Source: Eggerthella lenta DSM 2243 (GTDB lineage Bacteria > Actinomycetota > Coriobacteriia > Coriobacteriales > Eggerthellaceae). From it: a DNA stretch of 64,000 nucleotides. The stretch spans positions 1,352,180 to 1,416,179 of the forward strand of contig NC_013204.1 of NCBI RefSeq assembly GCF_000024265.1, in the 5' to 3' direction. A program made the position numbers and the translations under genes. The notes beneath the pieces are model-generated. The model did not search any database. It was not told the origin of the DNA and saw only the letters and a program-made list of their open reading frames with translations. The stretch's first letter is position 1, and every line of letters starts with the position of its first letter. This document shows, piece by piece, positions 1-64,000 of this stretch.

Positions 1-91
1 CGCGCGGGCGGGGCGCATGCCGGTTCCGGTGGGTCGCACGGCGGGTCGACCGGAGAATGCGGGCGCGCGTCAACGCGGGCGGTAACGCTCT

Positions 92-123
92 CGTACAGAT
101 GTTTCACGTGAAACATCTGTACG
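92..123. other. parS: parS site (ParB-binding centromere site) in a 32-bp perfect palindrome
   Basis: The 16-bp core TGTTTCACGTGAAACA at 100-115 is the classical bacterial parS sequence bound by ParB. Here the palindrome extends without mismatch from 92 to 123. It lies just downstream of the minus-strand gene ending at 148, so it could also fold as a hairpin at that gene's 3' end. Identical cores recur at 1557, 1591 and 33436. Confidence 0.9.
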
Positions 124-147
124 GTTTGCGAGCGGGGGCAGGAGGGG

Positions 148-981
148 CTAGGCTCGGTCGCGTTCGATCATGGTCATCTGCAAAGCCTCGCCGAAGAACT
201 GGCCGGCACCGTTCTTGATTGCGAAACGGGTCTTCTCCGGATCGGCCACCACGCTGCCGGCGAGCGCGTCGGCTCCCTGCTCGAACAGGACCGACGACAT
301 GACCACGCTCGGGCCTACAAGCACGGTGGTCGCATTGCGCGCGAGTTCGAGCAGGCGCGGCGCGGTCTTGTTGATGATGGTGACGCCGGTTATGAAAGCG
401 AAGTCGGTATCGGGCAGCACGTACTCGCACGCGGGGTCGGGCGTGTCGAGCTCCTGCGAGCAGTTGCGTTCGAGCACGGTGAGGTTCGCGTACTCGGCGA
501 TGCGGTCGACGTGCGGGAAGTGCCCGACCACCGTGACGTTCTTGCGCTCGGACGCTTCGATACGCGGGCGGTACAGCTCGAAAGCGTCCATCTTGCGGAC
601 GGTGCCGTCGGGCAGTTCGATGGGTTCGTCGTAGGTTGCTCCCAACGGGTCGAGCAGCTCCTTGCGCGCGTAGTAGGCGTTGAGCGCCGCCACTCCCAGC
701 GTGGCTTCCTCGAAGCACCACGACTTCGCCAGCTCCGCCATCTCGCGCAGCCCCGTGCCGCGCAGATCCTGCTTGCACGCGCGCCGGGATCCGCCTTTGC
801 AGGTGAAGCTCACGCCCATGCCGCAATCGGCCTCGACGTAGGACCAGTGCGTTCCCAGACAATAATCGCGTACGGCGATATCTTCCGGAATGCCCTCGAT
901 CAGGCGGTTGTAGAGCTTCCACGGCGTTGCGTCGTCGCGCGTGTCGGGGCGGCGGACGGCTTCGTTCTCGGAGCGTTTCAT
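148..981 (-). CDS. DUF364/DUF4213 family protein (putative metal-chelate/Rossmann-like)
   Basis: 277 aa. The N-terminal half (roughly residues 25-120) resembles the DUF4213 domain. The C-terminal half has the DUF364 pattern: VVGHFPHVDRI, a strand ending in TVLERN, an acidic stretch leading to DFAFITGVTIINKT, and a glycine/proline turn VLVGPSVVMSS. DUF364 proteins are described as possible heavy-metal-chelate binders, often near metal transport genes; no transporter is visible here. The start at 981 (MKRSEN) was chosen over an upstream in-frame ATG at 1026 because GAGAGAAGG lies just before it. Cysteines cluster around residues 55-85 (CLGTHWSY, CGMGVSFTC), which could bind metal. Family assignment is from recognised motifs; function is unknown. 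Confidence 0.75.
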   Translation of the reverse strand: MKRSENEAVRRPDTRDDATPWKLYNRLIEGIPEDIAVRDYCLGTHWSYVEADCGMGVSFTCKGGSRRACKQDLRGTGLREMAELAKSWCFEEATLGVAALNAYYARKELLDPLGATYDEPIELPDGTVRKMDAFELYRPRIEASERKNVTVVGHFPHVDRIAEYANLTVLERNCSQELDTPDPACEYVLPDTDFAFITGVTIINKTAPRLLELARNATTVLVGPSVVMSSVLFEQGADALAGSVVADPEKTRFAIKNGAGQFFGEALQMTMIERDRA

Positions 982-1093
982 GGCAGCCTTCTCTCCTCGA
1001 GGCGGCGTGTTCCGTCGCGCCGCCATTCTTCAATATGCGGTAGAGTATAATATACGTTCAAGAATAAACAACCGGGAAGGGGCTGGCGCTGCG

Positions 1094-1966
1094 ATGCTGT
1101 TCTTGTTGACGGGCGACGTGCAGATCGGCAAGACGCGCTGGCTTGAGCGCCTTGCCGCCGAGCTGTCGGGTGACGGCGTGCAGGTTGCGGGCGTGCTGGC
1201 ACCTGGCGTGTGGCGCGTGCGGGAGCCGCACGAGGTTCCGGGCGAACGGGGGCTGGCTGGCGAGGGTCGCTTCGAGAAGCTCGGCATCGACAACGTGCTG
1301 CTGCCCGGCGGCGAGCGCGTGCCGTTCGCGCGGCGGCGAGACCTGGCGCTGGCCGAGGGATCGTTCGATCCGACAAGCCAGAGCGCCTCCGCCCAGCTGG
1401 CCTGGGAGATCGCGGACGAGGCTATCGCGCGGGTGAACGCGCACTTCGATCGCATCGCGGCCGAGCTGGCTGCGGTTCCCGCGGGAGCGCCGGCTTTGCC
1501 GGGAGAAGCGGGCTCCCGGGGCTACGCGCCCCTCCCCGTCGATCCGGCGGCGGGAATGTTTCACGTGAAACATTCGTTCGCGCAAACATATGTTTCACGT
1601 GAAACATCTGGAGCGGAGGCGGGCGAGACCCCGGCCGATCCAAGTACGGGAGGTTCGCGCATCGTCGTTCCGGCGGACGAACCCGACGCGGAGGGCTCCG
1701 TTACCGTTGGTGCGGAGGGCGGTTTGCTCGTGGTCGACGAGCTGGGGCGGCTCGAACTCATGCGCGACGGCGGGCTCGTTTCTGCGGTGGCGCTTCTGGA
1801 GCGCGGGCCCTCGGCGCGGTTCCCCCATGCGCTCGTTGTGGTGCGTGATTGGCTGTGCCCGAGGGCGGAGGAGCGCTTCGCCGGCGCCTGGGATGGGTCG
1901 CGCATGCTTTCGCCGGGCGACGACGCGCGCGGTCTCGTGCGGGCTTCGTTCGGCCTTTCCGGCTGA
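1094..1966 (+). CDS. THEP1-like nucleoside-triphosphatase (P-loop NTPase)
   Basis: 290 aa. The Walker A loop GDVQIGKTRW is at residues 7-16 and a Walker B-like strand LLVVDELGRLEL at about 210-222, matching the NTPase_1/THEP1 family (usually about 180 aa), which hydrolyses nucleoside triphosphates with unknown physiological role. The extra length is a low-complexity central insert (about residues 125-200) that contains two parS sites at the DNA level, encoded as MFHVKH and YVSRET. GGGAAGGGG precedes the ATG at 1094; earlier in-frame ATGs have no such site. The gene is divergent from the DUF364 gene. Confidence 0.8.
   Translation: MLFLLTGDVQIGKTRWLERLAAELSGDGVQVAGVLAPGVWRVREPHEVPGERGLAGEGRFEKLGIDNVLLPGGERVPFARRRDLALAEGSFDPTSQSASAQLAWEIADEAIARVNAHFDRIAAELAAVPAGAPALPGEAGSRGYAPLPVDPAAGMFHVKHSFAQTYVSRETSGAEAGETPADPSTGGSRIVVPADEPDAEGSVTVGAEGGLLVVDELGRLELMRDGGLVSAVALLERGPSARFPHALVVVRDWLCPRAEERFAGAWDGSRMLSPGDDARGLVRASFGLSG
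1554..1575. other. parS: parS site inside the NTPase coding sequence (copy 2)
   Basis: The exact 16-bp parS core occupies 1557-1572, and the palindrome extends to 22 bp. It lies in codons about 154-160 of the P-loop NTPase gene, in the poorly conserved insert. Confidence 0.9.
1590..1607. other. parS: parS site inside the NTPase coding sequence (copy 3)
   Basis: The exact 16-bp parS core is at 1591-1606, with 18 bp of perfect symmetry. It lies 34 bp from copy 2 and in a different reading frame relative to it, so the two sites encode different peptides (FHVKH and VSRET). Selection therefore looks to act on DNA rather than protein. Confidence 0.9.
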
Positions 1967-1976
1967 GATCCGTGCT

Positions 1977-2033
1977 CGTTGTCGTTCGAAAAACACGCTT
2001 CGTCCTGCGATTCCGTGTTTTCGGGCGACAATG
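1977..2033. repeat. 57-bp inverted repeat, family shared with 46701-46758
   Basis: Left arm 1977-1997 (ends TTCGAAAAACACG) pairs with right arm 2014-2033 (starts CGTGTTTTCGG) around a 16-nt loop ending GCGATTC. The copy at 46701-46758 has the same arm core, the same loop length and the same loop end. It sits directly after the NTPase stop codon and may act as a 3'-end hairpin. Confidence 0.75.
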
Positions 2034-2110
2034 CGCCGCTCGCTTGTTGGCGTTCGGCTACTGTGCGTCCGGTGCGTTCGACCATGCGGCCAATTCGACC
2101 CTTGCTTTCC

Positions 2111-2133
2111 TTAATGAGAATGATTATCATTAA
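2111..2133. promoter_or_regulatory. Fur-type operator
   Basis: A 23-bp inverted repeat centred on 2122 with one mismatched pair contains TGAGAATGATTATCATT, very close to the classical Fur box. It lies 36 bp upstream of the flavin reductase/rubredoxin start and is the only AT-rich stretch nearby. This suggests iron- or peroxide-responsive (Fur/PerR/Zur family) control of that gene. Confidence 0.75.
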
Positions 2134-2168
2134 AATAGAAGAAAACGAGAAGAGGGAAAGGTGTCCGC

Positions 2169-2879
2169 ATGATCGATCAGACCGCGTTCTTCAGCTTGAG
2201 CTACGGGCTCTACATCGTCGGCGCGACGGACGGCGAACGTCGCGCCGCCTGCGTCGCTAACACGTTCCAGCAGGTCACGTCGTCGCCGTTGCAAGTAAGC
2301 GTGGCGCTGAACAAGGAGAACGCCACCACGGACGTCATTCTCGACTCCGGCCGCTTCACCGTGTCGTGCCTGGCGCAGGACGCCACGATGGAGCTCATCG
2401 GCACGTTCGGCTTCCGTTGCAGCACCGACCTGGACAAGTTCGCCTCTTGCGAGACGGGCGTCGACGCGGCGGGCGTGCCGTTCGTGGCCGAGCAGTGCGT
2501 GGCGCGCTTCTCGGTGCGCGTTGTGCAGGCGGTGAACCTGGGCACGCACATCCTCTACATCGGCGAGGTGGAGGAAGCCGAGAAGCTGTGTGCGGGCGAT
2601 CCGATGACGTACGCCTACTACCACCTGGTCAAGGGCGGCAAGACGCCGCCGAAGGCATCGAGCTACCTGCCCGACGCGCCCGATGCGGCGCCGGCAGCCG
2701 CGGCAGCGGCCGGCGAGGGCGACGCGGAGGCTCCGAAGCCCAAGTACGCCTGGCGCTGCAAGGTGTGCGGCCACATCGAATACGGCGACGAGCTGCCCGA
2801 TGACTTCACCTGCCCCGTGTGCAGCGTGGGTCCCGACATGTTCGAGCGCATCGAGCTGCAAGGCGCGCGAACGGCATAA
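2169..2879 (+). CDS. flavin reductase domain-rubredoxin fusion protein
   Basis: 236 aa. Residues about 1-150 form a flavin-reductase-like FMN-binding domain (ACVANTFQQVTSSPLQVSVALNK, FTVSCLAQDA). An Ala/Gly linker follows, then a C-terminal rubredoxin with two Cys pairs, WRCKVCGHIEYG and FTCPVCSVG. Known homologues are the high-molecular-weight rubredoxins that pass electrons from NAD(P)H to flavodiiron proteins that reduce O2 or NO in anaerobes, so a cytoplasmic oxidative-stress role is likely. AGAGGGAAAGG precedes the ATG. A Fur-like operator lies upstream, consistent with iron/oxygen control. An insertion sequence begins 16 bp after the stop codon. Confidence 0.88.
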   Translation: MIDQTAFFSLSYGLYIVGATDGERRAACVANTFQQVTSSPLQVSVALNKENATTDVILDSGRFTVSCLAQDATMELIGTFGFRCSTDLDKFASCETGVDAAGVPFVAEQCVARFSVRVVQAVNLGTHILYIGEVEEAEKLCAGDPMTYAYYHLVKGGKTPPKASSYLPDAPDAAPAAAAAAGEGDAEAPKPKYAWRCKVCGHIEYGDELPDDFTCPVCSVGPDMFERIELQGARTA

Positions 2880-2935
2880 AAGGGCGGTATAAAGTGAACT
2901 GCGCCCCGGTTCTTGGACAAGGAAAATAAAGGTGG

Positions 2936-3843
2936 CTATGCTGCTAAGGACTGGTTCCGGAATTCCTCCGGGGTCAGTCCTTTCAGTTTAACCTGCCTTC
3001 GCCTCGTGTTCCAGTGGACGATGTACGCCTCGAGCCTCTCCTTGAACTCCTCGAAGCTCTCGAAGCTCTGCCCGCGGAAGAACTCGTCCTTGATATGGCC
3101 GAAGACCTGCTCGGTCGCGCCGTTGTCGATGCAGTTGCCCTTTCTCGACATGCTCTGGACGATGCCCGCCTCCTCGAGCGTCTTGCAATAACCGTCGTGC
3201 TGGTACTGCCATCCCATGTCGGAGTGCATGACCGGGCTCGCGGCCTCCGGCATCTTCGCCAGCAGGCCTTCCAGCATCTCCTTTTGCTGCGCCATGTTCG
3301 CAGACCGCGATATGCTCCAGGACACGATCTCCTTGCTGCCGAAGTCGTACGCTGGGGCAAAGTAGGCCCTGCCCCACGGGGCCTTGAACTCGGTGACGTC
3401 CGTGCCGAGCTTCTGCCAGGGTTCGTCGGCTGAGAAGTCCCTGTCCAGGACGTTGTCGAACGCCCTGCCGACAACGCCTTTGAACGAGTTGTACCTGTGG
3501 TAGTCGCTCTCGCGCCGGATGCCGCAGCTGATGCCCATCTCGTGCATGATCTTCAGTGCGGTCTTGTCGGCTATCGCCACGTCCTCCTCGGCGCGCAGGG
3601 CCATGGCGACCTGCCTGTGTCCGCAGCCGTTGGCCGTGCGGGAGAACACCTCCGCCACCTTCTCCCATAGCTCCGGCCTCGTCGGCCTCGGCGGGTGCGA
3701 GCGGGCGCGGTAGTAAGTCGATCTCGGGAGCCCGGCGGCTGCCAACAGGTCGGAAAGAGCGTGGCCTTGCCCTGAAAGCATCTCGATCACTTGGGACTTC
3801 TCCCAGCTCGAGACTTCTCCGCCTCCAGGGCGCGGACTTTTTT
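2936..3843 (-). CDS. IS3-family transposase OrfB (DDE integrase domain)
   Basis: The reading frame continues from orfA through a -1 frameshift. It carries the HTH_21-like region (RPELWEKVAEVFSRTANGCGHRQV) and an rve integrase core with D (GTDVTEF), D (MHSDMGWQYQH) and E (NGATEQVFGHIKDE) in IS3-family spacing, ending LKGLTPEEFR. It is probably expressed as an OrfAB fusion through slippage on A_AAA_AAA_G (3844-3837 on the minus strand). An internal ATG at 3781 could allow a separate 281-aa OrfB. All catalytic residues are present. Confidence 0.92.
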
Positions 3844-4290
3844 TAAGTAGGCGTTCTCGGCTTCGAGCCTGCGCACGCGCGCCTCGAGCTCTTGCTCGCG
3901 CGTCTTGGGCGCGCTTTGAGCCGCAGATCCCTTCGGCCTGCCCTTGGGCTTGGGCCTGAGAGCGTCGGCCCCGCCTTCGCGGTAGAGCCGGCACCAGGAG
4001 TCGAGCGGGGTCCTCGACGCGATGCCGAAGGCGGCCATGGCCTCGGGCTTGCCCATCCCCTCGTCCACGACGGCCCGAGCTGCGGCGACCTTCGTCTCCC
4101 AAGCGTATCTCGTTTTCCGGCTACCCATGCAGAGCAGCACCTCGCTTCCGACCGACCTGTACGTCAGAAGCCATTTTTCCACGATGCTGGCCGACATGCA
4201 AAGCCTCGCGGCGACGATGTCCCTGCCGTACCCCTCGTCGAACAGCTCGACCGCTAGTTCGCGCATCTTCCTGTCATGCTTCGGCGGCAT
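3787..4290 (-). CDS. IS3-family transposase OrfA (helix-turn-helix)
   Basis: 167 aa. The N-terminal helix-turn-helix (AARLCMSASIVEKWLLTYR) is followed by a second helical segment (MAAFGIASRTPLDSWCRLYREGG) and a C-terminal leucine-zipper-like heptad region (EQELEARVRRLEAENAYLKK), as in IS150-group OrfA. It binds the IS ends and multimerises. The start is ATG at 4290. Near its end the message runs through seven A residues; ribosomes that slip -1 there enter orfB. Confidence 0.9.
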   Translation of the reverse strand: MPPKHDRKMRELAVELFDEGYGRDIVAARLCMSASIVEKWLLTYRSVGSEVLLCMGSRKTRYAWETKVAAARAVVDEGMGKPEAMAAFGIASRTPLDSWCRLYREGGADALRPKPKGRPKGSAAQSAPKTREQELEARVRRLEAENAYLKKVRALEAEKSRAGRSPK

Positions 4291-4387
4291 AAAGAAGCCT
4301 CCCATCTCTCGAACTTTACTTTCTTGTCCAAGAAATGGGAGGCAGTTCAAAGGGGACCGCCTCTTTCTATGCCACCTTTCTGTGTCG

Positions 4388-4428
4388 GAGCGCGTCCCGA
4401 ACGGCGATCGGCCGTTCGGGACGCGCTC
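4388..4428. terminator. long perfect GC hairpin at the 3' end of the methyltransferase gene
   Basis: An 18-bp perfect stem (GAGCGCGTCCCGAACGGC and its complement) with a 5-nt loop overlaps the last base of the methyltransferase stop codon. There is no U-run on either side, so factor-independent termination is uncertain; it may protect the transcript end instead. Confidence 0.55.
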
Positions 4429-5336
4429 TACTTGTTCCAAGCGATGAACGCCCAGGTGACCGTTCGGGGCTCGCGCAGGCGCAGGGACTTCTCCGGAAGC
4501 CCCTTCTTGTCGGGCTGCCCGGCGCGCTCGTTCGGCACGAGGTTCTCTTCCAGCCAGCAGCGCAGGCGACCGAACGCCTCCGCGCGCTCTTCGGCTCCGA
4601 CGGTCGCGCCCACGGCATCGTCCGCCATGCGCGCGAACGCGTCGTAGGCATCGTCGAGCGAGTCGAACGTGTCGGTGCGCTCGCTGTCGATGTAGGAAAC
4701 CTCGGGGCGCAGTCCCTCGTTCGCCAGGATGTTGAACGCATAGAGGTAGTCGCGGCCGAGCACGCTGGAAAGGCCCATGGCGTTGAGGATGCGCTCGTCG
4801 GTGCGCGGCGACGAGCCGGTGGCCAGCGTGACGCATACGCGGCGGCGCGCCACGTCGGTGAGGCGCAGCAGCGAATCGCGCAGATCGGCGGTCGCGACGG
4901 AGCGCGAGGCGAGCGCCACATCTACCATGCCCGGGCGCACGCCGAGGCTGGGCCAATCGTCGGCCCAGCTCATCTGCTTGGGGAACACCGTGCGCACGCC
5001 CTCGCGGTCGAGCGCTTCCCGCAGCTGGCCGAGCATGCCCTGCGAGAAATCGGCGGCCACCACCTTGTGGCCCCGTTTGCCCAACGGCACCGACAGCGCG
5101 CCTGTGCCGCAGCCCATGTCGAACACCGTCTCGCCCTCGCGGATGCCGGCTAGCTCGAGGAACCGCTCGACGTAAGGGTTCGGCGCGTCCTTCGTGGTGA
5201 ACGTGGCCGACCGCTTGTCCCAGTAGCTCGCGTCGTCGAAGCGGCGTCGTGCCTGCTGGAGCCGCTTCCACTCCTCGTTCCAATCGCGGGCGGTCAGCGG
5301 GTTGACAAAGGACTCGGACGTGTTGTTTTCGGGCAT
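4428..5336 (-). CDS. class I SAM-dependent methyltransferase
   Basis: 302 aa. Motif I is clear: ETVFDMGCGTGALSVPL (residues about 68-84), followed by the acidic end of strand 2 (KVVAADFS), the pattern for S-adenosylmethionine binding in a Rossmann-like fold. The N-terminal segment has the WNEEWKRLQQARRRFDDASYWDKR signature often seen in coriobacterial methyltransferases of unknown substrate. The C-terminal half (RVCVTLATGS, FNILANEGLRPEVSYIDSERTDTFDSLDDAYDAF) fits a small-molecule methyltransferase. GAGAGGCG precedes the ATG. Substrate unknown. Confidence 0.82.
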   Translation of the reverse strand: MPENNTSESFVNPLTARDWNEEWKRLQQARRRFDDASYWDKRSATFTTKDAPNPYVERFLELAGIREGETVFDMGCGTGALSVPLGKRGHKVVAADFSQGMLGQLREALDREGVRTVFPKQMSWADDWPSLGVRPGMVDVALASRSVATADLRDSLLRLTDVARRRVCVTLATGSSPRTDERILNAMGLSSVLGRDYLYAFNILANEGLRPEVSYIDSERTDTFDSLDDAYDAFARMADDAVGATVGAEERAEAFGRLRCWLEENLVPNERAGQPDKKGLPEKSLRLREPRTVTWAFIAWNK

Positions 5337-5449
5337 GGCGCGCCTCTCGCTTTGATGGTTGCGGGCTTTTAGGTACTATACTAGCGAAATGAAACGCCTC
5401 TGTGCGCGCGATCCGCCGAATTTATCCCGAAACGAGGAGCATTCATCTT

Positions 5450-6130
5450 ATGCAAGTCGAACTGCTGTACCACACGCCCGACCCCGAGCGCGCGATCGCC
5501 ACGGCGGCGCGCCTGTGCTACGCGCCCGTCGGCGCGGCCGAGCTGATGGAGGCCATGCCGGAGGAGCGCGTGAAAAGCGTGCTGTCCACCATCATGAGCG
5601 CGGGCCATACGTCCACGCTCGAGCACGCCAGCTACACGTTCGCGGTGGACGGCGTCTCGCGTGCCCTTACGCACCAGCTGGTGCGCCACCGCATCGCCAG
5701 CTTCAACCAGCAGAGCCAGCGCTACGTGAAGTTCACCGACGGCCTGGCCACTGTGAAGCCTGAAAGCGTTGCCGCGAACGAGGAGACGAACGCGGTGTTC
5801 GACGAGGCTATCGCGGCCGCCATCGAGGCGTACGAGAAGCTGCTGGCCGCGGGCGTTCCCGCCGAGGACGCGCGCTACCTGCTGCCGAACGCGGCTGAGA
5901 CGAAGATCGTTATCACGATGAACGTGCGCGAGCTGCTGCATTTCTTCAGCTTGCGCTGCTGCAACCGCGCGCAGTGGGAGATCCGCGAGATGGCGCACCG
6001 CATGCTGGAGCTGGCGAAGCCCACGGCGCCGTTCGTCTTCATGGACGCGGGCGCGCCCTGCATCCGCGGCAACTGTCCCGAAGGCAAGATGACCTGCGGG
6101 AACCCGTACCCGCGCGTGAAAAGGGCCTAG
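5450..6130 (+). CDS. thyX: flavin-dependent thymidylate synthase ThyX
   Basis: 226 aa, normal family length. ThyX makes dTMP from dUMP using methylenetetrahydrofolate and reduced FAD. The ThyX motif is present as RHRIASFNQQSQRY (residues about 78-91), with the substrate-binding region TSTLEHASYTFAV before it and LPNAAETKIVITMNVRELLHFFSLR after it. The ATG at 5450 follows AGGAG, so an upstream in-frame ATG at 5402 was rejected. It is the only thymidylate synthase in the window; tmk, the next step, is at 24 kb. The DUF1385 gene follows after 1 bp. Confidence 0.95.
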   Translation: MQVELLYHTPDPERAIATAARLCYAPVGAAELMEAMPEERVKSVLSTIMSAGHTSTLEHASYTFAVDGVSRALTHQLVRHRIASFNQQSQRYVKFTDGLATVKPESVAANEETNAVFDEAIAAAIEAYEKLLAAGVPAEDARYLLPNAAETKIVITMNVRELLHFFSLRCCNRAQWEIREMAHRMLELAKPTAPFVFMDAGAPCIRGNCPEGKMTCGNPYPRVKRA

Positions 6131-6131
6131 C

Positions 6132-7538
6132 ATGGCCGAGCAGAAGAGCGACCTGTCGCGGGCGTTCTCCGAGGACGGTGCGCTGAAGACGCACGTAGGC
6201 GGCCAGGCGCTCATCGAGGGCATCATGATGCGCGGCAAGTACAACTGGTCGGTGGCCGTGCGGGAGCCCGACGGCGGCATCTACGTGGAAGAGCATGACC
6301 TGGCCTCGGGGCGCAAGAAGAACGGTTGGATGTACTGGTCGCTCGTGCGCGGATGCCGAGCTATGCTGGAGTCGCTCGTGCTGGGCTACAAGGCGCTCGA
6401 GATCGCGGCGCTGCATGCGTTCGCGGAAGAGGGGGAAGACGAACCTGCGGCGGCCGAGGAGGCGGGAGGGGTCTGCAGCTCGGACAGTCCTGCTCGCACT
6501 AACAGTCCGCTGGACTGTTCGGCTCGTGCGGAACTCGCCTCAGACCCCTCCCGCCCCCTCGGCGATGGCATCGAATCTTCTGCCGACGCCGACGCTGACG
6601 GCGGCGACGATGCGCGCCTTGAACCCGTTCTTGCTGCAGAAGCCGAGGAGGAGAGGGCTTTCTCCTGGAAGGAGGATTTCGGGCGGCCGGATACGATGAT
6701 CGATGCGTTGGGGGCGCAGCGTTCCCTCGAGGTGGTTTCCGAGCCGGAATCCTCTCCCGAGTCCCAGTCCCGGCCCGAACCCGCCAAGAAGTCCTTCATG
6801 GACGAGGAGGTGGAGTTCGGCAAGAAAGAGATGGCCGTGTCGATGGTGCTGGGCCTCGTGCTGGGCGTGGTGCTGTTCATCGTGGCGCCGGCGTTCATCA
6901 CGAACCTCATCGTGGGCGAGTACGACCAGAACACCGTGCTGTGGAACATCGTGGACGGCTTGCTTCGCGTGGGCGTGTTCGTGTTCTACCTGTGGCTGAT
7001 CGGCCGCATGCAGGAGATCAAGCGCATGTTCGGCTATCACGGCGCGGAGCACAAGACCATCCACTGCTACGAGCACGGCCTGCCGCTCACGCCCGAGAAC
7101 GCGCGCAGCTTCCCGCGCCTGCACGTGCGCTGCGGCACGGCGTTCCTCATCATGGTCATGGTCATCGCCATCTTCGTGTACACGGTGACGCCCATCAACG
7201 GGCTCATCGAGCTGTGGGGCGTGCCGGACGGCGCGCCGAAGCTGGCGCTGGTCATCCTCGTGCGCATCCTGCTGATGCCCGTCATCGCCGGCATCTCCTA
7301 CGAGATCACGGTGAAGTGGGCGGGCAGCAACCCCGACAACCCGCTGGTGAAGGTGGTGTTGTGGCCCGGCATGCAGATGCAGTACCTCACCACGAACGAG
7401 CCCGACGACGGCCAGATCGAGTGTGCCATCGCCGCCATGCAGAAGGTGCTCGAGCGCGAGGAGGCCGAAGAGGCTGGCGAGAAGGCGGCAGCCGGCGCGC
7501 CCGATAACGCCGACGAGCCGGCGACGGCGACCGCGTAG
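6132..7538 (+). CDS. DUF1385 (YqhQ-like) membrane protein with a long acidic insert
   Basis: 468 aa; typical family members are near 300 aa. The N-terminus (VGGQALIEGIMMRGKYNWSVAVR) and the core (FGYHGAEHKTIHCYEHGLPLTPENARSFPRLHVRCGTAFL) are diagnostic of DUF1385. At least four hydrophobic segments follow residue 235. The extra length is mostly an acidic Ser/Glu/Ala-rich region, about residues 96-226, containing a perfect 15-bp inverted repeat at the DNA level. In Firmicutes this family lies next to prfA/prmC; here it is almost fused to thyX (1-bp gap). Function unknown; an His-rich putative metal site (HGAEHKT) is preserved. Confidence 0.85.
   Translation: MAEQKSDLSRAFSEDGALKTHVGGQALIEGIMMRGKYNWSVAVREPDGGIYVEEHDLASGRKKNGWMYWSLVRGCRAMLESLVLGYKALEIAALHAFAEEGEDEPAAAEEAGGVCSSDSPARTNSPLDCSARAELASDPSRPLGDGIESSADADADGGDDARLEPVLAAEAEEERAFSWKEDFGRPDTMIDALGAQRSLEVVSEPESSPESQSRPEPAKKSFMDEEVEFGKKEMAVSMVLGLVLGVVLFIVAPAFITNLIVGEYDQNTVLWNIVDGLLRVGVFVFYLWLIGRMQEIKRMFGYHGAEHKTIHCYEHGLPLTPENARSFPRLHVRCGTAFLIMVMVIAIFVYTVTPINGLIELWGVPDGAPKLALVILVRILLMPVIAGISYEITVKWAGSNPDNPLVKVVLWPGMQMQYLTTNEPDDGQIECAIAAMQKVLEREEAEEAGEKAAAGAPDNADEPATATA
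6461..6555. repeat. in-gene inverted repeat (15-bp perfect arms) inside the DUF1385 gene
   Basis: GGCGGGAGGGGTCTG at 6461-6475 is exactly complementary to 6541-6555. A smaller hairpin, AACAGTCC/GGACTGTT (6501-6519), is nested in the middle. The element is read through as part of the acidic insert. Confidence 0.7.
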
Positions 7539-7571
7539 AGCGCTCGATCGGGGGTGCGGGCGGAAAAACGC

Positions 7572-7598
7572 TTGCCCCCCCCCCCTCGCTGTTATACT
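7572..7598 (+). promoter_or_regulatory. putative promoter with an 11-C homopolymer in the spacer
   Basis: TTGCCC (7572-7577) and TATACT (7593-7598) look like -35 and -10 elements separated by 15 bp. The spacer is mostly the C tract 7575-7585. It lies 42 bp upstream of the ABC ATPase start. Slippage in the tract would change spacer length, so expression could be phase variable. Confidence 0.45.
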
Positions 7599-7639
7599 CA
7601 TGCGGAACCGTTCCCTATCCGACTCAAAGAGGTGAGCCG

Positions 7640-8416
7640 ATGGAATATGCCATATCCGCACGAGGTCTGCGGAAGTCTTTCAAGCTCTCGGCCAAGCAGC
7701 GCAAGCTCGAACGCACCGACGCGCGCGTGAAGACCGCGGTGGACGGCTTGTCGTTCGACGTGGCGCCGGGCGAGATATACGGGCTGCTCGGCCCGAACGG
7801 CGCCGGCAAGACCACGACGCTGCGCATGTTGGCCGCGCTCGTGAAGCCTGACGAGGGCGACGCGCTGATCGAGGGCGTCTCCGTCGTGGACGATCCCGCG
7901 GGCGTGCGCAGCCTCATCGGCTTCCTCACGAGCGAGCTCAAGCTGGAAGACGTCTTCTCGCCCGACTACCTGTTCGACTTCTTCTCCGAGCTGCACCATG
8001 TCGACGCGCCCGTGCGCGACGAGCGCAAGCGCCAGCTGTTCGCGCGCTTCGGCATCGACCGCTTCGCGCAGACGAAGGTGGCCGACCTGTCCACCGGCAT
8101 GAAGCAGAAGGCATCGCTGGCCATCTCGCTCGTGCACGATCCGCGCGTCATCATCTTCGACGAGCCGACGAACGGCCTGGACGTGCTCACGGCCAAGACG
8201 GTGACCGACTTCTTGCTGGAACTGGCGGCCGACGGTAGGACGGTGCTCTTGTCCACCCACATCTTCAGCCTGGTGGAGAAGGTGTGCGACCGCGTGGGCG
8301 TCGTCATCGACGGGCGCATGGCGGCCTCGGGAACGCTGTCGGAGGTGGCGGGGGAGCGCTCGTTGGAAGACGCGTTCTTCGACCTGTACGCGGCGAGCGT
8401 GAAGGAGGCATCGTGA
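7640..8416 (+). CDS. ABC transporter ATP-binding protein (NatA-like, ABC-2 export system)
   Basis: 258 aa. Walker A GPNGAGKTT, signature region ADLSTGMKQKASLA, Walker B RVIIFDEPTNGLD and switch His (LLSTHI) are all present, in the order typical of ABC-2-type exporters such as NatA (Na+ export) and drug exporters. AAAGAGGTG precedes the ATG at 7640. The gene overlaps the permease gene by 4 bp, so the two are translationally coupled. A C-tract promoter lies upstream. Substrate cannot be told from sequence. Confidence 0.88.
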   Translation: MEYAISARGLRKSFKLSAKQRKLERTDARVKTAVDGLSFDVAPGEIYGLLGPNGAGKTTTLRMLAALVKPDEGDALIEGVSVVDDPAGVRSLIGFLTSELKLEDVFSPDYLFDFFSELHHVDAPVRDERKRQLFARFGIDRFAQTKVADLSTGMKQKASLAISLVHDPRVIIFDEPTNGLDVLTAKTVTDFLLELAADGRTVLLSTHIFSLVEKVCDRVGVVIDGRMAASGTLSEVAGERSLEDAFFDLYAASVKEAS

Positions 8417-9585
8417 AAGGCAACGCGTGGGCCATCGCGCGCAAGGAACTGGCGCGCTTCTTCAGCAACAAGGCCTCGGCGCTCGTGTCCATCGTGCTGC
8501 CGGGCCTGCTCATCTTCCTCATGTGGACGTTCATGGGCGATGCGATGGGCGGTATGTTCAAGACCGATATGAGCAAGCCTCCGACGGTGGCTGTGGTGAA
8601 CGCGCCCGAAAGCGTGAAAGCGCTTGCGGCGGATTCGATCGTCGACATGCGGGACGAGCCTTCGCTGCCCGGCGCCGATGAGATGCGCGAACGCATCGAG
8701 CAAGGCGACGTCAAGGCGTTCGCGGTGTTTCCGGAGGGCTTCGACGAAGCCGTGGCGGCGTATGACCCCGCATCGGGCGTGCCGGCGCCGCAGGTGGAGA
8801 TCTACTTCAACTCCACCGACCCCGATTCCAGCCAAGCGCGCTCGACCTTCGCCGCGATGCTGGACTCCTACGAGTCGTCGCTGTCGAACCGCTTCGACGT
8901 CAACGCGGGTGGAGCCGGCTACGACGTGGCCGAGGAGCGCGACGTCGCGGGCATGCTCGTGGTGTCCATCGTGCCGCTTCTGCTGCTCATCCTCGTGTTC
9001 AGCAGCGTCATGTCCATCGCGGCCGAGTCGGTGGCGGGCGAGAAGGAGCGCGGCACCATGGCCACGCTCCTGGCCACGCCCATCAAGAGGCACGATATCG
9101 CGCTGGGCAAGGTGCTGGCCATCACCGTCATCGGCCTGCTCATCGCGGCGTCCAGCGCCATCGGCATCTTCTCGGGGCTGCCCGGCATCATGCAGGGCTC
9201 GGTCGACATCAACGTGTACGGCCCGGTCGAATACGTGTTGCTGGCGCTGGTCATCCTGTCGATGACGCTCGTCATCGTCGCGCTGATCACCGTGGTGTCC
9301 ACGCTGGCGAAATCGGTCAAAGAGGCCACCATGTTCCTGACGCCGCTCATGATCGTGGTGATGCTCGTGGGCGTCCTCGGCATGTTCGGCGACGCGAAGG
9401 CCGAGGTTGCGTACTACCTCGTTCCGCTGTACAACTCGGTGCAGTGCATGATCGGCATCTTCTCGTTCGATTTCCAGCCCCTCAACGTGGCAGTCTGCGT
9501 GATCGCCAACCTCGCGTACGCCGGCGTCGGCGTGCTTGCGCTGCAGCGCATGTTCGACAGCGAGCGCCTCATGTTCGCGCGCTAG
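8413..9585 (+). CDS. ABC-2 type transporter permease (NatB-like)
   Basis: 390 aa, GTG start overlapping the ATPase stop codon. One N-terminal membrane segment (ALVSIVLPGLLIFLMWTFMG) is followed by a large extracytoplasmic domain (about residues 45-180) and five more membrane segments. The motif ESVAGEKERGTMATLLATPI between the second and third segments is the standard ABC-2/NatB signature. The membrane partner of the preceding ATPase. Confidence 0.87.
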   Translation: MKGNAWAIARKELARFFSNKASALVSIVLPGLLIFLMWTFMGDAMGGMFKTDMSKPPTVAVVNAPESVKALAADSIVDMRDEPSLPGADEMRERIEQGDVKAFAVFPEGFDEAVAAYDPASGVPAPQVEIYFNSTDPDSSQARSTFAAMLDSYESSLSNRFDVNAGGAGYDVAEERDVAGMLVVSIVPLLLLILVFSSVMSIAAESVAGEKERGTMATLLATPIKRHDIALGKVLAITVIGLLIAASSAIGIFSGLPGIMQGSVDINVYGPVEYVLLALVILSMTLVIVALITVVSTLAKSVKEATMFLTPLMIVVMLVGVLGMFGDAKAEVAYYLVPLYNSVQCMIGIFSFDFQPLNVAVCVIANLAYAGVGVLALQRMFDSERLMFAR

Positions 9586-9626
9586 GCCGGCGCCGCTCGC
9601 GCGCTATCGAAGAAAGAAGGTTGGTC

Positions 9627-10601
9627 ATGAAGATGATTTTCAAGAACAAGCATGGCATGGTGCGATCCGGATGGATCATCGCGCTGTGCATGGCCGCGTT
9701 CTACGCTCTCGGCTATGCGTTCTCCGCCCTGCTCATCGATGCTTTGCGCATGATTCTTGATGCCGCCAGCCTCGATGCTGCGTCATACGATGCGCTCGTC
9801 GATTGGATGAGCGCATCGGTGCTGCCCGTTGCCCTGCAGTTCTTGACGGAGGGCATCATGCTGGCCGTCCCCTTGGCTGCGTGGAGGATCATGAGGTATC
9901 GTTGGGAAGACCTCGGCCTCCGTGATTTTCGCGCCCGGTTCAAGAAAGACGGCGTTGTCGGGATGGCGCTGGGTTTCGCGGCGTGCAGCGCCATCTTCCT
10001 GCTGCTGCTCGCCACCGGCAACGTGGTAGTCGAGGGGGTCAATTCGCCGTTTTCTCTCTCGCTTTTCGCCTGGGTGCTCGTGTTCGTTGCGGTGGGCATC
10101 GCCGAAGAGGTCATGAATCGCGGGTTCATCATGTCGGTTTTGCGGAGGACGAACAGCAGGTTCCTGGTGATCGTCGTGCCGTCGCTGATCTTCGGGTTGA
10201 TCCATCTCACCAATCCGAACGTCACCTTGCTCTCGGTCGTCAACATCGTATTGCTTGGGATCGCCCTTTCCCTCATGTACTACAAATCGGGCAATGTATG
10301 GATGTGCATAGGGTTCCATATCGCTTGGAACCTGTTCCAGTCGGTCGTGTACGGCATGCCGGTGAGCGGCTTGGATGTTCCCGCGTTCCTGGTGAGCGCC
10401 TACCCGGTTGGAAACCTGCTCAACGGGGGCGGTTTCGGCATCGAGGGCGGCGTGCTCACCACTGTTGCCGCCGTGTCCGTCATGGCGTTCACCCTTTTCT
10501 ATTACCGCACGTCCGAGTATCGTTTCTTCGGCGACCACGCGAATGCGCCGCAGAGCCCGGCGGCGGTCGGGCAGGACGAGGAGGCTCCCGCGATTCGATA
10601 G
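9627..10601 (+). CDS. CPBP family intramembrane metalloprotease
   Basis: 324 aa with about eight membrane segments. The CPBP (CAAX protease/bacteriocin-processing, Abi) motifs are present: EEVMNRG (paired glutamates plus Arg), a His in FGLIHLTNPN, and FHIAWN. The three together form the putative metal site. AAGAAGG precedes the ATG at 9627. It follows the ABC exporter by 41 bp and may belong to the same transcript. In other bacteria such proteins process or confer immunity to peptides; the role here is not determinable. Confidence 0.87.
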   Translation: MKMIFKNKHGMVRSGWIIALCMAAFYALGYAFSALLIDALRMILDAASLDAASYDALVDWMSASVLPVALQFLTEGIMLAVPLAAWRIMRYRWEDLGLRDFRARFKKDGVVGMALGFAACSAIFLLLLATGNVVVEGVNSPFSLSLFAWVLVFVAVGIAEEVMNRGFIMSVLRRTNSRFLVIVVPSLIFGLIHLTNPNVTLLSVVNIVLLGIALSLMYYKSGNVWMCIGFHIAWNLFQSVVYGMPVSGLDVPAFLVSAYPVGNLLNGGGFGIEGGVLTTVAAVSVMAFTLFYYRTSEYRFFGDHANAPQSPAAVGQDEEAPAIR

Positions 10602-10782
10602 GAGGCGCGGACCGGTTTCGTATGGAACGCGACCGATTCCGCTATCGTCAAGCTCCCGTAACCTTCCTGCCATCTGGGATGATGGGGCGCATGCTAGACT
10701 GAACGATGCATGTTGTCACTGTCAGTCGACCGCGGCGCCCCTCGAAGATCGCGGCCTGGAACCTTTACGGGAGGCGTCAAGC

Positions 10783-11514
<732 letters not shown>

Positions 11515-11522
11515 GCGCGGCC

Positions 11523-12347
11523 ATGATCACGAGAAGAACGTTCATACGCTCCTCGGCGCTGGTTGCGTCGACACTCGTGCTGGGCGGGGCGACGGGCGGC
11601 CTCGCCGGTTGCGCCGGCGGCGCAGACGTGCTGCGCGTGGGCACGAAGATCGACGTGCCCGGCTTCGGCTTCCAGAATCCCGAGACGGGCAACATCGAGG
11701 GCATGGAAGTGGACATCGCGCGCGAGCTGGCGAAGCGCATCAAGGGCAGCCCCGACGCGCTGCGGGTGACCGGCGTGAACGTCACCACGCGCGGCGCGAT
11801 GCTGGACAACGGCACGCTCGATGCCACGCTGGCCACGTTCACCATCACCGAGGCGCGCAAGAAGAGCTACAACTTCTCGCGCCCGTACTACACCGATCAC
11901 ATCGGCGTGCTGGTGAAGAAGTCCTCGGGTATCGTCGATCTCAAAGACCTCGACGGAAAGACCGTGGGCGTGGCGCTGTCGGCCACGACGCGCGACAAGC
12001 TGACCGCCGCCGGCGACGAGATCGGCATCCACATGAGCTTCGCCGAGTACTCGACGTATCCGGAGATCAAGATCGCGCTGGTCACCGGCCGCGTGGACGC
12101 GTTCTCGGTGGACCGCTCCATCCTGAATGGCTACGTGGACGACTCCACCATGCTGCTGGACGCGCAGTTCGCGCCCCAGGAGTACGGCGTGGCCACGAAG
12201 AAGTCGAACACCGAGCTTGCCGACCAGGTGGACGCCGCCATCGGCGCTATGGCCGACGACGGCACGCTGACGGCGCTGCAAGAGCGGTGGGGGCTCTCGA
12301 CCGAGACGCCTGCCGGCGAGGAAGAGGGAGGCGAGGCGCATGCTTGA
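11523..12347 (+). CDS. amino-acid ABC transporter substrate-binding lipoprotein
   Basis: 274 aa. A twin-arginine-like n-region (MITRRTFIRSS), hydrophobic stretch and lipobox GLAGC (Cys at about residue 30) suggest Tat export and lipid anchoring. The mature part is a family 3 solute-binding protein: GFQNPETGNIEGMEVDIARELAKRI, TLATFTITEARKKSYNFSRPYY, and a final lobe ending DGTLTALQERWGL. It overlaps the first permease by 8 bp. Likely ligand is a polar amino acid; identity unknown. Confidence 0.9.
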   Translation: MITRRTFIRSSALVASTLVLGGATGGLAGCAGGADVLRVGTKIDVPGFGFQNPETGNIEGMEVDIARELAKRIKGSPDALRVTGVNVTTRGAMLDNGTLDATLATFTITEARKKSYNFSRPYYTDHIGVLVKKSSGIVDLKDLDGKTVGVALSATTRDKLTAAGDEIGIHMSFAEYSTYPEIKIALVTGRVDAFSVDRSILNGYVDDSTMLLDAQFAPQEYGVATKKSNTELADQVDAAIGAMADDGTLTALQERWGLSTETPAGEEEGGEAHA

Positions 12348-14040
12348 CATCTTCGCCCCCTACAAGTGGGAGGCGCTGTTCGAGCGCTGGCCCGACATCC
12401 TCATGGCGTTCGGCACCACCGTCGGCATCTCGGTGCTCGCGCTGGTCATCGCGCTGGCGCTGGGCATCGTGTTCGGCGTGCTGTCGGTGTCGCGCATCCC
12501 CGTGCTGCGCGGCATCACCCGCGTGTACGTGGAAGTGGTGCAGAACGTGCCGCTGCTTCTGCAGGTATTCGTGTTCTACGCCATCTTCCCGCTGCTGGGC
12601 CTGTCGCTGGCCGCGTTCTGGATCGGGGTCCTGGCCATCGGCATCTACCACGGCGGCTACATCTCCGAGGTGGTGCGCAGCGGCATCGGCTCCATCCACC
12701 GCGGGCAGTTCGAGGCGGCGAAGAGCCAGGGCTTCTCGTACTGGCAGTCGATGTTCGTGATCATCCTGCCCCAGGCCATCCGCATCATCATGCCGCCGCT
12801 TGCCGTGCAGGCGGCCAACCTGGTGAAGAACACGTCGGTGCTCGCGCTCATCGCGGGCGGCGAGCTCATGTACTTCTCGAACTCGTTCGCGGGCGCGACG
12901 AGCTACTACGGGCCGGTGTACGTGGTGGCGGCGCTGCTGTACTTCGCCATCTGCTTCCCGCTGTCGCGTCTGGCTCTGTACCTGGAGCATCGCACGCGCT
13001 CGCATAGGCATCTGGCCACCGGCGACGCCACCGAGGCGTTGGCCGAGGACACGATGGAGGTCACGCCGGGCACGCACGACATCACCGGGCGCGCGGCGGC
13101 CGACACGATGGCGGGCGGCGTGCAGACCATGTACGGCACCGTGGACATCGCCCCGGCGCGCGTGGCGCCCTCGCCGCGCCATCCGCTGCACGCGCTTGCC
13201 GAGGACGCGCTGGAGCCGGGCGTGGCGCCGGAGGACCCGTACGACCAGACGTTCACCGGCAACCAGGCGGCCGAGATCGCCGACGAGATCGGGCGCGAGA
13301 TCGCCCAGGAGATCGCCGACGAGTACGGCGACGACGAGCGGGCGGCGCGCGCCATGCGCACGAAGTCCGGGCGTTTGAAGGCGCATCGGCGCCTCGAGCG
13401 CCGCGTGGCCGCGCGGCGCGGCGTGGAAGGCGCGCGCGAAACCGGCGCGGCGGTGCCCGTCGCGCCGAGCGCCGCCGCCGAAGGCGAGCGGGACGAGCGG
13501 GCGAGCCGTCGCAGCCCCGAGGCCGACGAGGCGCTGGCCTCGCGCGCCGAGACCGTGACGAGCGACCGTATCACGCGCGACGTGAAGCGTCGCGTCGACG
13601 AAAGCGCGCGGGCGCGATCCGCGCGCGACCGGGTCCGCGATGAGGCGGAGCTGGGAGAGGAGGCTTTCTTGGATAACGACTACCTGCCGGGCGAGCTGGA
13701 GCAGCCCGATGAGCGCATCGCGCAGGTGCGCAGCCCTCGCGACGAAGCCGATCTCGATGCCGAGGCCGAGAGCGCTACGGCGCGGGAAGACCGTCGCGAG
13801 CTTCGCGAGGAGCGCCGCGAACGCCGCGAACGCCGCGAGGCGCGCGAGCGGGCCGACCGGACCGGCGGTCCCCAGACCGTGCAGCCCGACGACGTGCGCC
13901 TCGACGAGGAGGCGGATCGGGCGCTCGAGGACGCCGAGGAGGCCGCCGAGACCGACGAGCGTTCCATGGACGTCGAGCGCGCCGAGCTGGCCGAGGGCGA
14001 AGAGGCGGCCACGACCGACGACGGGCGGAAGGATCGCTGA
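12340..14040 (+). CDS. amino-acid ABC transporter permease with a ~340-residue charged C-terminal tail
   Basis: 566 aa. Residues 1-215 are an ordinary HisM/GlnP-type permease: five membrane segments and the EAA loop QFEAAKSQGFSYWQSMFVIILPQAIRIIMPP. Family members normally end near 220. Here about 340 further residues, predicted cytoplasmic, are rich in Arg, Glu, Asp and Ala with no membrane segment. They include helical heptad-like stretches (AAEIADEIGREIAQEIADEY, RREERRERREAR-type runs). No domain was recognised. The reading frame is continuous and ends by overlapping the next permease by 1 bp, so the tail is genuine coding sequence rather than a separate gene. Confidence 0.85.
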   Translation: MLDIFAPYKWEALFERWPDILMAFGTTVGISVLALVIALALGIVFGVLSVSRIPVLRGITRVYVEVVQNVPLLLQVFVFYAIFPLLGLSLAAFWIGVLAIGIYHGGYISEVVRSGIGSIHRGQFEAAKSQGFSYWQSMFVIILPQAIRIIMPPLAVQAANLVKNTSVLALIAGGELMYFSNSFAGATSYYGPVYVVAALLYFAICFPLSRLALYLEHRTRSHRHLATGDATEALAEDTMEVTPGTHDITGRAAADTMAGGVQTMYGTVDIAPARVAPSPRHPLHALAEDALEPGVAPEDPYDQTFTGNQAAEIADEIGREIAQEIADEYGDDERAARAMRTKSGRLKAHRRLERRVAARRGVEGARETGAAVPVAPSAAAEGERDERASRRSPEADEALASRAETVTSDRITRDVKRRVDESARARSARDRVRDEAELGEEAFLDNDYLPGELEQPDERIAQVRSPRDEADLDAEAESATAREDRRELREERRERRERREARERADRTGGPQTVQPDDVRLDEEADRALEDAEEAAETDERSMDVERAELAEGEEAATTDDGRKDR

Positions 14041-14702
14041 TGAGCGATATCGCCGCGCTGTTCACCTGGGTCAACATGCGCTTCCTGTTGCAGGGGCTCG
14101 GCATGACGCTGCTCATATCCGCTTTGGCCATCCTCTGCTCGGTGGTGCTGGGCACGGTCATCTCGGTCATGCGCACGTCGAACGCCCGCGTGCTGCGGGG
14201 CATAGCCACCGTGTACATCGAGATATTCAAGAACACGCCGCTGTTGCTGTGGATCATGTTCACGTTCTTCGTGGCGCAGTTGCCGCCCATCGGCGCGGCC
14301 GTGCTGGCGTTCACCCTGTTCACAAGCGCGAGCGTGGCGGAGATCGTGCGCGGCGGCCTGGCCAGCGTGCCGCACGGCCAGTACGAGGCGGCGCGTTCGC
14401 AGGGCTTCTCCACCGTGCAGACGTACGTGCTGATCATCCTGCCGCAAGCGCTGCGCAACATGGTGCCCGCGCTGCTGTCGCAGTTCGTGACCACCATCAA
14501 GGACACGAGCTACCTGTGGGGCGCCATGGCGTTGCAGGAGCTCATGGGCCGCGGCATGATCCTCATGAACAGCTACAACTCCACCGCGCAGATCTTCGCC
14601 ATCTTCGGCATCATGGCGCTTATCTACTTCATCGTGTGCTTCACGCTGTCGCAGATCGTCCGCGCCTACCAGCGCAGGCTGAAGGAAGCCCGCGCCGCGT
14701 AG
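14040..14702 (+). CDS. amino-acid ABC transporter permease (second subunit)
   Basis: 220 aa, normal length. Five membrane segments; the EAA motif is QYEAARSQGFSTVQTYVLIILPQALRNMVPA. Its start codon shares a base with the previous stop (TGATG). With the preceding permease it would form the heterodimeric membrane channel of the importer. Confidence 0.9.
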   Translation: MSDIAALFTWVNMRFLLQGLGMTLLISALAILCSVVLGTVISVMRTSNARVLRGIATVYIEIFKNTPLLLWIMFTFFVAQLPPIGAAVLAFTLFTSASVAEIVRGGLASVPHGQYEAARSQGFSTVQTYVLIILPQALRNMVPALLSQFVTTIKDTSYLWGAMALQELMGRGMILMNSYNSTAQIFAIFGIMALIYFIVCFTLSQIVRAYQRRLKEARAA

Positions 14703-14829
14703 GGAGGGTTGCACGAGCGCGTTTCCCAGCCATCCCGAGCGCAGCGCGAAGTCGAAGGATCCCCCTGCGCGTCATCCGAACGGCGTTCCGCCGACCGGGG
14801 CCGCCGCATGCGACAACAGCGGCGGGCCT

Positions 14830-14985
14830 ATGTGCGGCAAAATCGGGCTTTTGGCAGCACGGAAACGAGCTTCTCGCGGAGGCGGTCGGGCGATCAGGCG
14901 TTTTCCCGACAGCTTGGCGATCGGGCGTCTTCTTGCGGCGTTCGAAACGTGAAAACGCTGCCAAAAGTTCGATTTTGCTGCAGAT
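14830..14985. repeat. 156-bp inverted-repeat element, family A copy 1
   Basis: Arms of 27 bp (14830-14856 and 14959-14985; 23 of 27 pair) begin ATGTGCGGCAAAATCG. A copy of exactly the same length with perfect arms lies at 22110-22265. The interiors differ. The element fills most of the gap between the importer operon and the converging gene at 15070, and no coding sequence is supported in that gap (14703-15069). A separate motif at about 14732-14762 resembles the dispersed GATCC-type repeat seen at 62140. Confidence 0.75.
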
Positions 14986-15069
14986 CGATCCCTGGAAACG
15001 TGCGCGAGACGGAATTTGCGCCATGCGGCGAGCCGTTCTATCCCGCACCGCTTGCCTCGGCTGCCGACG

Positions 15070-15537
15070 CTACTGCACGTAGGCGAGGTAGGGGAGGTAA
15101 GCCTGCGCGCTTTCGGGGACGGCGAGCGTGACCGTCTGGCCGTAGACCTCGACGGAGACGTAGCCGGGATCGTCGTAGGTGGTGACGGTGCCGTTGATGC
15201 CGAGGGCGTTACCGTCGATGGTGCCGGTGGCCGTGGCGGTGGAGGGCAGCGAGGCGGCTTGCCATCCGTCGATGTCGAGCTGCTCGATGGCTTGATCGAC
15301 CTGGCTTTCGCTGAGGCCGGTCGCCGCGGCGATGCTCGCTTTGCTGCCCTCGAGGGCGCTCTTGGCCTTGTCCTTGAGGCCGGTCGCGTCGATGGCCGCG
15401 TTCGCGGCGGCTGCCTTCGCGTCGTTCGCCAGGTCGCTGGCGGGGCCCGATCCGGTGCCCGAGAAGGCGAACACGCCCACGATGCCTACGATGATGAGGG
15501 CGATCAGCCCGAGGAACACGCCCAGGACTCGTTTCAT
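15070..15537 (-). CDS. small membrane-anchored protein of unknown function
   Basis: 155 aa. A single N-terminal membrane segment (VLGVFLGLIALIIVGIVGVFAF, residues 4-25) is followed by a Ser/Gly turn and a soluble, probably extracytoplasmic domain with an Ala-rich helical region and a beta-rich end (TATGTIDGNALGINGTVTTY, YVSVEVYGQTVTLAVP). GGGAGG precedes the ATG at 15537. No family recognised; the gene converges on the importer operon. Confidence 0.7.
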   Translation of the reverse strand: MKRVLGVFLGLIALIIVGIVGVFAFSGTGSGPASDLANDAKAAAANAAIDATGLKDKAKSALEGSKASIAAATGLSESQVDQAIEQLDIDGWQAASLPSTATATGTIDGNALGINGTVTTYDDPGYVSVEVYGQTVTLAVPESAQAYLPYLAYVQ

Positions 15538-15822
15538 GCGTAACCTCCCGTATCTCGACCCAGAGGGCCGTTGCGTTCGGCGGGACGCCGCCGCTGCTGC
15601 GTTCGTGGTGCGTGCGGAGCGGGGCGGTGGGTCGTTTCGGCGGCTCATCCCTTGCGATCAAGGGTACCCGAGAACGGGGCGCTTCACAAAACGACCCCAG
15701 CATCTTCAACCCGCGGTAACGAAATAACCACTCGATTTCCGGAAGTGCGCATGCGACGCGTGCGCGAGGAGTGCGCCGCCGCTCTGCCGGTACAAACGGG
15801 ATTGGGAAGAGAGGCGGCCTTT

Positions 15823-16095
15823 ATGACCACGCTCAGCGAATACCATGCGGAGCAGATGAAAGACCCGGAATACGCCGCTGAATACGAGCGTTTGCGGCCG
15901 GAGTACGACATCATCGATGCGATTATCGCGGCGCGTGCCGAAGAGAATCTCACTCAGCGCGAGCTCGCGCAGCGGTGCGGCATGAAGCAGAGCGCGTTCG
16001 CCCGGCTGGAGTCCGGCAACGCCAACCCCACGCTCGAAACGCTCAAGCGCGTGGCCGAGGGTCTCGGCAAGCAGCTGCGCATCAGTTTCGTCTAG
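15823..16095 (+). CDS. XRE-family helix-turn-helix protein (HigA-like)
   Basis: 90 aa. The HTH is NLTQRELAQRCGMKQSAFARLESGNANPTLETLKRVAEGLGK (split: recognition part QSAFARLESG). The N-terminal extension EYHAEQMKDPEYAAEYERLRPEYDI is typical of HigA-type antitoxins encoded downstream of a RelE-like HigB toxin. No toxin frame is visible immediately upstream, so this may be an orphan regulator. Start ATG at 15823 after GGGAAGAG. Confidence 0.8.
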   Translation: MTTLSEYHAEQMKDPEYAAEYERLRPEYDIIDAIIAARAEENLTQRELAQRCGMKQSAFARLESGNANPTLETLKRVAEGLGKQLRISFV

Positions 16096-16296
16096 CGCGT
16101 CCGTTTTCGCCAGCTTGGCAATTTCTCTCGCGCGGCGCGGAAAATCGTGTATGCTAACACCTGCTGTGCCCGAACGGCGCGGCGCATGCGCGCTTGACGG
16201 CGCGCCCATCCCCGCACACGTTAATAAATAGGTGGGGCAACCGTGTGAACGAAACAAGGCTGCGGGAGGCGGCCGGAAAGAACAGGAGGGAACCGC

Positions 16297-18846
16297 GTGA
16301 AGCTGGTGGTAACCGAGAAGAACGACGCGGCTCAGAAGATCGCCGATTTGCTTGGCGTGAAGAAACCCAAGGCGGACAAGGTGTACTCGACGCCGGTGTA
16401 CCGCTTCGACGTGGACGGCGAGGAATGGGTGACCATCGGCCTGCGCGGCCACATCCTGGAGCCCGACTTCGCGCCGACGATGGTGTACAAGAAGCGCGGG
16501 GGATGGCAGGGCGTCACCGAGGAGGGCGAAACGCTTCCGGCGGAGCTGCCCGCGTCGCTGCCGAAGCCCCCGTTCAAAAAGAAGAAGCCCTTCACCGAGG
16601 ACGGCGTGGAGCTGAAATCCTGGAAGATGGACGCGCTGCCGTACCTCGTGTACGCGCCCATCAACAAGCTGCCCAAGGAGAAGGAGATCATCCGCTCCCT
16701 GAAGAACCTCGCGAAGAAGGCCGACTCGGTCATCATCGCCACCGACTTCGACCGCGAGGGCGAGCTCATCGGAAGCGACGCGCTCAGCTGCATCCAGGAA
16801 GTGAACCCCACGGCGCCCGTGTCGCGCGCCCGCTACTCGGCGTTCACGAAAGAGGAGATCACGCACGCCTTCGACAACCTCGTCGAGCTCGACGTGAACC
16901 TCGCCTCCGCCGGCGCCTCGCGCCAGGACATCGACCTCATCTGGGGCGCGGTGCTCACGCGCTACCTGACGCTCGTGAAGTTCGCCGGCTACGGCAACGT
17001 GCGCTCGTCGGGTCGCGTGCAAACTCCCACGCTCGCCCTCGTCGTGGCGCGCGAGCGCGAGCGCCTCGCGTTCGTCCCCGAGGACTACTGGGTGATTCGC
17101 GGCGCGTTCGGTGCCGATCCCGACTCGTTCGAGGCCCCGCATGCCACCGCGCGCTTCAAGGCGGAGGCCGAGGCGCAGGCCGTCATGGCCCATGTGGAGG
17201 GCGCCACGCGCGCCACGGTGGCGTCCGTCGAGAAGAAGAAGCGCACCGTGCAGCCGCCCGCGCCGTTCAACACCACCTCGCTCATGGCGGCGGCGTCGGC
17301 CGAGGGCCTGAGCCCCGCGCGCACCATGCGCATAGCCGAGAGCCTGTACATGGACGGCTACATCTCGTACCCCCGCGTGGACAACACGGTGTACCCGAGC
17401 TCGCTCGACCTCGCCGACACGGTGAAGGCCATCTCCGGCAACCCGGCCTACGCGCCGTACTGCAAGGAGCTACTGGCGAAGGGCAAGCTCACGGCCACGC
17501 GCGGCAAGAAGGAGACGACGGACCACCCGCCCATCTACCCGACCGCCAAGGCCACGCCCGACGATCTGGCTCCCGCCGACTACAAGTTGTACAACCTCAT
17601 CGCGCGGCGCTTTTTGGCGACGCTGTCCGAGGCGGCCGTCATCGAGGGCACGAAGGTCACCCTCGACGTGAACGCCGAGCCGTTCGTGGCGAAGGGCGAC
17701 GTTCTGGTGAAGCCGGGCTACCGCGCTATCTACCCCTACGGCCTCAAGAAAGACGAGCAGCTGCCCGCGCTTTCCGAGGGCGAGACCGTCGCGTTCAACG
17801 GCGCCGTCTGCACGAAGAAGCAGACCGAGCCGCCCGCGCGCTACAGCCAGGGCAAGCTCATCCAGGAGATGGAGAAGCTGGGCCTGGGCACGAAGTCCAC
17901 GCGCCATGCCATCATCGAGCGCCTCTATGCGGTGAAGTACTGCATGAACGACCCCATCGAGCCCAGCCAGCTGGGCATGGCCGTGTGCGATGCGCTGGAC
18001 AAGTTCGCCCCGCACATCACGCACCCCGAGATGACGGCCGAGCTGGAAGAGGAGATGGACAACATCGCCGAGGGCCGCACGACGAAGGCCCAGGTGGTGG
18101 ACACGAGCCGCAACCTTTTGTCCGAGCAGCTGGCCAGCCTGCTGCCGCACTCCGAGGAGGTGAAGGAGGCCCTGGCCGACGCCGTGGCCGCCGACGCCTA
18201 CGTGGGCCCGTGCCCGAAATGCGGCAAGGACCTGCAGCTGCGCGCCTCGCAGAAGACCCGCAGCATGTTCATCGGCTGCGCCGGCTGGCCCGACTGCGAC
18301 GTCACGTACCCGCTGCCGAAGGGCAAGGTGGAGGCCGTCCCCGAGCCGTGTCCCACGTGCGGCATGCCCCAGGTGAAGGTGACCGCGTTCCGCAGCAAAC
18401 CGCGCACCATCTGCATCGACCCGCATTGCTCCACGAACCAGGAGCCCGACGTGGTGGTGGGCGAGTGCCCGGCCTGCAAGGAGAAGGGCATCCAGGCGAA
18501 GCTGATCGCGCAGAAGAACCCGCGCACCCTGAAGCGCTTCATCCGCTGCGAGAACTACGATGACTGCGGCACGGGCTATCCGCTGCCCCAGTACGGCGCG
18601 CTCACGGCCACCGAGGAGGTGTGCGAGCACTGCGGCGCCCCGATGGTGATCGTCACCACCGCGCGCGGCCCGTGGAAGCTGTGCCCCAACTTCGACTGCC
18701 CCGGCAAGGAGCAGAAGGAAGACGAGAAGGGTGCCAAGGGCGCCAAGGGGACGGCGGCCAAGAAGCCGGCGGCGAAGGCTCCCGCGAAGAAGCCCGCGGC
18801 GAAGAAAGCCCCGGCCAAACGCGCGCCCGCCGCGAAGAAGGACTAG
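16297..18846 (+). CDS. topA: DNA topoisomerase I (type IA)
   Basis: 849 aa. The toprim domain comes first (KLVVTEKNDAAQKIADLLG, ATDFDREGELIG with the acidic DxE residues). The type IA core carries the active-site tyrosine in GYISYPRVDNTVYPSS and the SSGRVQTPTLALVV motif. Four C-terminal cysteine clusters follow (CPKCGKD, CPTCGMP, CPACKEKG, CEHCGAP) as zinc-ribbon DNA-binding modules. A Lys/Ala/Pro-rich tail of about 35 residues ends the protein, as in actinobacterial TopA, where it aids processivity. It relaxes negative supercoils. GTG start at 16297 with AGGAGGG just upstream. Confidence 0.95.
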   Translation: MKLVVTEKNDAAQKIADLLGVKKPKADKVYSTPVYRFDVDGEEWVTIGLRGHILEPDFAPTMVYKKRGGWQGVTEEGETLPAELPASLPKPPFKKKKPFTEDGVELKSWKMDALPYLVYAPINKLPKEKEIIRSLKNLAKKADSVIIATDFDREGELIGSDALSCIQEVNPTAPVSRARYSAFTKEEITHAFDNLVELDVNLASAGASRQDIDLIWGAVLTRYLTLVKFAGYGNVRSSGRVQTPTLALVVARERERLAFVPEDYWVIRGAFGADPDSFEAPHATARFKAEAEAQAVMAHVEGATRATVASVEKKKRTVQPPAPFNTTSLMAAASAEGLSPARTMRIAESLYMDGYISYPRVDNTVYPSSLDLADTVKAISGNPAYAPYCKELLAKGKLTATRGKKETTDHPPIYPTAKATPDDLAPADYKLYNLIARRFLATLSEAAVIEGTKVTLDVNAEPFVAKGDVLVKPGYRAIYPYGLKKDEQLPALSEGETVAFNGAVCTKKQTEPPARYSQGKLIQEMEKLGLGTKSTRHAIIERLYAVKYCMNDPIEPSQLGMAVCDALDKFAPHITHPEMTAELEEEMDNIAEGRTTKAQVVDTSRNLLSEQLASLLPHSEEVKEALADAVAADAYVGPCPKCGKDLQLRASQKTRSMFIGCAGWPDCDVTYPLPKGKVEAVPEPCPTCGMPQVKVTAFRSKPRTICIDPHCSTNQEPDVVVGECPACKEKGIQAKLIAQKNPRTLKRFIRCENYDDCGTGYPLPQYGALTATEEVCEHCGAPMVIVTTARGPWKLCPNFDCPGKEQKEDEKGAKGAKGTAAKKPAAKAPAKKPAAKKAPAKRAPAAKKD

Positions 18847-18961
18847 GCGAAAGCGCGGAAGGCGTGAAGAAACCGTCCGCTTGGCCCGCCGAGAAAACAC
18901 AGCGACGGGCCAAGCGGTACAATCATGCGAAGTACGATCAACGAGCGAGGAGAGCTATCAC

Positions 18962-19885
18962 ATGCCCAAGGTAACCATCGTCGGCGCCGGCAACGTCGGT
19001 GCCACCGCAGCCCACATCATCGCGTCCAAGAACCTGGCCGACGTCGTGCTCATCGACGTGGCCGAGGGCCTGCCGCAGGGCAAGGCGCTCGACATGATGC
19101 ACATGCGCAGCGTCGAGCAGTTCACGGTCAAGGTGATCGGCACGAACGATTACGCCGACACGCGCGATTCCGACGTGGTGGTCATCACTGCCGGCATCGC
19201 CCGCAAGCCCGGCATGACGCGCGAGGACCTGCTCGGCGTGAACGCCGGCATCATGAAGTCGGTGATCGGCCAGGCCATGGAGGCGTCCCCGAACGCCGTG
19301 TTCATCTGCGTGACGAACCCGCTCGACGTGATGACGACGCTGGCGTTCCGGGAGTCCGGCCTGCCCGCGAACCGTCTCATGGGCATGGGCGGCGTGCTGG
19401 ACTCCTCGCGTCTGGCGTTCGCGGTGTGCGAGCAGCTGGGCTGCGCGCCGGCCGACGTGACCGCCTGGGCCGTGGGCGCGCACGGCGAGGGCATGGTGTG
19501 CTGGCCGCGCTTCACCACGGTGGACGGCACCCCCATCACTGAACTCATGGACGAGGCGGCCGTGGCCAGCGTGGTGCAGCGCTGCGTGAAGGGCGGCGCC
19601 GAAGTGGTGGCCTTCCTCAAGACCGGCAGCGCCTACTACGCGCCCGGCGCGTCCATCGCGAAGATGGTGGAGGCCATCCTCACGGATTCGCACGAGGTGA
19701 TGAGCGTGTGCGCGCACATCGACGGCCAGTACGGCATCGAGGATCTCTACATGAACGTTCCGGTGCGCCTCGGCAAGAACGGCGTCGAAGAGGTCGTGGA
19801 GTTCGACCTGAACGATGACGAGCTGGCCGCGCTGCGCGCCAGCGCCGACAGCGTGCGCGCGGGATTGGCGAACCTGCCGGAGTAG
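18962..19885 (+). CDS. mdh: malate dehydrogenase
   Basis: 307 aa. Rossmann motif TIVGAGNVGATAAHI at the N-terminus, DVVVITAGIARKPGMTREDLL, the substrate Arg/Asp region TNPLDVMTTLAF, and the catalytic His in WAVGAHGEGMV. The lactate/malate dehydrogenase fold with an Arg in the mobile loop (ARKPGMTR) indicates malate rather than lactate. It interconverts malate and oxaloacetate, and fits with the fumarase genes at 22-24 kb (reductive or partial TCA reactions). GAGGAGAG precedes the ATG; a hairpin at 20011-20038 follows. Confidence 0.92.
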   Translation: MPKVTIVGAGNVGATAAHIIASKNLADVVLIDVAEGLPQGKALDMMHMRSVEQFTVKVIGTNDYADTRDSDVVVITAGIARKPGMTREDLLGVNAGIMKSVIGQAMEASPNAVFICVTNPLDVMTTLAFRESGLPANRLMGMGGVLDSSRLAFAVCEQLGCAPADVTAWAVGAHGEGMVCWPRFTTVDGTPITELMDEAAVASVVQRCVKGGAEVVAFLKTGSAYYAPGASIAKMVEAILTDSHEVMSVCAHIDGQYGIEDLYMNVPVRLGKNGVEEVVEFDLNDDELAALRASADSVRAGLANLPE

Positions 19886-20010
19886 CCGATCTGCGAGACG
19901 GGGGAGGGAGCCGCGCAGAACTTCCCGCACGCGCAGCGATTGCTGCCGTACGGACTCCTCCTGTCCCTGCCGGTTGAGAGGGTCGGCGTAGGTTGCGATA
20001 GTGCGGATCG

Positions 20011-20038
20011 GGGGAGCGTCGCTTGGGCGGCGCTCCCC
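20011..20038 (+). terminator. hairpin downstream of mdh
   Basis: GGGGAGCG (20011-20018) pairs with CGCTCCCC (20031-20038) around a 12-nt loop, followed by GTCGTT rather than a strong U-run. Probable 3'-end hairpin for mdh. Confidence 0.5.
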
Positions 20039-20085
20039 GTCGTTAAGGGAGGGGTTGCGCTCCCCCTGGGAAGGAAGGGCTCAGC

Positions 20086-20877
20086 ATGCTGGTCGAGATC
20101 GACGAGAGGTACTGTATCGGGTGCGGGCGCTGCGTGGACGATTGCGTGGGCGCGAACCTTGAGGTAGAGGGCGTCACGGCGCGCGTGAAAGGGCTCTGCA
20201 TCCTGTGCGGGCACTGCGTGGCCGTGTGCCCCACCGGGGCGGTGTCCATTCCAAGCTACGATATGGCTGACGTGGAAACATGCGTGCCCGCCGGCGCGGC
20301 TGTCGATCCTCGCACAATGCTTCGGGTCGTCAAGTCGCGTCGCAGCGTACGCGACTACCTCCCGAATACGATCGAGCAGGACACGCTGCGCCTCGTGCTA
20401 GAGGCGGGACGCTACACCGCCACGGCGAAGAACGCCCAAGGCTGCCGCTTCATCGTGGTGCAGGACGAGCTCGACGAGTTCAAGCGCCTCGTGTGGGACG
20501 GCATCGAGGGCATGCTGGCGCCCCCTGCCGCCGACAAGCCGCGCTGGGTCAAGCTCTACAAGCCCTTCCTGGTCGACGCGCGGGCGGGGCGGCAGGACTT
20601 CCTGTTCCGCAATGCGCCCGCCGTCGCGTTCGTGGCGGCCGAGCGCGCCGACGACGCGGGGCTGGCCGCGCAGAACATGGAGCTCGTGGCGGCATCGCTC
20701 GGCTTGGGCGCCCTGTTCAACGGCTACCTGTGCCGCGCGGCCGAGGAGCTTCCCGCCGTGAAGGCGTTCCTCGAAGCGGAGGACAAGCCGCTGCAGATAT
20801 GCATGCTGCTGGGCCATCCCGCCGTCTCCTACCGGCGAACCGCGCCGCGCCGCGCCGGCGACTTCGTGATGAAGTAG
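20086..20877 (+). CDS. nitroreductase with N-terminal 2[4Fe-4S] ferredoxin domain
   Basis: 263 aa. Residues 1-60 are a bacterial ferredoxin with two clusters (CIGCGRCVDDC and CILCGHCVAVCP). Residues about 75-255 are a nitroreductase-family FMN domain (KSRRSVRDYLPNTIEQDTL, AGRYTATAKNAQ, LGALFNGYLCRAAEE, CMLLGHPAVSYRR). Such fusions are common in anaerobes and couple ferredoxin to reduction of nitroaromatics, quinones or other unknown acceptors. AAGGAAGG precedes the ATG. The winged-helix gene follows 3 bp later. Confidence 0.9.
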   Translation: MLVEIDERYCIGCGRCVDDCVGANLEVEGVTARVKGLCILCGHCVAVCPTGAVSIPSYDMADVETCVPAGAAVDPRTMLRVVKSRRSVRDYLPNTIEQDTLRLVLEAGRYTATAKNAQGCRFIVVQDELDEFKRLVWDGIEGMLAPPAADKPRWVKLYKPFLVDARAGRQDFLFRNAPAVAFVAAERADDAGLAAQNMELVAASLGLGALFNGYLCRAAEELPAVKAFLEAEDKPLQICMLLGHPAVSYRRTAPRRAGDFVMK

Positions 20878-20880
20878 CGC

Positions 20881-22059
20881 ATGAAGGTTGTAAGCGTCGA
20901 GCAGGCGCGACGGCATCGTTTGCGCGCGCATCATCTCGATCGCGCATACGGCATCGAAGACGCGGCGGAGCTTGCGGGCGCGTGCGGAATGCAGAACACG
21001 CCGCCGGGCGCATGGGAGACGGCCTTGTTCAACCGCGCGCCGGCCTGTCGCAGGGAAGATGCCGAGCGCCTGCTGTACGGGGAGAAGACGCTCGTGCAGG
21101 CGTGGAGCCTGCGCGGCGCGCCCGTGGTGTTCCCCGCGGCCGAAAGCGCGGCGTTCCTGTCGGCGCTCGTTCCGGCGAAGGGCGAGCCGTGGGCGTACAC
21201 GAAGGGCATCGGCCTTGCGCTCGATGCGCTGGGCATGGAGTTCGACCGGCTGCTCGAACTGCTCGTGCGGGCGATGCCGCGCCTCGACGACGAGGCGATC
21301 GCGAGCAAGGTGGCGCTCGATCAAACGTTGGCGGATTGGGTCGAGCCGCTGCTTCCTGCGAACAAGCGCGCGGCGTGGCGACAGCCGTCGATGTACGGCA
21401 GCCCCGACAAGCAGACGGTGGGAGGAGCCGCGGTGTCGTTCTTGCTGCGCCCGTGCTCGTTCATGGGCCTCGTCGTGTTCGGCGAGCGCGCCGGCGCAAC
21501 GCCCACGTTCACCTCGTACCGAAGGTGGACGGGCGGCGCGCTGCAGCCGGACGCTGACGCCGCCGCGCGTCTGGTGCGGAAGTTCGTCCATTGCTACGGG
21601 CCGACGAGGCCCGATGCGCTCGCGGCCTGGACGGGGTGCTCGGGCGCGCAGGCGCGCCGCATGTGGAAGGGCATTGCGGACGAGCTGGAGCCGGTGGAGT
21701 TCGGCGGCAAGAAGGCATGGGCGCTGGCGGCCGACCTCGATGCGCTCGCATCGGCGGAGCCGCCGGAGCGCGAGGTGCTGCTGCTTGCCGGCCACGATCC
21801 CTATCTCGATCAACGCGACCGCGCCACCTTGCAGGTCGACGTTTCGTTGCAGCGGCGTATCTGGAAGACCGTTGCGAACCCCGGCGTCGTCGTGCGCAAC
21901 GGGGAGGCCGTGGGCACGTGGACGGCCAAGAAGAAGGGTGCGGGCCTGTCCGTCTCGCTGGCTACGTGGGTTGCCTGCTCCGAACAGAAGCTGCGCGACC
22001 TCGCCGAGGCCTACGCCGCCTTTCGGGGTTTGAAGCTGTTGGGCGTGAGCTTCGAGTAG
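20881..22059 (+). CDS. winged-helix DNA-binding domain protein (HTH_42 family)
   Basis: 392 aa. The N-terminal ARRHRLRAHHLDR region, WETALFNRAPACRREDAERLLYG and TLVQAWSLRGAPVVFP, and the C-terminal LLAGHDPYLDQRDR with WKTVANPGVVVRNGEAVGTWTAKKKG are hallmarks of the HTH_42/YcaQ-like (AlkX-type) family. Some members are DNA glycosylases that unhook crosslinks; others are uncharacterised. The ribosome site is weak, which fits coupling to the nitroreductase gene 3 bp upstream. Whether this member has glycosylase activity is unknown. Confidence 0.82.
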   Translation: MKVVSVEQARRHRLRAHHLDRAYGIEDAAELAGACGMQNTPPGAWETALFNRAPACRREDAERLLYGEKTLVQAWSLRGAPVVFPAAESAAFLSALVPAKGEPWAYTKGIGLALDALGMEFDRLLELLVRAMPRLDDEAIASKVALDQTLADWVEPLLPANKRAAWRQPSMYGSPDKQTVGGAAVSFLLRPCSFMGLVVFGERAGATPTFTSYRRWTGGALQPDADAAARLVRKFVHCYGPTRPDALAAWTGCSGAQARRMWKGIADELEPVEFGGKKAWALAADLDALASAEPPEREVLLLAGHDPYLDQRDRATLQVDVSLQRRIWKTVANPGVVVRNGEAVGTWTAKKKGAGLSVSLATWVACSEQKLRDLAEAYAAFRGLKLLGVSFE

Positions 22060-22109
22060 CATCTCGGCTCGTCCCGAGAAACATCGCGAATGCACGGTTT
22101 CCGGACTCC

Positions 22110-22265
22110 ATGTGCGGCAAAATCGTCGTTTTGGCACGTCGAGCTCGTTCGGAAGCCGTGTTCCGGAACACCGTCGGAACGCGAGCTGGGGTTTCGCCTG
22201 GCCGATTCCCAGAAAAAGGCGTCGAAGCCCGTCGAGACTGCCAAAACGACGATTTTGCCGCACAT
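22110..22265. repeat. 156-bp inverted-repeat element, family A copy 2
   Basis: Perfect 27-bp arms (22110-22136 and 22239-22265) beginning ATGTGCGGCAAAATCGTC flank a 102-bp interior. Arm sequence and total length match the copy at 14830-14985. It lies 50 bp after the winged-helix gene. The whole 22060-22375 gap contains no supportable gene. Confidence 0.8.
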
Positions 22266-22375
22266 CGCCTTAAGGAAAGGTGCGGCGGGACGCCGGATGC
22301 GGGCGAGCGTATGCGTTCATGGGAAGATTTGCCGAAGCGATCGACGGGGGCGGGGAAGGAGTAACGTGCTTGCGG

Positions 22376-22381
22376 TATAAT
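22376..22381 (+). promoter_or_regulatory. -10 box (TATAAT) 8 nt before the fumarase alpha start: likely leaderless transcript
   Basis: A perfect TATAAT ends 8 nt before the ATG at 22390, placing the expected transcription start at or within 2 nt of the start codon. No ribosome-binding site is present between them. No clear -35 box is visible. Confidence 0.5.
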
Positions 22382-22389
22382 CTCTCCTT

Positions 22390-23454
22390 ATGGAAACCAT
22401 CATCACGAAATCACAGGTCGCGGACGCAGTCTACGCGGCCATCCCGAAGCTGGCCTGCGTGCTGCCGGCCGATATCGAAGCGGGGCTCGCCGTGGCGCGG
22501 GAGCTCGAGGGCAATCCGCGCGGGCGCGCGGTTCTCGACCAGCTAATTGAGAACGCGGCGATCGCCGCCGAGGATCGCGTGCCTATCTGCCAGGACACCG
22601 GCACCGTGTGGGTCAGCCTCGAGATCGGGCCTGACGTAGCTGTACGCGGCGACGTGTTCGCCGACGTGGACGACGCCGTCGCCCGCGCCTACGACGAGGC
22701 GCGCCTGCGCAAGTCGGTGGTGCGCGATGCCGTCCTCGACCGCGCGAACACGGGCGACAACACGCCTGCGTTCTGCGACGTCCATCCCGTGGACGAGCCG
22801 GGCGCGGCGCGGCTGCACGTTATGCTGAAGGGCGGCGGCTCGGACAACGCGAGCCGCGTGGTCATGCTGGTTCCGGGTGCCGGCAAGCAGGGCATCGTCG
22901 ACGAGCTCGTACGCTGCGTGCGCGAGAAGGGCGCCAACGCCTGCCCGCCGCTCGTGGTGGGCGTCGGCATCGGCTCCACGTTCGACAAGGTGGCCGGCTT
23001 GGCGAAGCGGGCGCTCATGCGGCCTGTGGACGAGCCCGCGGCCGACGACCGCCTGCGCGCGCTCGAAGAGGAGCTGCTCGCGGCCGTGAACGCCACGGGC
23101 ATCGGACCCGGCGGCCTGGGCGGCCGCACGACGGCGCTGGCCGTGCGCGTGGCCACGGCGCCGTGCCACATCGCGGCGCTGCCCCTGGCCATCAACATGG
23201 GCTGCTCGGCCATGCGCAGGATCACGGTTCCGCTGGCTTGCCAGCCAGCGGAACGGCTCGACGCTGCGGCTTCCCGCCGTACCCGATCTTCGCGCGATGC
23301 CGCAGGCTTGCGTACCGAAGTACGCGGCGCCTGCGCCATCCCCCGAATCTCAGGCACTGCGGAAACCCTCGCTGACTTCGCTGAACCTGCGTCTGATCGT
23401 TCGCGCTGTGCGCGAAGCGCCGCGGATGCGGGCGAGGAGGTGCGCCATGGCTAG
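22390..23454 (+). CDS. fumarate hydratase alpha subunit (class I, TtdA/FumA N-terminal type) with aberrant C-terminal extension
   Basis: 354 aa; typical alpha subunits are about 280 aa. Conserved parts are VPICQDTGTVWVSLEIG, DRANTGDNTPAFCDVHPV, the LKGGGSDNASRV loop, IGPGGLGGRTTALAVRVATAPCHIAALPLAINMGCSA (cited in pieces; iron-sulfur Cys residues are in ICQDTG, PCHIA and GCSA). It dehydrates malate/hydrates fumarate with the beta subunit. The family normally ends just after this point (here near residue 280, MRRITVPL). The last ~75 residues are encoded by a structured repeat related to 31949-32120 and look like non-native protein. The stop overlaps the beta-subunit start by 8 bp. Confidence 0.85.
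   Translation: METIITKSQVADAVYAAIPKLACVLPADIEAGLAVARELEGNPRGRAVLDQLIENAAIAAEDRVPICQDTGTVWVSLEIGPDVAVRGDVFADVDDAVARAYDEARLRKSVVRDAVLDRANTGDNTPAFCDVHPVDEPGAARLHVMLKGGGSDNASRVVMLVPGAGKQGIVDELVRCVREKGANACPPLVVGVGIGSTFDKVAGLAKRALMRPVDEPAADDRLRALEEELLAAVNATGIGPGGLGGRTTALAVRVATAPCHIAALPLAINMGCSAMRRITVPLACQPAERLDAAASRRTRSSRDAAGLRTEVRGACAIPRISGTAETLADFAEPASDRSRCARSAADAGEEVRHG
23226..23372. repeat. structured repeat, family G copy 1, inside the fumarase alpha frame
   Basis: It begins with a 12-bp hairpin (23227-23254, arm TTCCGCTGGCT). Then come three blocks, GACGCTGCGG (23260), ACCCGATCT (23281) and GCGTACCGAAGTA (23310). The same blocks occur with exactly the same spacing (21 and 29 nt) at 31982, 32003 and 32032. 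The end boundary is approximate. Confidence 0.75.
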
Positions 23455-23992
23455 CGCTGATCGCATCCGCCTCGCGTTGCCGTTCGACCGCGCCGCGCTG
23501 GCCCGGTTGGAGGCGGGCGACTCCTGTCTGCTCACCGGCCCTTTGTACACGCTGCGCGACGCGGGACACGTGCGCCTCTTGGCCGAGCTGGAAGCCGCCG
23601 GCGGCGCGCTGCCCTACGGTCTGGACGGTCAGGCCATCTTCTATGCGGGTCCCACGCCCGAAGCGGCCGGGCGCCCCTTCGGCGCGGTCGGGCCCACCAC
23701 GGCCAGCCGCATGGATTTCGCCGCCCCCGCGCTGCACCGCGCAGGCGTCGCGGCGACGGTGGGCAAGGGCCGCCGCTCGTCCGAGGTGCGCGATGCCTGC
23801 CGCGCGACGGGTTCCGTTTATTTCGTGGCATGCGGCGGGGCCGCGGCCTATCTGGCGAAGTGCGTGGCATCATCGGAGACGGTGGCGTACGACGATCTGG
23901 GAACCGAGGCCCTGCGCCGCATCGACGTGGTCGATTTCCCCGTCTTCGTCGGCGTCGACGTACGGGGCCGCGACGTGTACGACCTCGTCTAG
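23447..23992 (+). CDS. fumarate hydratase beta subunit (class I, TtdB-type)
   Basis: 181 aa, normal length for the beta chain. Motifs: LTGPLYTLRDAGHVRL, AIFYAGPTP, GPTTASRMDFAAPAL, GKGRRSSEVRDACRATGSVYFVACGGAAAYLAKCV, and the terminal DFPVFVGVDVRGRDVYD. It partners with the alpha subunit to form the [4Fe-4S] hydratase. The start at 23447 follows GAGGAG, which itself lies in the abnormal 3' extension of the alpha gene, so coupling is retained. Confidence 0.9.
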   Translation: MASADRIRLALPFDRAALARLEAGDSCLLTGPLYTLRDAGHVRLLAELEAAGGALPYGLDGQAIFYAGPTPEAAGRPFGAVGPTTASRMDFAAPALHRAGVAATVGKGRRSSEVRDACRATGSVYFVACGGAAAYLAKCVASSETVAYDDLGTEALRRIDVVDFPVFVGVDVRGRDVYDLV

Positions 23993-24032
23993 CCAGGGCA
24001 CGCTTTCAAAGGGAGAGGGAACGACCATACCC

Positions 24033-24767
24033 GTGATACACGAATCCGCACAAGCAACCGATGCCCTGCGCGGCATCTTCATCACGTTCGAGGGCGGCGA
24101 GGGCGCCGGCAAGACGACGCATATCCGCTTTTTGTCCGAGACGCTGCGAGCGCACGGCCGCGAGGTGCTGTGCCTGCGCGAGCCCGGCGGCACCGAGGTG
24201 GGCGAGCAATTGCGCGCCGTGGTGTTGGACCCGGCGAACGGCGGCATGTCCGACGAGGCCGAGCTGCTCATCTACGAGGCCGCCCGCGCGCAGCTGATGG
24301 CGCAGGTCATCGCGCCCGCGCTGGCGCGAGGGGCCGTGGTGCTGTGCGACCGTTTCACCGATTCGACGGTGGCCTACCAGGCCTACGGGAGGGGCTTGCC
24401 GCGCATGTTCGTCGACCGCGTGAACGAGTTCGCCTGCCAGGGCGTGCATCCCGACCGCACCATCCTCATGGCCACGGGCGGCGAGGCGAACGTGGGCCTC
24501 GTGCGCGCGACGCATCGGGGGGCGGCCGACCGCCTCGAGCAGGCGGGCGAGGAGTTCCATGCCCGCGTGAACGAGGCGTTTCTGGAAATCGCCCGGCGCG
24601 ACCCCGAGCGCGTGCGCGTGGTGGTCTCCGACGGCAACAAGTCGCAGACGGCTGCTGCGGTGTTCGCCGAGCTGGCCGACCTGTTCCCCTGGATGGCGCA
24701 GGTCGTCGACGACGACCCTGCCTTTTTCGACCGCCTCGACGTGAAGCGTTCGAAAGTGGAGGCGTAA
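24033..24767 (+). CDS. tmk: thymidylate kinase
   Basis: 244 aa. P-loop FEGGEGAGKTTHIRFL, the DR(Y/F) motif REPGGTEVGEQLR, and CDRFTDSTVAYQAYGRGL with the catalytic lid region LVRATHRGAADRLEQ. It phosphorylates dTMP to dTDP, downstream of ThyX. The GTG start at 24033 follows GGGAGAGGG at somewhat long spacing; about 15 residues precede the conserved core. The gene order tmk-holB-ricT is conserved in Gram-positive bacteria. Confidence 0.92.
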   Translation: MIHESAQATDALRGIFITFEGGEGAGKTTHIRFLSETLRAHGREVLCLREPGGTEVGEQLRAVVLDPANGGMSDEAELLIYEAARAQLMAQVIAPALARGAVVLCDRFTDSTVAYQAYGRGLPRMFVDRVNEFACQGVHPDRTILMATGGEANVGLVRATHRGAADRLEQAGEEFHARVNEAFLEIARRDPERVRVVVSDGNKSQTAAAVFAELADLFPWMAQVVDDDPAFFDRLDVKRSKVEA

Positions 24768-24771
24768 AGCC

Positions 24772-25923
24772 GTGGCCGACGCGTTCGAGAACATCCTCGG
24801 CCAGCCGCAGGTGCGCGAATTCTTGCGCGCCACGGTGGCGCAGGGCAAGGTGAGCCACGCCTACCTGTTCACGGGCCCGGCCGGGTCGAACAAAACGATG
24901 GCCGCCTACGCGTTCGCGCAGGCCGTGCTGTGCCCGAAGGGGGCCTCCGGCCCGCGCGGAGGCAACTGCGGCGCATGCGACGCCTGCCGGCGCATCATGC
25001 GCAAGAAGCATCCCGACGTGCGCTACTTCGCGCCCGAAGGCGCGGGCGGCTATCTGGTCGAGCAGATCCGCGACATCGTGGCCGATACGTCGATGGCGCC
25101 CATCCAGGCGCACAAGAAGGTCTACATCCTCGATCGCGTCGACCTGCTGGGCGTGCAGGCCGCCAACGCGTTCCTCAAGACGCTGGAGGAACCGCCGTCG
25201 GACGTGGTGCTGATCCTGCTCGCGCGTACGCGCGAGAGCGTGCTGCCCACCATTCTGTCGCGTTGCCAGGTGGTGCCGTTCCGCACCATCCCGGCAAGCG
25301 AGGCGGCCGGCATCATCGTGCAGAACACGGGCGCGTCGCGCGAGCAGGCGCGCATGGCCGTCGAGGCCTGCGACGGCTCCATTACGCGTGCCGTGGAGTT
25401 CTTGAAGTCCAACGAGCGCCTGGCGTTCCGCACCCGCGTGCTGGAGGTGCTGGGCTGTCTGCGCAAGGCAGACGACTGGGACGCCGTCGGGTTCGCGAGC
25501 GAGCTCGTGGTGCTGGTGAAGGCGCCGCTGGACGTGGCGCGCGCCGAGCAGGAGCAGGAGCTCGCCGAGAATGCGGACTTCCTGGCGAAGTCGGCCATCC
25601 GCCAGATCGAGGCGCGCAACAAGCGCCAGCTGACGGCCAAGACCTTCGAATCGCTGCGCCAGCTGACGGCCATCGTGCGCTCGTGGCTGCGCGACGTGAT
25701 GGCCGTGTGCGCCGAGACGCCCGAGCTCGTCATCAACGTGGATGCCCGCGCCTCCGTCATGGAGGCGGCCGAGGCCACCGATGAGGCGCGCGCCGCCGCC
25801 GCGCTAGCGGCCGTGCGCCGCTGCGACGAGGCGATCTCGTATAATGTATCACCGGAAACGTGCATCGACGCGATGCTGTTCGAGATAAGAGAGGTGCTCT
25901 ATGGTTCGCATAGCGCCGATTAA
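24772..25923 (+). CDS. holB: DNA polymerase III subunit delta'
   Basis: 383 aa. AAA+ clamp-loader fold: FENILGQPQVREFLRATV, YLFTGPAGSNKTMAAYAFA (a P-loop variant), a zinc-binding four-Cys module CGACDACRRIMRKKHPDV, Walker B YILDRVDLLGVQAANAFLKTLEEPP and the sensor motif ILSRCQ. The SRC motif is characteristic of delta' and DnaX. GTG start 4 bp after tmk. The 3' end overlaps ricT by 23 bp. Confidence 0.92.
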   Translation: MADAFENILGQPQVREFLRATVAQGKVSHAYLFTGPAGSNKTMAAYAFAQAVLCPKGASGPRGGNCGACDACRRIMRKKHPDVRYFAPEGAGGYLVEQIRDIVADTSMAPIQAHKKVYILDRVDLLGVQAANAFLKTLEEPPSDVVLILLARTRESVLPTILSRCQVVPFRTIPASEAAGIIVQNTGASREQARMAVEACDGSITRAVEFLKSNERLAFRTRVLEVLGCLRKADDWDAVGFASELVVLVKAPLDVARAEQEQELAENADFLAKSAIRQIEARNKRQLTAKTFESLRQLTAIVRSWLRDVMAVCAETPELVINVDARASVMEAAEATDEARAAAALAAVRRCDEAISYNVSPETCIDAMLFEIREVLYGSHSAD

Positions 25924-27481
25924 CCTGTATTACAACCCCAAGACGCTGTGGTTCGACGCCGGCGACCTGGACGTGCGCGCCGGGGACGGCGTGATCGTGT
26001 CCACGGCCCGCGGCACCGAGTTCGGCCGCGCGGCCCACGACGTGTTCGAGGCCGACGAGGCGCAGATCAAGAAGCTGAAAAGCCCGCTCAAGCCTGTCAA
26101 ACGCATCGCGACGGACGAGGACGAGGCGCGCGCGGCCGAGCTGGAGGCGAAGAGCCGCGAGGCGCTGCCCGTGTTCAAGGAGATGGCTGCCGAGGGCAAC
26201 GGCGACATGCACCCCGTGTCGGTGGAGTACCTGTTCGAGGGCGACAAGGCCATCTTCTACTTCGAGGCGGAGGAGCGCGTGGACTTCCGCGAGCTCGTGC
26301 GCAAGCTGGCCGCGCACTTCCGCGTGCGCATCGACATGCGACAGATCGGCGTGCGCGATGAGGCCCGCATGGTGGGCGGCCTGGGGCATTGCGGCCAGGA
26401 GCTGTGCTGCAAGCGCCTGGGCGGCGAGTTCTGCCCCGTGTCCATCCGCATGGCGAAGGAGCAGGACCTCTCGCTGAACCCGCAGAAGATATCGGGCGTG
26501 TGCGGACGGCTCATGTGCTGTCTGCGCTACGAGTTCGACGCGTACAAGGACTTCAAGAGCCGCGCCCCGAAACAGAACGCCACGGTGGAGACGCCCGATG
26601 GGCCGGCGAAGGTGGTGGATCTCGACGTGCCGCGCGAGATCGTGTCGCTGAAGATCATGGGCGAGAAGCCCGTGAAGGTGCCGCTGGCCGACTTCGACCC
26701 GCCCGAGGAAGGCTCGAACCGCCCGAACCGCGTAGGCGAGGAGGCGTGGCAGGACGCGACGACGGCCGACCCTATCGGATTTGCGGGCGAGTCGGCGCTG
26801 TTCGGCACCACGACGCAGCTGACCGGGCAGGACAAGCTGGCCGATCCGGGTTCCGTGCGCCGCACGGGCCGCGGCGGTCAGAAGCCGTCGAAGGGCGGCG
26901 GCTCGAACGGCGGCCGCGCGGGCGGCGGCCAGAAGGGCGGCGGCAACGGCGGCCAGAAGGGCGGCAAACAGGCCGACGCGCAGGCGCAGAGCGCGCGCAA
27001 GCCGCGCAGGAGGCGCTCGACGAAGGTCGGCGGCGAGGGCGCTGCCGCCCCCGAGGCGGCCGAGACGCAGAAGCGCAAGCAGAAGCAGCAAGGCGGCGGC
27101 TCGCCGAAGGGCGGGCAGGGCGGCCAGCAGCAGAAGCGCCGGTCGGGTCAGGGCGGTCAGAGCGGCAACGGCGGCTCCAAGAAGCAGCAGGGCCAGCGCC
27201 AGGGAGGCGAGGGCGCGAAGAAGCAGGGGCCGAAGGGCATGCAGCCCTCGAAGCCTCGTCCCGGCCAGAAGTCCTCAGGCCTGCGCCAGGGCCAGAAGCC
27301 GCAGCAGCCGCGCCAGGACAAGGCGCCCCGCCCCGAGCGCTCGGGGGCTCCGAGCGGCGAGGGCGGCCGCCCGACGGGAGACGGCGGGCATCGCCGCGCC
27401 CGTCGCCGCAGCCACAAGGCGGGCGGCTCGGACGGCGCGGGCGCGCCCGGAGCGGGCGGCGCGGCGCCGAGCGGCGAATAG
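25901..27481 (+). CDS. ricT: PSP1/RicT (YaaT) family protein with a long basic Gly/Gln-rich tail
   Basis: 526 aa. Residues 1-270 are the PSP1 domain: NPKTLWFDAGDL, GDGVIVSTARGTEFG, the cysteine-rich core GHCGQELCCKRLGGEFCPVS and SGVCGRLMCCLRYE. In Bacillus subtilis RicT works with RicA and RicF as a [4Fe-4S] complex that controls RNase Y processing; RicA/RicF are not seen here. The remaining ~240 residues are low-complexity, rich in Gly, Gln, Lys, Arg and Pro (GGNGGQKGGKQ-like runs), strongly basic and probably disordered RNA-binding. Conserved neighbour of holB. Confidence 0.88.
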   Translation: MVRIAPINLYYNPKTLWFDAGDLDVRAGDGVIVSTARGTEFGRAAHDVFEADEAQIKKLKSPLKPVKRIATDEDEARAAELEAKSREALPVFKEMAAEGNGDMHPVSVEYLFEGDKAIFYFEAEERVDFRELVRKLAAHFRVRIDMRQIGVRDEARMVGGLGHCGQELCCKRLGGEFCPVSIRMAKEQDLSLNPQKISGVCGRLMCCLRYEFDAYKDFKSRAPKQNATVETPDGPAKVVDLDVPREIVSLKIMGEKPVKVPLADFDPPEEGSNRPNRVGEEAWQDATTADPIGFAGESALFGTTTQLTGQDKLADPGSVRRTGRGGQKPSKGGGSNGGRAGGGQKGGGNGGQKGGKQADAQAQSARKPRRRRSTKVGGEGAAAPEAAETQKRKQKQQGGGSPKGGQGGQQQKRRSGQGGQSGNGGSKKQQGQRQGGEGAKKQGPKGMQPSKPRPGQKSSGLRQGQKPQQPRQDKAPRPERSGAPSGEGGRPTGDGGHRRARRRSHKAGGSDGAGAPGAGGAAPSGE

Positions 27482-27508
27482 CGGACGTACGGAGGAGGCT
27501 CATCGGGA

Positions 27509-28969
27509 ATGAAGATCGACTACGCGCTGTTGACTGACCTGTACCAGCTCACCATGGCGCAGGGCTATTGGGAGACCGGCCAGGGCGACACGCAGGCCTG
27601 CTTCCACATGTACTTTCGCGACTACCCGTTCAAGGGCGGCTACGCCATCGCGTGCGGCATGGCGCAGCTGGCCGACCTCGTGGACGAGTTCTCGTTCTCG
27701 GACGAGGACGTGGCCTACCTGGGCTCGCTCGACGCGCCCGGCGGCGGCAAGCTGTTCAAGCCGGAGTTCCTCGACTACCTGCGTACCTTCGAGCTGCGTG
27801 TGGACATCGACGCGGTGCTCGAGGGCACCGTCGTGTTCCCGCACGAGCCGCTGGTGCGCGTGACCGGCCCCATCATGGATTGCCAGCTCATCGAGACGGC
27901 GCTTCTGAACTGCGTGAACTTCGAGACGTTGATCGCCACGAAGGCGGCGCGCGTGTGCCTGGCGGCGCAGGCTCCCGTGGCGGAGTTCGGCCTGCGGCGC
28001 GCGCAGGGCGCGGGCGGCGGCTTGTGGGCCAGCCGTGCGGCCGTCGTGGGCGGGTGCGCCTCCACGTCGAACGTGCTGGCGGGCAAGCTGTTCGACATCC
28101 CCGTGTCGGGCACGCACGCGCACTCGTGGGTCATGTCGTTTCCCGACGAGCTCACGGCGTTCCGCGCGTACGCCGAGGCGTTCCCGAAGAACTGCGTGCT
28201 GCTCGTGGACACCTACGACGTGGAGCAGGGCATCAAGAACGCCATCACGGTGGGACTGGAGATGCGCGAGCGCGGCGAGCGCCTGAGCGGCATCCGCATC
28301 GACTCGGGCGACTTGTCGTGGCTCGCGCGCATGGCGCGCGCCATGCTGGACGAGGCGGGCCTGACCGACTGCGGCATCGTGCTGTCGAACGATCTGGACG
28401 AGTTCACCATCCAGTCCATCCGCGACGAGGGGGCCCAGGTGACCTCGTGGGGCGTGGGCACGAAGCTGGCCTGCGCCTACGACCAGCCCACGCTGGGAGG
28501 CGTGTACAAGCTGTCGGCCACGCGCGCCTCGGGGGAGAGCGAGTGGACCGACCGCCTGAAGATCTCCGAGTCGGCCGCCAAGCTGACCACGCCCGGCGTG
28601 CTGGACGTGCGCCGCTACTTCTACTGCGGCAGCGGGCGCTTGGCCGGCGATATGGTGTTCGACGTGAACGCGCCCGGCGACAAGCTGCGCGAGGTCATCG
28701 TCGACCCGTCCGACGACCTGCGGCAGAAGAACCTCTCGGGGCTGTGCTCCGAGACGCTGCTCAAGCCGCTCGCGCGCGACGGCCGCACGGTGCTCGACGC
28801 GTCCGAACGCGACGCATGGGCGGCTCGCGAGCGTGCCCAGGCGGGCCTCGCCACGCTCGACGAGAGCCAGAAGCGCATGCTGAACGCCCACACCTATCCG
28901 GTAGGCCTCGAATATGGTCTTTTTGAGCGCCGTCGCGATCTGGTTGTGAAGCTGCGGGGCATCGCGTAG
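27509..28969 (+). CDS. pncB: nicotinate phosphoribosyltransferase
   Basis: 486 aa. Motifs: ALLTDLYQLTMAQGYW at the N-terminus, ACFHMYFRDYPFKGGYAIACG, EFGLRRAQGAGGGLWASRAA, SGTHAHSWVMSF, and GIRIDSGDLSWLAR near the phosphoribosyl site. It converts nicotinate and PRPP to nicotinate mononucleotide in NAD salvage (Preiss-Handler pathway). GGAGGAGG precedes the ATG. Length is normal. Confidence 0.94.
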   Translation: MKIDYALLTDLYQLTMAQGYWETGQGDTQACFHMYFRDYPFKGGYAIACGMAQLADLVDEFSFSDEDVAYLGSLDAPGGGKLFKPEFLDYLRTFELRVDIDAVLEGTVVFPHEPLVRVTGPIMDCQLIETALLNCVNFETLIATKAARVCLAAQAPVAEFGLRRAQGAGGGLWASRAAVVGGCASTSNVLAGKLFDIPVSGTHAHSWVMSFPDELTAFRAYAEAFPKNCVLLVDTYDVEQGIKNAITVGLEMRERGERLSGIRIDSGDLSWLARMARAMLDEAGLTDCGIVLSNDLDEFTIQSIRDEGAQVTSWGVGTKLACAYDQPTLGGVYKLSATRASGESEWTDRLKISESAAKLTTPGVLDVRRYFYCGSGRLAGDMVFDVNAPGDKLREVIVDPSDDLRQKNLSGLCSETLLKPLARDGRTVLDASERDAWAARERAQAGLATLDESQKRMLNAHTYPVGLEYGLFERRRDLVVKLRGIA

Positions 28970-29030
28970 TGTACGAGGGTACGTCATCGACTGGTTCGGG
29001 CGCCTGTGCCCCATGTCAAGGAAGGATGTC

Positions 29031-29933
29031 ATGATCAAGATACTCACCGATTCGGTCGCCTCCATTCCCGCCGACGTGGCGCGCGAAGCCGGCATCGACG
29101 TGGTCACCCTGTTCGTGAACCGCGAGGGATGCGAATACGCGGACTCTGAGATGGATTTGGACGCGTTCTACGCCGACATCTATGACATGGTAGACAACAT
29201 CCCCACGTCCAGCCAGCCGTCCCAGCACACGCTGGAAGCCGTGTTCGAGGAGGCGGCGCGCGCGGGCGACGAGGTGCTGGGCATCTTCATCTCGTCGGAG
29301 CTGTCGGGGACCTACGAGGGCGCCGTGCGCGCAGCGCGCGCCGTGAAGGCGCGCAACATCGACTTCACCTACGTCATCGTGGACTCCACGTCGTGCGGCT
29401 ACGACGAAGCGTGGCCGGTGTTCGACGCGGTGGCCGCGCGCGACGCGGGCGAGGACCTGGCGGGATGCGCAGCGGCGGCGCTGCGCGGCATCGAGTCCAC
29501 CCGCTTCCTGTTCACGCCCGAAACGCTCACGTTCCTGCAACGGGGCGGGCGCATCGGCAACGCGGCGGCGCTGCTGGGCAACCTCATCCAGCTTTCGCCC
29601 GTGCTCACGGTGAGCGACGGCAAGGCCGACACGTTCGCGAAGGTGCGCACGCGCAAGAAGGCGCTCGACCGGATCGTGACCGAGTTCAAGAAGGATGTCG
29701 AGCAGCACGGCCTGAAGCACGTCGTGGTGCACTACATCGGCGACAAGGCGCCGGCCGTCGCATGGGCGCGCGAGGTCGTCGAGCCGCTCATCGGGCGCAC
29801 GGTGAGCGTGTTGCCGGTGAGCCCCGTCATCGGCCTGCACGTGGGACCGGCCGTGGGGCTTGCCTATGAGTGCGCAAGCGCCCTGGCCGGCAAGATCAGC
29901 GGCCCGGTGCAGGCGCGCGCCTGCGCTTCGTAG
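29031..29933 (+). CDS. DegV family fatty-acid-binding protein
   Basis: 300 aa. KILTDSVASIPADVARE at the N-terminus, PTSSQPSQHTLEAVFEEA with the fatty-acid head-group contact region, GIFISSELSGTYEGA, and TPETLTFLQRGGRIGNAAALLGNLIQLSPVLTVSDG are DegV signatures. DegV proteins (FakB type) bind fatty acids and present them to the kinase FakA, which is not in this window. Start at 29031 after AAGGAAGG. Confidence 0.9.
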   Translation: MIKILTDSVASIPADVAREAGIDVVTLFVNREGCEYADSEMDLDAFYADIYDMVDNIPTSSQPSQHTLEAVFEEAARAGDEVLGIFISSELSGTYEGAVRAARAVKARNIDFTYVIVDSTSCGYDEAWPVFDAVAARDAGEDLAGCAAAALRGIESTRFLFTPETLTFLQRGGRIGNAAALLGNLIQLSPVLTVSDGKADTFAKVRTRKKALDRIVTEFKKDVEQHGLKHVVVHYIGDKAPAVAWAREVVEPLIGRTVSVLPVSPVIGLHVGPAVGLAYECASALAGKISGPVQARACAS

Positions 29934-29988
29934 AGTCGCGCGATCGTCCGATACCGTATGCAAACCGCTCAGAAAGCGAGAAACGCTC

Positions 29989-30918
29989 ATGCAGCATAAG
30001 TGCAACCTCATCATCGATTCGTGCTGCGACCTGCCGTTCGAGGTCGTCGACCGGGAAGGCGTCGAGCTTATCAGGTTCCCCTACATCATGAGCGACGGCG
30101 AGCATGCCGACGATCTGTACCAGACCTCGTCGGCGCACGATTTCTACCAGGCGATGCGCAACGGCGAGGAGCCTACCACCGCGCAGGTGCCCGTGCCCGT
30201 GTTCCGCGACGCGTTCGAGCGCGCCATCGCAAGCGGGGTGCCCACCGTGTACTTGAGCTTCTCCAGCGGGCTGTCCGGCAGCTTCGATGCAGCGGCGCTC
30301 GTGCACGACCAGCTGATGGCCGAGCATCCGGACGCCGAGCTGTACATCGTGGACACGTGCTTGGCCTCGGTGGCCGAGGCGCTGCTGGTGTACGAGGCGC
30401 TGCGTCAGCGCGACAACGGCATGACGGCGCAGGAGCTTGCGCGCTGGGCCGAGGAGGCGCGCTACTTCGTGGACGCCGAGTTCATGGTGGACGACCTGGA
30501 GGCCCTGCGCCGCGGCGGCCGCATCCCCAGCTCGGTGGCGTACGCGGGCTCGAAGCTGGACGTGAAGCCGCTGCTCACCATCACCGTCGACGGCAAGCTG
30601 TCGCTGGCGGGCGTGGCGCGCGGGCGCAAGAAGGGCATCAAGCAGCTGGCCGAGTACTACAACAAGCGCAAGGCCGACTCGCGGCCGGGTCGCTGCGTGG
30701 TCATCGGCAACGCCGACTGCCCGAAGGACGCCGCTCGCCTGCAGGAGGCGCTGGGCAAGGGCGACGACAGCATCCTGTTTCTGGAGAGCAGCATCGGGCC
30801 GGTCATCGGCAGTCACGTGGGGCCGGACATGATCGCGGTGGTGTTCTGGGGCAACGACAAGCGCGAGGAGCTGTCGGTGGCCGACCGCATCGCGAAGAAG
30901 GTCAAGGGCGGCGAGTAG
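29989..30918 (+). CDS. DegV family fatty-acid-binding protein, second copy
   Basis: 309 aa. LIIDSCCDLPFEVVDREG, PTTAQVPVPVFRDAFERA, VYLSFSSGLSGSFDAAAL, DLEALRRGGRIPSS and KPLLTITVDGKLSLAGVARGRKKGIKQL mark the DegV fold. Sequence differs substantially from the copy 55 bp upstream, so the pair probably has different lipid specificity rather than being a recent duplication. Weak ribosome site AGAAAG. Confidence 0.88.
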   Translation: MQHKCNLIIDSCCDLPFEVVDREGVELIRFPYIMSDGEHADDLYQTSSAHDFYQAMRNGEEPTTAQVPVPVFRDAFERAIASGVPTVYLSFSSGLSGSFDAAALVHDQLMAEHPDAELYIVDTCLASVAEALLVYEALRQRDNGMTAQELARWAEEARYFVDAEFMVDDLEALRRGGRIPSSVAYAGSKLDVKPLLTITVDGKLSLAGVARGRKKGIKQLAEYYNKRKADSRPGRCVVIGNADCPKDAARLQEALGKGDDSILFLESSIGPVIGSHVGPDMIAVVFWGNDKREELSVADRIAKKVKGGE

Positions 30919-30976
30919 CCCGCGCGCGAGCGGCTCGCGACACATGGAATTCGAACGCATCGGGAAAGGTGCTTAG

Positions 30977-31948
30977 ATGGAACTTTCGTTCGTATACTCC
31001 GGCAACGAGACGGTGGGCGCTATGGTGGTGTCCCGCCTGGAGGCGGCCGGCTGCACGCGCACCGACGACGTCGCGCATGCCGAGGCCATCATCACGTACT
31101 GCACGTCGCAGACGGCGCTGGAAGACGCGTACTTCGACGAGCAGGGGCTCGTGCAGGCGGCGGGGAAGGGCGCGCTGCTCATCGACCTGTCGGCGTCGAC
31201 TCCCAGCTTCGCGCGCGAGCTGAACGCCGTGGCCGTGGTGAGCGACCTCATGTCGGTGGAGGCGCCGCTCGTGGTGGTGGACGTGGCCCGCGCCGACGCG
31301 TTCGGCGACCGCGACAACCTGGTGTGCTTCGTCGGGGGCGACGAGGAGGCCGTGGCGGAGGCGCGTCCCGTGCTGGAAGCGATCGCCGGCACGGTGCAGG
31401 AAACGGGCGGGGCGGGCTCTGCGCAGCTCGCGCGCGCCGCGTACACGCTGCAGACGACGGCGCAGGTGATCTCGGCCGTGGAGGCCGACGCGCTGTACCG
31501 CGCCGTGCGTCGCTCGTCGGCCTCGCTCGACCAGGCGACGGAGCGCGTGGGTGCGGCGACGCCCGTGGCCGAGCAGGTGCTGGCCGCGGTGAACACGGGG
31601 CGTTTCGACGGCATGTACACGGTTGAGATGTTCATGGCCGAGCTGTCCGCCGCGCTGACGGCGGCCGACGACGTGGACCTCATCCTACCGCAGGCCGAGG
31701 CGTGCCTGCACCTGCTGGAGCTGCTCGCCGTCATCGGCGGCTCCGACAAGGCGCCTGCAGCGCTGGCGCTGGTGTACGGCGAGGAGAAGACGTGCGCCGA
31801 GCAGGGCCTCGACTGGACGCGCGCTGAGCAGGCCTACGGCGACGTCGCCGAGGGCTTCGACGATCTGGACGACGACGGCCACGACCACGGGCACGACCAC
31901 GGTTCCTTCGGCGATTATCCCGGCTACGGCGCGTATTCGGCCAATTAG
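30977..31948 (+). CDS. 3-hydroxyisobutyrate dehydrogenase-like protein with degenerate cofactor site and His-rich tail
   Basis: 323 aa. The overall order (N-terminal Rossmann-like domain; LIDLSASTPSFARELNA; VVDVARADAFGDRDNLVCFVGGDEEAVAEARPVLEAI; all-helical C-terminal domain with AAYTLQTTAQVISAVEADALY) matches the beta-hydroxyacid dehydrogenase family. However, the nucleotide motif is SGNETVGAMVVSRL instead of GxGxMGxxMAxxL, and the catalytic Lys region is altered (QLARAAYTL). The protein ends with an acidic/His run (DDDGHDHGHDHGSFGD), suggestive of metal binding. Cofactor and substrate are uncertain. GGGAAAGG precedes the ATG. Confidence 0.72.
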   Translation: MELSFVYSGNETVGAMVVSRLEAAGCTRTDDVAHAEAIITYCTSQTALEDAYFDEQGLVQAAGKGALLIDLSASTPSFARELNAVAVVSDLMSVEAPLVVVDVARADAFGDRDNLVCFVGGDEEAVAEARPVLEAIAGTVQETGGAGSAQLARAAYTLQTTAQVISAVEADALYRAVRRSSASLDQATERVGAATPVAEQVLAAVNTGRFDGMYTVEMFMAELSAALTAADDVDLILPQAEACLHLLELLAVIGGSDKAPAALALVYGEEKTCAEQGLDWTRAEQAYGDVAEGFDDLDDDGHDHGHDHGSFGDYPGYGAYSAN

Positions 31949-32120
31949 GGTTCCGTCGGCCTACGGCCGACGGACCTTGCCGACGCTGCGGGCGGCTGTG
32001 GCACCCGATCTCGCCGCGAAGCCGAGGACTCGCGTACCGAAGTATCCCCTGCGGGGACTTCTTGCAGGATGCGCTTCGTCCTCGCCTTCCTCACGATCTC
32101 GGACACCACAGCCGCCCTCT
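31949..32120. repeat. structured repeat, family G copy 2
   Basis: It starts directly after the stop codon of the dehydrogenase-like gene with hairpin 31952-31974 (arm TCCGTCGGC). The blocks GACGCTGCGG, ACCCGATCT and GCGTACCGAAGTA follow, spaced exactly as at 23260-23322. GGGCGGCTGTGG (31990 region) also pairs with CCACAGCCGCCC near 32105-32116, closing a large outer stem. Confidence 0.75.
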
Positions 32121-32145
32121 CTGACATTATTGGACCGGTGAGTCT

Positions 32146-33111
32146 ATGAATCTGGCATTATCAACATGCGACCTCTGCCCCCGCTCGTGCGGGGTCGATC
32201 GGGCGGCGGGGGAGCGCGGGGCGTGCGGGGCCGACGGGCGCCTCGTGGTGGCGCGTGCGGCGCTGCATTTCTGGGAGGAGCCTCCCATCAGCGGGTCGCG
32301 CGGCAGCGGCACGGTGTTCTTCGCGCACTGCCCGCTGCGCTGCGTCTACTGTCAGAACGCGGTGATCGCCGCGGGCGAGGCGGGCGCGGAGGTGAGCGTC
32401 GAGCGCCTGGGCGAGATGTGCCTGGAGCTGCAGGAGCAGGGCGCGCTCAACGTCAACTTCGTCACGCCGACGCATTACGCTCCCGAGGCGCGCGCAGCCG
32501 TCGCCTGGGCGCGCGAGCGAGGGCTGGCGCTTCCCGTCGTATGGAACACGTCCGGGTACGAGACGGTCGCCGCTGTGCGGGCGAACGCGGGCACGGTCGA
32601 CGCGTACCTCGCGGATTTCAAGTACGCCGACGCCGAGCTGGCGCGGCGCTACTCGCATGCGCCTGATTACCCCGAGGTCGCCCTGGCGGCGCTCGAGGCC
32701 ATGGTGGAGGAGGCGGGCGGACCGACGTTCGACGAGGTGGACGGCGAGCAGCGTCTGACCGGCGGCGTCGTGGTGCGCCACCTCATGCTGCCGGGCGCGC
32801 TGGAGGACTCGAAGCGGGTCGTGCGCCTCGTGCACGAGCGTTTCGGCGACGCGGTGCTGCTGTCGCTGATGAACCAGTACACGCCCGTGCTGGCGGACGC
32901 CGCGAAGGCGGGCGACGCGCGAGCCGCGGCGACGCTCGACCGCTGCCCCGAGCTTGCCGAGCGCGTCTCCGACGACGAGTACGAGCTTCTGCTCGATTAC
33001 GCCGACGAGCTGGGCGTCGAGGACTACTTCTGGCAGCAGGGCGGAGCCGCCGAGGACAGCTTCATCCCCGCGTTCGACCTGTCCGGCGTGCGGGAGCCCG
33101 ATCGCGCGTAA
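32146..33111 (+). CDS. radical SAM protein, PflX/COG1313-like
   Basis: 321 aa. The radical SAM cluster is FAHCPLRCVYCQNAVIA (CxxxCxxC). An N-terminal cysteine group CDLCPRSCGVDR plus ACGADG precedes it, as in PflX-type proteins (COG1313), which resemble pyruvate formate-lyase activases. FVTPTHYAPEARAA, VWNTSGYETV and DAYLADFKYAD follow the activase fold. Its target enzyme is unknown. A clear ribosome site is lacking; the start sits 25 bp after the family G repeat. Confidence 0.88.
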   Translation: MNLALSTCDLCPRSCGVDRAAGERGACGADGRLVVARAALHFWEEPPISGSRGSGTVFFAHCPLRCVYCQNAVIAAGEAGAEVSVERLGEMCLELQEQGALNVNFVTPTHYAPEARAAVAWARERGLALPVVWNTSGYETVAAVRANAGTVDAYLADFKYADAELARRYSHAPDYPEVALAALEAMVEEAGGPTFDEVDGEQRLTGGVVVRHLMLPGALEDSKRVVRLVHERFGDAVLLSLMNQYTPVLADAAKAGDARAAATLDRCPELAERVSDDEYELLLDYADELGVEDYFWQQGGAAEDSFIPAFDLSGVREPDRA

Positions 33112-33160
33112 GGCGGGCTCTACCCTCCCTCCCTCGGCCGTCCTTGGGCGCATTCCTCCG

Positions 33161-33336
33161 CTCCGAATGGCGAAAAGAGGTTGAATTCGGAAGCATCGAA
33201 GAGGGTTGCGCGTGCGGAGGCGCGCTTGCTTTGGCATCGCCGCAGGTCGTGGAAGCGGCTGGATTCCAACGAGGCGCACCGGGCGGGTTCGATGAGCCTC
33301 GTCCTTCCGAATTCGATGCTTTTTCGCCATTCGGAG
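33161..33336. repeat. 176-bp inverted-repeat element, family B copy 1
   Basis: 33-bp arms (33161-33193 and 33304-33336; 28 of 33 pair) run from CTCCGAATGGCGAAAA to GAATTCGGAAG. The inner part of the arm recurs with perfect pairing at 54704-54863. The arms meet head to tail around a 110-bp interior. Confidence 0.75.
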
Positions 33337-33435
33337 CGCGGGGGGATGCATGGGCTGACGTTGCCGGGACGCCGCCCCTGCCGTATTTTGCCTGGGCTTG
33401 TCTGCTTTGCGCAGCAGAGCGATGGTTGGAACAAA

Positions 33436-33451
33436 TGTTTCACGTGAAACA
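33436..33451. other. parS: parS site, intergenic (copy 4)
   Basis: Exact 16-bp match to the parS core. The palindrome does not extend beyond the core here. It is 31.8 kb from copy 3, in the same window and outside any gene. Confidence 0.9.
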
Positions 33452-33678
33452 ATCTGGCGAAGACCTGCGGCTGGAAACGGCATTTCGAAAGACCCGCCTT
33501 CGGGTATGCGGGGGCGGTTGATGGATTCATCGCGGTTGTTCCGACGGGGAAACGGGTCGGCGCCGCGTTGGCATCTTGACCGTCGACGCGAATTCGGGGT
33601 TCGCGCGCGAGGACGGCCTGCCTGCGGTTAGCCGTTGGCGGAAAGAGGGGGCGGCCGCTTCGCAGGGACGCGCGGACG

Positions 33679-34587
33679 CTAGCGCGGGGAGATTTCCTTT
33701 CCGGGGAGGTCTTCCTGCATCTCGGTGATGTTCTTCCAGAAGCGCTTGGGCATGAACTGGCGGCGCAGCTCGGGGTTGTAGCGGGCCTCGACGGCCACGG
33801 TGTCGTAGAAGCGCTTCCAGGCCTGCTGCATGAGGCGTTCCTCGGACGCGCGGTCGGGCAGGTCGACGTTCTCCGTCTGGACGAGGTACCAGTCGCGCCC
33901 TTCGTAGACGCCGGCAATGTTGTGCGCCTCGTCGAAGATGATGAAGGGCTGCGTGTTGAAGCGCCCGCTGAACCAGTCCATGAGCAGCGGGATGACCGAG
34001 GCTGCGGGGTTGCAGCGCGCGAACCACACGCCGTTCTCCAGATGCTCGAAGCGGAGGAACTGCAGCATACGATGCCGCTCGTTCATGACGGAGCGGGCGA
34101 GGCGGTGGAGCGGCTCGACGGCAGGGTGGGCGAGGTCGCCCAGCACGCTGCGGCGGGCCTTGCCCGTGCAGGCGAACTTCCCGCACGCGCCGCCGCATGA
34201 TCCGCGGCGCTTGCAGCCGGAGCAATCGTGCGGCCTGTTCTGCGCCATGGCGTAGCGGATGAAGCGGTACACGATGGTGCCGGCGTCCGGGTGGTCGCTG
34301 AGCGAGGCGTGCTTGACGGCATCGTAGGCGGCGTCTCCGCACGCCCTCCTGATGCCGCGCCGAACGCGCACGGCATGCTCCTCGTTCGTCTCGATGACGC
34401 GCACGGTTTGGCCGAGCCGCGGCTGCAGGACGTCGGCGCGGGCGATGTCCTGCGGGTCCTCGCGGCGCGCGTACGCCTCGAACACGGCGGACAGCAGGCC
34501 CTCGAGCGAGCCGTCGTGGCAGTAGGCGACCTCGGCCAGGGGTTCTTCGGGGAAGAGGGGCTGGTTCTCGGCGGGCTTTCGGCTCAT
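33679..34587 (-). CDS. DUF4130/UDG-like DNA-metabolism protein (TIGR03915-type partner)
   Basis: 302 aa. The start LAEVAYCHDGSLEGLLSAVFEAYARREDP, a basic Cys-rich central segment (DCSGCKRRGSCGGACGKFACTG, cited in part), RHRMLQFLRFEHLENGVWFARCNP, LMDWFSGRFNTQPFIIFDEAHNIA and the ending RQFMPKRFWKNITEMQ match the family always encoded beside the radical SAM protein that follows; both are annotated as putative DNA modification/repair. The Cys-rich insert could bind a metal or Fe-S cluster. ATG at 34587 overlaps the upstream gene's stop (ATGA). Confidence 0.85.
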   Translation of the reverse strand: MSRKPAENQPLFPEEPLAEVAYCHDGSLEGLLSAVFEAYARREDPQDIARADVLQPRLGQTVRVIETNEEHAVRVRRGIRRACGDAAYDAVKHASLSDHPDAGTIVYRFIRYAMAQNRPHDCSGCKRRGSCGGACGKFACTGKARRSVLGDLAHPAVEPLHRLARSVMNERHRMLQFLRFEHLENGVWFARCNPAASVIPLLMDWFSGRFNTQPFIIFDEAHNIAGVYEGRDWYLVQTENVDLPDRASEERLMQQAWKRFYDTVAVEARYNPELRRQFMPKRFWKNITEMQEDLPGKEISPR

Positions 34588-36092
34588 GCGCACACGGCTT
34601 CCGGCGTTTCGAGGGCTCGCTGCCAACCGTACGTCCCGTCGGCGCTCGCGGCGCGGCCGGACGACGACGCCGCGTTCGAGGAGCGCTCCGCATCGCTGCA
34701 AGACGCCGCTGCGGTCGCATCGCCGCTTTCCAGCGCGCGTGCGCCCGACCCGCCCGCGATGCGGGCCTTCTCGGGCGTCTCGACGCTCTCGAACAGGCTC
34801 ATCTGACCCGGTGTGGTCTTGTCGGCGCGCCGCCCGTGGTTGCCGCCCTTGATGGGCGCGGCAAGCTGCGCGCGCAGCCCTTCGCGCGAGAAGTCGACGC
34901 CGCGCCCCGAGTAGCTGCCGCTGCACGTGATGAAGAAGCGGGCGCGCTTGTACGCGATGCCCAGCTTGCGCAGCTCGGGCTCGCGCAGGCAGGTGGTGCG
35001 CCGCGCGCGCACGATGAGGTTCGCTCCGCGCACGCCGATGCCGGGCACGCGCAGCAGCGCCTCGAGCGGAGCGGTGTTCACCTCCACGGGGAAGAAGTCC
35101 AGGTGGTTGATGGCCCAGTTCGCCTTCGGGTCGAGGTCGGGATCGAGGAAGGGGTTGTCCTCGTCGATGATCTCGGTGACGTCGAAGCGGTAGAAGCGCA
35201 GCAGCCAGTCGGCCTGGTACAGCCGATGCTCGCGGTTGAGCTGGACGGCGTCGGTGCCGGGCAGGCGCTTGTCGTCGTTCACCGGCGTGTAGGCGCTGAA
35301 GAACACGCGCTTGAGCGACAGCGTGCGGTAGAGCGCGGCCGACAGGTTGAGGATCTGGAAGTCGCTTTCGGGCGAGGCTCCTACGATCATCTGCGTGGAC
35401 TGCCCGGCCGGCACGAAGGCGCGCTCCTTCTTCTTGGGGCGGATCTGCCTCATGTAGGTGGTCTGCTTGCGCACGAGCGCGCGCGTGTCCTTGTCCACGG
35501 CGATGTTGTCGCGGATCTGGCGCATGGGCGCGATGATGCGCTGTTTGTCCTTCTGGGGCGCGAGCAGCTGCAGGCTCTTCTGGGAGGGCAGCTCCATGTT
35601 CACGCTCATGCGGTCGGCCAAGTGCCCCAGCTGCTGCACGAGCTCGGGCGAGGTGCCGGGCACCGCTTTCGCGTGGATGTAGCCGCGGAAGCCGTGCTCC
35701 TCGCGCAGGATGGACAGCGTCTGTATCATGAGCTCGGTGGTGTAGTCGGGGTTGCGGATGACGCCTGAGCTGAGGAACAGGCCCTCGATGTAGTTGCGGC
35801 GGTAGAACGCGATGGTGAGGTCGGCCAGCTCGCGCGGCTTGAACGCGGCGCGCGGCACCTCGTTCGACGCGCGGTTCACGCAGTAGGCGCAATCGTACAC
35901 GCAGACGTTGGTCATGAGCACCTTGAGCAGCGTGATGCAGCGCCCGTCGGCCGCGAAGCTGTGGCAGCAGCCGGCGGCCAGCGTGTTGCCGAGCTTGCCC
36001 TTCTGGGCGTCGCGGTCGATGCCCGAAGACGTGCAGGCAACGTCGTACTTAGCAGCGTCGGCGAGAATCTCGAGCTTGGCAACCAGATCCAT
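34584..36092 (-). CDS. putative DNA modification/repair radical SAM protein (TIGR03916-type)
   Basis: 502 aa. N-terminal KLEILADAAKYDVACTSSG and the radical SAM motif NVCVYDCAYCVNR (CxxxCxxC), then FLSSGVIRNPDYTTELMIQTL, FRGYIHAKAVPG and NMELPSQKSLQLLAPQK. A helix-hairpin-helix region follows (LLRVPGIGVRGANLIVRARR). The last ~75 residues are a Ser/Ala-rich extension beyond the usual end. Family members pair with the DUF4130 protein, as here (4-bp overlap). A near-match LexA box at 36127-36139 lies 35 bp upstream. Confidence 0.88.
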   Translation of the reverse strand: MDLVAKLEILADAAKYDVACTSSGIDRDAQKGKLGNTLAAGCCHSFAADGRCITLLKVLMTNVCVYDCAYCVNRASNEVPRAAFKPRELADLTIAFYRRNYIEGLFLSSGVIRNPDYTTELMIQTLSILREEHGFRGYIHAKAVPGTSPELVQQLGHLADRMSVNMELPSQKSLQLLAPQKDKQRIIAPMRQIRDNIAVDKDTRALVRKQTTYMRQIRPKKKERAFVPAGQSTQMIVGASPESDFQILNLSAALYRTLSLKRVFFSAYTPVNDDKRLPGTDAVQLNREHRLYQADWLLRFYRFDVTEIIDEDNPFLDPDLDPKANWAINHLDFFPVEVNTAPLEALLRVPGIGVRGANLIVRARRTTCLREPELRKLGIAYKRARFFITCSGSYSGRGVDFSREGLRAQLAAPIKGGNHGRRADKTTPGQMSLFESVETPEKARIAGGSGARALESGDATAAASCSDAERSSNAASSSGRAASADGTYGWQRALETPEAVCA

Positions 36093-36126
36093 TCGTCCAT
36101 CCGTTCGTCAGATCAAATGTTCGCGG

Positions 36127-36139
36127 GAATGTTTGTTCG
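36127..36139. promoter_or_regulatory. possible LexA (SOS) box, one mismatch
   Basis: On the minus strand the sequence reads CGAACAAACATTC, compared with the Gram-positive SOS consensus CGAACNNNNGTTC; only one core base differs. It is correctly placed for the repair-associated radical SAM operon. A perfect box precedes dinB at 60688. Confidence 0.4.
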
Positions 36140-36442
36140 TATATGGTACGCATACGAGTGTTCGAAGTCAAGGGTAGGGAAGAGGAGTCGAACCCGGATT
36201 CTTCCGCTCCTTGCGGCATGCGGCGGCTGTGCTGGTTTTCGGAGCTGCTGGAGCGGCATCTCGCATGGAGCGTGCGGATCGGTTTTAGTTGTCCGAGGGC
36301 GCTTCATGCTTTCCGACGAACCTGCACGCCGTGCATTCTCGCGTTTTCCCCTGTCTCTCGACGGCTCGGAGGATTCGCTTCGCGACGAGCAAGGGTATAC
36401 TGATGCTTGCATGATATAGAAACGAGTGCGAAGGAGCGGGCG

Positions 36443-36838
36443 ATGGTGGCGGTGCTGTGCGTGGGTTTGGGCGGCTTCATCGGATCGGTAGGGCGCTATC
36501 TGCTGGGTCTCGTGCCGGTCGAGGGCGACTTCCCGCTCATGACGTTCGCCGTCAACTTTGCGGGCGCCGTGCTCATCGGGGCGGTGTTCGAGGCCGCCAC
36601 GGAGGGCTCCGGCTTGCCTGACAACGCCGTGTTGTTCCTCAAGACCGGCGTGTGCGGCGGCTTCACCACGTTTTCCGCGTTCTCGCTGGAGACCCTCGCC
36701 TTGCTCGAACGCGGCAAGTACGCGACGGGCGCGCTGTACGCATGCGGAAGCGTGCTCGCTTGCCTTGCCGGCGTCGTGATAGGGCGGCTGGCCGTGCGCG
36801 GCGTGCGCGCCGCCCTGACCGGCTCGGCCGCGGCGTAG
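36443..36838 (+). CDS. crcB: fluoride efflux channel CrcB/Fluc
   Basis: 131 aa with four membrane segments. GGFIGSVGRYLLG, MTFAVNFAGAVLIGAVFEA (the N residue lines the pore) and TGVCGGFTTFSAFSLETLALLE (Phe box) are diagnostic. It works as a dual-topology dimer that exports F-. The ATG at 36443 after GAAGGAGCGG was preferred over one at 36407. A -10-like TATACT lies at 36396-36401. The 350-bp upstream gap (36093-36442) contains no recognisable fluoride riboswitch. Confidence 0.93.
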   Translation: MVAVLCVGLGGFIGSVGRYLLGLVPVEGDFPLMTFAVNFAGAVLIGAVFEAATEGSGLPDNAVLFLKTGVCGGFTTFSAFSLETLALLERGKYATGALYACGSVLACLAGVVIGRLAVRGVRAALTGSAAA

Positions 36839-36906
36839 GGGCGGGCGCCGCGCTCTGCGCGCACGCCCCTACGCCCTTCGATCTCGCGCCCGCCGAGCGG
36901 GTCGCG

Positions 36907-38118
36907 CTATTTCGCGCGGGTCGCGTTGCCCGGATCGATGGACATGCTCTGGAAGCGGTTCTCCATGTACTGGTTGTCGAAGTGCTCGGCGAAGAAGTGC
37001 GCCACGGCCGTCTCGGGAGGTTTTCCAGCCTCGCGCTGGTACCAGCAGTCGAGCGACAGCAGCGTCATCGCCCCGTCGACGATCATGAGCGCGGCGCACA
37101 CCGTGGTGACCGCGTAGCGCCAGTTCCAAGGGATGAGGTTCACCAGCTTCAACATCCAGGGAAGAAGCAGCTTGATCCACACCACGCCCAAGACGCCCCA
37201 CATGGCCATGAACATGCCGTTCGTGCGCCCGTCGATGGACAGGAACGTGCCGGAGTAGTCCCACGCCACGATGCCGAAGGCGAACTGCATGAACCAGCTG
37301 GTCAGATACTCGAACGCCCCGCCGATGACGGCGCTCACCAGGAAGATGAGCACGACGTTCTTGTCGTGGAATCGGTTCAGGGCGACCGTCATCAGCACCG
37401 CGCCGAAACCGTAGATGGGCGAGAACGGGCCGAACAGCAAACCCGCGCGATCCTGGTAGTGCCCTGGATTCACGACGAGGAAGTGGTATACCGTCTCGAT
37501 CATGAGTCCCAGCACGCAGCACACGACGAAGATCCAGAACAGGTTGAAGAAGTTGAGCGCGATGAAGCCCTTGCCGGTCTCGTCGCGGCCGAGCGTGCCC
37601 TCCTCGGCCGCCTCGCGCGTTTCCATATCGCGCAGTTTGCGGCGCAGCTCGCGCTCTTCGGCTAGCGACGGGTCCACGTAGCTCGATAGCGCGACGAGCA
37701 CGACCAGCACCACGCCGTAGGGGATGAGATCGGGCGTGAGGCCGCTCAGCATCATGTCGCAGAGGATCACGAGGATGAGGATGACGATCATGACCTCGGC
37801 GATCTGGGCCGTGCGACGCCGTTTGTCGCGCAGCAGTCGGATGCCCAGGATGACGAACATGGCGGACAAAACCGTCATGAGCACCGCGTCGGAGACGAAG
37901 ATGACGAGGGCGGCGGCGGACAGCTCCTCGACGATGGCGCCCTGTTGCAGGGCCATCACCATGCCGACGATGAGCAGCGCGAGCACCGGCACGAGCGCTG
38001 CGCCGCTGACTATGCACAGGATGCCGAACACCTTGAGCGGAAGGGGGATCTTGCTATTGGACGCAGGCGCGCCTTCGTCGAGGTCGAGTCCGTTCTCGAC
38101 GCGGTCGTGCTTACCCAT
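36907..38118 (-). CDS. CmpB-type putative ABC-transporter membrane protein (PF06541-like)
   Basis: 403 aa with about nine membrane segments. N-terminal half: four segments and an acidic/basic cytoplasmic stretch (LAEERELRRKLRDMETREAAEE). C-terminal half: LFWIFVVCCVLGLMIETVYHFL, RAGLLFGPFSPIYGFGAVLMTVAL, EYLTSWFMQFAFGIVAWDYSG, WGVLGVVWIKLLLPWM, matching the family once called ABC-transporter type IV. Despite the name no ATPase is adjacent. Function unknown. GAGGAGA precedes the ATG. Confidence 0.78.
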   Translation of the reverse strand: MGKHDRVENGLDLDEGAPASNSKIPLPLKVFGILCIVSGAALVPVLALLIVGMVMALQQGAIVEELSAAALVIFVSDAVLMTVLSAMFVILGIRLLRDKRRRTAQIAEVMIVILILVILCDMMLSGLTPDLIPYGVVLVVLVALSSYVDPSLAEERELRRKLRDMETREAAEEGTLGRDETGKGFIALNFFNLFWIFVVCCVLGLMIETVYHFLVVNPGHYQDRAGLLFGPFSPIYGFGAVLMTVALNRFHDKNVVLIFLVSAVIGGAFEYLTSWFMQFAFGIVAWDYSGTFLSIDGRTNGMFMAMWGVLGVVWIKLLLPWMLKLVNLIPWNWRYAVTTVCAALMIVDGAMTLLSLDCWYQREAGKPPETAVAHFFAEHFDNQYMENRFQSMSIDPGNATRAK

Positions 38119-38193
38119 GGCGATGTTCTCCTCGAATGCGCTTCTATCTGTCGCGTCAAAGTATAGCCGAAGAGCGGGCGCCTCGCGCGGCGA

Positions 38194-38460
38194 CTACGAC
38201 GAGGGGCGCGGCTCGTCGGGGGCGACCTCCTCTACGAACCAACGCGGACCCTCGTAGAACAGGTACTTCTCGCGGCCGTTCACGGACACGAGGTAGCGGA
38301 TGCCCGTGCCGCCCACGCGCTGAGAAGCGCGTCGAATGGCCTCGTGCACGCGGTCGATGGCGAAGATGCGGCCGTCGCGCCAGACGATCTCGAGCGGCGT
38401 GAGCCGTCCGTCAACGTCGATGCGCGCCGTCACCTCCACATATGTTTTCCGAAAAGCCAT
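38194..38460 (-). CDS. small conserved protein, paralogue of the one after dinB (DUF6504-like)
   Basis: 88 aa. YVEVTARIDVDGRLTPLEIVWRDGRIFAIDRV, SQRVGGTGIRYLVSVNG and the ending LFYEGPRWFVEEV align along their whole length with the 103-aa protein at 62443. The pattern, strands built around DGR..P..I.W.DGR and a terminal WFVEEV, resembles DUF6504, a small beta-rich family found near translesion polymerases in actinobacteria. I did not confirm that link. No good ribosome site precedes the ATG at 38460. Confidence 0.68.
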   Translation of the reverse strand: MAFRKTYVEVTARIDVDGRLTPLEIVWRDGRIFAIDRVHEAIRRASQRVGGTGIRYLVSVNGREKYLFYEGPRWFVEEVAPDEPRPSS

Positions 38461-38563
38461 GACCGCAGGAAACCACGCCGAAGCGCGGCGCGCCAGGGGC
38501 CGCTCCGAGCTGTAGCGCAAGGGATGGCGACGCGTAAGCGAGCGAGGGCGCCAACGCGCCGCA

Positions 38564-38613
38564 GGAGCGGGAAGGGGCGCTCGACGCGCCCCTTCCCGCT
38601 CCCTCTTCTTTTT
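38564..38613 (+). terminator. strong hairpin with U-run (plus-strand reading)
   Basis: A 16-bp perfect stem, GGAGCGGGAAGGGGCG and its complement, is followed on the plus strand by CTCTTCTTTTT. It lies between the MHS transporter gene (ending at 38630) and the small gene at 38194, both on the minus strand. It separates the two; in plus orientation it has the form of an intrinsic terminator that would stop antisense transcription into the locus. Confidence 0.65.
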
Positions 38614-38629
38614 CGATGCGTTCGATCCT

Positions 38630-39940
38630 CTACTCGATGTCGTTCAATTCCTTGCCGGCGTACTCGTGCGCCGTGAACAGCAGGATGATGCCCGCCACAA
38701 GGCAGATGCCCATCATATAGTACGCGGGCATGAGGCCGTTGCCCGTGGCGTCGATGAGCGCGGTGGCCACCATCGAGGCCGTGCCGCCGAACACCACGTA
38801 GGCGATGTTCGACCCCAGCGCGGCGCCGGTGTAACGCACTTCCGTGGGGAACATCTCCGCCTGGTAGCAGGCGATGTTCGCGTCATTGAACGAGAGCGTC
38901 ACGCACATGATGAGCTCCGCTGCGATGACGATGGGCAGCTGAGCCGTCTCCAGCATCATGAAGGCGGGGATGCTGAGCAGGATGAACGCCACGCACGAGC
39001 CCAGCAGCATTTTCTTACGTCCTACGATGTCGGATATCTTTCCGGCGCCGAAGATGATGAAGATGTACGTGACCAGCGCGATGTCGGTGGCAAGCTGGGC
39101 CGCCGAGGCTTCCATCGCCGTGTAGCTGGTCAGATACGTGGGCAGGTAGGTGAGCACGAGGTAGAAGCCGACCGAGTTCACCATGGTCGCCGCGATGCTG
39201 GTCGCAAGGCGCTTCTTGTACTTCTTGAACACGAGGCGGGTAGGCCGCGGGGCCTCTTTGGCCGGATCGGCCGTCGAGGTCATCTGCTGGTAGGTGGGGG
39301 AATCCTCGAGCTTCGTGCGGATGTAGTGCGCCACGAGCCCCAGGGGTCCGGCCAGCAAGAACGGAATGCGCCATCCCCATGAGATCACGTCGGCTTCGGG
39401 CAGCAGCGCCTTGATGATGAGCGCTGCGGTGGAGCCCGCCAACAGGCCCGCCGCGGTGGATGCCGGCACGAGCGAGCAGTACTTCCCGCGATGGTTCGCC
39501 GGCGCGTACTCGGCCAGGAACACCGCTGCTCCCGAGTACTCGCCTGCAGCCGAGAATCCCTGCACGCTGCGCAGGCACAGCAGCAGGATGGGGGACAGCA
39601 GGCCGATCGTCTCGTACGACGGCAGGCAGCCGATGAGGAACGCCGCGCCCGTCATCATGAAGATGGACAGCGACAACGACCATTTGCGCCCCTTCTTGTC
39701 TCCCATGCTGCCCCAGAACGCCGCCCCTAACGGCCGGAACACGAACGACAACGCGAACACCGCGAACGCGAGCAGCGTGGAGTTCACCGCCGACTCGGGG
39801 AAGAACACGATGCCGATGGTGATGGCGAAATACGTATAGGTGGCGTAGTCGAACCATTCGATGAAGTTGCCCAAAAACGAAGAGATCGCCACCTTGAACG
39901 GCACTTTCGGTTGTGCCTCCGTTACTGCTGCCGCGCTCAT
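38630..39940 (-). CDS. MFS transporter, metabolite:H+ symporter (MHS/ProP-like)
   Basis: 436 aa, 12 membrane segments. ISSFLGNFIEWFDYATYTYFA at the N-terminus, RPLGAAFWGSMGDKKGRKWSL (loop 2-3 motif), RSVQGFSAAGEYSGAAVFLAEYAP and RIPFLLAGPLGLVAHYIRTKLEDSP are hallmarks of the MHS family, whose members carry proline/betaine, ketoglutarate, shikimate and similar compounds. AAGGAGGTG precedes the ATG, which overlaps the BCCT gene by 4 bp. Last gene of the amidinotransferase-creatininase cluster. Substrate is inferred to be a guanidino or zwitterionic compound. Confidence 0.88.
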   Translation of the reverse strand: MSAAAVTEAQPKVPFKVAISSFLGNFIEWFDYATYTYFAITIGIVFFPESAVNSTLLAFAVFALSFVFRPLGAAFWGSMGDKKGRKWSLSLSIFMMTGAAFLIGCLPSYETIGLLSPILLLCLRSVQGFSAAGEYSGAAVFLAEYAPANHRGKYCSLVPASTAAGLLAGSTAALIIKALLPEADVISWGWRIPFLLAGPLGLVAHYIRTKLEDSPTYQQMTSTADPAKEAPRPTRLVFKKYKKRLATSIAATMVNSVGFYLVLTYLPTYLTSYTAMEASAAQLATDIALVTYIFIIFGAGKISDIVGRKKMLLGSCVAFILLSIPAFMMLETAQLPIVIAAELIMCVTLSFNDANIACYQAEMFPTEVRYTGAALGSNIAYVVFGGTASMVATALIDATGNGLMPAYYMMGICLVAGIILLFTAHEYAGKELNDIE

Positions 39941-41745
39941 CGCGACACCTCCTTCATCGATTCGTCGAGGCCGGCTCCGTCGGGGACGTCGACCTCCTCA
40001 TGCCGCGTGAGCCATGCCTTCTCGGCTTCGCGCGCCTCCCTCTCCTCGTGCCACTGACGCAGCTGCCGGGCCGCAAGCGAGTCTTCGGGAAACGGCTCGG
40101 CCAGGCCGCGTTCCACCAGCTGCTCGTCGTGCTTGACCCATTTGAAGAACTGGACGCCCATGAGGATCACGATGACGCTGAACGGGATGCCGCCGGCGAT
40201 GGTGGCGAATTGGATGGTGCTGAGGAAGTCCTGTCCGGCCGTCACCATGAACAGCACGGCGAGCGCCGTGATGCACAGCGCCAGCAGCGCCTTGAAGCCG
40301 CGGCTCTGGCGCGCGGCGGGAGACACGAAGTTCGACAGCGCCATGACGCCGGAGTCCACCGAGGTCACGATATAGCCGCCGATGAGGATGGTTGCCAGCA
40401 CGGTCAGCACGCCGCCGATCAGAGGTACGCTGTCGATGGTGAGGAACAGCCCCATCGAGGAGTCGGCGTTGGTCTGCGCCACGATGCCGGGGTCGGACAT
40501 GGCGGCCCACACGCCGGTGCCGCCCACCACGCACGTCCATACGATGCATACGGCCGCGGGCACGAACACCACGCCGCCTACGAACTCGCGCAGCGTGCGC
40601 CCGCGGGAGATGGTGGACACGAAGCCCGCCGTGAACGTGGCGAACGCGAAGCACCAGCAGAAGATGAAGAACGACCAGAACGCCTGCCAGGAATCACCGT
40701 ACGAGGCGATGCCCGCGCCCAGGTTCACGGCTTCGGTGAACCCGCTCATCAGCATGAACTGGTCGATGAACACGCTGAGCGACTCGGGCAGCACGCCCAG
40801 GATGTACAGCGTGGGGCCGAAAATGAACACGGCAGCGACGAACACGATGGACATGACGGCGTTCGCGTTCGAGATCTTCTTGATGCCCCTCACCACGCCG
40901 AACCACACCGACATCGTTGCGATGGATCCGAACAGGATGACGAACGCCACCTGCAGGGCTTGCCCCGTCTGGATGTTGAAGATCTGTTGAATACCGCTGT
41001 TGAACTGGTACGATGCAAGTCCGAGCGACGTGGTCAGCCCAAAGATGGTGGCGATGACCACGAGGATCTCCACCACGATGCCGACGGGCCGCTTCGCGCG
41101 GGCGGGGAACAGATCCTCCACCGTGCCGCGGAACGTGGTGTCCTTGTGCATGTTGTAGCGGGCGTAAGCCATGAAAAGCGAGACGATGGCGTAGATGGCC
41201 CACGCCGGGATGGCCCAGTGGAAATACGTCCATGCAAGCGCCGTGTCTCCGGCGAACAGGGGGTCGGGGGCGTTGAACGGGGTGCCCCCGTACATCATGA
41301 TAGGCTCGGCCACCGCCCAGAACACCAGGCCCACGCCCTGCCCGGTGGCGAACAGCATCGCGAACCAGGAGAAGTACGAGAACGCGGGCTTGGCGTCCTT
41401 GCCGCCCAGGCGGATCGAACCGAGCTTCGTCACCGCTACGAATATGCATACGGCGAAGCACAAAAACGCGCACAGCACGATCCACCAGCTGCAGTACTGG
41501 GTGACGAACGTGCGCAGCACGCCAACCGCGTTGATGAACGTGTCGGCGCTGACCAGCGCGATGCCTAGCACGACGGCGACGATGGCCACCGACGCGGCTC
41601 GGATGACATGGTCATGCCTGACCGTGCGTCCGAGCCGTGCGGCCTGGGCTTCCTTCGGCTCCGGATCCACTTCGCCCGACTCGTTCTCCACCTCCATGGG
41701 GTGGACGTGCTTGCGCGCGTCGTCGTCCGAGCTCTTAGACCTCAT
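39937..41745 (-). CDS. BCCT family (betaine/carnitine/choline-type) transporter
   Basis: 602 aa, about 12 membrane segments. LGSIRLGGKDAKPAFSYFSWFAMLFATGQGVGLVFWAVAEPIMM (cited in part) and GAVFVTGVQ-like later helices match BCCT; the conserved GVG..FW..AEP region carries the Trp typical of quaternary amine binding. HWAIPAWAIYAIVSLFMAYARY is also characteristic. The likely cargo is a zwitterionic trimethylammonium or guanidino compound. ATG at 41745 after GAGGG; an in-frame GTG sits three codons earlier. It overlaps creatininase by 11 bp. Confidence 0.9.
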   Translation of the reverse strand: MRSKSSDDDARKHVHPMEVENESGEVDPEPKEAQAARLGRTVRHDHVIRAASVAIVAVVLGIALVSADTFINAVGVLRTFVTQYCSWWIVLCAFLCFAVCIFVAVTKLGSIRLGGKDAKPAFSYFSWFAMLFATGQGVGLVFWAVAEPIMMYGGTPFNAPDPLFAGDTALAWTYFHWAIPAWAIYAIVSLFMAYARYNMHKDTTFRGTVEDLFPARAKRPVGIVVEILVVIATIFGLTTSLGLASYQFNSGIQQIFNIQTGQALQVAFVILFGSIATMSVWFGVVRGIKKISNANAVMSIVFVAAVFIFGPTLYILGVLPESLSVFIDQFMLMSGFTEAVNLGAGIASYGDSWQAFWSFFIFCWCFAFATFTAGFVSTISRGRTLREFVGGVVFVPAAVCIVWTCVVGGTGVWAAMSDPGIVAQTNADSSMGLFLTIDSVPLIGGVLTVLATILIGGYIVTSVDSGVMALSNFVSPAARQSRGFKALLALCITALAVLFMVTAGQDFLSTIQFATIAGGIPFSVIVILMGVQFFKWVKHDEQLVERGLAEPFPEDSLAARQLRQWHEEREAREAEKAWLTRHEEVDVPDGAGLDESMKEVSR

Positions 41746-42565
41746 GGTAGTCACCCTCGCCCGAGAACTCGTGCTTCACGGCTTCCACCATGTGCTTCAC
41801 GGCGACGTTGCGCAGGATCGCCCCCTTCTCGCGCGAGGATTCCACGGGCGAGGACAGGCAGCCCGACGGCGGCGTGTAGCCGGGCACGATGGGCAGCACG
41901 TCGTAGTTCGGCAGCTCGGCCGGCAGCCCCTCGTACAGCGGGTCGTCGGTCTTGCCCAGGTCGACGAGGTCGGGGTGGAACAGCAGCATGAGCGACGTCT
42001 CCATGACGCCGGCGTGCTCCAGATCCCAGCCGGTGAAGCCGTCGGGATACAGGGCCTCGATGGTCTCGTCGTCGACGAAGTCCCAGTACGACAAGAGTTG
42101 GATTTTCACGTCGCGGATGCCGTTCTCGCGCGCTTTCTCCAGCGCCAGCTCGGCGCCTTCGAAGATGAACTGGTAGTTCTCGTAATGACCGTTCATCAGC
42201 ACGATCTTGCGCGCACCATGCAGGATGAGGCCGAACACCACGTCCTTCGCCAGCGCGATGAGCGTCGTTCCCGACAGCGACGTGGTGCCCGAGAGGTGGA
42301 AGCCGCCGCCCGAGCGCTGCTGGGAACGGTAGCCGTAGTTGATGGGCGCGGCCACGACGGCTTCCATTGCGCCGTCCGTGTCGGCGACGAGCGCCTCGGC
42401 GGTGGCGCCGGCCATCGCCTTGGTCAGCGCGGCGTCCACGCACATGGCCATGTGGGAGCCGTGCTGCTCCAGCGCGCCGACGGGGATGAACACCACGGCA
42501 TCCTTCGCCAGCTTCTCGCGGTAGGTGAACGCGTCCATTTCCTCCATGTACACAGTGGGTTTCAT
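41735..42565 (-). CDS. creatininase (creatinine amidohydrolase family)
   Basis: 276 aa. Metal ligands known from Pseudomonas creatininase (Glu34, His36, Asp45, His120, Glu122, Glu183) have counterparts here: E33 and H35 in GALEQHGSH, D44 in CVDAAL, H127 and E129 in MNGHYEN, E189 in DLEHAGVMETS. The active-site Trp/His equivalents W180 and H184 are spaced identically. NGHYEN is closer to true creatininases than to FAPy or mycofactocin relatives. Expected reaction: creatinine + water to creatine, reversible. GAGGAGGG precedes the ATG. In operon with an amidinotransferase and two transporters. Confidence 0.85.
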   Translation of the reverse strand: MKPTVYMEEMDAFTYREKLAKDAVVFIPVGALEQHGSHMAMCVDAALTKAMAGATAEALVADTDGAMEAVVAAPINYGYRSQQRSGGGFHLSGTTSLSGTTLIALAKDVVFGLILHGARKIVLMNGHYENYQFIFEGAELALEKARENGIRDVKIQLLSYWDFVDDETIEALYPDGFTGWDLEHAGVMETSLMLLFHPDLVDLGKTDDPLYEGLPAELPNYDVLPIVPGYTPPSGCLSSPVESSREKGAILRNVAVKHMVEAVKHEFSGEGDYHEV

Positions 42566-42589
42566 AGCTTGTCCCTCCTCGAATCGGAA

Positions 42590-42615
42590 GGAGCCCGCCA
42601 TGCGCGGCGGGCTCC
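42590..42615 (-). terminator. hairpin between the 186-aa gene and creatininase
   Basis: A 10-bp perfect stem, GGAGCCCGCC / GGCGGGCTCC, lies between the stop of the upstream gene (42635) and the creatininase ribosome site. With no U-run it may attenuate or stabilise the message within the operon. Confidence 0.45.
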
Positions 42616-42634
42616 GATGTCGTCAGCGCTTGGA

Positions 42635-43195
42635 TCAGTAGTCTTCCAGCAGGTCGACTTGGGCCTTGCTGGCGCGCAAGATGAAGTTGCGCTTGGCTTG
42701 GGCGCCGCCCTGCGCCAGCTTGCGCAGGATGAAGCGCTTGAGGCGCGGGTAGTCGCTCATGCCGTACCAGGCGAACGCGGTGCCGCCCGTGTAGGCCTCC
42801 ACGATGCTGTGGACCGGCAGGCCGGCGTCGCGCTTCGCGTCGAGGGCCAGGTACTCCTGGATCTCGGCCGCGCACACGTCGCGGATGACCTCGGCGCTGA
42901 TCTCCAGGTCGCGCGCCAGCTGCCTGAGCTGGTAGGCCACCTCCGCGTCGTCGGCGTGCGGGAAGTACGTCACGTCGTAGGTCACCGCGGACAGCCCGGA
43001 CGCCTTGGCGAAGCCCAGCAGGCCGTCAAGCGACATCATCTGGACGTGGTCCTCCGTGCGCTCGGCGATGTCGAGCTCGGCGGCGAAACCCTGCACGCCG
43101 CTCTTCTGGAACACCTCGCTCAGCTGGTCTTCGTTCAGCGGAGCCTCGAACTCGACCTCGGTGGCGATGTGGGTCATGTTGCTCGTGATCTTCAT
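42635..43195 (-). CDS. 186-aa protein of unknown function in the amidinotransferase-creatininase cluster
   Basis: 186 aa, soluble, no signal peptide or membrane segment. Sequence features: an N-terminal strand-rich part (HIATEVEFEAPLNEDQLSEVF), an acidic middle (AELDIAERTEDHVQMM), SAVTYDVTYFPHADDAEVAYQLRQLARDL, and a basic C-terminus (RLKRFILRKLAQGGAQAKRNFILRASKAQ). I do not recognise a family. It sits between the DMT transporter and creatininase genes with 33- and 69-bp gaps, so it is probably co-transcribed. A catalytic or binding role in the same pathway is plausible but unproven. Ribosome site AGGAAAGGAA. Confidence 0.75.
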   Translation of the reverse strand: MKITSNMTHIATEVEFEAPLNEDQLSEVFQKSGVQGFAAELDIAERTEDHVQMMSLDGLLGFAKASGLSAVTYDVTYFPHADDAEVAYQLRQLARDLEISAEVIRDVCAAEIQEYLALDAKRDAGLPVHSIVEAYTGGTAFAWYGMSDYPRLKRFILRKLAQGGAQAKRNFILRASKAQVDLLEDY

Positions 43196-43228
43196 AGGTG
43201 CACGTTCCTTTCCTAGCGGTCGGCTCGG

Positions 43229-44308
43229 CTAGCTGAGAGCTTCCCGCTCTTGCTCTTGGTCGAGCCGCGCTTCAAGGTTCTCGCGGATCTCCTCTTCCTT
43301 CTCGATCTTCTCGCCCTGCTTGCTTGCAGCTGCAGTGGAGAAGAAGATCTGGGCGACGCCACCGCAGACGATGAGCGCGCCGCCGATGATCTGGAAGGTG
43401 GTCATGGTCTCGCCGAACATGAACAGGCCCAGAAGCGACGCCATGATGGTCTCCTGGTAGGAGATGGCGGCCAGCTCGCCGGCCTTAAGGCGTTTCGTGG
43501 CATGGGTGAGCAGGTAGAACGCGCCGAAGCCGGTGATGAGCGCTGCGGCGATGAGCACGACCCAGGACGAGCCGGGCATCGTGAACATGTTCCACGCGTG
43601 GGTGATGATCTGGCCCGAGGCGTCGAACTGCGTCACGCCGTTGACCTTCTCGGTGTAGGACAGCGGCTGCAGGAAGAAGTGGTGCCAGACGAGCAGCACG
43701 ACGATGGACAGCGAGCCGAACAGGAAGTTCCACCAGGAGCGGACGTTGGAGTCGCAGTCCTCGCGGTAGCGCGAGAAGAACAGGTACAGGCCGTAGGCCA
43801 CGCCGGAAGCGAAGGCGATGGCGTTGCCGAAGGTGTACTTCGGATCGAGGTCGAGGGTCAGACCCTCGGGCGTGACGATGCCGACGATGAACAGCATGCC
43901 GACGACCACGGCGGCGATGCACAGGACGCCCTTGATGTTGAGCTTTTCCTTCAGGAAGATCGCTGCCAGGATGGTTGAGTAGATGGGGCCGGTGTAGATG
44001 AGGAACGATGCGTTCGCCAGCGTGGTGTACTGCGTAGACAGGCAGTACAGGCCAGAGAGCAGGCCCAAGAACACGCCGGAGAGCAGCATCATGCCGGAGA
44101 AACGGGTTTCCTTGATCTTCTTCCAGCTTCCGCCGACGAAGCAGAAGATGAGGGAGAGGGCGATCAAGCCTGCGAAGTTGCGCCAGAACGACACGAAGTC
44201 GCCGGGTGCGTCGATGAAGCGGGTGAAGGCTCCGATACCGCCCATCAGCGACGATGATGCGAACATCATGATGAAGCCGATAAGCTTGTACTTTGCTTGT
44301 TGGTTCAT
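43229..44308 (-). CDS. DMT superfamily (EamA) transporter
   Basis: 359 aa with ten predicted membrane segments in two EamA repeats. FIMMFASSSLMGGIGAFTRFI, SLYCLSTQYTTLANASFLIYTGPIYSTILAAIFLKEKL and the second-repeat counterpart AGELAAISYQETIMASLLGLFMFGE are clear. A charged cytoplasmic tail of about 30 residues (KQGEKIEKEEEIRENLEARLDQ) ends the protein. Within the cluster it could export a product such as ornithine, sarcosine or glycine, or import substrate. AAGGAGGG precedes the ATG at 44308. Confidence 0.85.
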   Translation of the reverse strand: MNQQAKYKLIGFIMMFASSSLMGGIGAFTRFIDAPGDFVSFWRNFAGLIALSLIFCFVGGSWKKIKETRFSGMMLLSGVFLGLLSGLYCLSTQYTTLANASFLIYTGPIYSTILAAIFLKEKLNIKGVLCIAAVVVGMLFIVGIVTPEGLTLDLDPKYTFGNAIAFASGVAYGLYLFFSRYREDCDSNVRSWWNFLFGSLSIVVLLVWHHFFLQPLSYTEKVNGVTQFDASGQIITHAWNMFTMPGSSWVVLIAAALITGFGAFYLLTHATKRLKAGELAAISYQETIMASLLGLFMFGETMTTFQIIGGALIVCGGVAQIFFSTAAASKQGEKIEKEEEIRENLEARLDQEQEREALS

Positions 44309-44540
44309 GTATCCCTCCTTGGAGCGGAGTCGTGTCGACCGGGTCCTTGACGGGGACGCCTTGCCCGTTTGCGGGCGAAAGGGTAGGGGTACGACGAGGC
44401 ACGCGGACGCTGCGGCGCCGCTTTCGACATGAATGTGATGATACGGGAGCAAATCGGCCGGCCTCTGGGAGACGCTTCGTGCAAGGAACGCCGTCGCATT
44501 GCACGAGACGGGATCCTCGGAGGCCGGAACTTCGGGATGA

Positions 44541-44574
44541 ACCGGGGCTCGCTGCAAGGGAAGCGAGCCCCGGT
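44541..44574 (-). terminator. hairpin after the amidinotransferase gene
   Basis: A 13-bp perfect stem (ACCGGGGCTCGCT and complement) with an 8-nt loop lies 14 bp past the stop codon. It lacks a U-run, so read-through into the transporter gene (ATG at 44308) is possible; it may set differential expression within the cluster. Confidence 0.55.
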
Positions 44575-44587
44575 ATGGGCTACGCGA

Positions 44588-45736
44588 CTAGTCGTTCCAC
44601 ATCTCCGGGCGAACCAGGGTCGGGTCGGCGACGCGGTTCGGGAAGTAGTCGAGGCACTCGCCCTCGCGGTAGACGTCGGCCGTGGAGCAGTGCAGGCCGC
44701 CGCCGAAGGCGTAGGCGCCGCGCAGGTCGACGGGGATGACGTTCATGCCGAGCTTGTCCATCTCCTCTTGCTGGTAGACCTCGGAGGCCTCCACGATGAC
44801 CGTCTTCGGGTCGAGCACCAGGCAGTTCATGGACAGCCACACGGAGCTGTAGCAGAACTCGGGCGGCTCGGAGTGGGCCGGCTGGGCGGCGTCGACGATC
44901 TGCCAGTCGTTGGCCTCGAAGATCGCGCGCTGCTCCTCGGGCAGCTTGCGCTGCGGGTTGTTGATGATCAGGCCGGGGCGCAGCGGCACGAAGGTCGCGT
45001 CGATGTGGATCGGGTAGGGGTCGCCCGGGAAGTTCACGGCGTGCACGCGGTGCTCGGGGTAGTAGCGCTGGAACCAGTCCATGGCCGTGCGGTTCGTGGT
45101 CAGGCCGTGCTGGATGAACAGGTCCTTGCCCATGCGCATGACGTCGGCGGCGTCCCACATCGGCTCGACTTCCGTCGTGACGAAGTCCTTGTTGGCGGTG
45201 CGCACCAGGCGCTCCTCCAGCGAGATCTTCTCGTCGTAGTAGTTGTGCTTGTAGGACTTGTCGGTCAGGCGCGGGCGCGGGGCCTGGGTCCACAGGAAGT
45301 CCGGGTCCTCGTCGAAGTACTGCTTCATGAGCGGCCAGTAGGCCAGGTACTCGAAGTAGCGGCAGCGGAAGGAGTTGGCGGAGGCCATGATCTCGTTGCC
45401 CATGGTGAGCAGGATGTCGCGGGGCGGCATGCAGGTCATCATCGAGTCGTTGCGGAAGTCGGGCGTGCCGATGGCCTGGTTCCACTGCAGGGGCGTCGGG
45501 CGGTCGACGACCACGCCGCGCTCCTCGAGCGCCTTCACGAGGTTCTCGAGGCAGGCGTTGCCGACCTCGACCGTGCGCAGCGGGCGGAGACCCCACATGC
45601 CGCGCATCTCGGAGTCGACCGGCACCTTCTCGGAGGTCGCGGGCTCCTCGGGCGGGATGACCGAGTTGTCGCACAGGCCGACGATCACGCGCTTCAGCGG
45701 ATCCCAGTCGTTCCAAGAATTGACTATCTTCGCCAT
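44588..45736 (-). CDS. glycine amidinotransferase homologue (AGAT family)
   Basis: 382 aa. It resembles vertebrate arginine:glycine amidinotransferase along its length: VNSWNDWDPLKRVIVG, TPDFRNDSMMTCMPPRDILL, GNEIMASANSFRCRYFEY, FVTTEVEPMWDAADVMRMGKD, YPIHIDATFVPLRPG, WLSMNCLVLD and GGGLHCSTADVYR. The catalytic triad is present: Asp in DAAD (195/198), H244 and the nucleophile C350. Known reaction: arginine + glycine to ornithine + guanidinoacetate, reversible; relatives use other amine acceptors (inosamine phosphates, lysine). It is not an arginine deiminase, since the AGAT-specific segments are retained. AAAGGAGAC precedes the ATG. Head of the cluster, facing the TetR gene. Confidence 0.88.
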   Translation of the reverse strand: MAKIVNSWNDWDPLKRVIVGLCDNSVIPPEEPATSEKVPVDSEMRGMWGLRPLRTVEVGNACLENLVKALEERGVVVDRPTPLQWNQAIGTPDFRNDSMMTCMPPRDILLTMGNEIMASANSFRCRYFEYLAYWPLMKQYFDEDPDFLWTQAPRPRLTDKSYKHNYYDEKISLEERLVRTANKDFVTTEVEPMWDAADVMRMGKDLFIQHGLTTNRTAMDWFQRYYPEHRVHAVNFPGDPYPIHIDATFVPLRPGLIINNPQRKLPEEQRAIFEANDWQIVDAAQPAHSEPPEFCYSSVWLSMNCLVLDPKTVIVEASEVYQQEEMDKLGMNVIPVDLRGAYAFGGGLHCSTADVYREGECLDYFPNRVADPTLVRPEMWND

Positions 45737-45922
45737 GACAGTCTCCTTTCTCCGGCAGCGCTTCCGGCGCCGCCTTCAAGGTCTTCGGGTGGCGTGTCCA
45801 CCTCTCTGTGAAGATATTGTGATGGGCTGGGAAACGCTATTCAAAGGGCGCAGTCCGTTCGGTGTCGCGGTGCCGTTGCACAAGGTCATCCGTATGTCCG
45901 AGTTGCGGAATTAAAGAATATG

Positions 45923-45944
45923 ATTGTCAACTATGCCGGACAAT
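45923..45944. promoter_or_regulatory. inverted repeat, candidate TetR operator
   Basis: ATTGTC-N10-GACAAT lies in the 314-bp space between the divergent amidinotransferase and TetR genes, in an AT-rich stretch. It is a plausible operator for the TetR protein. The remainder of the gap (45737-46050) shows no gene. Confidence 0.4.
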
Positions 45945-46050
45945 TGTGCAAGAATGTAACGTGCTGTCAGGCGTTTCGGTGCGGTATGTTTAATTCGGTT
46001 GACAGGTTTCTTGCAGGTTCAAGTCGGGGTGCTCTAAGAGGAGGCTTTGT

Positions 46051-46647
46051 ATGCTGCCGGATCTTGCTCATGGACAGGACATCTTCGGATCGCCCGAGCT
46101 GCGCACGAAGATGAAGATACTGCATGCCGTCGACAAATCGCTCGATCGCATCACGATCGCCGAGATATGCGAGAACGCGGGAATATCCCGGCAGACGTTC
46201 TACCGCCATTTTCAAAGCAAATACGACATCCCTTGGTGGCATTCCATCTTCTGCCGGCAGTTCTACCTCAACGAGATAGGGCGCACCATCGATTGGAAGA
46301 CAGGGTACTATCATCATCTCCGGCTTATCGCGCAGGAGCGCGATTTCTACCGCAAGTCCATCCAGTACAGCATCAACACGCCCTTCGGCCAGACCGTTAT
46401 GCCCGAGAACCGCAAGACGGTGCTGTTGGAGACGCTCGAGAAGTACCGCCATGTGACCGTGAACGACAACATGCGGTTCATCGTGGAGATATTCTCGAAG
46501 CTGGAGTGCGAGGTGCTGAACGACTGGTTCCGCTCGGATGCGCCCACCGACCTCGTGCGTTGGACCGACGATCTCGTGAGCCTCGTGCCCGACCGCCTGT
46601 ACCGCGCGCTGAGGATCGACGAGCCGGGTGGAACCTCGGCTGGTTAG
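46051..46647 (+). CDS. TetR/AcrR family transcriptional regulator
   Basis: 198 aa. The N-terminal helix-turn-helix is RITIAEICENAGISRQTFYRHF (cited: ITIAEICENAG and SRQTFYRHF), followed by SKYDI at the start of helix 4. The ligand domain (residues 75-190) resembles DhaS-type TetR C-terminal regions. It is transcribed away from the amidinotransferase gene, so it is the probable local regulator of the guanidino cluster, responding to a substrate or product. An inverted repeat at 45923-45944 is a possible binding site. Confidence 0.85.
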   Translation: MLPDLAHGQDIFGSPELRTKMKILHAVDKSLDRITIAEICENAGISRQTFYRHFQSKYDIPWWHSIFCRQFYLNEIGRTIDWKTGYYHHLRLIAQERDFYRKSIQYSINTPFGQTVMPENRKTVLLETLEKYRHVTVNDNMRFIVEIFSKLECEVLNDWFRSDAPTDLVRWTDDLVSLVPDRLYRALRIDEPGGTSAG

Positions 46648-46700
46648 GGGCGCCGACGTCCTGCGGACGCAGCGGGGGAGGGTTTGGCGCAGCGGGCGCG

Positions 46701-46758
46701 CATCATCGCTCGAAAAACACGTTTTCGGAAGCGATTCCGTGTTTTTCGAGCGATGATG
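46701..46758. repeat. 58-bp inverted repeat, same family as 1977-2033
   Basis: Perfect 21-bp arms (46701-46721 and 46738-46758; inner part GCTCGAAAAACACG) around a 16-nt loop ending GCGATTC. It lies 53 bp after the TetR gene and before tRNA-Thr. Confidence 0.8.
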
Positions 46759-46844
46759 CCCATCATGCTTGTGGGCGTTGCGGGAAACGCTTTTCCGGAA
46801 GCGCATGATGTCGTACAATACGCACGCACGCGATTCACGCGCAC

Positions 46845-46919
46845 GCCAGTGTGGCGCAACGGTAGCGCAACAGTTTTGTAAACTGTGGGTTGCAGGTTCG
46901 ATTCCTGTCACTGGCTCCA
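46845..46919 (+). tRNA. tRNA-Thr (anticodon UGU)
   Basis: 75 nt including the encoded CCA. The acceptor stem GCCAGTG/CACTGGC, the D arm GCGC-loop-GCGC, the anticodon stem ACAGT/ACTGT with loop TTTGTAA (anticodon TGT), and the T arm GCAGG-TTCGATT-CCTGT all fold. A -10-like TACAAT lies at 46814-46819. A terminator follows directly. Confidence 0.93.
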
Positions 46920-46929
46920 CGGAACACCA

Positions 46930-46960
46930 GGCCACCGGCTCTTTCGCTGGTGGCCCTTTT
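46930..46960 (+). terminator. terminator of tRNA-Thr
   Basis: GGCCACCGGC (46930-46939) pairs with GCTGGTGGCC (46946-46955, one G-U pair), followed by CTTTT. Confidence 0.75.
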
Positions 46961-47126
46961 CGTATCTAGGGGTAGAACGCCCCTAAGCGCGAACTGTTCG
47001 CGGGTTTCACAGAGCCTTCTGCTTGCCGGCGCGCTATACTCTTTCGAACGAAATGCGTAGGGGGACGGTGAGCAAGCCGTCTCGGCCTCCGAGGCTTTCG
47101 CTCGGGAGGCAGGCGAGAGGAGTGCG

Positions 47127-48869
47127 ATGAACCCGCTGTTCGACGAAGCGCTGTCGTTCGTGAGCGACACGGTGCGCCGGTTTTACGCCGGAACGGGCAT
47201 CGAGCAGGTGGTTGAGCGCTTTTCCGACGATCTCTCGTGGATAGGAGCGGGCGAGGTGGAATTCTCGACCAGCGCCGAAGAGATCGTGTCGTATTTGACG
47301 AAGCGCGCGCCGCTTGCGCCTCCGTGCGAGGTTTTCGACGAGGAGTTTTACCTGGTGAACGTCACGGAGTGCAGTTGCACCGTGATAGGTCGCTACAATG
47401 TGCGCACGCGCGAGGACTCGCAGCTGGTGATCGAAGAGCGCCAGCGGTGCAGCTACGAGCTGGTGGATGCGGGCGGAGAGCTCAAGATCCGCCATGTCCA
47501 TGCGTCGAATCCCTATCGGGCGATGAGGGACGAGCGGTACTTCCCCTTCGAGGCCGGCAGGCAGACCTACGAGTACTTGCAGCAGCTCGTGCGCGAGAAA
47601 ACGGCCACCATCGATCTGCTCACCGATAACATCACGGGCGGCCTCAAGATGAGCGAGGACGACGACGTGTACACGCTGTCCTACGTCAACGAGGGTCTGG
47701 CGCGCATGCTCGGCTACACCATCGAAGAGCTGATGGAGGTGAGCGGCGGCACGGCGGCGGGCATGGTGCATGCTCCCGATCGCGCGCAGGCGCTCGCCGA
47801 TGTCGCGCGCTGCTTCGCCGAGGGGCCTACGTACGAGACGGAGTACCGCGCGCGCCGCAAGGACGGTACGCTGGCGTGGGTGCTCGATTCGGGTCGCAAA
47901 GTGCAAACCGAGGACGGTGCGGTGAAGATCGGCAGCGTGCTCGTGGACATCACGTCGCGCAAGGAGGCGGAGATCGCGCTCGCGGTGGAGCGGGAACGCT
48001 ACCGCATCGCGCTGCGCAGCGTTACCGACGTGCTGTTCGAATACGATATCGAGCGCGACGTGCTGGTCGAGTACGAGCGAGCGCCCGGCGCGGACGGCAG
48101 CGCGCTTCCCGAGGAGCGTCGGATCGAGCGCTACACCGAGATGATCGCAGAAGGCGGGCGCATCCATCCCGACGACTGCGAGCGCCTGGCCGAGGCGCTG
48201 CAGGGCGGCGAGTCGGTGACGCTCGACGTGCGTCGTCTTTTCGGGGGCTCGCCGGAAGGCGACTGGCGTTGGACGCGCATGCACGCCATGATGCTGTACG
48301 ACCGCAACGGAGCGCCCGTGCGCACCATCGGCAGCTGGCGAGACATCACCGCGGAGCGTCGTCAGCTTGAAGACCTCGCCGACCAGGCGCGACGCGATCC
48401 TCTGACCGGGCTGTTCAATCAGAGCGCCACCTCCGAGCTCATCGACCCGCTGTTGCGCACCGGTGCGAAACGCGGCGTGGGAGCTCTGCTCGTCATCGAC
48501 ATCGACGACTTCAAAGGCGTGAACGATACGTTCGGCCATCTGGCCGGCGACGAGCTGCTGTCGAACGTGGCGCGGTCGCTTGAAGAGGCGTTGGCGTCGG
48601 ACGACGCCATCGTTGCGCGTATCGGCGGCGACGAGTTCGTCGCGTATCTGCCGCACGCCGATCTCGTTCAGGCGCAGCGGGCTGCTCTGCGGGTGAACGG
48701 GCAAAGATGCGAAGGCCGCGCGCTCGTCACGCTCAGCGTGGGCGGAGCGTTGGCCGGTATCGACGGAGGAACGTACGAATCGCTGTTCGACGCGGCCGAC
48801 CGTGCGCTGTACGAGGCGAAGCGCAAGGGTAAGGATCGCGTCAGCTTCGCGGGCGAAGCGCGTCCTTGA
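47127..48869 (+). CDS. SnoaL-like/PAS/PAS/GGDEF diguanylate cyclase
   Basis: 580 aa, cytoplasmic. Residues about 1-130 look like a SnoaL/NTF2-type fold (FYAGTGIEQVVERFSDDLSWIGAGEVEF). Two PAS domains follow (NEGLARMLGYTIEELMEV ... DITSRKEAEIALA, then a second to WRDITAERRQLEDLAD). Then the GGDEF domain (RDPLTGLFNQSATSELI, DIDDFKGVNDTFGHLAGDELL, ARIGGDEFVAYL). The signature is intact, so c-di-GMP synthesis is likely. The inhibitory RxxD site is lost (Ser and Ala replace Arg and Asp), suggesting no product inhibition. GAGAGGAG precedes the ATG. Confidence 0.88.
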   Translation: MNPLFDEALSFVSDTVRRFYAGTGIEQVVERFSDDLSWIGAGEVEFSTSAEEIVSYLTKRAPLAPPCEVFDEEFYLVNVTECSCTVIGRYNVRTREDSQLVIEERQRCSYELVDAGGELKIRHVHASNPYRAMRDERYFPFEAGRQTYEYLQQLVREKTATIDLLTDNITGGLKMSEDDDVYTLSYVNEGLARMLGYTIEELMEVSGGTAAGMVHAPDRAQALADVARCFAEGPTYETEYRARRKDGTLAWVLDSGRKVQTEDGAVKIGSVLVDITSRKEAEIALAVERERYRIALRSVTDVLFEYDIERDVLVEYERAPGADGSALPEERRIERYTEMIAEGGRIHPDDCERLAEALQGGESVTLDVRRLFGGSPEGDWRWTRMHAMMLYDRNGAPVRTIGSWRDITAERRQLEDLADQARRDPLTGLFNQSATSELIDPLLRTGAKRGVGALLVIDIDDFKGVNDTFGHLAGDELLSNVARSLEEALASDDAIVARIGGDEFVAYLPHADLVQAQRAALRVNGQRCEGRALVTLSVGGALAGIDGGTYESLFDAADRALYEAKRKGKDRVSFAGEARP

Positions 48870-49869
48870 ACGCGGCGGCATCGTCGGGCGTGGTCTTGAT
48901 CGCGCGCACGAGGCGGGGCTTTCCGGTGAGGCCGCGCACTTCGAGGGGTTCCGCCAGCTCGATCCACAACGCCTGCCCGCCCATGGCCGCCAGGTTCAGA
49001 AGCTCCCTCTTCGGGACAGCGGGATCCTGGGAACCGACGCGCGCGATGCGGTCGAGGGGGATGCGCTCGCAGACGAGCATGCCCCAGCGCGCCACCAGCT
49101 CGACATCGTCCACCAGAAGCGGGTTCAGCACGACGGCGCGGGCTTCGGCGATCATCCAGAGGATCGTGTAGAGGGAGAGTGCGGTCAACACGCATGCGGC
49201 CGCGACGCTGAACCGTGCTGCCAACAGGTGCGCGGCGACCGTCTCGACGGCGATGAGAACCAGCATGACGCCGACCGCGGCGACGTAGCCGCTTTGCCGG
49301 TGGGACGAGAACGCCCGGTAGCCGTGCGGCACGTGCGGCGCGCGGCGCCACGAAGCCGACGCGTAGTACCACATGACGCATTCGAGCGCCGCCATGCGCG
49401 CGACCCGCTCGTTGCGAGCGAGAGCGGAAAACGCGTCCGAGAACCAGTCGAGCGGGTTGTCCGAGGACGCTTTCGCCGTGCGGAAGCGGCGGACGAGGCG
49501 GAGGACCTCGCGCGCGGCGATGCCCAGCTCCACTCCGACGGCGCACAGGCCGAGCGGCGCCAGCAGCGACGGCTTGCCGGGCGCGGCGAACTGCAGCGAC
49601 ACGAGGCCGCCCAGCCAGATGACCGGCAGCACCAGCAAGGGCGACAGCCTGTAGCGTCGCACCACGAGGAGGTAGAAGACCGCCGGGACGAAGACCATGA
49701 GGTCGAACGGCACCGCAAAGCCCGACGCGAAGTCGAATCCGGTTGCGGGGACGGTTGCCATGCAGGCGAGGTCGATGCCGTATAGAGCAAGGCAGGCGAG
49801 CAGGGCGATCGCCATGCGCGGCAGGGCGCGGGAGGGCGGCGCGGGGGTTCCAACGGGCGCGAACGGCAT
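48841..49869 (-). CDS. membrane protein of unknown function with PH-like tail
   Basis: 342 aa. Roughly four to six membrane segments (ALLACLALYGIDLACMATV, LSPLLVLPVIWLGGLVSLQF, YVAAVGVMLVLIAVETVAAHLL, AACVLTALSLYTILWMIAEA). A C-terminal soluble part follows (VVLNPLLVDDVELVARWGMLVCERIPLDRIARVGS ... LWIELAEPLEV), whose strands suggest a small PH-like domain. No family is confidently recognised. AGGAGG precedes the ATG at 49869. Its 3' end overlaps the converging GGDEF gene by 29 bp. Confidence 0.68.
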   Translation of the reverse strand: MPFAPVGTPAPPSRALPRMAIALLACLALYGIDLACMATVPATGFDFASGFAVPFDLMVFVPAVFYLLVVRRYRLSPLLVLPVIWLGGLVSLQFAAPGKPSLLAPLGLCAVGVELGIAAREVLRLVRRFRTAKASSDNPLDWFSDAFSALARNERVARMAALECVMWYYASASWRRAPHVPHGYRAFSSHRQSGYVAAVGVMLVLIAVETVAAHLLAARFSVAAACVLTALSLYTILWMIAEARAVVLNPLLVDDVELVARWGMLVCERIPLDRIARVGSQDPAVPKRELLNLAAMGGQALWIELAEPLEVRGLTGKPRLVRAIKTTPDDAAAFKDALRPRS

Positions 49870-50048
49870 GGGGCCTCCTGACGTGTGCGTGACGATGCTG
49901 CTCTTCGCATGGTAGACCATGACGCAGCGTCGGGGTCAACGGGGATACGCCGTCGGTGGCTGCGGAATCGCGGAAAACGTTTCGGTCTTTAACGAATCTT
50001 TATAAACCGGGCGCATCCTGTTCTCAGGCAAGAGAAAGGGCAGGCTCT

Positions 50049-50747
50049 ATGGGATTCATGGTGGAAACGAACGATCTCACGAGGACGTTCAAAGGGCAGA
50101 AAGCGGTCGACCGGGTGTCGCTGCATGTGCCGGAAGGATCGGTGTACGGCCTTTTGGGGCCGAACGGCGCGGGGAAGTCGACGCTGCTCAAGATGCTGTG
50201 CGGCATGCTGCGGCCCACCTCGGGCGAGATCGCTTTCGCGGGTCGTCCGTGGACGCGCGACGACTTGAACGATATCGGGGCGCTCATCGAGTCGCCCCCG
50301 CTGTACGACAACTTGACGGCGCGGGAGAACCTGCGCGTGCGCACGTCGCTTCTGGGCGTTCCCGAAAGCCGTATCGACGAGGCGCTGGCCACGGTGGGAC
50401 TTCCCGAAACGGGCAGGAAGCGCGCGGGCCAGTTCTCGATGGGCATGAAGCAGCGTCTGGGGATCGCGCTCGCGTTGGTGGGTCATCCGAGGCTGCTGAT
50501 CCTGGACGAGCCGACCAACGGCCTTGATCCGGTGGGCATTCAAGAGCTGCGTGCCCTCGTCCGCTCGTTTCCGGAGCACGGCATCACGGTGGTGCTGTCG
50601 AGCCATATCCTGAACGAGGTGGAGCATATGGCCGATCTTGTGGGGATCATCGTGGAGGGCCGTCTGGCCTACGAGGCTCCACTCGGCGAGGGCGTCGATT
50701 TGGAGCGTTTGTTCATGGACGTGTGCCTGGGGAAGGCGGTGGCATGA
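50049..50747 (+). CDS. lantibiotic-protection-type ABC transporter ATP-binding protein (LanF-like)
   Basis: 232 aa. Walker A GPNGAGKSTLLKMLCGML, ALIESPPLYDNLTARENLRV (typical of NisF/SpaF/BcrA), signature GQFSMGMKQRLGIALAL, Walker B LLILDEPTNGLDP and VVLSSHILNEVEHMAD. The operon order ATPase-permease-permease-response regulator-histidine kinase is that of self-immunity/bacitracin-type resistance modules. Confidence 0.88.
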   Translation: MGFMVETNDLTRTFKGQKAVDRVSLHVPEGSVYGLLGPNGAGKSTLLKMLCGMLRPTSGEIAFAGRPWTRDDLNDIGALIESPPLYDNLTARENLRVRTSLLGVPESRIDEALATVGLPETGRKRAGQFSMGMKQRLGIALALVGHPRLLILDEPTNGLDPVGIQELRALVRSFPEHGITVVLSSHILNEVEHMADLVGIIVEGRLAYEAPLGEGVDLERLFMDVCLGKAVA

Positions 50748-51520
50748 TGGAGGCGCGGACGAGGCCGTTCTTCTCGGTGTTCAGAGCGGAGGTGCTGAAG
50801 GGCCGCCGCGGGGCGCCGCGCAAGGTGGCGCTGATCGCGCCGTTGCCGTTCTGCGCGCTGGGCGTGCTGTCCTCGGGCGTCATTCCTGGCACGGGCGCGA
50901 CCGGGGGTGTCGCAACGTATTTGTGGAACTTCTGGTACGTGCTCATGATGCCCGTCGCCATCGCGCTCATCTGCGTCTCGGTGGCGAACATCGACGCTCG
51001 GCAGAAGCTGCGTTCGGTGCTGGCGCTGCCGTTTCCCCCGGCGCGCACGTGGTGGGCGAAGGTGTGCTACGCGCTGGCGCTGGCGTTCGCTGCGAACCTC
51101 GCGGTGCTGGTCTGTTCGACGGCGCTTGGAGCGATGGGCGTTGATGCCCCCGGTTTTGCCGAGGGGCTGGCCGCGGCGACCATCTTGACGGTTGCGAGTT
51201 CGTGGATGGTTCCTGCGGCGCTGGCGCTGACCGTGCGGTTCGGGACGCTTGCGGGCATCGCAATTCCGGTGCTGTTGCAGCTGGGCGCGGGTATCGCGCT
51301 GTACTCGTCGGCGGCGTGGTTCGCGTTCCCGCCGGCGACGACGCTCTGCGCCGTGTCGCCGCTTCTGGGCGTGGCGCCGTCCGGCGTGCCCTTGGAGGCG
51401 GGCGAGGCGCTGGGCGCGTTCGGTTGGGAGGCCGTGGTCGGCATCGTCGTGGCCGCGGTGCTGTTCGCCGTGCTGGCATGGGCTGGGGCGACGTGGTTCT
51501 CGAAGCGTGAGGCTGCTTGA
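50744..51520 (+). CDS. lantibiotic-protection-type ABC permease (LanE-like)
   Basis: 258 aa, six membrane segments. FFSVFRAEVLKGRRGAPRKVALIAPLPFC at the N-terminus and YLWNFWYVLMMPVAIALICVSVANID with LRSVLALPFPPARTWWAKV are typical of MutE/EpiE permeases. ATG at 50744 overlaps the ATPase stop (ATGA). Confidence 0.85.
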   Translation: MMEARTRPFFSVFRAEVLKGRRGAPRKVALIAPLPFCALGVLSSGVIPGTGATGGVATYLWNFWYVLMMPVAIALICVSVANIDARQKLRSVLALPFPPARTWWAKVCYALALAFAANLAVLVCSTALGAMGVDAPGFAEGLAAATILTVASSWMVPAALALTVRFGTLAGIAIPVLLQLGAGIALYSSAAWFAFPPATTLCAVSPLLGVAPSGVPLEAGEALGAFGWEAVVGIVVAAVLFAVLAWAGATWFSKREAA

Positions 51521-52407
51521 TGGCCGGGGCGGAGGCGCGCGCGAAGGCGCGCGAGGCCGGGACGCGAACTTGCGAGGCGGAGCCCGGTCGGGCGCGCGTG
51601 ACGTTTCGGCGCGCGCTGCGCTCGGAGGCGGTTAGGATGCGCCACTCGCCGCTTGTGGTGCTGCATGTGGCGCTGGCTGTCGCGCTCGGCGCGCTGGCGG
51701 GTGCGTACTTCGCGTTCTCGGCATGGGATTCCCTGCTGGGAACCGACGCGTTCTTCCAGCTGCTCGGCGCGGGCGCGCCGCTTCTGGCGGGCATATCCTG
51801 CGGCTTGGCGGCGGATGCCGAGCAGCGGGCGGGCGAGGGCGCGAACGTGCTGGGCGTGTCGTCGAGGCGCGGCGCGCTGGCGGCGAAATTGGCGGCGCTG
51901 TTGGCGCTGTGCCTGATGGCTGCCGCTATCGCAGCCGCATTGTTCTGCGGCTCGCTGGCGCTGGCGGGCCGTTCGCTTCCCGATACGGCTGCGGTGGCGC
52001 TTGCGACGGCGGGCATCGCGCTGGGCAGTTTGTGCTCGTACGTCATCCTGTGGTGCGTCGCGCTGCGCTTCGGTCGCAACGCCTCCATCGGGATGGGGAC
52101 GCTCGGCTTCATCGCGGCGCTGACGCTGATGGGAGGGCTGGCGAACGGCTTGGTCACCGGCACGTTCAGCGGAGCGTTCAGCATCGGGGCGGCCGCGTTT
52201 GTGCCGTTCGCGTGGCCCTCGCGTCTGGCTTCGCTTCCCTTGGAGCTGTCCATCGCCGCGGGCATGGGAGCGCAGGCGCAGGTCGAGGCTCTGGTCGCGG
52301 CGTACGCGACCGTGACGTGCGCATGCACGGCTATCACGGCGGTCGTGCTGGCGGTGGCGCTGGCGGCCGCGAACCGCTTCGAGAACCCGCGTCGCAGCGG
52401 CGAATAG
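51520..52407 (+). CDS. lantibiotic-protection-type ABC permease (LanG-like)
   Basis: 295 aa, six membrane segments with a ~45-residue Ala/Arg/Glu-rich N-terminal extension (GAEARAKAREAGTRTCEAEPGRA). SEAVRMRHSPLVVLHVALAVALGALAGAYF and CGLAADAEQRAGEGANVLGVSSRRGALAAKLAALL correspond to the MutG/EpiG pattern. TGATG overlap with the preceding gene. The final part of the immunity-type exporter. Confidence 0.83.
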   Translation: MAGAEARAKAREAGTRTCEAEPGRARVTFRRALRSEAVRMRHSPLVVLHVALAVALGALAGAYFAFSAWDSLLGTDAFFQLLGAGAPLLAGISCGLAADAEQRAGEGANVLGVSSRRGALAAKLAALLALCLMAAAIAAALFCGSLALAGRSLPDTAAVALATAGIALGSLCSYVILWCVALRFGRNASIGMGTLGFIAALTLMGGLANGLVTGTFSGAFSIGAAAFVPFAWPSRLASLPLELSIAAGMGAQAQVEALVAAYATVTCACTAITAVVLAVALAAANRFENPRRSGE

Positions 52408-52475
52408 GAACGGACGACCTGAAGGAACGGGGCCGATGCCTCATGCTACACTCGTGCGAGACGGAAGGAGGAACG

Positions 52476-53138
52476 ATGGCCCGCATACTCGCGGTCGACG
52501 ACGACGAGGCGATCCGCAACCTGCTGGGACGCGTGCTGGGCAAGGACGGGCACGACGTGCGCTGCGCCGCATGCGCCGAGGAGGTGCTGGCGCTGAAGCT
52601 CGACCGCTACGATCTGGTGCTGCTGGACGTGATGATGCCGGGGACGGACGGGTTCGAGCTGTGCCGCGCCATCCGCGGCTCGGTGGACGCGCCCATCGTG
52701 TTTCTCACGGCACGAAGTTCCGAGGACGATGCCGTGTACGGCCTGGGCCTGGGGGCGGACGACTATCTGCGCAAGCCCTTCGGCGCGGCCGAGCTGCGCG
52801 CGAGGGTGGCGGCGCACCTGCGGCGGGAGCGGCGCGAGCGCAAGCACGCGCTGTCGTTCGGCGCGCTGCGTCTCGACCTCGCGTCGCGCGAGGCGTACGT
52901 GGGCGAGGCCACCGTGCCGCTGACGAAGACCGAGTTCGACGTGTGCGAGTTCCTGGCGCGCCATCCCGGCCAGGCGTTCTCGCGCGACCAGATCGTGGAG
53001 AACGTGCTGGGATGGGACGCGGAAAGCGCCGCGTCGACGATATCGGTGCATGTGGCGAACGCGCGCGCGAAACTGAAGGCGGCGGGCGCCGAGCCCATCG
53101 ACACGGTGTGGGGAGTGGGGTACAAATGGACGGCGTGA
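52476..53138 (+). CDS. OmpR/PhoB-family response regulator
   Basis: 220 aa. Receiver domain ILAVDDDEAIRNLL, phospho-acceptor Asp in DLVLLDVMMPGTDG, conserved Thr/Ala FLTAR and Lys in YLRKPFG. The C-terminal winged helix (LTKTEFDVCEFLARHPGQAFSRDQIVENVLGW ... STISVHVANARAKL ... TVWGVGYKW) is intact. AAGGAGGAA precedes the ATG. It overlaps the kinase gene by 13 bp. Confidence 0.92.
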   Translation: MARILAVDDDEAIRNLLGRVLGKDGHDVRCAACAEEVLALKLDRYDLVLLDVMMPGTDGFELCRAIRGSVDAPIVFLTARSSEDDAVYGLGLGADDYLRKPFGAAELRARVAAHLRRERRERKHALSFGALRLDLASREAYVGEATVPLTKTEFDVCEFLARHPGQAFSRDQIVENVLGWDAESAASTISVHVANARAKLKAAGAEPIDTVWGVGYKWTA

Positions 53139-54625
53139 GGCGGGACGCGCGGACGCATGGAGCGCTCGGCGCGAGCCGCGGCCGCGGACGCAGGTTTCCC
53201 TTGGGCGCGCTCATCCTGCGCTACTTCGCCTACGTGCTGGCCGCGCTGCTGGCGCTGGCGCTGGCCGCGTACGCAGCGTTCGGCTTGCTCGTCGGAAGCG
53301 GGACGGTGCTTCTGGCGAACTACGGCGATACGGCCCTGGACGAGACGTCGGCGCAGCTCGCCGCGCTGCCCTCCGCCGATGCCGACGCGATCGACGCCGC
53401 CGTGCCCTCGGCGTACAGGTGGGCGCTGTTCTCGCCGGACGGCGCGTATGCGGCCGGCGACGTTGCCTCGGGTGCGGTCGACGATGCCCGCGCGGCTGCG
53501 TTCGACGGCCTGGCCATCGATTACGAGACGTTTGGCATGACGCGGTACGAGCCGGTGACCTTGGCCGACGGCTCGGTATGCGTGCTCGTGTACCAGTATC
53601 TGCCGCAGTTCGCCTCGAAGGATCTGCGCGACGCGCTGCCGAACCCGCAGAACCTGCTGCTGGGCGCGCTCGCCGTGCTGTCGGTGCTGACGCTGGTGGG
53701 CATCGCCGCGCGCGCCGCACGGGTGATCTCGCGCAAGATGGAGCCGCTCGCGGACGCCGTGCGGCGCATCGAGGAGCGCGACCTCGACTTCGAGGTTGCC
53801 TCGTCGCGCGTGCGCGAGATCGACGACGTGCTGGCCGCGATGGACGGCATGCGCGCCTCGCTCAAGGACTCGCTGGAGGCGCAGTGGCGGGGCGAGCAGG
53901 CGCAGCGCGAGCAGATCGCCGCGCTGGCGCACGATTTGAAGACGCCGCTCACCGTGGTGCGCGGCAACGTCGACCTGCTGTTGGAGGGCGAGCTCTCGGG
54001 CGAGCAGCGCGCGTGCGCGGCCGACGTCGCCGAGGGCGCGCGCCAGATGGGAACGTACGTGTCCGCGCTCATCGACGCGTCGCTGGGCGTGGGCGCGTCG
54101 TTCGCGCCGAAGGAGGCGCGGCTGCGGCCGCTGCTCGAGCGCTTGCGAGCGCAGGTCGAGGCGCTGGCGGCGGCGAGCGGCGTGCGCGTCGCCTGGAGCG
54201 AGGGCGCGGACCTGCCCGCGATGATGCTGTTGGACGAGGCGCTGGTGGAGCGGGCGGTGGCGAACGTGGCGGCGAACGCCGTCGAGCATGCGCCGGCCGG
54301 GTCGTCGGTTGCGGTGGACGTGCGGGCAGACGTCGCCGCCGGCTGCTTGGCGCTGAGCGTGGCCGACGAGGGTCCGGGCTTCTCGTCGGAGGCTTTGCGC
54401 CGCGGCTGCGAGCGCTTCTACCAGGGCGATGCCGCACGCGCGGCGCGCGGCCACAGCGGCCTCGGGCTCCACGTCGCCGCCGAGACAGCCGCGCGCCATG
54501 GCGGCTCGGTGGAATTGGCCAACCGCAGCGCCGCCGAGGGCGGCGGCGCGCGGGCGACGTTGCGGTTGCCGCTGGGCCATGCGACGCCGCAGGAGCCGGC
54601 CGGGCCGACGGGCTACGCGGAGTAG
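53126..54625 (+). CDS. sensor histidine kinase
   Basis: 499 aa. Two membrane segments (LILRYFAYVLAALLALALAAY and LLLGALAVLSVLTLVGIAARA) flank an extracytoplasmic domain of about 130 residues. The cytoplasmic part has a HAMP-like linker, H-box ALAHDLKTPLTVVRGN (phospho-His), N-box AVANVAANAVEHAP, VADEGPGFS and GHSGLGLHVA. With the preceding regulator it probably senses an antimicrobial peptide and controls the ABC exporter. GGGAGTGGGG precedes the ATG. Confidence 0.9.
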   Translation: MDGVRRDARTHGALGASRGRGRRFPLGALILRYFAYVLAALLALALAAYAAFGLLVGSGTVLLANYGDTALDETSAQLAALPSADADAIDAAVPSAYRWALFSPDGAYAAGDVASGAVDDARAAAFDGLAIDYETFGMTRYEPVTLADGSVCVLVYQYLPQFASKDLRDALPNPQNLLLGALAVLSVLTLVGIAARAARVISRKMEPLADAVRRIEERDLDFEVASSRVREIDDVLAAMDGMRASLKDSLEAQWRGEQAQREQIAALAHDLKTPLTVVRGNVDLLLEGELSGEQRACAADVAEGARQMGTYVSALIDASLGVGASFAPKEARLRPLLERLRAQVEALAAASGVRVAWSEGADLPAMMLLDEALVERAVANVAANAVEHAPAGSSVAVDVRADVAAGCLALSVADEGPGFSSEALRRGCERFYQGDAARAARGHSGLGLHVAAETAARHGGSVELANRSAAEGGGARATLRLPLGHATPQEPAGPTGYAE

Positions 54626-54699
54626 AGCCCGTCCTTGTTGAAGCGGTACCACGACTCGACGGCCTCCTCGGGCTTCCTTGCGGGCAGCGCGTCGGGCTG
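54613..54699 (-). pseudogene. C-terminal remnant of an unidentified minus-strand gene
   Basis: About 28 codons read ALPARKPEEAVESWYRFNKD and end GLYSA with a stop overlapping the kinase gene end. The wording is protein-like, unlike the surrounding frames, but no start exists: upstream the frame runs into the family B element at 54704. Likely the stub of a gene disrupted or deleted at the element. Confidence 0.4.
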
Positions 54700-54703
54700 G
54701 AAA

Positions 54704-54863
54704 GGCGAAAAACTATCGAATTCGGAAGAGGTCGCGCATTTCGTGAGGGGCGGCCTCGCTCTGTCGGAAAAGCCCCCTTCTATGAGCAGGCGTTATGGAG
54801 AAGAGGGTTTTTCGGCGCCCCGCAGGTTGGCCCGCAGGCTTCCGAATTCGATAGTTTTTCGCC
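54704..54863. repeat. 160-bp inverted-repeat element, family B copy 2
   Basis: Perfect 25-bp arms (54704-54728 and 54839-54863), GGCGAAAAACTATCGAATTC then GGAAG. They match the arms of the element at 33161-33336. The gene-free stretch 54700-55267 contains this and one further inverted repeat and no supportable gene. Confidence 0.78.
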
Positions 54864-54926
54864 ATCGCGTGCGCTGCCGGATGCTCGGGCGCGCCGGCGC
54901 TCGGTTAGTCGGCGGGCTCGACCTTC

Positions 54927-55079
54927 CGTGCACGGTTTTCTACGAAATGCTGCAAGCTTCCTTTGCGTGCCTTCCGCATTCTTCCGGTTGCGAACGTTTC
55001 CCCAGGTCGCGTTTGTCGTGTCGCTCCGCGCGTCTTCAGCTCTCTCGAAAACGCAACATTTCGTTCGAAACCGTGCACG
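54927..55079. repeat. 153-bp inverted-repeat element, family C
   Basis: 27-bp arms (54927-54953 and 55053-55079; 23 of 27 pair) begin CGTGCACGGTTT. Interior about 99 bp. Same design as families A and B but unrelated in sequence; no second copy in the window. Confidence 0.65.
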
Positions 55080-55267
55080 AGCCGGGAGGGCGGATTCTTC
55101 CGATCGGGCGCCGAGGTCCGAGGGCGGGGACAAGGCTCGGAGGAGGGTCTTTCGCACTCGCTCGGTTGACGCGCGCCCGGGAAAGTCAACCGATGCTCGC
55201 TTGCGTCAACCGATCGCGTTCCCCATACTGTAGGGCAGGGCGCGCCGAGCGGGAGAAGGAGCCTTGC

Positions 55268-56386
55268 ATGGACGACATTAACTTGGGAGCCGCCATCGCG
55301 CGCGAGCGCCGTGCGGCGCAGGTGACGCAGGGCGAGCTGGCCGCGCACCTGGGCGTGACGAAGGCGGCCGTGTCGAAGTGGGAGCTGGAGCAAAGCATGC
55401 CCGACCTGGCTCTGCTGCCGCGCATCGCCGCCTACTTCGACCTCACGCTGGACGAGCTGTTCGACTATCGGCCGCAGCTGGTGGGCGACAATCTGCAAGG
55501 CGCCTACCTGAGGCTGCTCGCGCAGTTCGACGAAGATCCCGAAGCCGCTTTCGCGAACGCCGAGGACCTCGTCCGTTCGCACTACTCCTGCTGGCCCGCG
55601 CTGCAGCAGATGGGCATGCTCTACGCGCAGCGCGCAACCCTCGACCCCGACCGCGCCGAGCCCTTGGCCGCGCGCGCAGCCGAGCTGTTCGAGCGCGTCG
55701 AGCGGCATGCCGACGACGTGGAGCTGGTGCGCGCCGCGCGGATGATGCGCGCTTCCGTCATGAGCGTGCAGGGTGACTTGGACGGATGCATCGCCCTGTT
55801 CGAAAGCCTCAAGCCCGACAGGACGACGGCGAACATCGATCTCATGCTGGCCAGCATGTACCAGCAGAGAGGCGACCTTGACGCCGGCTTGAAGCTGTTC
55901 CAAGAATCGATGGGCTGGTGCGTGATGAACGCCATAAGCTGCGTCTCGGCGCAGATCCCGCTGTACGCCGACGACGCCGAGCACCTGGAGGCGCTCCTGC
56001 GGGCCGGCGAAGGCGTGCTTTCCGGGTTCGATTTGCAGAACCAGAGCCCGATGACGGTGCTCACGTTCTGCACGAACGCATCTTCCGCGTGTTTGCAGGC
56101 GGGCGACGAGGATCGAGCCGCGAGCTATCTCGAGCGCTTTACGTCTTTGCTGGAGGAGCTTGACGCGCGCATGCTGGTGTACGGCCGGAACCAGAGCGCG
56201 CTGTACGATCGGGCGCCCGAGCTTTGGAGCGTCGATCCCGGCCAGGAGCATATCGCGGAAACCCGGTTTGGCGCGATCGACTTCAGGCGGCAGTGCGCGC
56301 AGATGGTGGCAGCGCAGCCCGTCTGGGCCGAACGTGCCGGCGATTCGCGTTTCAAGCCGCTGTTCGATCGACTGGAGGCCCTATGA
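55268..56386 (+). CDS. XRE-family regulator with helical (TPR-like) C-terminal domain
   Basis: 372 aa. HTH at residues 6-60 (RRAAQVTQGELAAHLGVTKAAVSKWE, cited in pieces: TQGELAAHLGVT and KAAVSKWELEQSMPDL). The rest is a series of helical pairs (LLAQFDEDPEAAFANAEDLV, RMMRASVMSVQGDLDGCIALFE, LASMYQQRGDLDAGLKLFQES) resembling TPR/solenoid sensors. The stop overlaps the ABC ATPase start (ATGA), so regulator and transporter are translationally coupled; it probably controls this operon. Confidence 0.85.
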   Translation: MDDINLGAAIARERRAAQVTQGELAAHLGVTKAAVSKWELEQSMPDLALLPRIAAYFDLTLDELFDYRPQLVGDNLQGAYLRLLAQFDEDPEAAFANAEDLVRSHYSCWPALQQMGMLYAQRATLDPDRAEPLAARAAELFERVERHADDVELVRAARMMRASVMSVQGDLDGCIALFESLKPDRTTANIDLMLASMYQQRGDLDAGLKLFQESMGWCVMNAISCVSAQIPLYADDAEHLEALLRAGEGVLSGFDLQNQSPMTVLTFCTNASSACLQAGDEDRAASYLERFTSLLEELDARMLVYGRNQSALYDRAPELWSVDPGQEHIAETRFGAIDFRRQCAQMVAAQPVWAERAGDSRFKPLFDRLEAL

Positions 56387-57102
56387 GCGAAGCGGACGTG
56401 CTGTATGTGGAGGACTTGGCCTATCGCTATGGCAAGACGGAGGTGTTCGCCGGCGCGTCGCTTTCGTTGCGGGCGGGCGAGGTCGCGTTTCTCACCGGGC
56501 CGAACGGGGCAGGTAAGTCGACGCTTCTGCGCTGCCTGGCCGGCTGGGACGCGCCTGCCGAGGGGCGGGTGGAGCTGTGCGGGAAGCGCTTCGACGGCGC
56601 GGATCGCGCGCAGCGAAGCCTGCTGGCCTTCGTGCCCGACGTCCCCTCGTTCTACGACGACCTTACAGCGGGCGAGCATATCCGCTTCGTGCGGCAGGCG
56701 AACCGTATGAGCGCCGACGACGACCCGTCGGAGCGGCTCATGGCTCTCTTCGGCCTCGACGGCCATCGCGACCAGCTGCCCTCGGCATACTCGCGCGGCA
56801 TGCGTCAGAAACTGGCGCTCGTGCTGGCCTTCGCCCGCGCGCCGCGCTTGCTGCTGCTCGACGAACCGTACGGGCCGCTCGACCCGGACGCCTCCGGGGT
56901 GTTGAGCGGGCTTATCGAGGAAGCGCGCAGCGCCGGCGCGGCCGTGCTGGCCAGTTGCCATCATGACGTGCCCAATCTGCGGCCGGACGCGCTGCTGCGT
57001 CTGGAAGACGGCCGCCTCGCCGTGCTCGATGCGCGTGACGGAGGCGAAGACCGCATGGTGCGGAACGCGTTCGGCGCGAGCTTCGGAGGCGACGATGCAT
57101 GA
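56383..57102 (+). CDS. ABC transporter ATP-binding protein
   Basis: 239 aa. Walker A GPNGAGKSTLLRCLAGWD, Q-loop/TAGEHIRFVRQ region, signature-like YSRGMRQKLALVLAF (SRGMRQ in place of LSGGQ), Walker B LLLLDEPYGPLDP and the switch His in ASCHHD. It is an ABC-2/CcmA-like ATPase partnered with the large membrane protein that overlaps it by 8 bp. Confidence 0.87.
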   Translation: MSEADVLYVEDLAYRYGKTEVFAGASLSLRAGEVAFLTGPNGAGKSTLLRCLAGWDAPAEGRVELCGKRFDGADRAQRSLLAFVPDVPSFYDDLTAGEHIRFVRQANRMSADDDPSERLMALFGLDGHRDQLPSAYSRGMRQKLALVLAFARAPRLLLLDEPYGPLDPDASGVLSGLIEEARSAGAAVLASCHHDVPNLRPDALLRLEDGRLAVLDARDGGEDRMVRNAFGASFGGDDA

Positions 57103-58603
57103 CGTTCGCCTGCTGCTGTGGCTGAGAGCGCGGCATGCGCGCTCGGCTCTGAACCGAACCTTGCACCTCGTGGGCGCCGGCGTCGACGACGGCGGCTGGG
57201 GAGAGCGCGCTTACCAGCTGTACGCGGTGGGCATCATGCTCGTGTGGGCCGCGCTCATGGCCGCAGCGCTCGTCGATGCGATCCAGGGGGTCTTCGTCGG
57301 CCTCGCCGCCGCCGTATGCTCGCTCGCGGTTCAGGGGGCGCTGCTCGCGGTGGCGCTCGTCCTGCTGCGCGTCGGCATCGCGGGCGCGCGCACGACGCCG
57401 TTGAAGCTGTCGCATCCCGACATAGCCTATCTGGCGGCCAGCGCGGTGAGCGCGCGGGCGCTCGCGGGCGTGTCGGCCGGAGTGCAAGCTTTCGCAGGCG
57501 CGGCTGCCGGGGCGGCGCTAGGGTTTCTGCTGGGCGTGGGGTTGGAGAGCGCGTCCGTGCTCGCGGGCGCGCCGGCCGCGGTGGCGCTCGCAGGTGCGGC
57601 GCTGGCTGCGGCCGCGGTTGCGCTTGGCTGGGTCGTAGGTTTCGTCCGGCTGGCAAGCGACGGCTGGAGCGGATGGCGCACGGCTGCGGCCGCATTCGTT
57701 CTCGTGGCGTTTGCCGTTTCCTGGTGCGGCGTCGCGCTGGCCGCGGGCGCTGATGCGCTGTTGGCTCCTGCGACGTTCGCGGTTCTTTCCGTGGGCGGAT
57801 TCCTCGTCCTCGCCGTCGCGGCGATCGCCCTCGCCTTGCTTGCGCCGCGCGTGGATATGACGCGCGTCATCGACGAGAACTCCCTGCATGCCGATCTCTG
57901 CCGGTTCGGCATGCTGTCGCCCCTCGACCGCAACGACATCGCCGAATACCAGCGTCGCCGCAAGCTGGCCGACCGTCCCGTGCGGTTCTCCCTGCCGCGC
58001 GGGGAGGGCCGCCTCGCCCTCGTGCAGCGCGCCGCGCTGTCGCATGCACGCCAGTACGACGGCTTTGCGAGCCTCGTGATGCAAGGGGCGTTCGTCGTGC
58101 CGCTCGGGGTGCTCGCGCTCCTCGGCGCGGGCGGCCCCGTGCTGTTCGTGTTCTGGCTGCCGGTGGCCGTTCTCATGCCGCAGGGCGTGCGCGAGGCCAC
58201 GCGGGCGTTTCGGGACGACGCGCGCAATCGCCTCGTGCGCGACCGTCTGCCGTTCGGCGTGCTCGAACTGCTGGCATTCGACACGCTGCCCGCGTTCGCC
58301 GCCACGACCTTGCTCGCGTGCGGCGCCGTGGCCGCGACGCTTCCCGCCGGCACGTCGCTTCCTCTCGCGCTTGCGCTTGCGGTGCTGGTCGGCGCCGCAT
58401 CGCTGCTCTGCTGCGGCCTCGATGCCGTGCGTCTGTTCCCGGGCGGCCCGCGTTTGTGCTACGAGTACGGCGCGCTTGCGCTGGTGGGCGTGGGATTCGC
58501 GCTTTCGCTGTTCGCGTCGGCGGCCGTCGCGGCGATGGGTATGGCGCTCTTTGCCGCGGCGGTTGCCCTCGTCGTGCGCTTCGGTTCGGAATGCATGCGC
58601 TGA
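57095..58603 (+). CDS. polytopic membrane protein, presumed partner of the ABC ATPase
   Basis: 502 aa with about 12 hydrophobic segments, very Ala/Val/Leu-rich. A cytoplasmic loop in the middle (RVIDENSLHADLCRFGMLSPLDRNDIAEYQRRRKLADRP) separates two halves. It shows no recognisable ABC permease motif, but gene coupling with the ATPase makes it the likely transmembrane component. Substrate unknown. Confidence 0.78.
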   Translation: MHDVRLLLWLRARHARSALNRTLHLVGAGVDDGGWGERAYQLYAVGIMLVWAALMAAALVDAIQGVFVGLAAAVCSLAVQGALLAVALVLLRVGIAGARTTPLKLSHPDIAYLAASAVSARALAGVSAGVQAFAGAAAGAALGFLLGVGLESASVLAGAPAAVALAGAALAAAAVALGWVVGFVRLASDGWSGWRTAAAAFVLVAFAVSWCGVALAAGADALLAPATFAVLSVGGFLVLAVAAIALALLAPRVDMTRVIDENSLHADLCRFGMLSPLDRNDIAEYQRRRKLADRPVRFSLPRGEGRLALVQRAALSHARQYDGFASLVMQGAFVVPLGVLALLGAGGPVLFVFWLPVAVLMPQGVREATRAFRDDARNRLVRDRLPFGVLELLAFDTLPAFAATTLLACGAVAATLPAGTSLPLALALAVLVGAASLLCCGLDAVRLFPGGPRLCYEYGALALVGVGFALSLFASAAVAAMGMALFAAAVALVVRFGSECMR

Positions 58604-58735
58604 ACGCGTCCCCGTCCTGGATGGGATTCCGCATACGACCCCCAAGCGCAGGCGAGCGGCGGCGCGCTGCGAGCTCGAGTTCGGCCGACGACGACCCTCC
58701 GAGCCGCGCTCGCGCGCCGAGGTCGTCGAGCGCGA

Positions 58736-59719
58736 TCAGCGGCGGGGCGCTTCTCGCCCAACGCGTCGCGCGGCCGCCGCGAGGCGCCGGGCGCGGCACC
58801 CGGCGCCTCGCCCTTCGCCGATGTCCGACCTGCGCCCTAAGTGGGGCAGCTGCGAGATCACGATGCCGGCCAGGATGGCAACGACGCCGGCGACCTGGAG
58901 TGCTTCAACCGGCTCGCCCAGCACGAGCGTCGACAGGGCGATGCCGCAGGGAAGCTCGGAGGATGCCATGATGGCAGCCAGCCCCGGTGTCAGGTGCGGC
59001 GTGGCGATGCCGAACAGCGCTACCGGCACGAACAGCGCGCATAGTCCCAGAACGAGGCCGAACTTCCAGATGCCGTCCTGCAGAACGCCGCTTGCGAAGT
59101 AGTCGGGGCACAGCGCGAAGCCCAGCGCGCACGCGCCCAGGCACACGACGAGCCCGCGCTGAACGGACGGCATGCCGCGCCCGACGCGGCTCGAGAAGAA
59201 CATGAAGAAGGTGCAGCTGACGGCCGAGAGCAGCCCGCATGCGATGCCGATGGGGTCAAGAGCGCCCACCGATTCGGAGAACATGCCGCTGGCCATGAGC
59301 GTTCCGCCCAGGATAACAGCCGCCGCTGCCGCCTCGGCCGCACGCGGGCGTCTACGCATGACCACCAGCTGGACGACGATGCCCATCCAGGTGAACTGGA
59401 AAAGCAGCGTGATGGCTACCGAAACAGGCAGCAGGGTGAGCGCGTAGTTGTACAGCACGGTGCCGATGCACGTGTTCAGTCCCAGAGCCAAAAGAGCTAT
59501 CGTCTGTTTGAGGGAAAGCGGGACCAGACGCTTGCCGCGCGCTCGCTGCACGAGCAGCGCGACTGCGAACAAAAGCGCTGCGAACAACGCCTGGCTCGCT
59601 ACCACCTGGGTCCAGGTGAAGCCTGCGGCGTACGTTATCTTCACCGTGGTCGTTTGGGCGCCGTAGCTGGCTCCGGCCAAGAATACGATACCGGAGTATC
59701 TCAAGGTGTTCTTTTCCAT
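58736..59719 (-). CDS. DMT superfamily (EamA) transporter
   Basis: 327 aa with ten membrane segments. FLAGASYGAQTTTVKITYAAGFTWTQVVASQALFAALL, LGLNTCIGTVLYNYALTLLPVSVAITLLFQFTWMG and the second-repeat LTPGLAAIMASSELPCGIALSTLVLGEPVE follow the EamA pattern. Convergent with the ABC operon (132 bp apart). Weak ribosome site. Confidence 0.85.
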   Translation of the reverse strand: MEKNTLRYSGIVFLAGASYGAQTTTVKITYAAGFTWTQVVASQALFAALLFAVALLVQRARGKRLVPLSLKQTIALLALGLNTCIGTVLYNYALTLLPVSVAITLLFQFTWMGIVVQLVVMRRRPRAAEAAAAAVILGGTLMASGMFSESVGALDPIGIACGLLSAVSCTFFMFFSSRVGRGMPSVQRGLVVCLGACALGFALCPDYFASGVLQDGIWKFGLVLGLCALFVPVALFGIATPHLTPGLAAIMASSELPCGIALSTLVLGEPVEALQVAGVVAILAGIVISQLPHLGRRSDIGEGRGAGCRARRLAAAARRVGREAPRR

Positions 59720-59830
59720 GAGGCCATTCTAACGTACGGCGAGACCTTTCAAATGCTCGATGCCTCGCACGTCGTCGGGTACAATGAAACGCGGACTAGA
59801 AGGAACAGGGAAGACGAAGGAGAGCGAATC

Positions 59831-60538
59831 ATGGCATCGTTTGCAATCGAACCGGCGTTTTGGGAGCTGTTCCCCCAGGCGGAGATCGGCATTGTGGTGG
59901 CCCGGGGCATCGACAACGCGCACGAGTCCAGCGAGGACGTGAAGGCGGCGCTGGCCGAGGCGAACAAAGCGGCGCTCGCCCACGTGCCCGATCCCACCAT
60001 CAGCAAGAACCCCGCAGTAGCGGTGTGGCGCGAGGCGTTCCAGCAGTTCAAGACGAAGAAGGGCGCGCGCTCGTCCATCGAGGCGCTTCTGAAGCGCGCG
60101 AGCGGCGGCCGAGAAGTGGGCTCCATCAACCCGCTCGTGGACATTTACAACACCGTGTCGCTGACGTACGCGCTGCCGTGCGGCGGCGAGGACATCGACA
60201 CGTTCGCCGGCGACCTGCGCCTCACGGTGACGCAGGGCGGCGACGCGTTCCGCGCGCTGGGCGACGAGGCCGATTCCGAGACGCTGCCGGGCGAGGTGTG
60301 CTACCTCGACGACGCCGGCGCGGTGTGCCGTTGCTGGAACTGGCGCGACGGCGTGCGCACCATGCTCACCGAGAGCACGACGAACGCGTTCCTCATCCTG
60401 GAATCCGTCGACCCGGCGCGCCACGACGACCTCGCAGCGGCCCTCGACGATCTTGCAGCCCGCACCCAGGCGGCCCTCGGCGGCGAGATGGAATCCCGTA
60501 TCGTGACGAAGGACAGCCCGGCGATCGCCCTGTCGTAA
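59831..60538 (+). CDS. B3/B4 tRNA-binding domain protein
   Basis: 235 aa. KKGARSSIEALLKRASGGREVGSINPLVDIYNTVSLTYALPCGGEDIDTF (cited in part), GEVCYLDDAGAVCRCWNWRDGVRTMLTESTTNAFLILES and the overall length match stand-alone proteins with the B3/B4 editing-like domain of the phenylalanyl-tRNA synthetase beta chain. They may hydrolyse mischarged tRNA; substrate unknown. A -10-like TACAAT is at 59780-59785. Confidence 0.88.
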   Translation: MASFAIEPAFWELFPQAEIGIVVARGIDNAHESSEDVKAALAEANKAALAHVPDPTISKNPAVAVWREAFQQFKTKKGARSSIEALLKRASGGREVGSINPLVDIYNTVSLTYALPCGGEDIDTFAGDLRLTVTQGGDAFRALGDEADSETLPGEVCYLDDAGAVCRCWNWRDGVRTMLTESTTNAFLILESVDPARHDDLAAALDDLAARTQAALGGEMESRIVTKDSPAIALS

Positions 60539-60555
60539 GCGCGCTCGTCGCTTCC

Positions 60556-60605
60556 GTGCAACCCTGCGGTTCTGCCGCCTTTCCGGTGCGACCGCAGGGC
60601 TGCAC
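60556..60605 (+). terminator. hairpin after the B3/B4 gene
   Basis: GTGCAACCCTGCGGT (60556-60570) pairs with 60591-60605 (14 of 15 positions) around a 20-nt loop. There is no strong U-run. Confidence 0.55.
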
Positions 60606-60687
60606 GCTTATATATCACCTGATCAATAGGTATATCTCGTCGCTGAAACTCCATGGTCTGTTCGCTTGTGCGCCGCGCTTCAGTGTG

Positions 60688-60701
60688 CGAACATTCGTTC
60701 T
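60688..60701. promoter_or_regulatory. LexA (SOS) box upstream of dinB
   Basis: CGAACATTCGTTCT matches the Gram-positive SOS consensus CGAACNNNNGTTCG in both half-sites. It lies 42 bp before the DNA polymerase IV start, implying DNA-damage induction. Confidence 0.75.
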
Positions 60702-60742
60702 CCAAAGAGATCGAGACACGGTGCGGAAGGCGGCGAGGAGCT

Positions 60743-62089
60743 ATGGCGGCGACAGGAGAGGTGCGGGTTCCCGAGACGTTCGGCGGCCGCGTGATCGGCT
60801 CGCCCGAAAGCGCCGGTGCCCGCCGGGTGATCTTCCATTCCGACATGAACGCGTTCTACGCGAGCGTCGAGCAGGCCGAGCGGCCGGAGCTGCGGGGCGT
60901 GCCGCTCGTGGTGGGCGGGCACGAGGAGCTGCGCCACGGCATCGTGCTGGCGAAGAGCGCGCAGGCGAAAGCGGCGGGCGTCAAGACGGGCGAGGCGCTG
61001 TGGGAGGCGCGCGCGAAGTGCCCGGGGCTCGTGGTGGTGCCGCCGCGCTACGAGGTGTACCAGGCGTACTCGGCCATGGCGCGGCGCATCTACTACCAGT
61101 ACACCGACCTCGTGGAGCCGTTCGGCCTCGATGAGGCGTGGCTCGACCTCACCGGCTCGCTGCCGCTTCTGGGCGGTGACCCGGCGCGCACGGCCGCCGA
61201 GATCAGCGGTCGCATCAAGGCCGAGCTGGGCTGCACGGTGTCCGTCGGCGTGTCGTGGAACAAGATATTCGCGAAGTTCGGCAGCGACTTCCGCAAACCC
61301 GACGCCATCACGTTCATCACGCCGCAGAACTACCGATGCCGGGTGTGGGAAGCTCCGGTGAGCGAGCTTCTGTACGTCGGCGCCGCCACGCGCGCCAAGC
61401 TGCACTCGTCGGGGATCGACCGCATCGGCGAGCTGGCGTGCGCCTCGCCCGAGCTGCTGCGCCGCCGCCTGGGCAAGATCGGGCTCGTGCTGCGCGCGTT
61501 CGCGCGGGGCGAGGACGCGACGCCTGTGAAGCCCTACGACCAGGCCAGAAACGAGGTGGACCGCACGGTGAAGAGCTTCGGCAACGGCCTGACCGCGCCG
61601 CACGACATCGTGAGCGCGTCCGACGCGAAGGCGCTCGTCTACCTCTTGTCCGAGTCCGTGGCACAGCGGTTGCGCGAGGCGCGCTTCCGCGCGTCCACGG
61701 TGTCCATCGGCGTGCGCAGCGCGCGCGACCTGGCCAGCTACTCGCGCCAGACCACGCTGCGCCGCGCCACGAACGTGACCGGCGTCGTGGCGCGCACGGC
61801 CTGGGGGCTGCTCGCGGCCAACGAGCCGCTGGACGGCGAACACCCTTTGCGCGGGTTGCACGTGCGCGCCTCGAACCTCGAGCCGTGCGATGCGCCGCAG
61901 CAGCTGGAGCTGGCCTTCGACGCGCGCCGGCGCATGTTGGAGGACTTGGACGAGACGATCGACGACCTGCGCCGCCGCTTCGGCAACACCTGCATCCAGC
62001 GCGGCGCGGAGCTGCTGGACGAGAGCCTGCTGGGGCTGGATATCAAGAAGGAGAACGTCGTGCATCCCGTGGGCTACTTCTACGACTGA
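60743..62089 (+). CDS. dinB: DNA polymerase IV (Y family)
   Basis: 448 aa. Catalytic motifs: VIFHSDMNAFYASVEQ (metal Asp), GVPLVVGGHEE, GIVLAKSAQAKAAGVKTGE, the steric region and AYSAMARRIYYQYTDLVEPFGLDEAWLDLTG (Asp/Glu pair in DEAW), VSVGVSWNKIFAKFGSDFRKPD, and the C-terminal little-finger domain. The C-terminus is longer than Escherichia coli DinB. It carries out error-prone translesion synthesis. GAGGAG precedes the ATG at 60743; SOS box upstream. Confidence 0.92.
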   Translation: MAATGEVRVPETFGGRVIGSPESAGARRVIFHSDMNAFYASVEQAERPELRGVPLVVGGHEELRHGIVLAKSAQAKAAGVKTGEALWEARAKCPGLVVVPPRYEVYQAYSAMARRIYYQYTDLVEPFGLDEAWLDLTGSLPLLGGDPARTAAEISGRIKAELGCTVSVGVSWNKIFAKFGSDFRKPDAITFITPQNYRCRVWEAPVSELLYVGAATRAKLHSSGIDRIGELACASPELLRRRLGKIGLVLRAFARGEDATPVKPYDQARNEVDRTVKSFGNGLTAPHDIVSASDAKALVYLLSESVAQRLREARFRASTVSIGVRSARDLASYSRQTTLRRATNVTGVVARTAWGLLAANEPLDGEHPLRGLHVRASNLEPCDAPQQLELAFDARRRMLEDLDETIDDLRRRFGNTCIQRGAELLDESLLGLDIKKENVVHPVGYFYD

Positions 62090-62139
62090 AGGGGGGCGAG
62101 GGGCGGGTCGTCCTCCTGCGCGGAGGCCGTGCCCTGCCT

Positions 62140-62186
62140 GTCATCCTGGGCAAGCGAAGAGGTCTGCGGCTTCCGCTCAGGATGAC
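62140..62186. repeat. short dispersed repeat with GTCATCCTG arms
   Basis: GTCATCCTG at 62140-62148 pairs exactly with CAGGATGAC at 62178-62186. The interior GCAAGCGAAGAGG resembles the TCATCCTGAGCGAAGCGAAGG-type repeats dispersed in many bacterial genomes. A degenerate relative is at about 14732-14762. Confidence 0.6.
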
Positions 62187-62235
62187 GACCTGCGGCCCCT
62201 TCGACGCGCGACGGGCCGAAGCGGGAGCAAAAGGG

Positions 62236-62359
62236 GAGCCCTGGCAGTTTTTCAAGGGCTCGTCGACATCGAGCGGACGACTCGTTTTCGCCCGTCAGGC
62301 GTTTCTCGGGCGGCGGGGAGGCCGTGCGACGGTTTTCGGTCGTGAGATTGTCAGGGCTC
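62236..62359. repeat. inverted repeat of about 124 bp, family E
   Basis: GAGCCCTGGCA (62236-62246) pairs with TGTCAGGGCTC (62349-62359), one mismatch. It fits the same intergenic long-inverted-repeat pattern but has short arms. The gap 62090-62442 contains this and the short repeat at 62140, and no gene. Confidence 0.45.
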
Positions 62360-62442
62360 TCAATTTGCGCCCAATCGGGCCGGCCGCCGACGAAGCGTCG
62401 GGCGAAGAGCGCGGATCGGCAGGATGGAGAGGGGAGCGGGGC

Positions 62443-62754
62443 ATGGTGCAGGGCATAGCGGCGCGGCGGAAGCGGTATGTGGAGGTGGAAGCGACGTTCC
62501 TCGAAGATGGGCGCATCGTGCCGCGCGCCGTAATTTGGCATGACGGACGGCGCTTCCCCGTGCGCGCCGTGCTGGGCGTGCGGCGGTGCGCGTCGCTCAA
62601 GGTGGGCGGCGAGGGCGTGCGCTACGACGTGCTGGTGGGCCATGCGCATACGTTCCTGTTCCACGAGGAGCCCCGCTGGTTCGTGGAGGAGATCGTGTAC
62701 GAGCCGCTCGACCCGCTTCTCGACGGCGGGGCGTGCGCCTGGGGTGCGGACTGA
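62443..62754 (+). CDS. small conserved protein, paralogue of the one at 38194-38460 (DUF6504-like)
   Basis: 103 aa. KRYVEVEATFLEDGRIVPRAVIWHDGRRFPVRAV, VGGEGVRYDVLVGH and LFHEEPRWFVEEIVYEPL align with the protein encoded at 38 kb. It follows dinB, as small DUF6504-type proteins follow Y-family polymerases in other actinobacteria, so a role in translesion repair is possible. GAGAGGGGAG precedes the ATG at 62443. Confidence 0.72.
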   Translation: MVQGIAARRKRYVEVEATFLEDGRIVPRAVIWHDGRRFPVRAVLGVRRCASLKVGGEGVRYDVLVGHAHTFLFHEEPRWFVEEIVYEPLDPLLDGGACAWGAD

Positions 62755-62794
62755 GGGTTCGCCGGTTCAGCGGGCTACTTCGGCGGCGGGTGAG

Positions 62795-62985
62795 GCGAAA
62801 TCCGGTCTCCTGCGGTAAAAATCGATCGGTTTGGTAATCCTGGCGGGGCCCGAACCGTCGCTTCAACGGTCGACGAGTTCCGCCTTCGCGCGTTTGCCCA
62901 GGTCGGACGTTTCATCAGAAAATGAAATCGAAATGGTGGGATTACCAGACCGCCTCGTTTTTACCTCTCGGTCGCGATTTTCGCC
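62795..62985. repeat. 191-bp inverted-repeat element, family D
   Basis: Arms of about 47 bp (62795-62841 and 62939-62985) pair in four blocks: GGCGAA/TTCGCC, GGTAAAAA/TTTTTACC, CGGT/ACCG and TGGTAATCC/GGATTACCA. The separating bases differ. It occupies the gap before the GNAT gene (62755-63067). Confidence 0.7.
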
Positions 62986-63067
62986 GCATCGAACTTGGAG
63001 GCGGGTGGCGCCGCTGCGCCCTGGTCGCGTAGAATGGAATCGTCAGAGGGCTGGGAAAGGAGCGAGC

Positions 63068-63535
63068 ATGCATATCGAAACGCCGGGCGAGCGCTCGTCC
63101 GAGCTGGTGGCCGCACTGGTGGACGTGTGGGAGCGCTCGGTGCGCGCCACGCACGACTTCCTCGCCGAGGACGATATCGTGGGGCTGCGCCCCGAGGCGG
63201 AGTCGGGCATCGCGGGCGTCGAGCGGTTGACGGTGGCGTACGACGGCGGTGCGCCGTGCGGGTTCGCGGGGTCGCAGGACGGCAAGCTGGAGATGTTGTT
63301 CGTCGCGCCGGAGGTGCGCGGGCGCGGTGTCGGGCGCGCGCTGCTGGCGCATGCCGTGGAGCATGCGGGCGTGCGCACGCTCGACGTGAACGAGCAGAAC
63401 CCCCAGGCCGTCGGGTTCTACGAGCACGAAGGGTTCGTCGTGGCGGGCCGCTCGCCCGTCGACGACGCCGGCCGTCCGTTCCCGTTGCTGCACATGCGCC
63501 GAGCCTGCGACGACGAAGAAGGGGAGCGGTCGTGA
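63068..63535 (+). CDS. GNAT family N-acetyltransferase
   Basis: 155 aa. LEMLFVAPEVRGRGVGRALLAHAVEHAG is the acetyl-CoA-binding motif A, followed by LDVNEQNPQAVGFYEHEGF (motif B), as in YjaB/PhnO-like GNATs. The N-terminal LVDVWERSVRATHDFL is typical of the YjaB subgroup. Substrate unknown. ATG at 63068 after GGAAAGGAG. Overlaps the next gene (TGATG). Confidence 0.9.
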   Translation: MHIETPGERSSELVAALVDVWERSVRATHDFLAEDDIVGLRPEAESGIAGVERLTVAYDGGAPCGFAGSQDGKLEMLFVAPEVRGRGVGRALLAHAVEHAGVRTLDVNEQNPQAVGFYEHEGFVVAGRSPVDDAGRPFPLLHMRRACDDEEGERS

Positions 63536-64000
63536 TGGAGCCTGCCGCCGAGCCGCTCGCGCTCATCGCGGGCGGGCATACGGCGCTCGCTGCGTGCGCT
63601 GTGCTGTATCTTGCCTGGTGGTGGCTTTTCTTCAAGCCCGGCGCGCCGAAGCCTCGCGGCGGGCGGTACGGCGCGGGCGTCGCCTGCATCGTGGGCGCCG
63701 CCGTGCTGGGCATCGCGGGAGCGGCGCTGCTCGTGGCGGGCATCGCGGGCCTGCTGCCCGCCGGATCGCAGCCCGTCGTCCTCGGCGGCATGGCCGCCTG
63801 CGGCCTCGCGCTGTACGCCGTGCTGCTGACGGGCACGGTGAAGCTGTTCAAGCGCCCGGTGACCACGGAGCTTCTGCTGTTCACGGCCTGGGCCGTGCTG
63901 GAGCTGGGCGTGCTCGACGCGCTGTTCGCCGCCCATGCGCTCGCCGCGCCCGCCGCCATCGCGCTGGGAGCGCTTGCGGTGGCCGTGCTGCTGACCAGCC
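63535..64000 (+). CDS. membrane protein, truncated by the window end
   Basis: 155 residues are visible with no stop before the end. Four or five hydrophobic segments (LIAGGHTALAACAVLYLAWWW, GAGVACIVGAAVLGIAGAALL, VVLGGMAACGLALYAVLLTG, TELLLFTAWAVLELGVLDAL). The start overlaps the GNAT stop. It may be a small integral membrane protein; family not recognised. Confidence 0.7.
   Translation, partial: MEPAAEPLALIAGGHTALAACAVLYLAWWWLFFKPGAPKPRGGRYGAGVACIVGAAVLGIAGAALLVAGIAGLLPAGSQPVVLGGMAACGLALYAVLLTGTVKLFKRPVTTELLLFTAWAVLELGVLDALFAAHALAAPAAIALGALAVAVLLTS

Follow-up and report, generated by a model that had tools for sequence, protein, structure and literature searches.

The window analysed here, a stretch of 64,000 nucleotides of the Eggerthella lenta DSM 2243 genome, contains the gene of a class I (Fe-S) fumarase alpha subunit with the beta gene adjoining, and a palindromic repeat lies at the junction of the two. 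The features discussed below are as follows, with positions counted from the first letter of the window.

22390..23454 (+): fumarase (class I, Fe-S type) alpha subunit ORF with a repeat-encoded tail, 354 aa
22390..23229 (+): conserved alpha core, residues 1-280 (Pfam PF05681 and the relatives without the repeat, L033 and L034)
23225..23395 (+): palindromic element copy, predicted to be read through in the GAC frame (covariance model R1, 171.4 bits, E 2.8e-44, 171 nt)
23227..23254 (+): hairpin A, 12-bp perfect arms and 4-nt loop (fold and loop comparison)
23268..23368 (+): hairpin B, 40-nt arms 23268-23307 and 23329-23368, 75% complementary (fold)
23310..23325 (+): apical hairpin of hairpin B, GCGTAC-CGAA-GTACGC
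23409..23425 (+): small third palindrome, TTCGCGC-TGT-GCGCGAA (sequence; BLAST matches extending to query 211-213)
23434..23440 (+): GAGGAGG, Shine-Dalgarno sequence of beta, outside the repeat; relatives lacking the repeat have a G-rich equivalent
23447..23992 (+): fumarase beta subunit, 181 aa, its start overlapping the alpha stop (ATGGCTAG)
31948..32144 (+): second element copy, untranslated, immediately following the stop codon of ORF 30977-31948 (155.6 bits, E 4.5e-40)

Residues 12-280 of the alpha subunit form a complete Fumerase domain (PF05681 profile positions 2-269 of 270, E 5e-91). NF004885 is also matched above its cut-off, and the Pfam and NCBIfam matches stop at residues 279-281. 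C67, C185, and C272, which we take to be the cluster-binding cysteines, are invariant across 24 sequences. The beta subunit matches NF005310 and TIGR00723, both below their curated cut-offs, and the alpha subunit of Eggerthella sinensis is 92% identical to that of E. lenta. Past residue 277 the alpha frame continues for 77 further codons up to a TAG at 23452-23454; the translation of this tail is predicted from the open frame. A sequence-only reading of the window had placed an overrun of about 75 residues here, in agreement with the domain end at 280 and the codons beyond 277; the span it gave, 23210-23454, begins 15 nt before the element and closes with the stop codon.

The two copies in the window share the blocks GGTTCCG, GACGCTGCGG, and GCGTACCGAAGTA, which start at 23226, 23260, and 23310 in the first copy and at 31949, 31982, and 32032 in the second. 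The offsets are 8723, 8722, and 8722; the blocks are thus shared as had been proposed, and the spacing, described then as identical, is the same except for one base. The second copy is indeed non-coding. Each copy is more stably folded than 200 of 200 of its own shuffles (z -4.2 and -7.0). GACG, the complement of CGTC, lies a few bases downstream of hairpin A, and look-alikes of the third palindrome were seen by eye behind two further copies (L009 and L016). No Rfam family matches either window copy at gathering thresholds, and a known Rfam RNA was rejected on that basis. A weak reverse-strand match of the model (23138-23256, -, 21.9 bits) overlaps hairpin A and is probably a palindromic shadow. 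Elsewhere in the window, an L31-Coriobacteria ribosomal protein leader (Rfam RF03128; 45743-45774, -) scores barely over the gathering score.

The fumarase junction in relatives

Eighty-six fumarase loci, that of E. lenta included, were scanned with the covariance model; four of them are without beta, and the junction there may be incomplete. The element is present at the junction in two of the 86, E. lenta and the MAG of an uncultured relative (L068), and in both it starts at the same nucleotide, 5 nt after codon 277. It is absent from alpha, ksgA, and recQ in the three congeners searched. Therefore, the alpha tail appears to be an insertion and not native protein. The contrary view, that the tail belongs to the protein family, has the open frame alone in its favour and is next to inconceivable; it was rejected since the element occurs at so few loci, the profile matches end before the tail, and relatives end otherwise. 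In a comparison of 110 loci (17 without an alpha call, their genes being on the minus strand), the alpha C-terminus of relatives extends from 5 residues past 277 upward, with sequences unlike the repeat tail. The conserved extension that the sequence-only reading had named as the mark of a native protein is therefore not found among the relatives.

The empty junction can be seen in two relatives without the repeat, L034 from the same genus and L033 from the same family. Their alpha subunits end 14 and 12 residues after 277, the alpha stop overlaps the beta start, and a G-rich Shine-Dalgarno sequence stands at a spacing equal to that of E. lenta. The alpha subunit of L034 ends with ...RRVTVDLRGEAEGGAR*, whereas E. 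lenta has ...RRITVPLACQPAERLDAAAS... instead. Native C-terminal codons have been lost in comparison with L034, and the suggestion that the repeat replaced the end of the alpha gene is upheld. The repeat had also been credited with bringing in the new stop and the GAGGAG, and this must be abandoned: since both lie beyond the end of the repeat and have counterparts in L034 and L033, the repeat is not their source. Its length, however, sets which of the stops near the beta start falls in frame.

In a tree of 21 alpha-beta pairs, E. lenta and L068 are placed apart and the sisters of both are without the element, with 10 of 18 inner branches weak, the Eggerthella group included (support 84/91). Their alpha copies of the element are 85% identical, and other copies reach up to 87%. 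Shared vertical inheritance of the alpha insertion with L068 is not favoured, since congeners and sister are empty and the two copies are no closer to each other than to others.

The alpha-beta junction is tolerant of inserts in general. Among 80 named relatives, the two subunits are in one frame in 16, with 84-252 nt between alpha and beta; they are separate and adjacent in 49, more than 1 kb apart in 11, and without a beta in the locus in 4. Other inserts, part of them palindromic by eye, are found at the fumarase junctions of relatives. Four alpha-beta junctions (L041, L063, L065, and L130) have picked up a different repeat, which is read as CHPERxxxxxEGSR in three of them. In Gordonibacter Marseille-P2775 (G065), a further repeat type, GGGGCGGGCTGCTGCCCGCC and its complement, occurs at the fumarase junction (L062) and in a recQ loop (L302).

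Whether the tail is tolerated or put to use had been left undecided by the sequence-only reading, and the first is now favoured. In an AlphaFold2 model, the alpha core is confident and pLDDT is below 50 at residues 307-353. The pN/pS ratio in the GAC frame is 1.08 in four orthologous translated pairs of copies versus 1.10 in other pairs, a comparison of few pairs in which the palindrome itself limits substitutions. On this little data, the codons of the tail give no sign of constraint at the protein level, and the model suggests that the tail is probably disordered and tolerated. A role, for example in alpha-beta assembly as linkers of fused proteins may have, is suggested by the relatives whose junction takes linkers; it appears very unlikely in view of the predicted disorder, the absence of constraint in orthologous translated copies, and the three congeners that manage without the element.

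The repeat family in Eggerthella lenta and its order

By covariance model, the E. lenta genome (3,632,260 bp) has 48 clear same-strand copies, after 13 reverse-strand shadows and four weak rows were left out of 65 rows. BLASTN with the fumarase stretch gives 35 matches in the same genome, its own palindrome and split copies counted. Together with the folding of the two window copies, these counts show that their likeness is not due to chance. Matches to the element occur in 107 of 138 genomes of the family (E 1e-3). A class-wide draw gave 110 positive genomes out of 296 (E 1e-9) and, among the matches listed, all belong to the order of E. lenta, in four families.

The two hairpins vary in a strongly compensatory way. 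In 24 copies from E. lenta, both sides have changed in 31 of 43 pairs (184 double-change cells), and the covariation score of 0.503, against 0.154 in shuffles (0 of 500 as high), is far above that of slid structures. By a hand count, about 18 of 983 standard-pair cells are G-U. Since selection on an RNA should leave more G-U pairs, their scarcity points to a DNA palindrome, and the covariation is as would be expected of one whose arms are matched to each other by a correction process or through selection on a DNA hairpin. Twenty-five cross-genome pairs of copies have matching flanks; therefore, some copies are old.

Copies are also oriented along the two chromosome arcs, in 46 of 48 cases in E. 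lenta, 19 of 19 in a second genome (G052), and 47 of 51 in G065, with arc boundaries set by hand from the element copies themselves. As a baseline, 43 of 55 ABC transporter genes among the matches listed (of 125) follow the arcs in the E. lenta genome (Fisher p 0.01 versus the element); the element seems to be oriented more strictly than these genes, which may point to a replication-strand bias.

Several copies lie within unrelated conserved genes. In E. lenta, an in-frame element is present within ksgA (L152, 3077937-3078106, -) and within recQ (L163, 1289496-1289664, +), in the latter in the zinc-binding region, the two genes being named by protein recognition. Each protein has one match in the genome (E 1e-40 for ksgA, E 1e-60 for recQ), so that by this test there is no spare copy of either. 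Among nine genomes, the ksgA insertion is found in E. lenta only; in G040 the site is taken up by a long loop that differs in sequence. The recQ insertion occupies one site in three of the nine (G000, G040, and G062) and is absent in three other genomes of the genus. Both insertion sites are loops of variable length among relatives, and no target duplication was seen at them by eye. A further copy separates two 4Fe-4S motifs in a protein with a ferredoxin domain (L154, 535415-535611, + in E. lenta; also L272), and this protein has another repeat-like stretch as well (..PGHPERAQHEDEGSR..).

The recQ copies of E. lenta and G040 are mutually closest (88% versus at most 85%), and old descent with losses is therefore possible at recQ. 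Free transposition has two rivals, an old insertion followed by losses and a preferred site, because recQ is filled at a single site in several genomes and the distant L068 is filled at the identical nucleotide of alpha. That no recent filled and empty pair was found within one species was counted against mobility, as were the lack of a Y1_Tnp gene (PF01797) in the E. lenta genome and that of a target duplication.

Placement and reading frame of the copies

The placement of 118 copies was compared: the 48 of E. lenta, 19 of G052, and 51 out of 53 of G065 (E 1e-12), with genes called by a codon-score ORF heuristic trained on 11 ORFs of the window. Of the 118 copies, 111 share their strand with the upstream gene, five face a gene on the opposite strand, and two have no gene. 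In 54 copies the upstream stop falls between -12 and +2 relative to where the element starts, and in 12 it is more than 12 nt before the element. In 23 it is within the element, at +14 in the loop of hairpin A, where the in-frame codon of the fumarase copy is TGC; four have the stop elsewhere inside the element, and 18 are read through. The placement class may vary at one site between species, with a stop before the element in one and a loop stop in another (L226 with L201 and L241; L273 with L211).

The 18 read-through copies, which represent 14 distinct gene sites with four orthologous pairs, all use the GAC frame; of the 65 copies in which the gene terminates earlier, 17 do (four copies without an anchor were dropped). 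The peptide of this frame is ...DAAASxxTxSxxDA..SRTEV..AxAxPTISGTxETLAD.... Loop-stop copies enter in the GAC frame in 17 of 20 cases and in another frame in three; for the other inside stops, these numbers are two and two of four. Openness alone was rejected as the cause, since another frame is open more often: of 105 long copies, 55 are open in the GAC frame, 69 in the next, and 29 in the third. The use of a single frame suggests that the peptide is of some consequence, at least by being harmless.

All 13 read-through ORFs examined, that of fumarase alpha among them, terminate between -8 and +5 nt relative to the start of the next gene; the five copies in the interior of longer ORFs (L152, L154, L163, L246, and L256, the last two by position only) do not enter this count. 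The simplest reading is that the coupled junctions had an overlapping stop and start, and that the survivors are insertions open to that stop. Because the alpha ORF stops at the beta start, the overlap has been kept in fumarase as well. A frameshift or sequencing error at the junction, with alpha ending earlier, could be argued because several stops lie near the beta start and the insert changes the one that falls in frame. The coupled ends and the single frame shared by all read-through copies argue that these are not sequencing errors, and an error is barely credible. What the sequence-only reading had described for a single gene is the behaviour of the whole repeat family.

Another explanation gives the element a function in the mRNA, as an intercistronic structure of the REP/BIME kind that protects or tunes the upstream message, with coding as a side effect. 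The prevalence of copies behind a same-strand gene, many directly after its stop, and the age of some copies with matching flanks are in line with it, and uni-REPs elsewhere are likewise described near the 3' end of the upstream ORF (PMC3733652). However, G-U pairs are rare here, and GT pairing is given as a sign of RNA function in that paper; moreover, the copies are few for a 3.6-Mb genome and further ones lie in coding interiors. An mRNA structure therefore has a real but minor chance of being the right explanation. A domesticated module is a bolder and somewhat less likely idea. The loop TGA/TAA or the open GAC frame would decide between stop and go, the hairpins would set termination and re-initiation between neighbours, and copies would be kept for that role where genes end and where a stop overlaps a start, a scenario that we regard as improbable. 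If true, one repeat family would rewire C-termini and translational coupling across many operons.

Likeness to known palindromic repeats and significance

The best-documented palindromic repeats that code for protein are those of Rickettsia. According to PMC10969869 and PMC2229807, Rickettsia palindromic elements (RPEs) and MITEs form in-frame fusions to genes, and RPEs are found between genes as well. Like RPEs, the element is a dispersed palindromic repeat with covariation among its copies, is inserted in frame in unrelated conserved genes (alpha, ksgA, and recQ) where three congeners lack it, and has one recurrent peptide frame. Unlike RPEs, which belong to another phylum, its copies mostly follow the 3' end of a gene, a number of them with a loop stop, and its read-through ORFs end at the next start. 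The likeness is one of description.

REP/BIME sequences are characterised in PMC3733652 as hairpin DNA repeats whose distance to the 3' end of the preceding ORF is short and to the following one variable, with some in genes. The element resembles them in that its copies come shortly after the gene before them and in part lie inside genes, and differs in its length of about 170 nt (20-40 nt in REP/BIME), its nearly uniform orientation to the gene, and the rarity of G-U. A RAYT-driven REP was rejected since no Y1_Tnp gene (PF01797) was found in the E. lenta genome by a search that was positive in 5 of 14 control genomes. Sizes of 100-200 bp, long hairpins, and ORFs fused in frame to host ORFs are described for ERIC, YPAL/RU-2, and Correia MITEs, also of another phylum (PMC2229807). 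The element shares these traits with them; they have a terminal TA duplication and transposon-like ends, whereas it shows no duplication by eye at ksgA and recQ. Single-chain class I fumarases, in which a linker joins alpha and beta, likewise carry extra sequence at this junction, but the chains of E. lenta are separate and its tail ends at the beta start. The element may thus be said to work like an RPE and to be placed like a REP, an analogy by description with no homology claimed. No report of this family was found in the titles and abstracts of open-licence papers on Eggerthella.

Overall, the fumarase repeat is quite probably an RPE-like coding palindromic mobile element of about 170 nt, spread over four families of the order and tolerated at this site. 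Its history can be potentially described as follows. A non-autonomous mobile element would have arrived by insertion among the final codons of alpha, ahead of the stop codon with which the beta start overlaps. Since its loop has TGC in frame instead of a stop codon and its GAC frame is open, the ribosome is predicted to read through the element, and the 63-65 extra residues would form a disordered, tolerated tail. Selection may retain chiefly insertions located after a stop, those that terminate immediately, and those open in a benign frame.

The significance of the family lies in its extent, since a covarying repeat spans an order of Actinomycetota (Coriobacteriia) with one read-through frame and with loop stops that end many genes, and it interrupts the sole ksgA and recQ found in the E. 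lenta genome. Its numerous natural sites, filled or empty, in bacteria that can be cultured lend themselves to the study of how proteins and operons absorb mobile DNA, and the family may account for odd C-terminal tails in automatic annotation.
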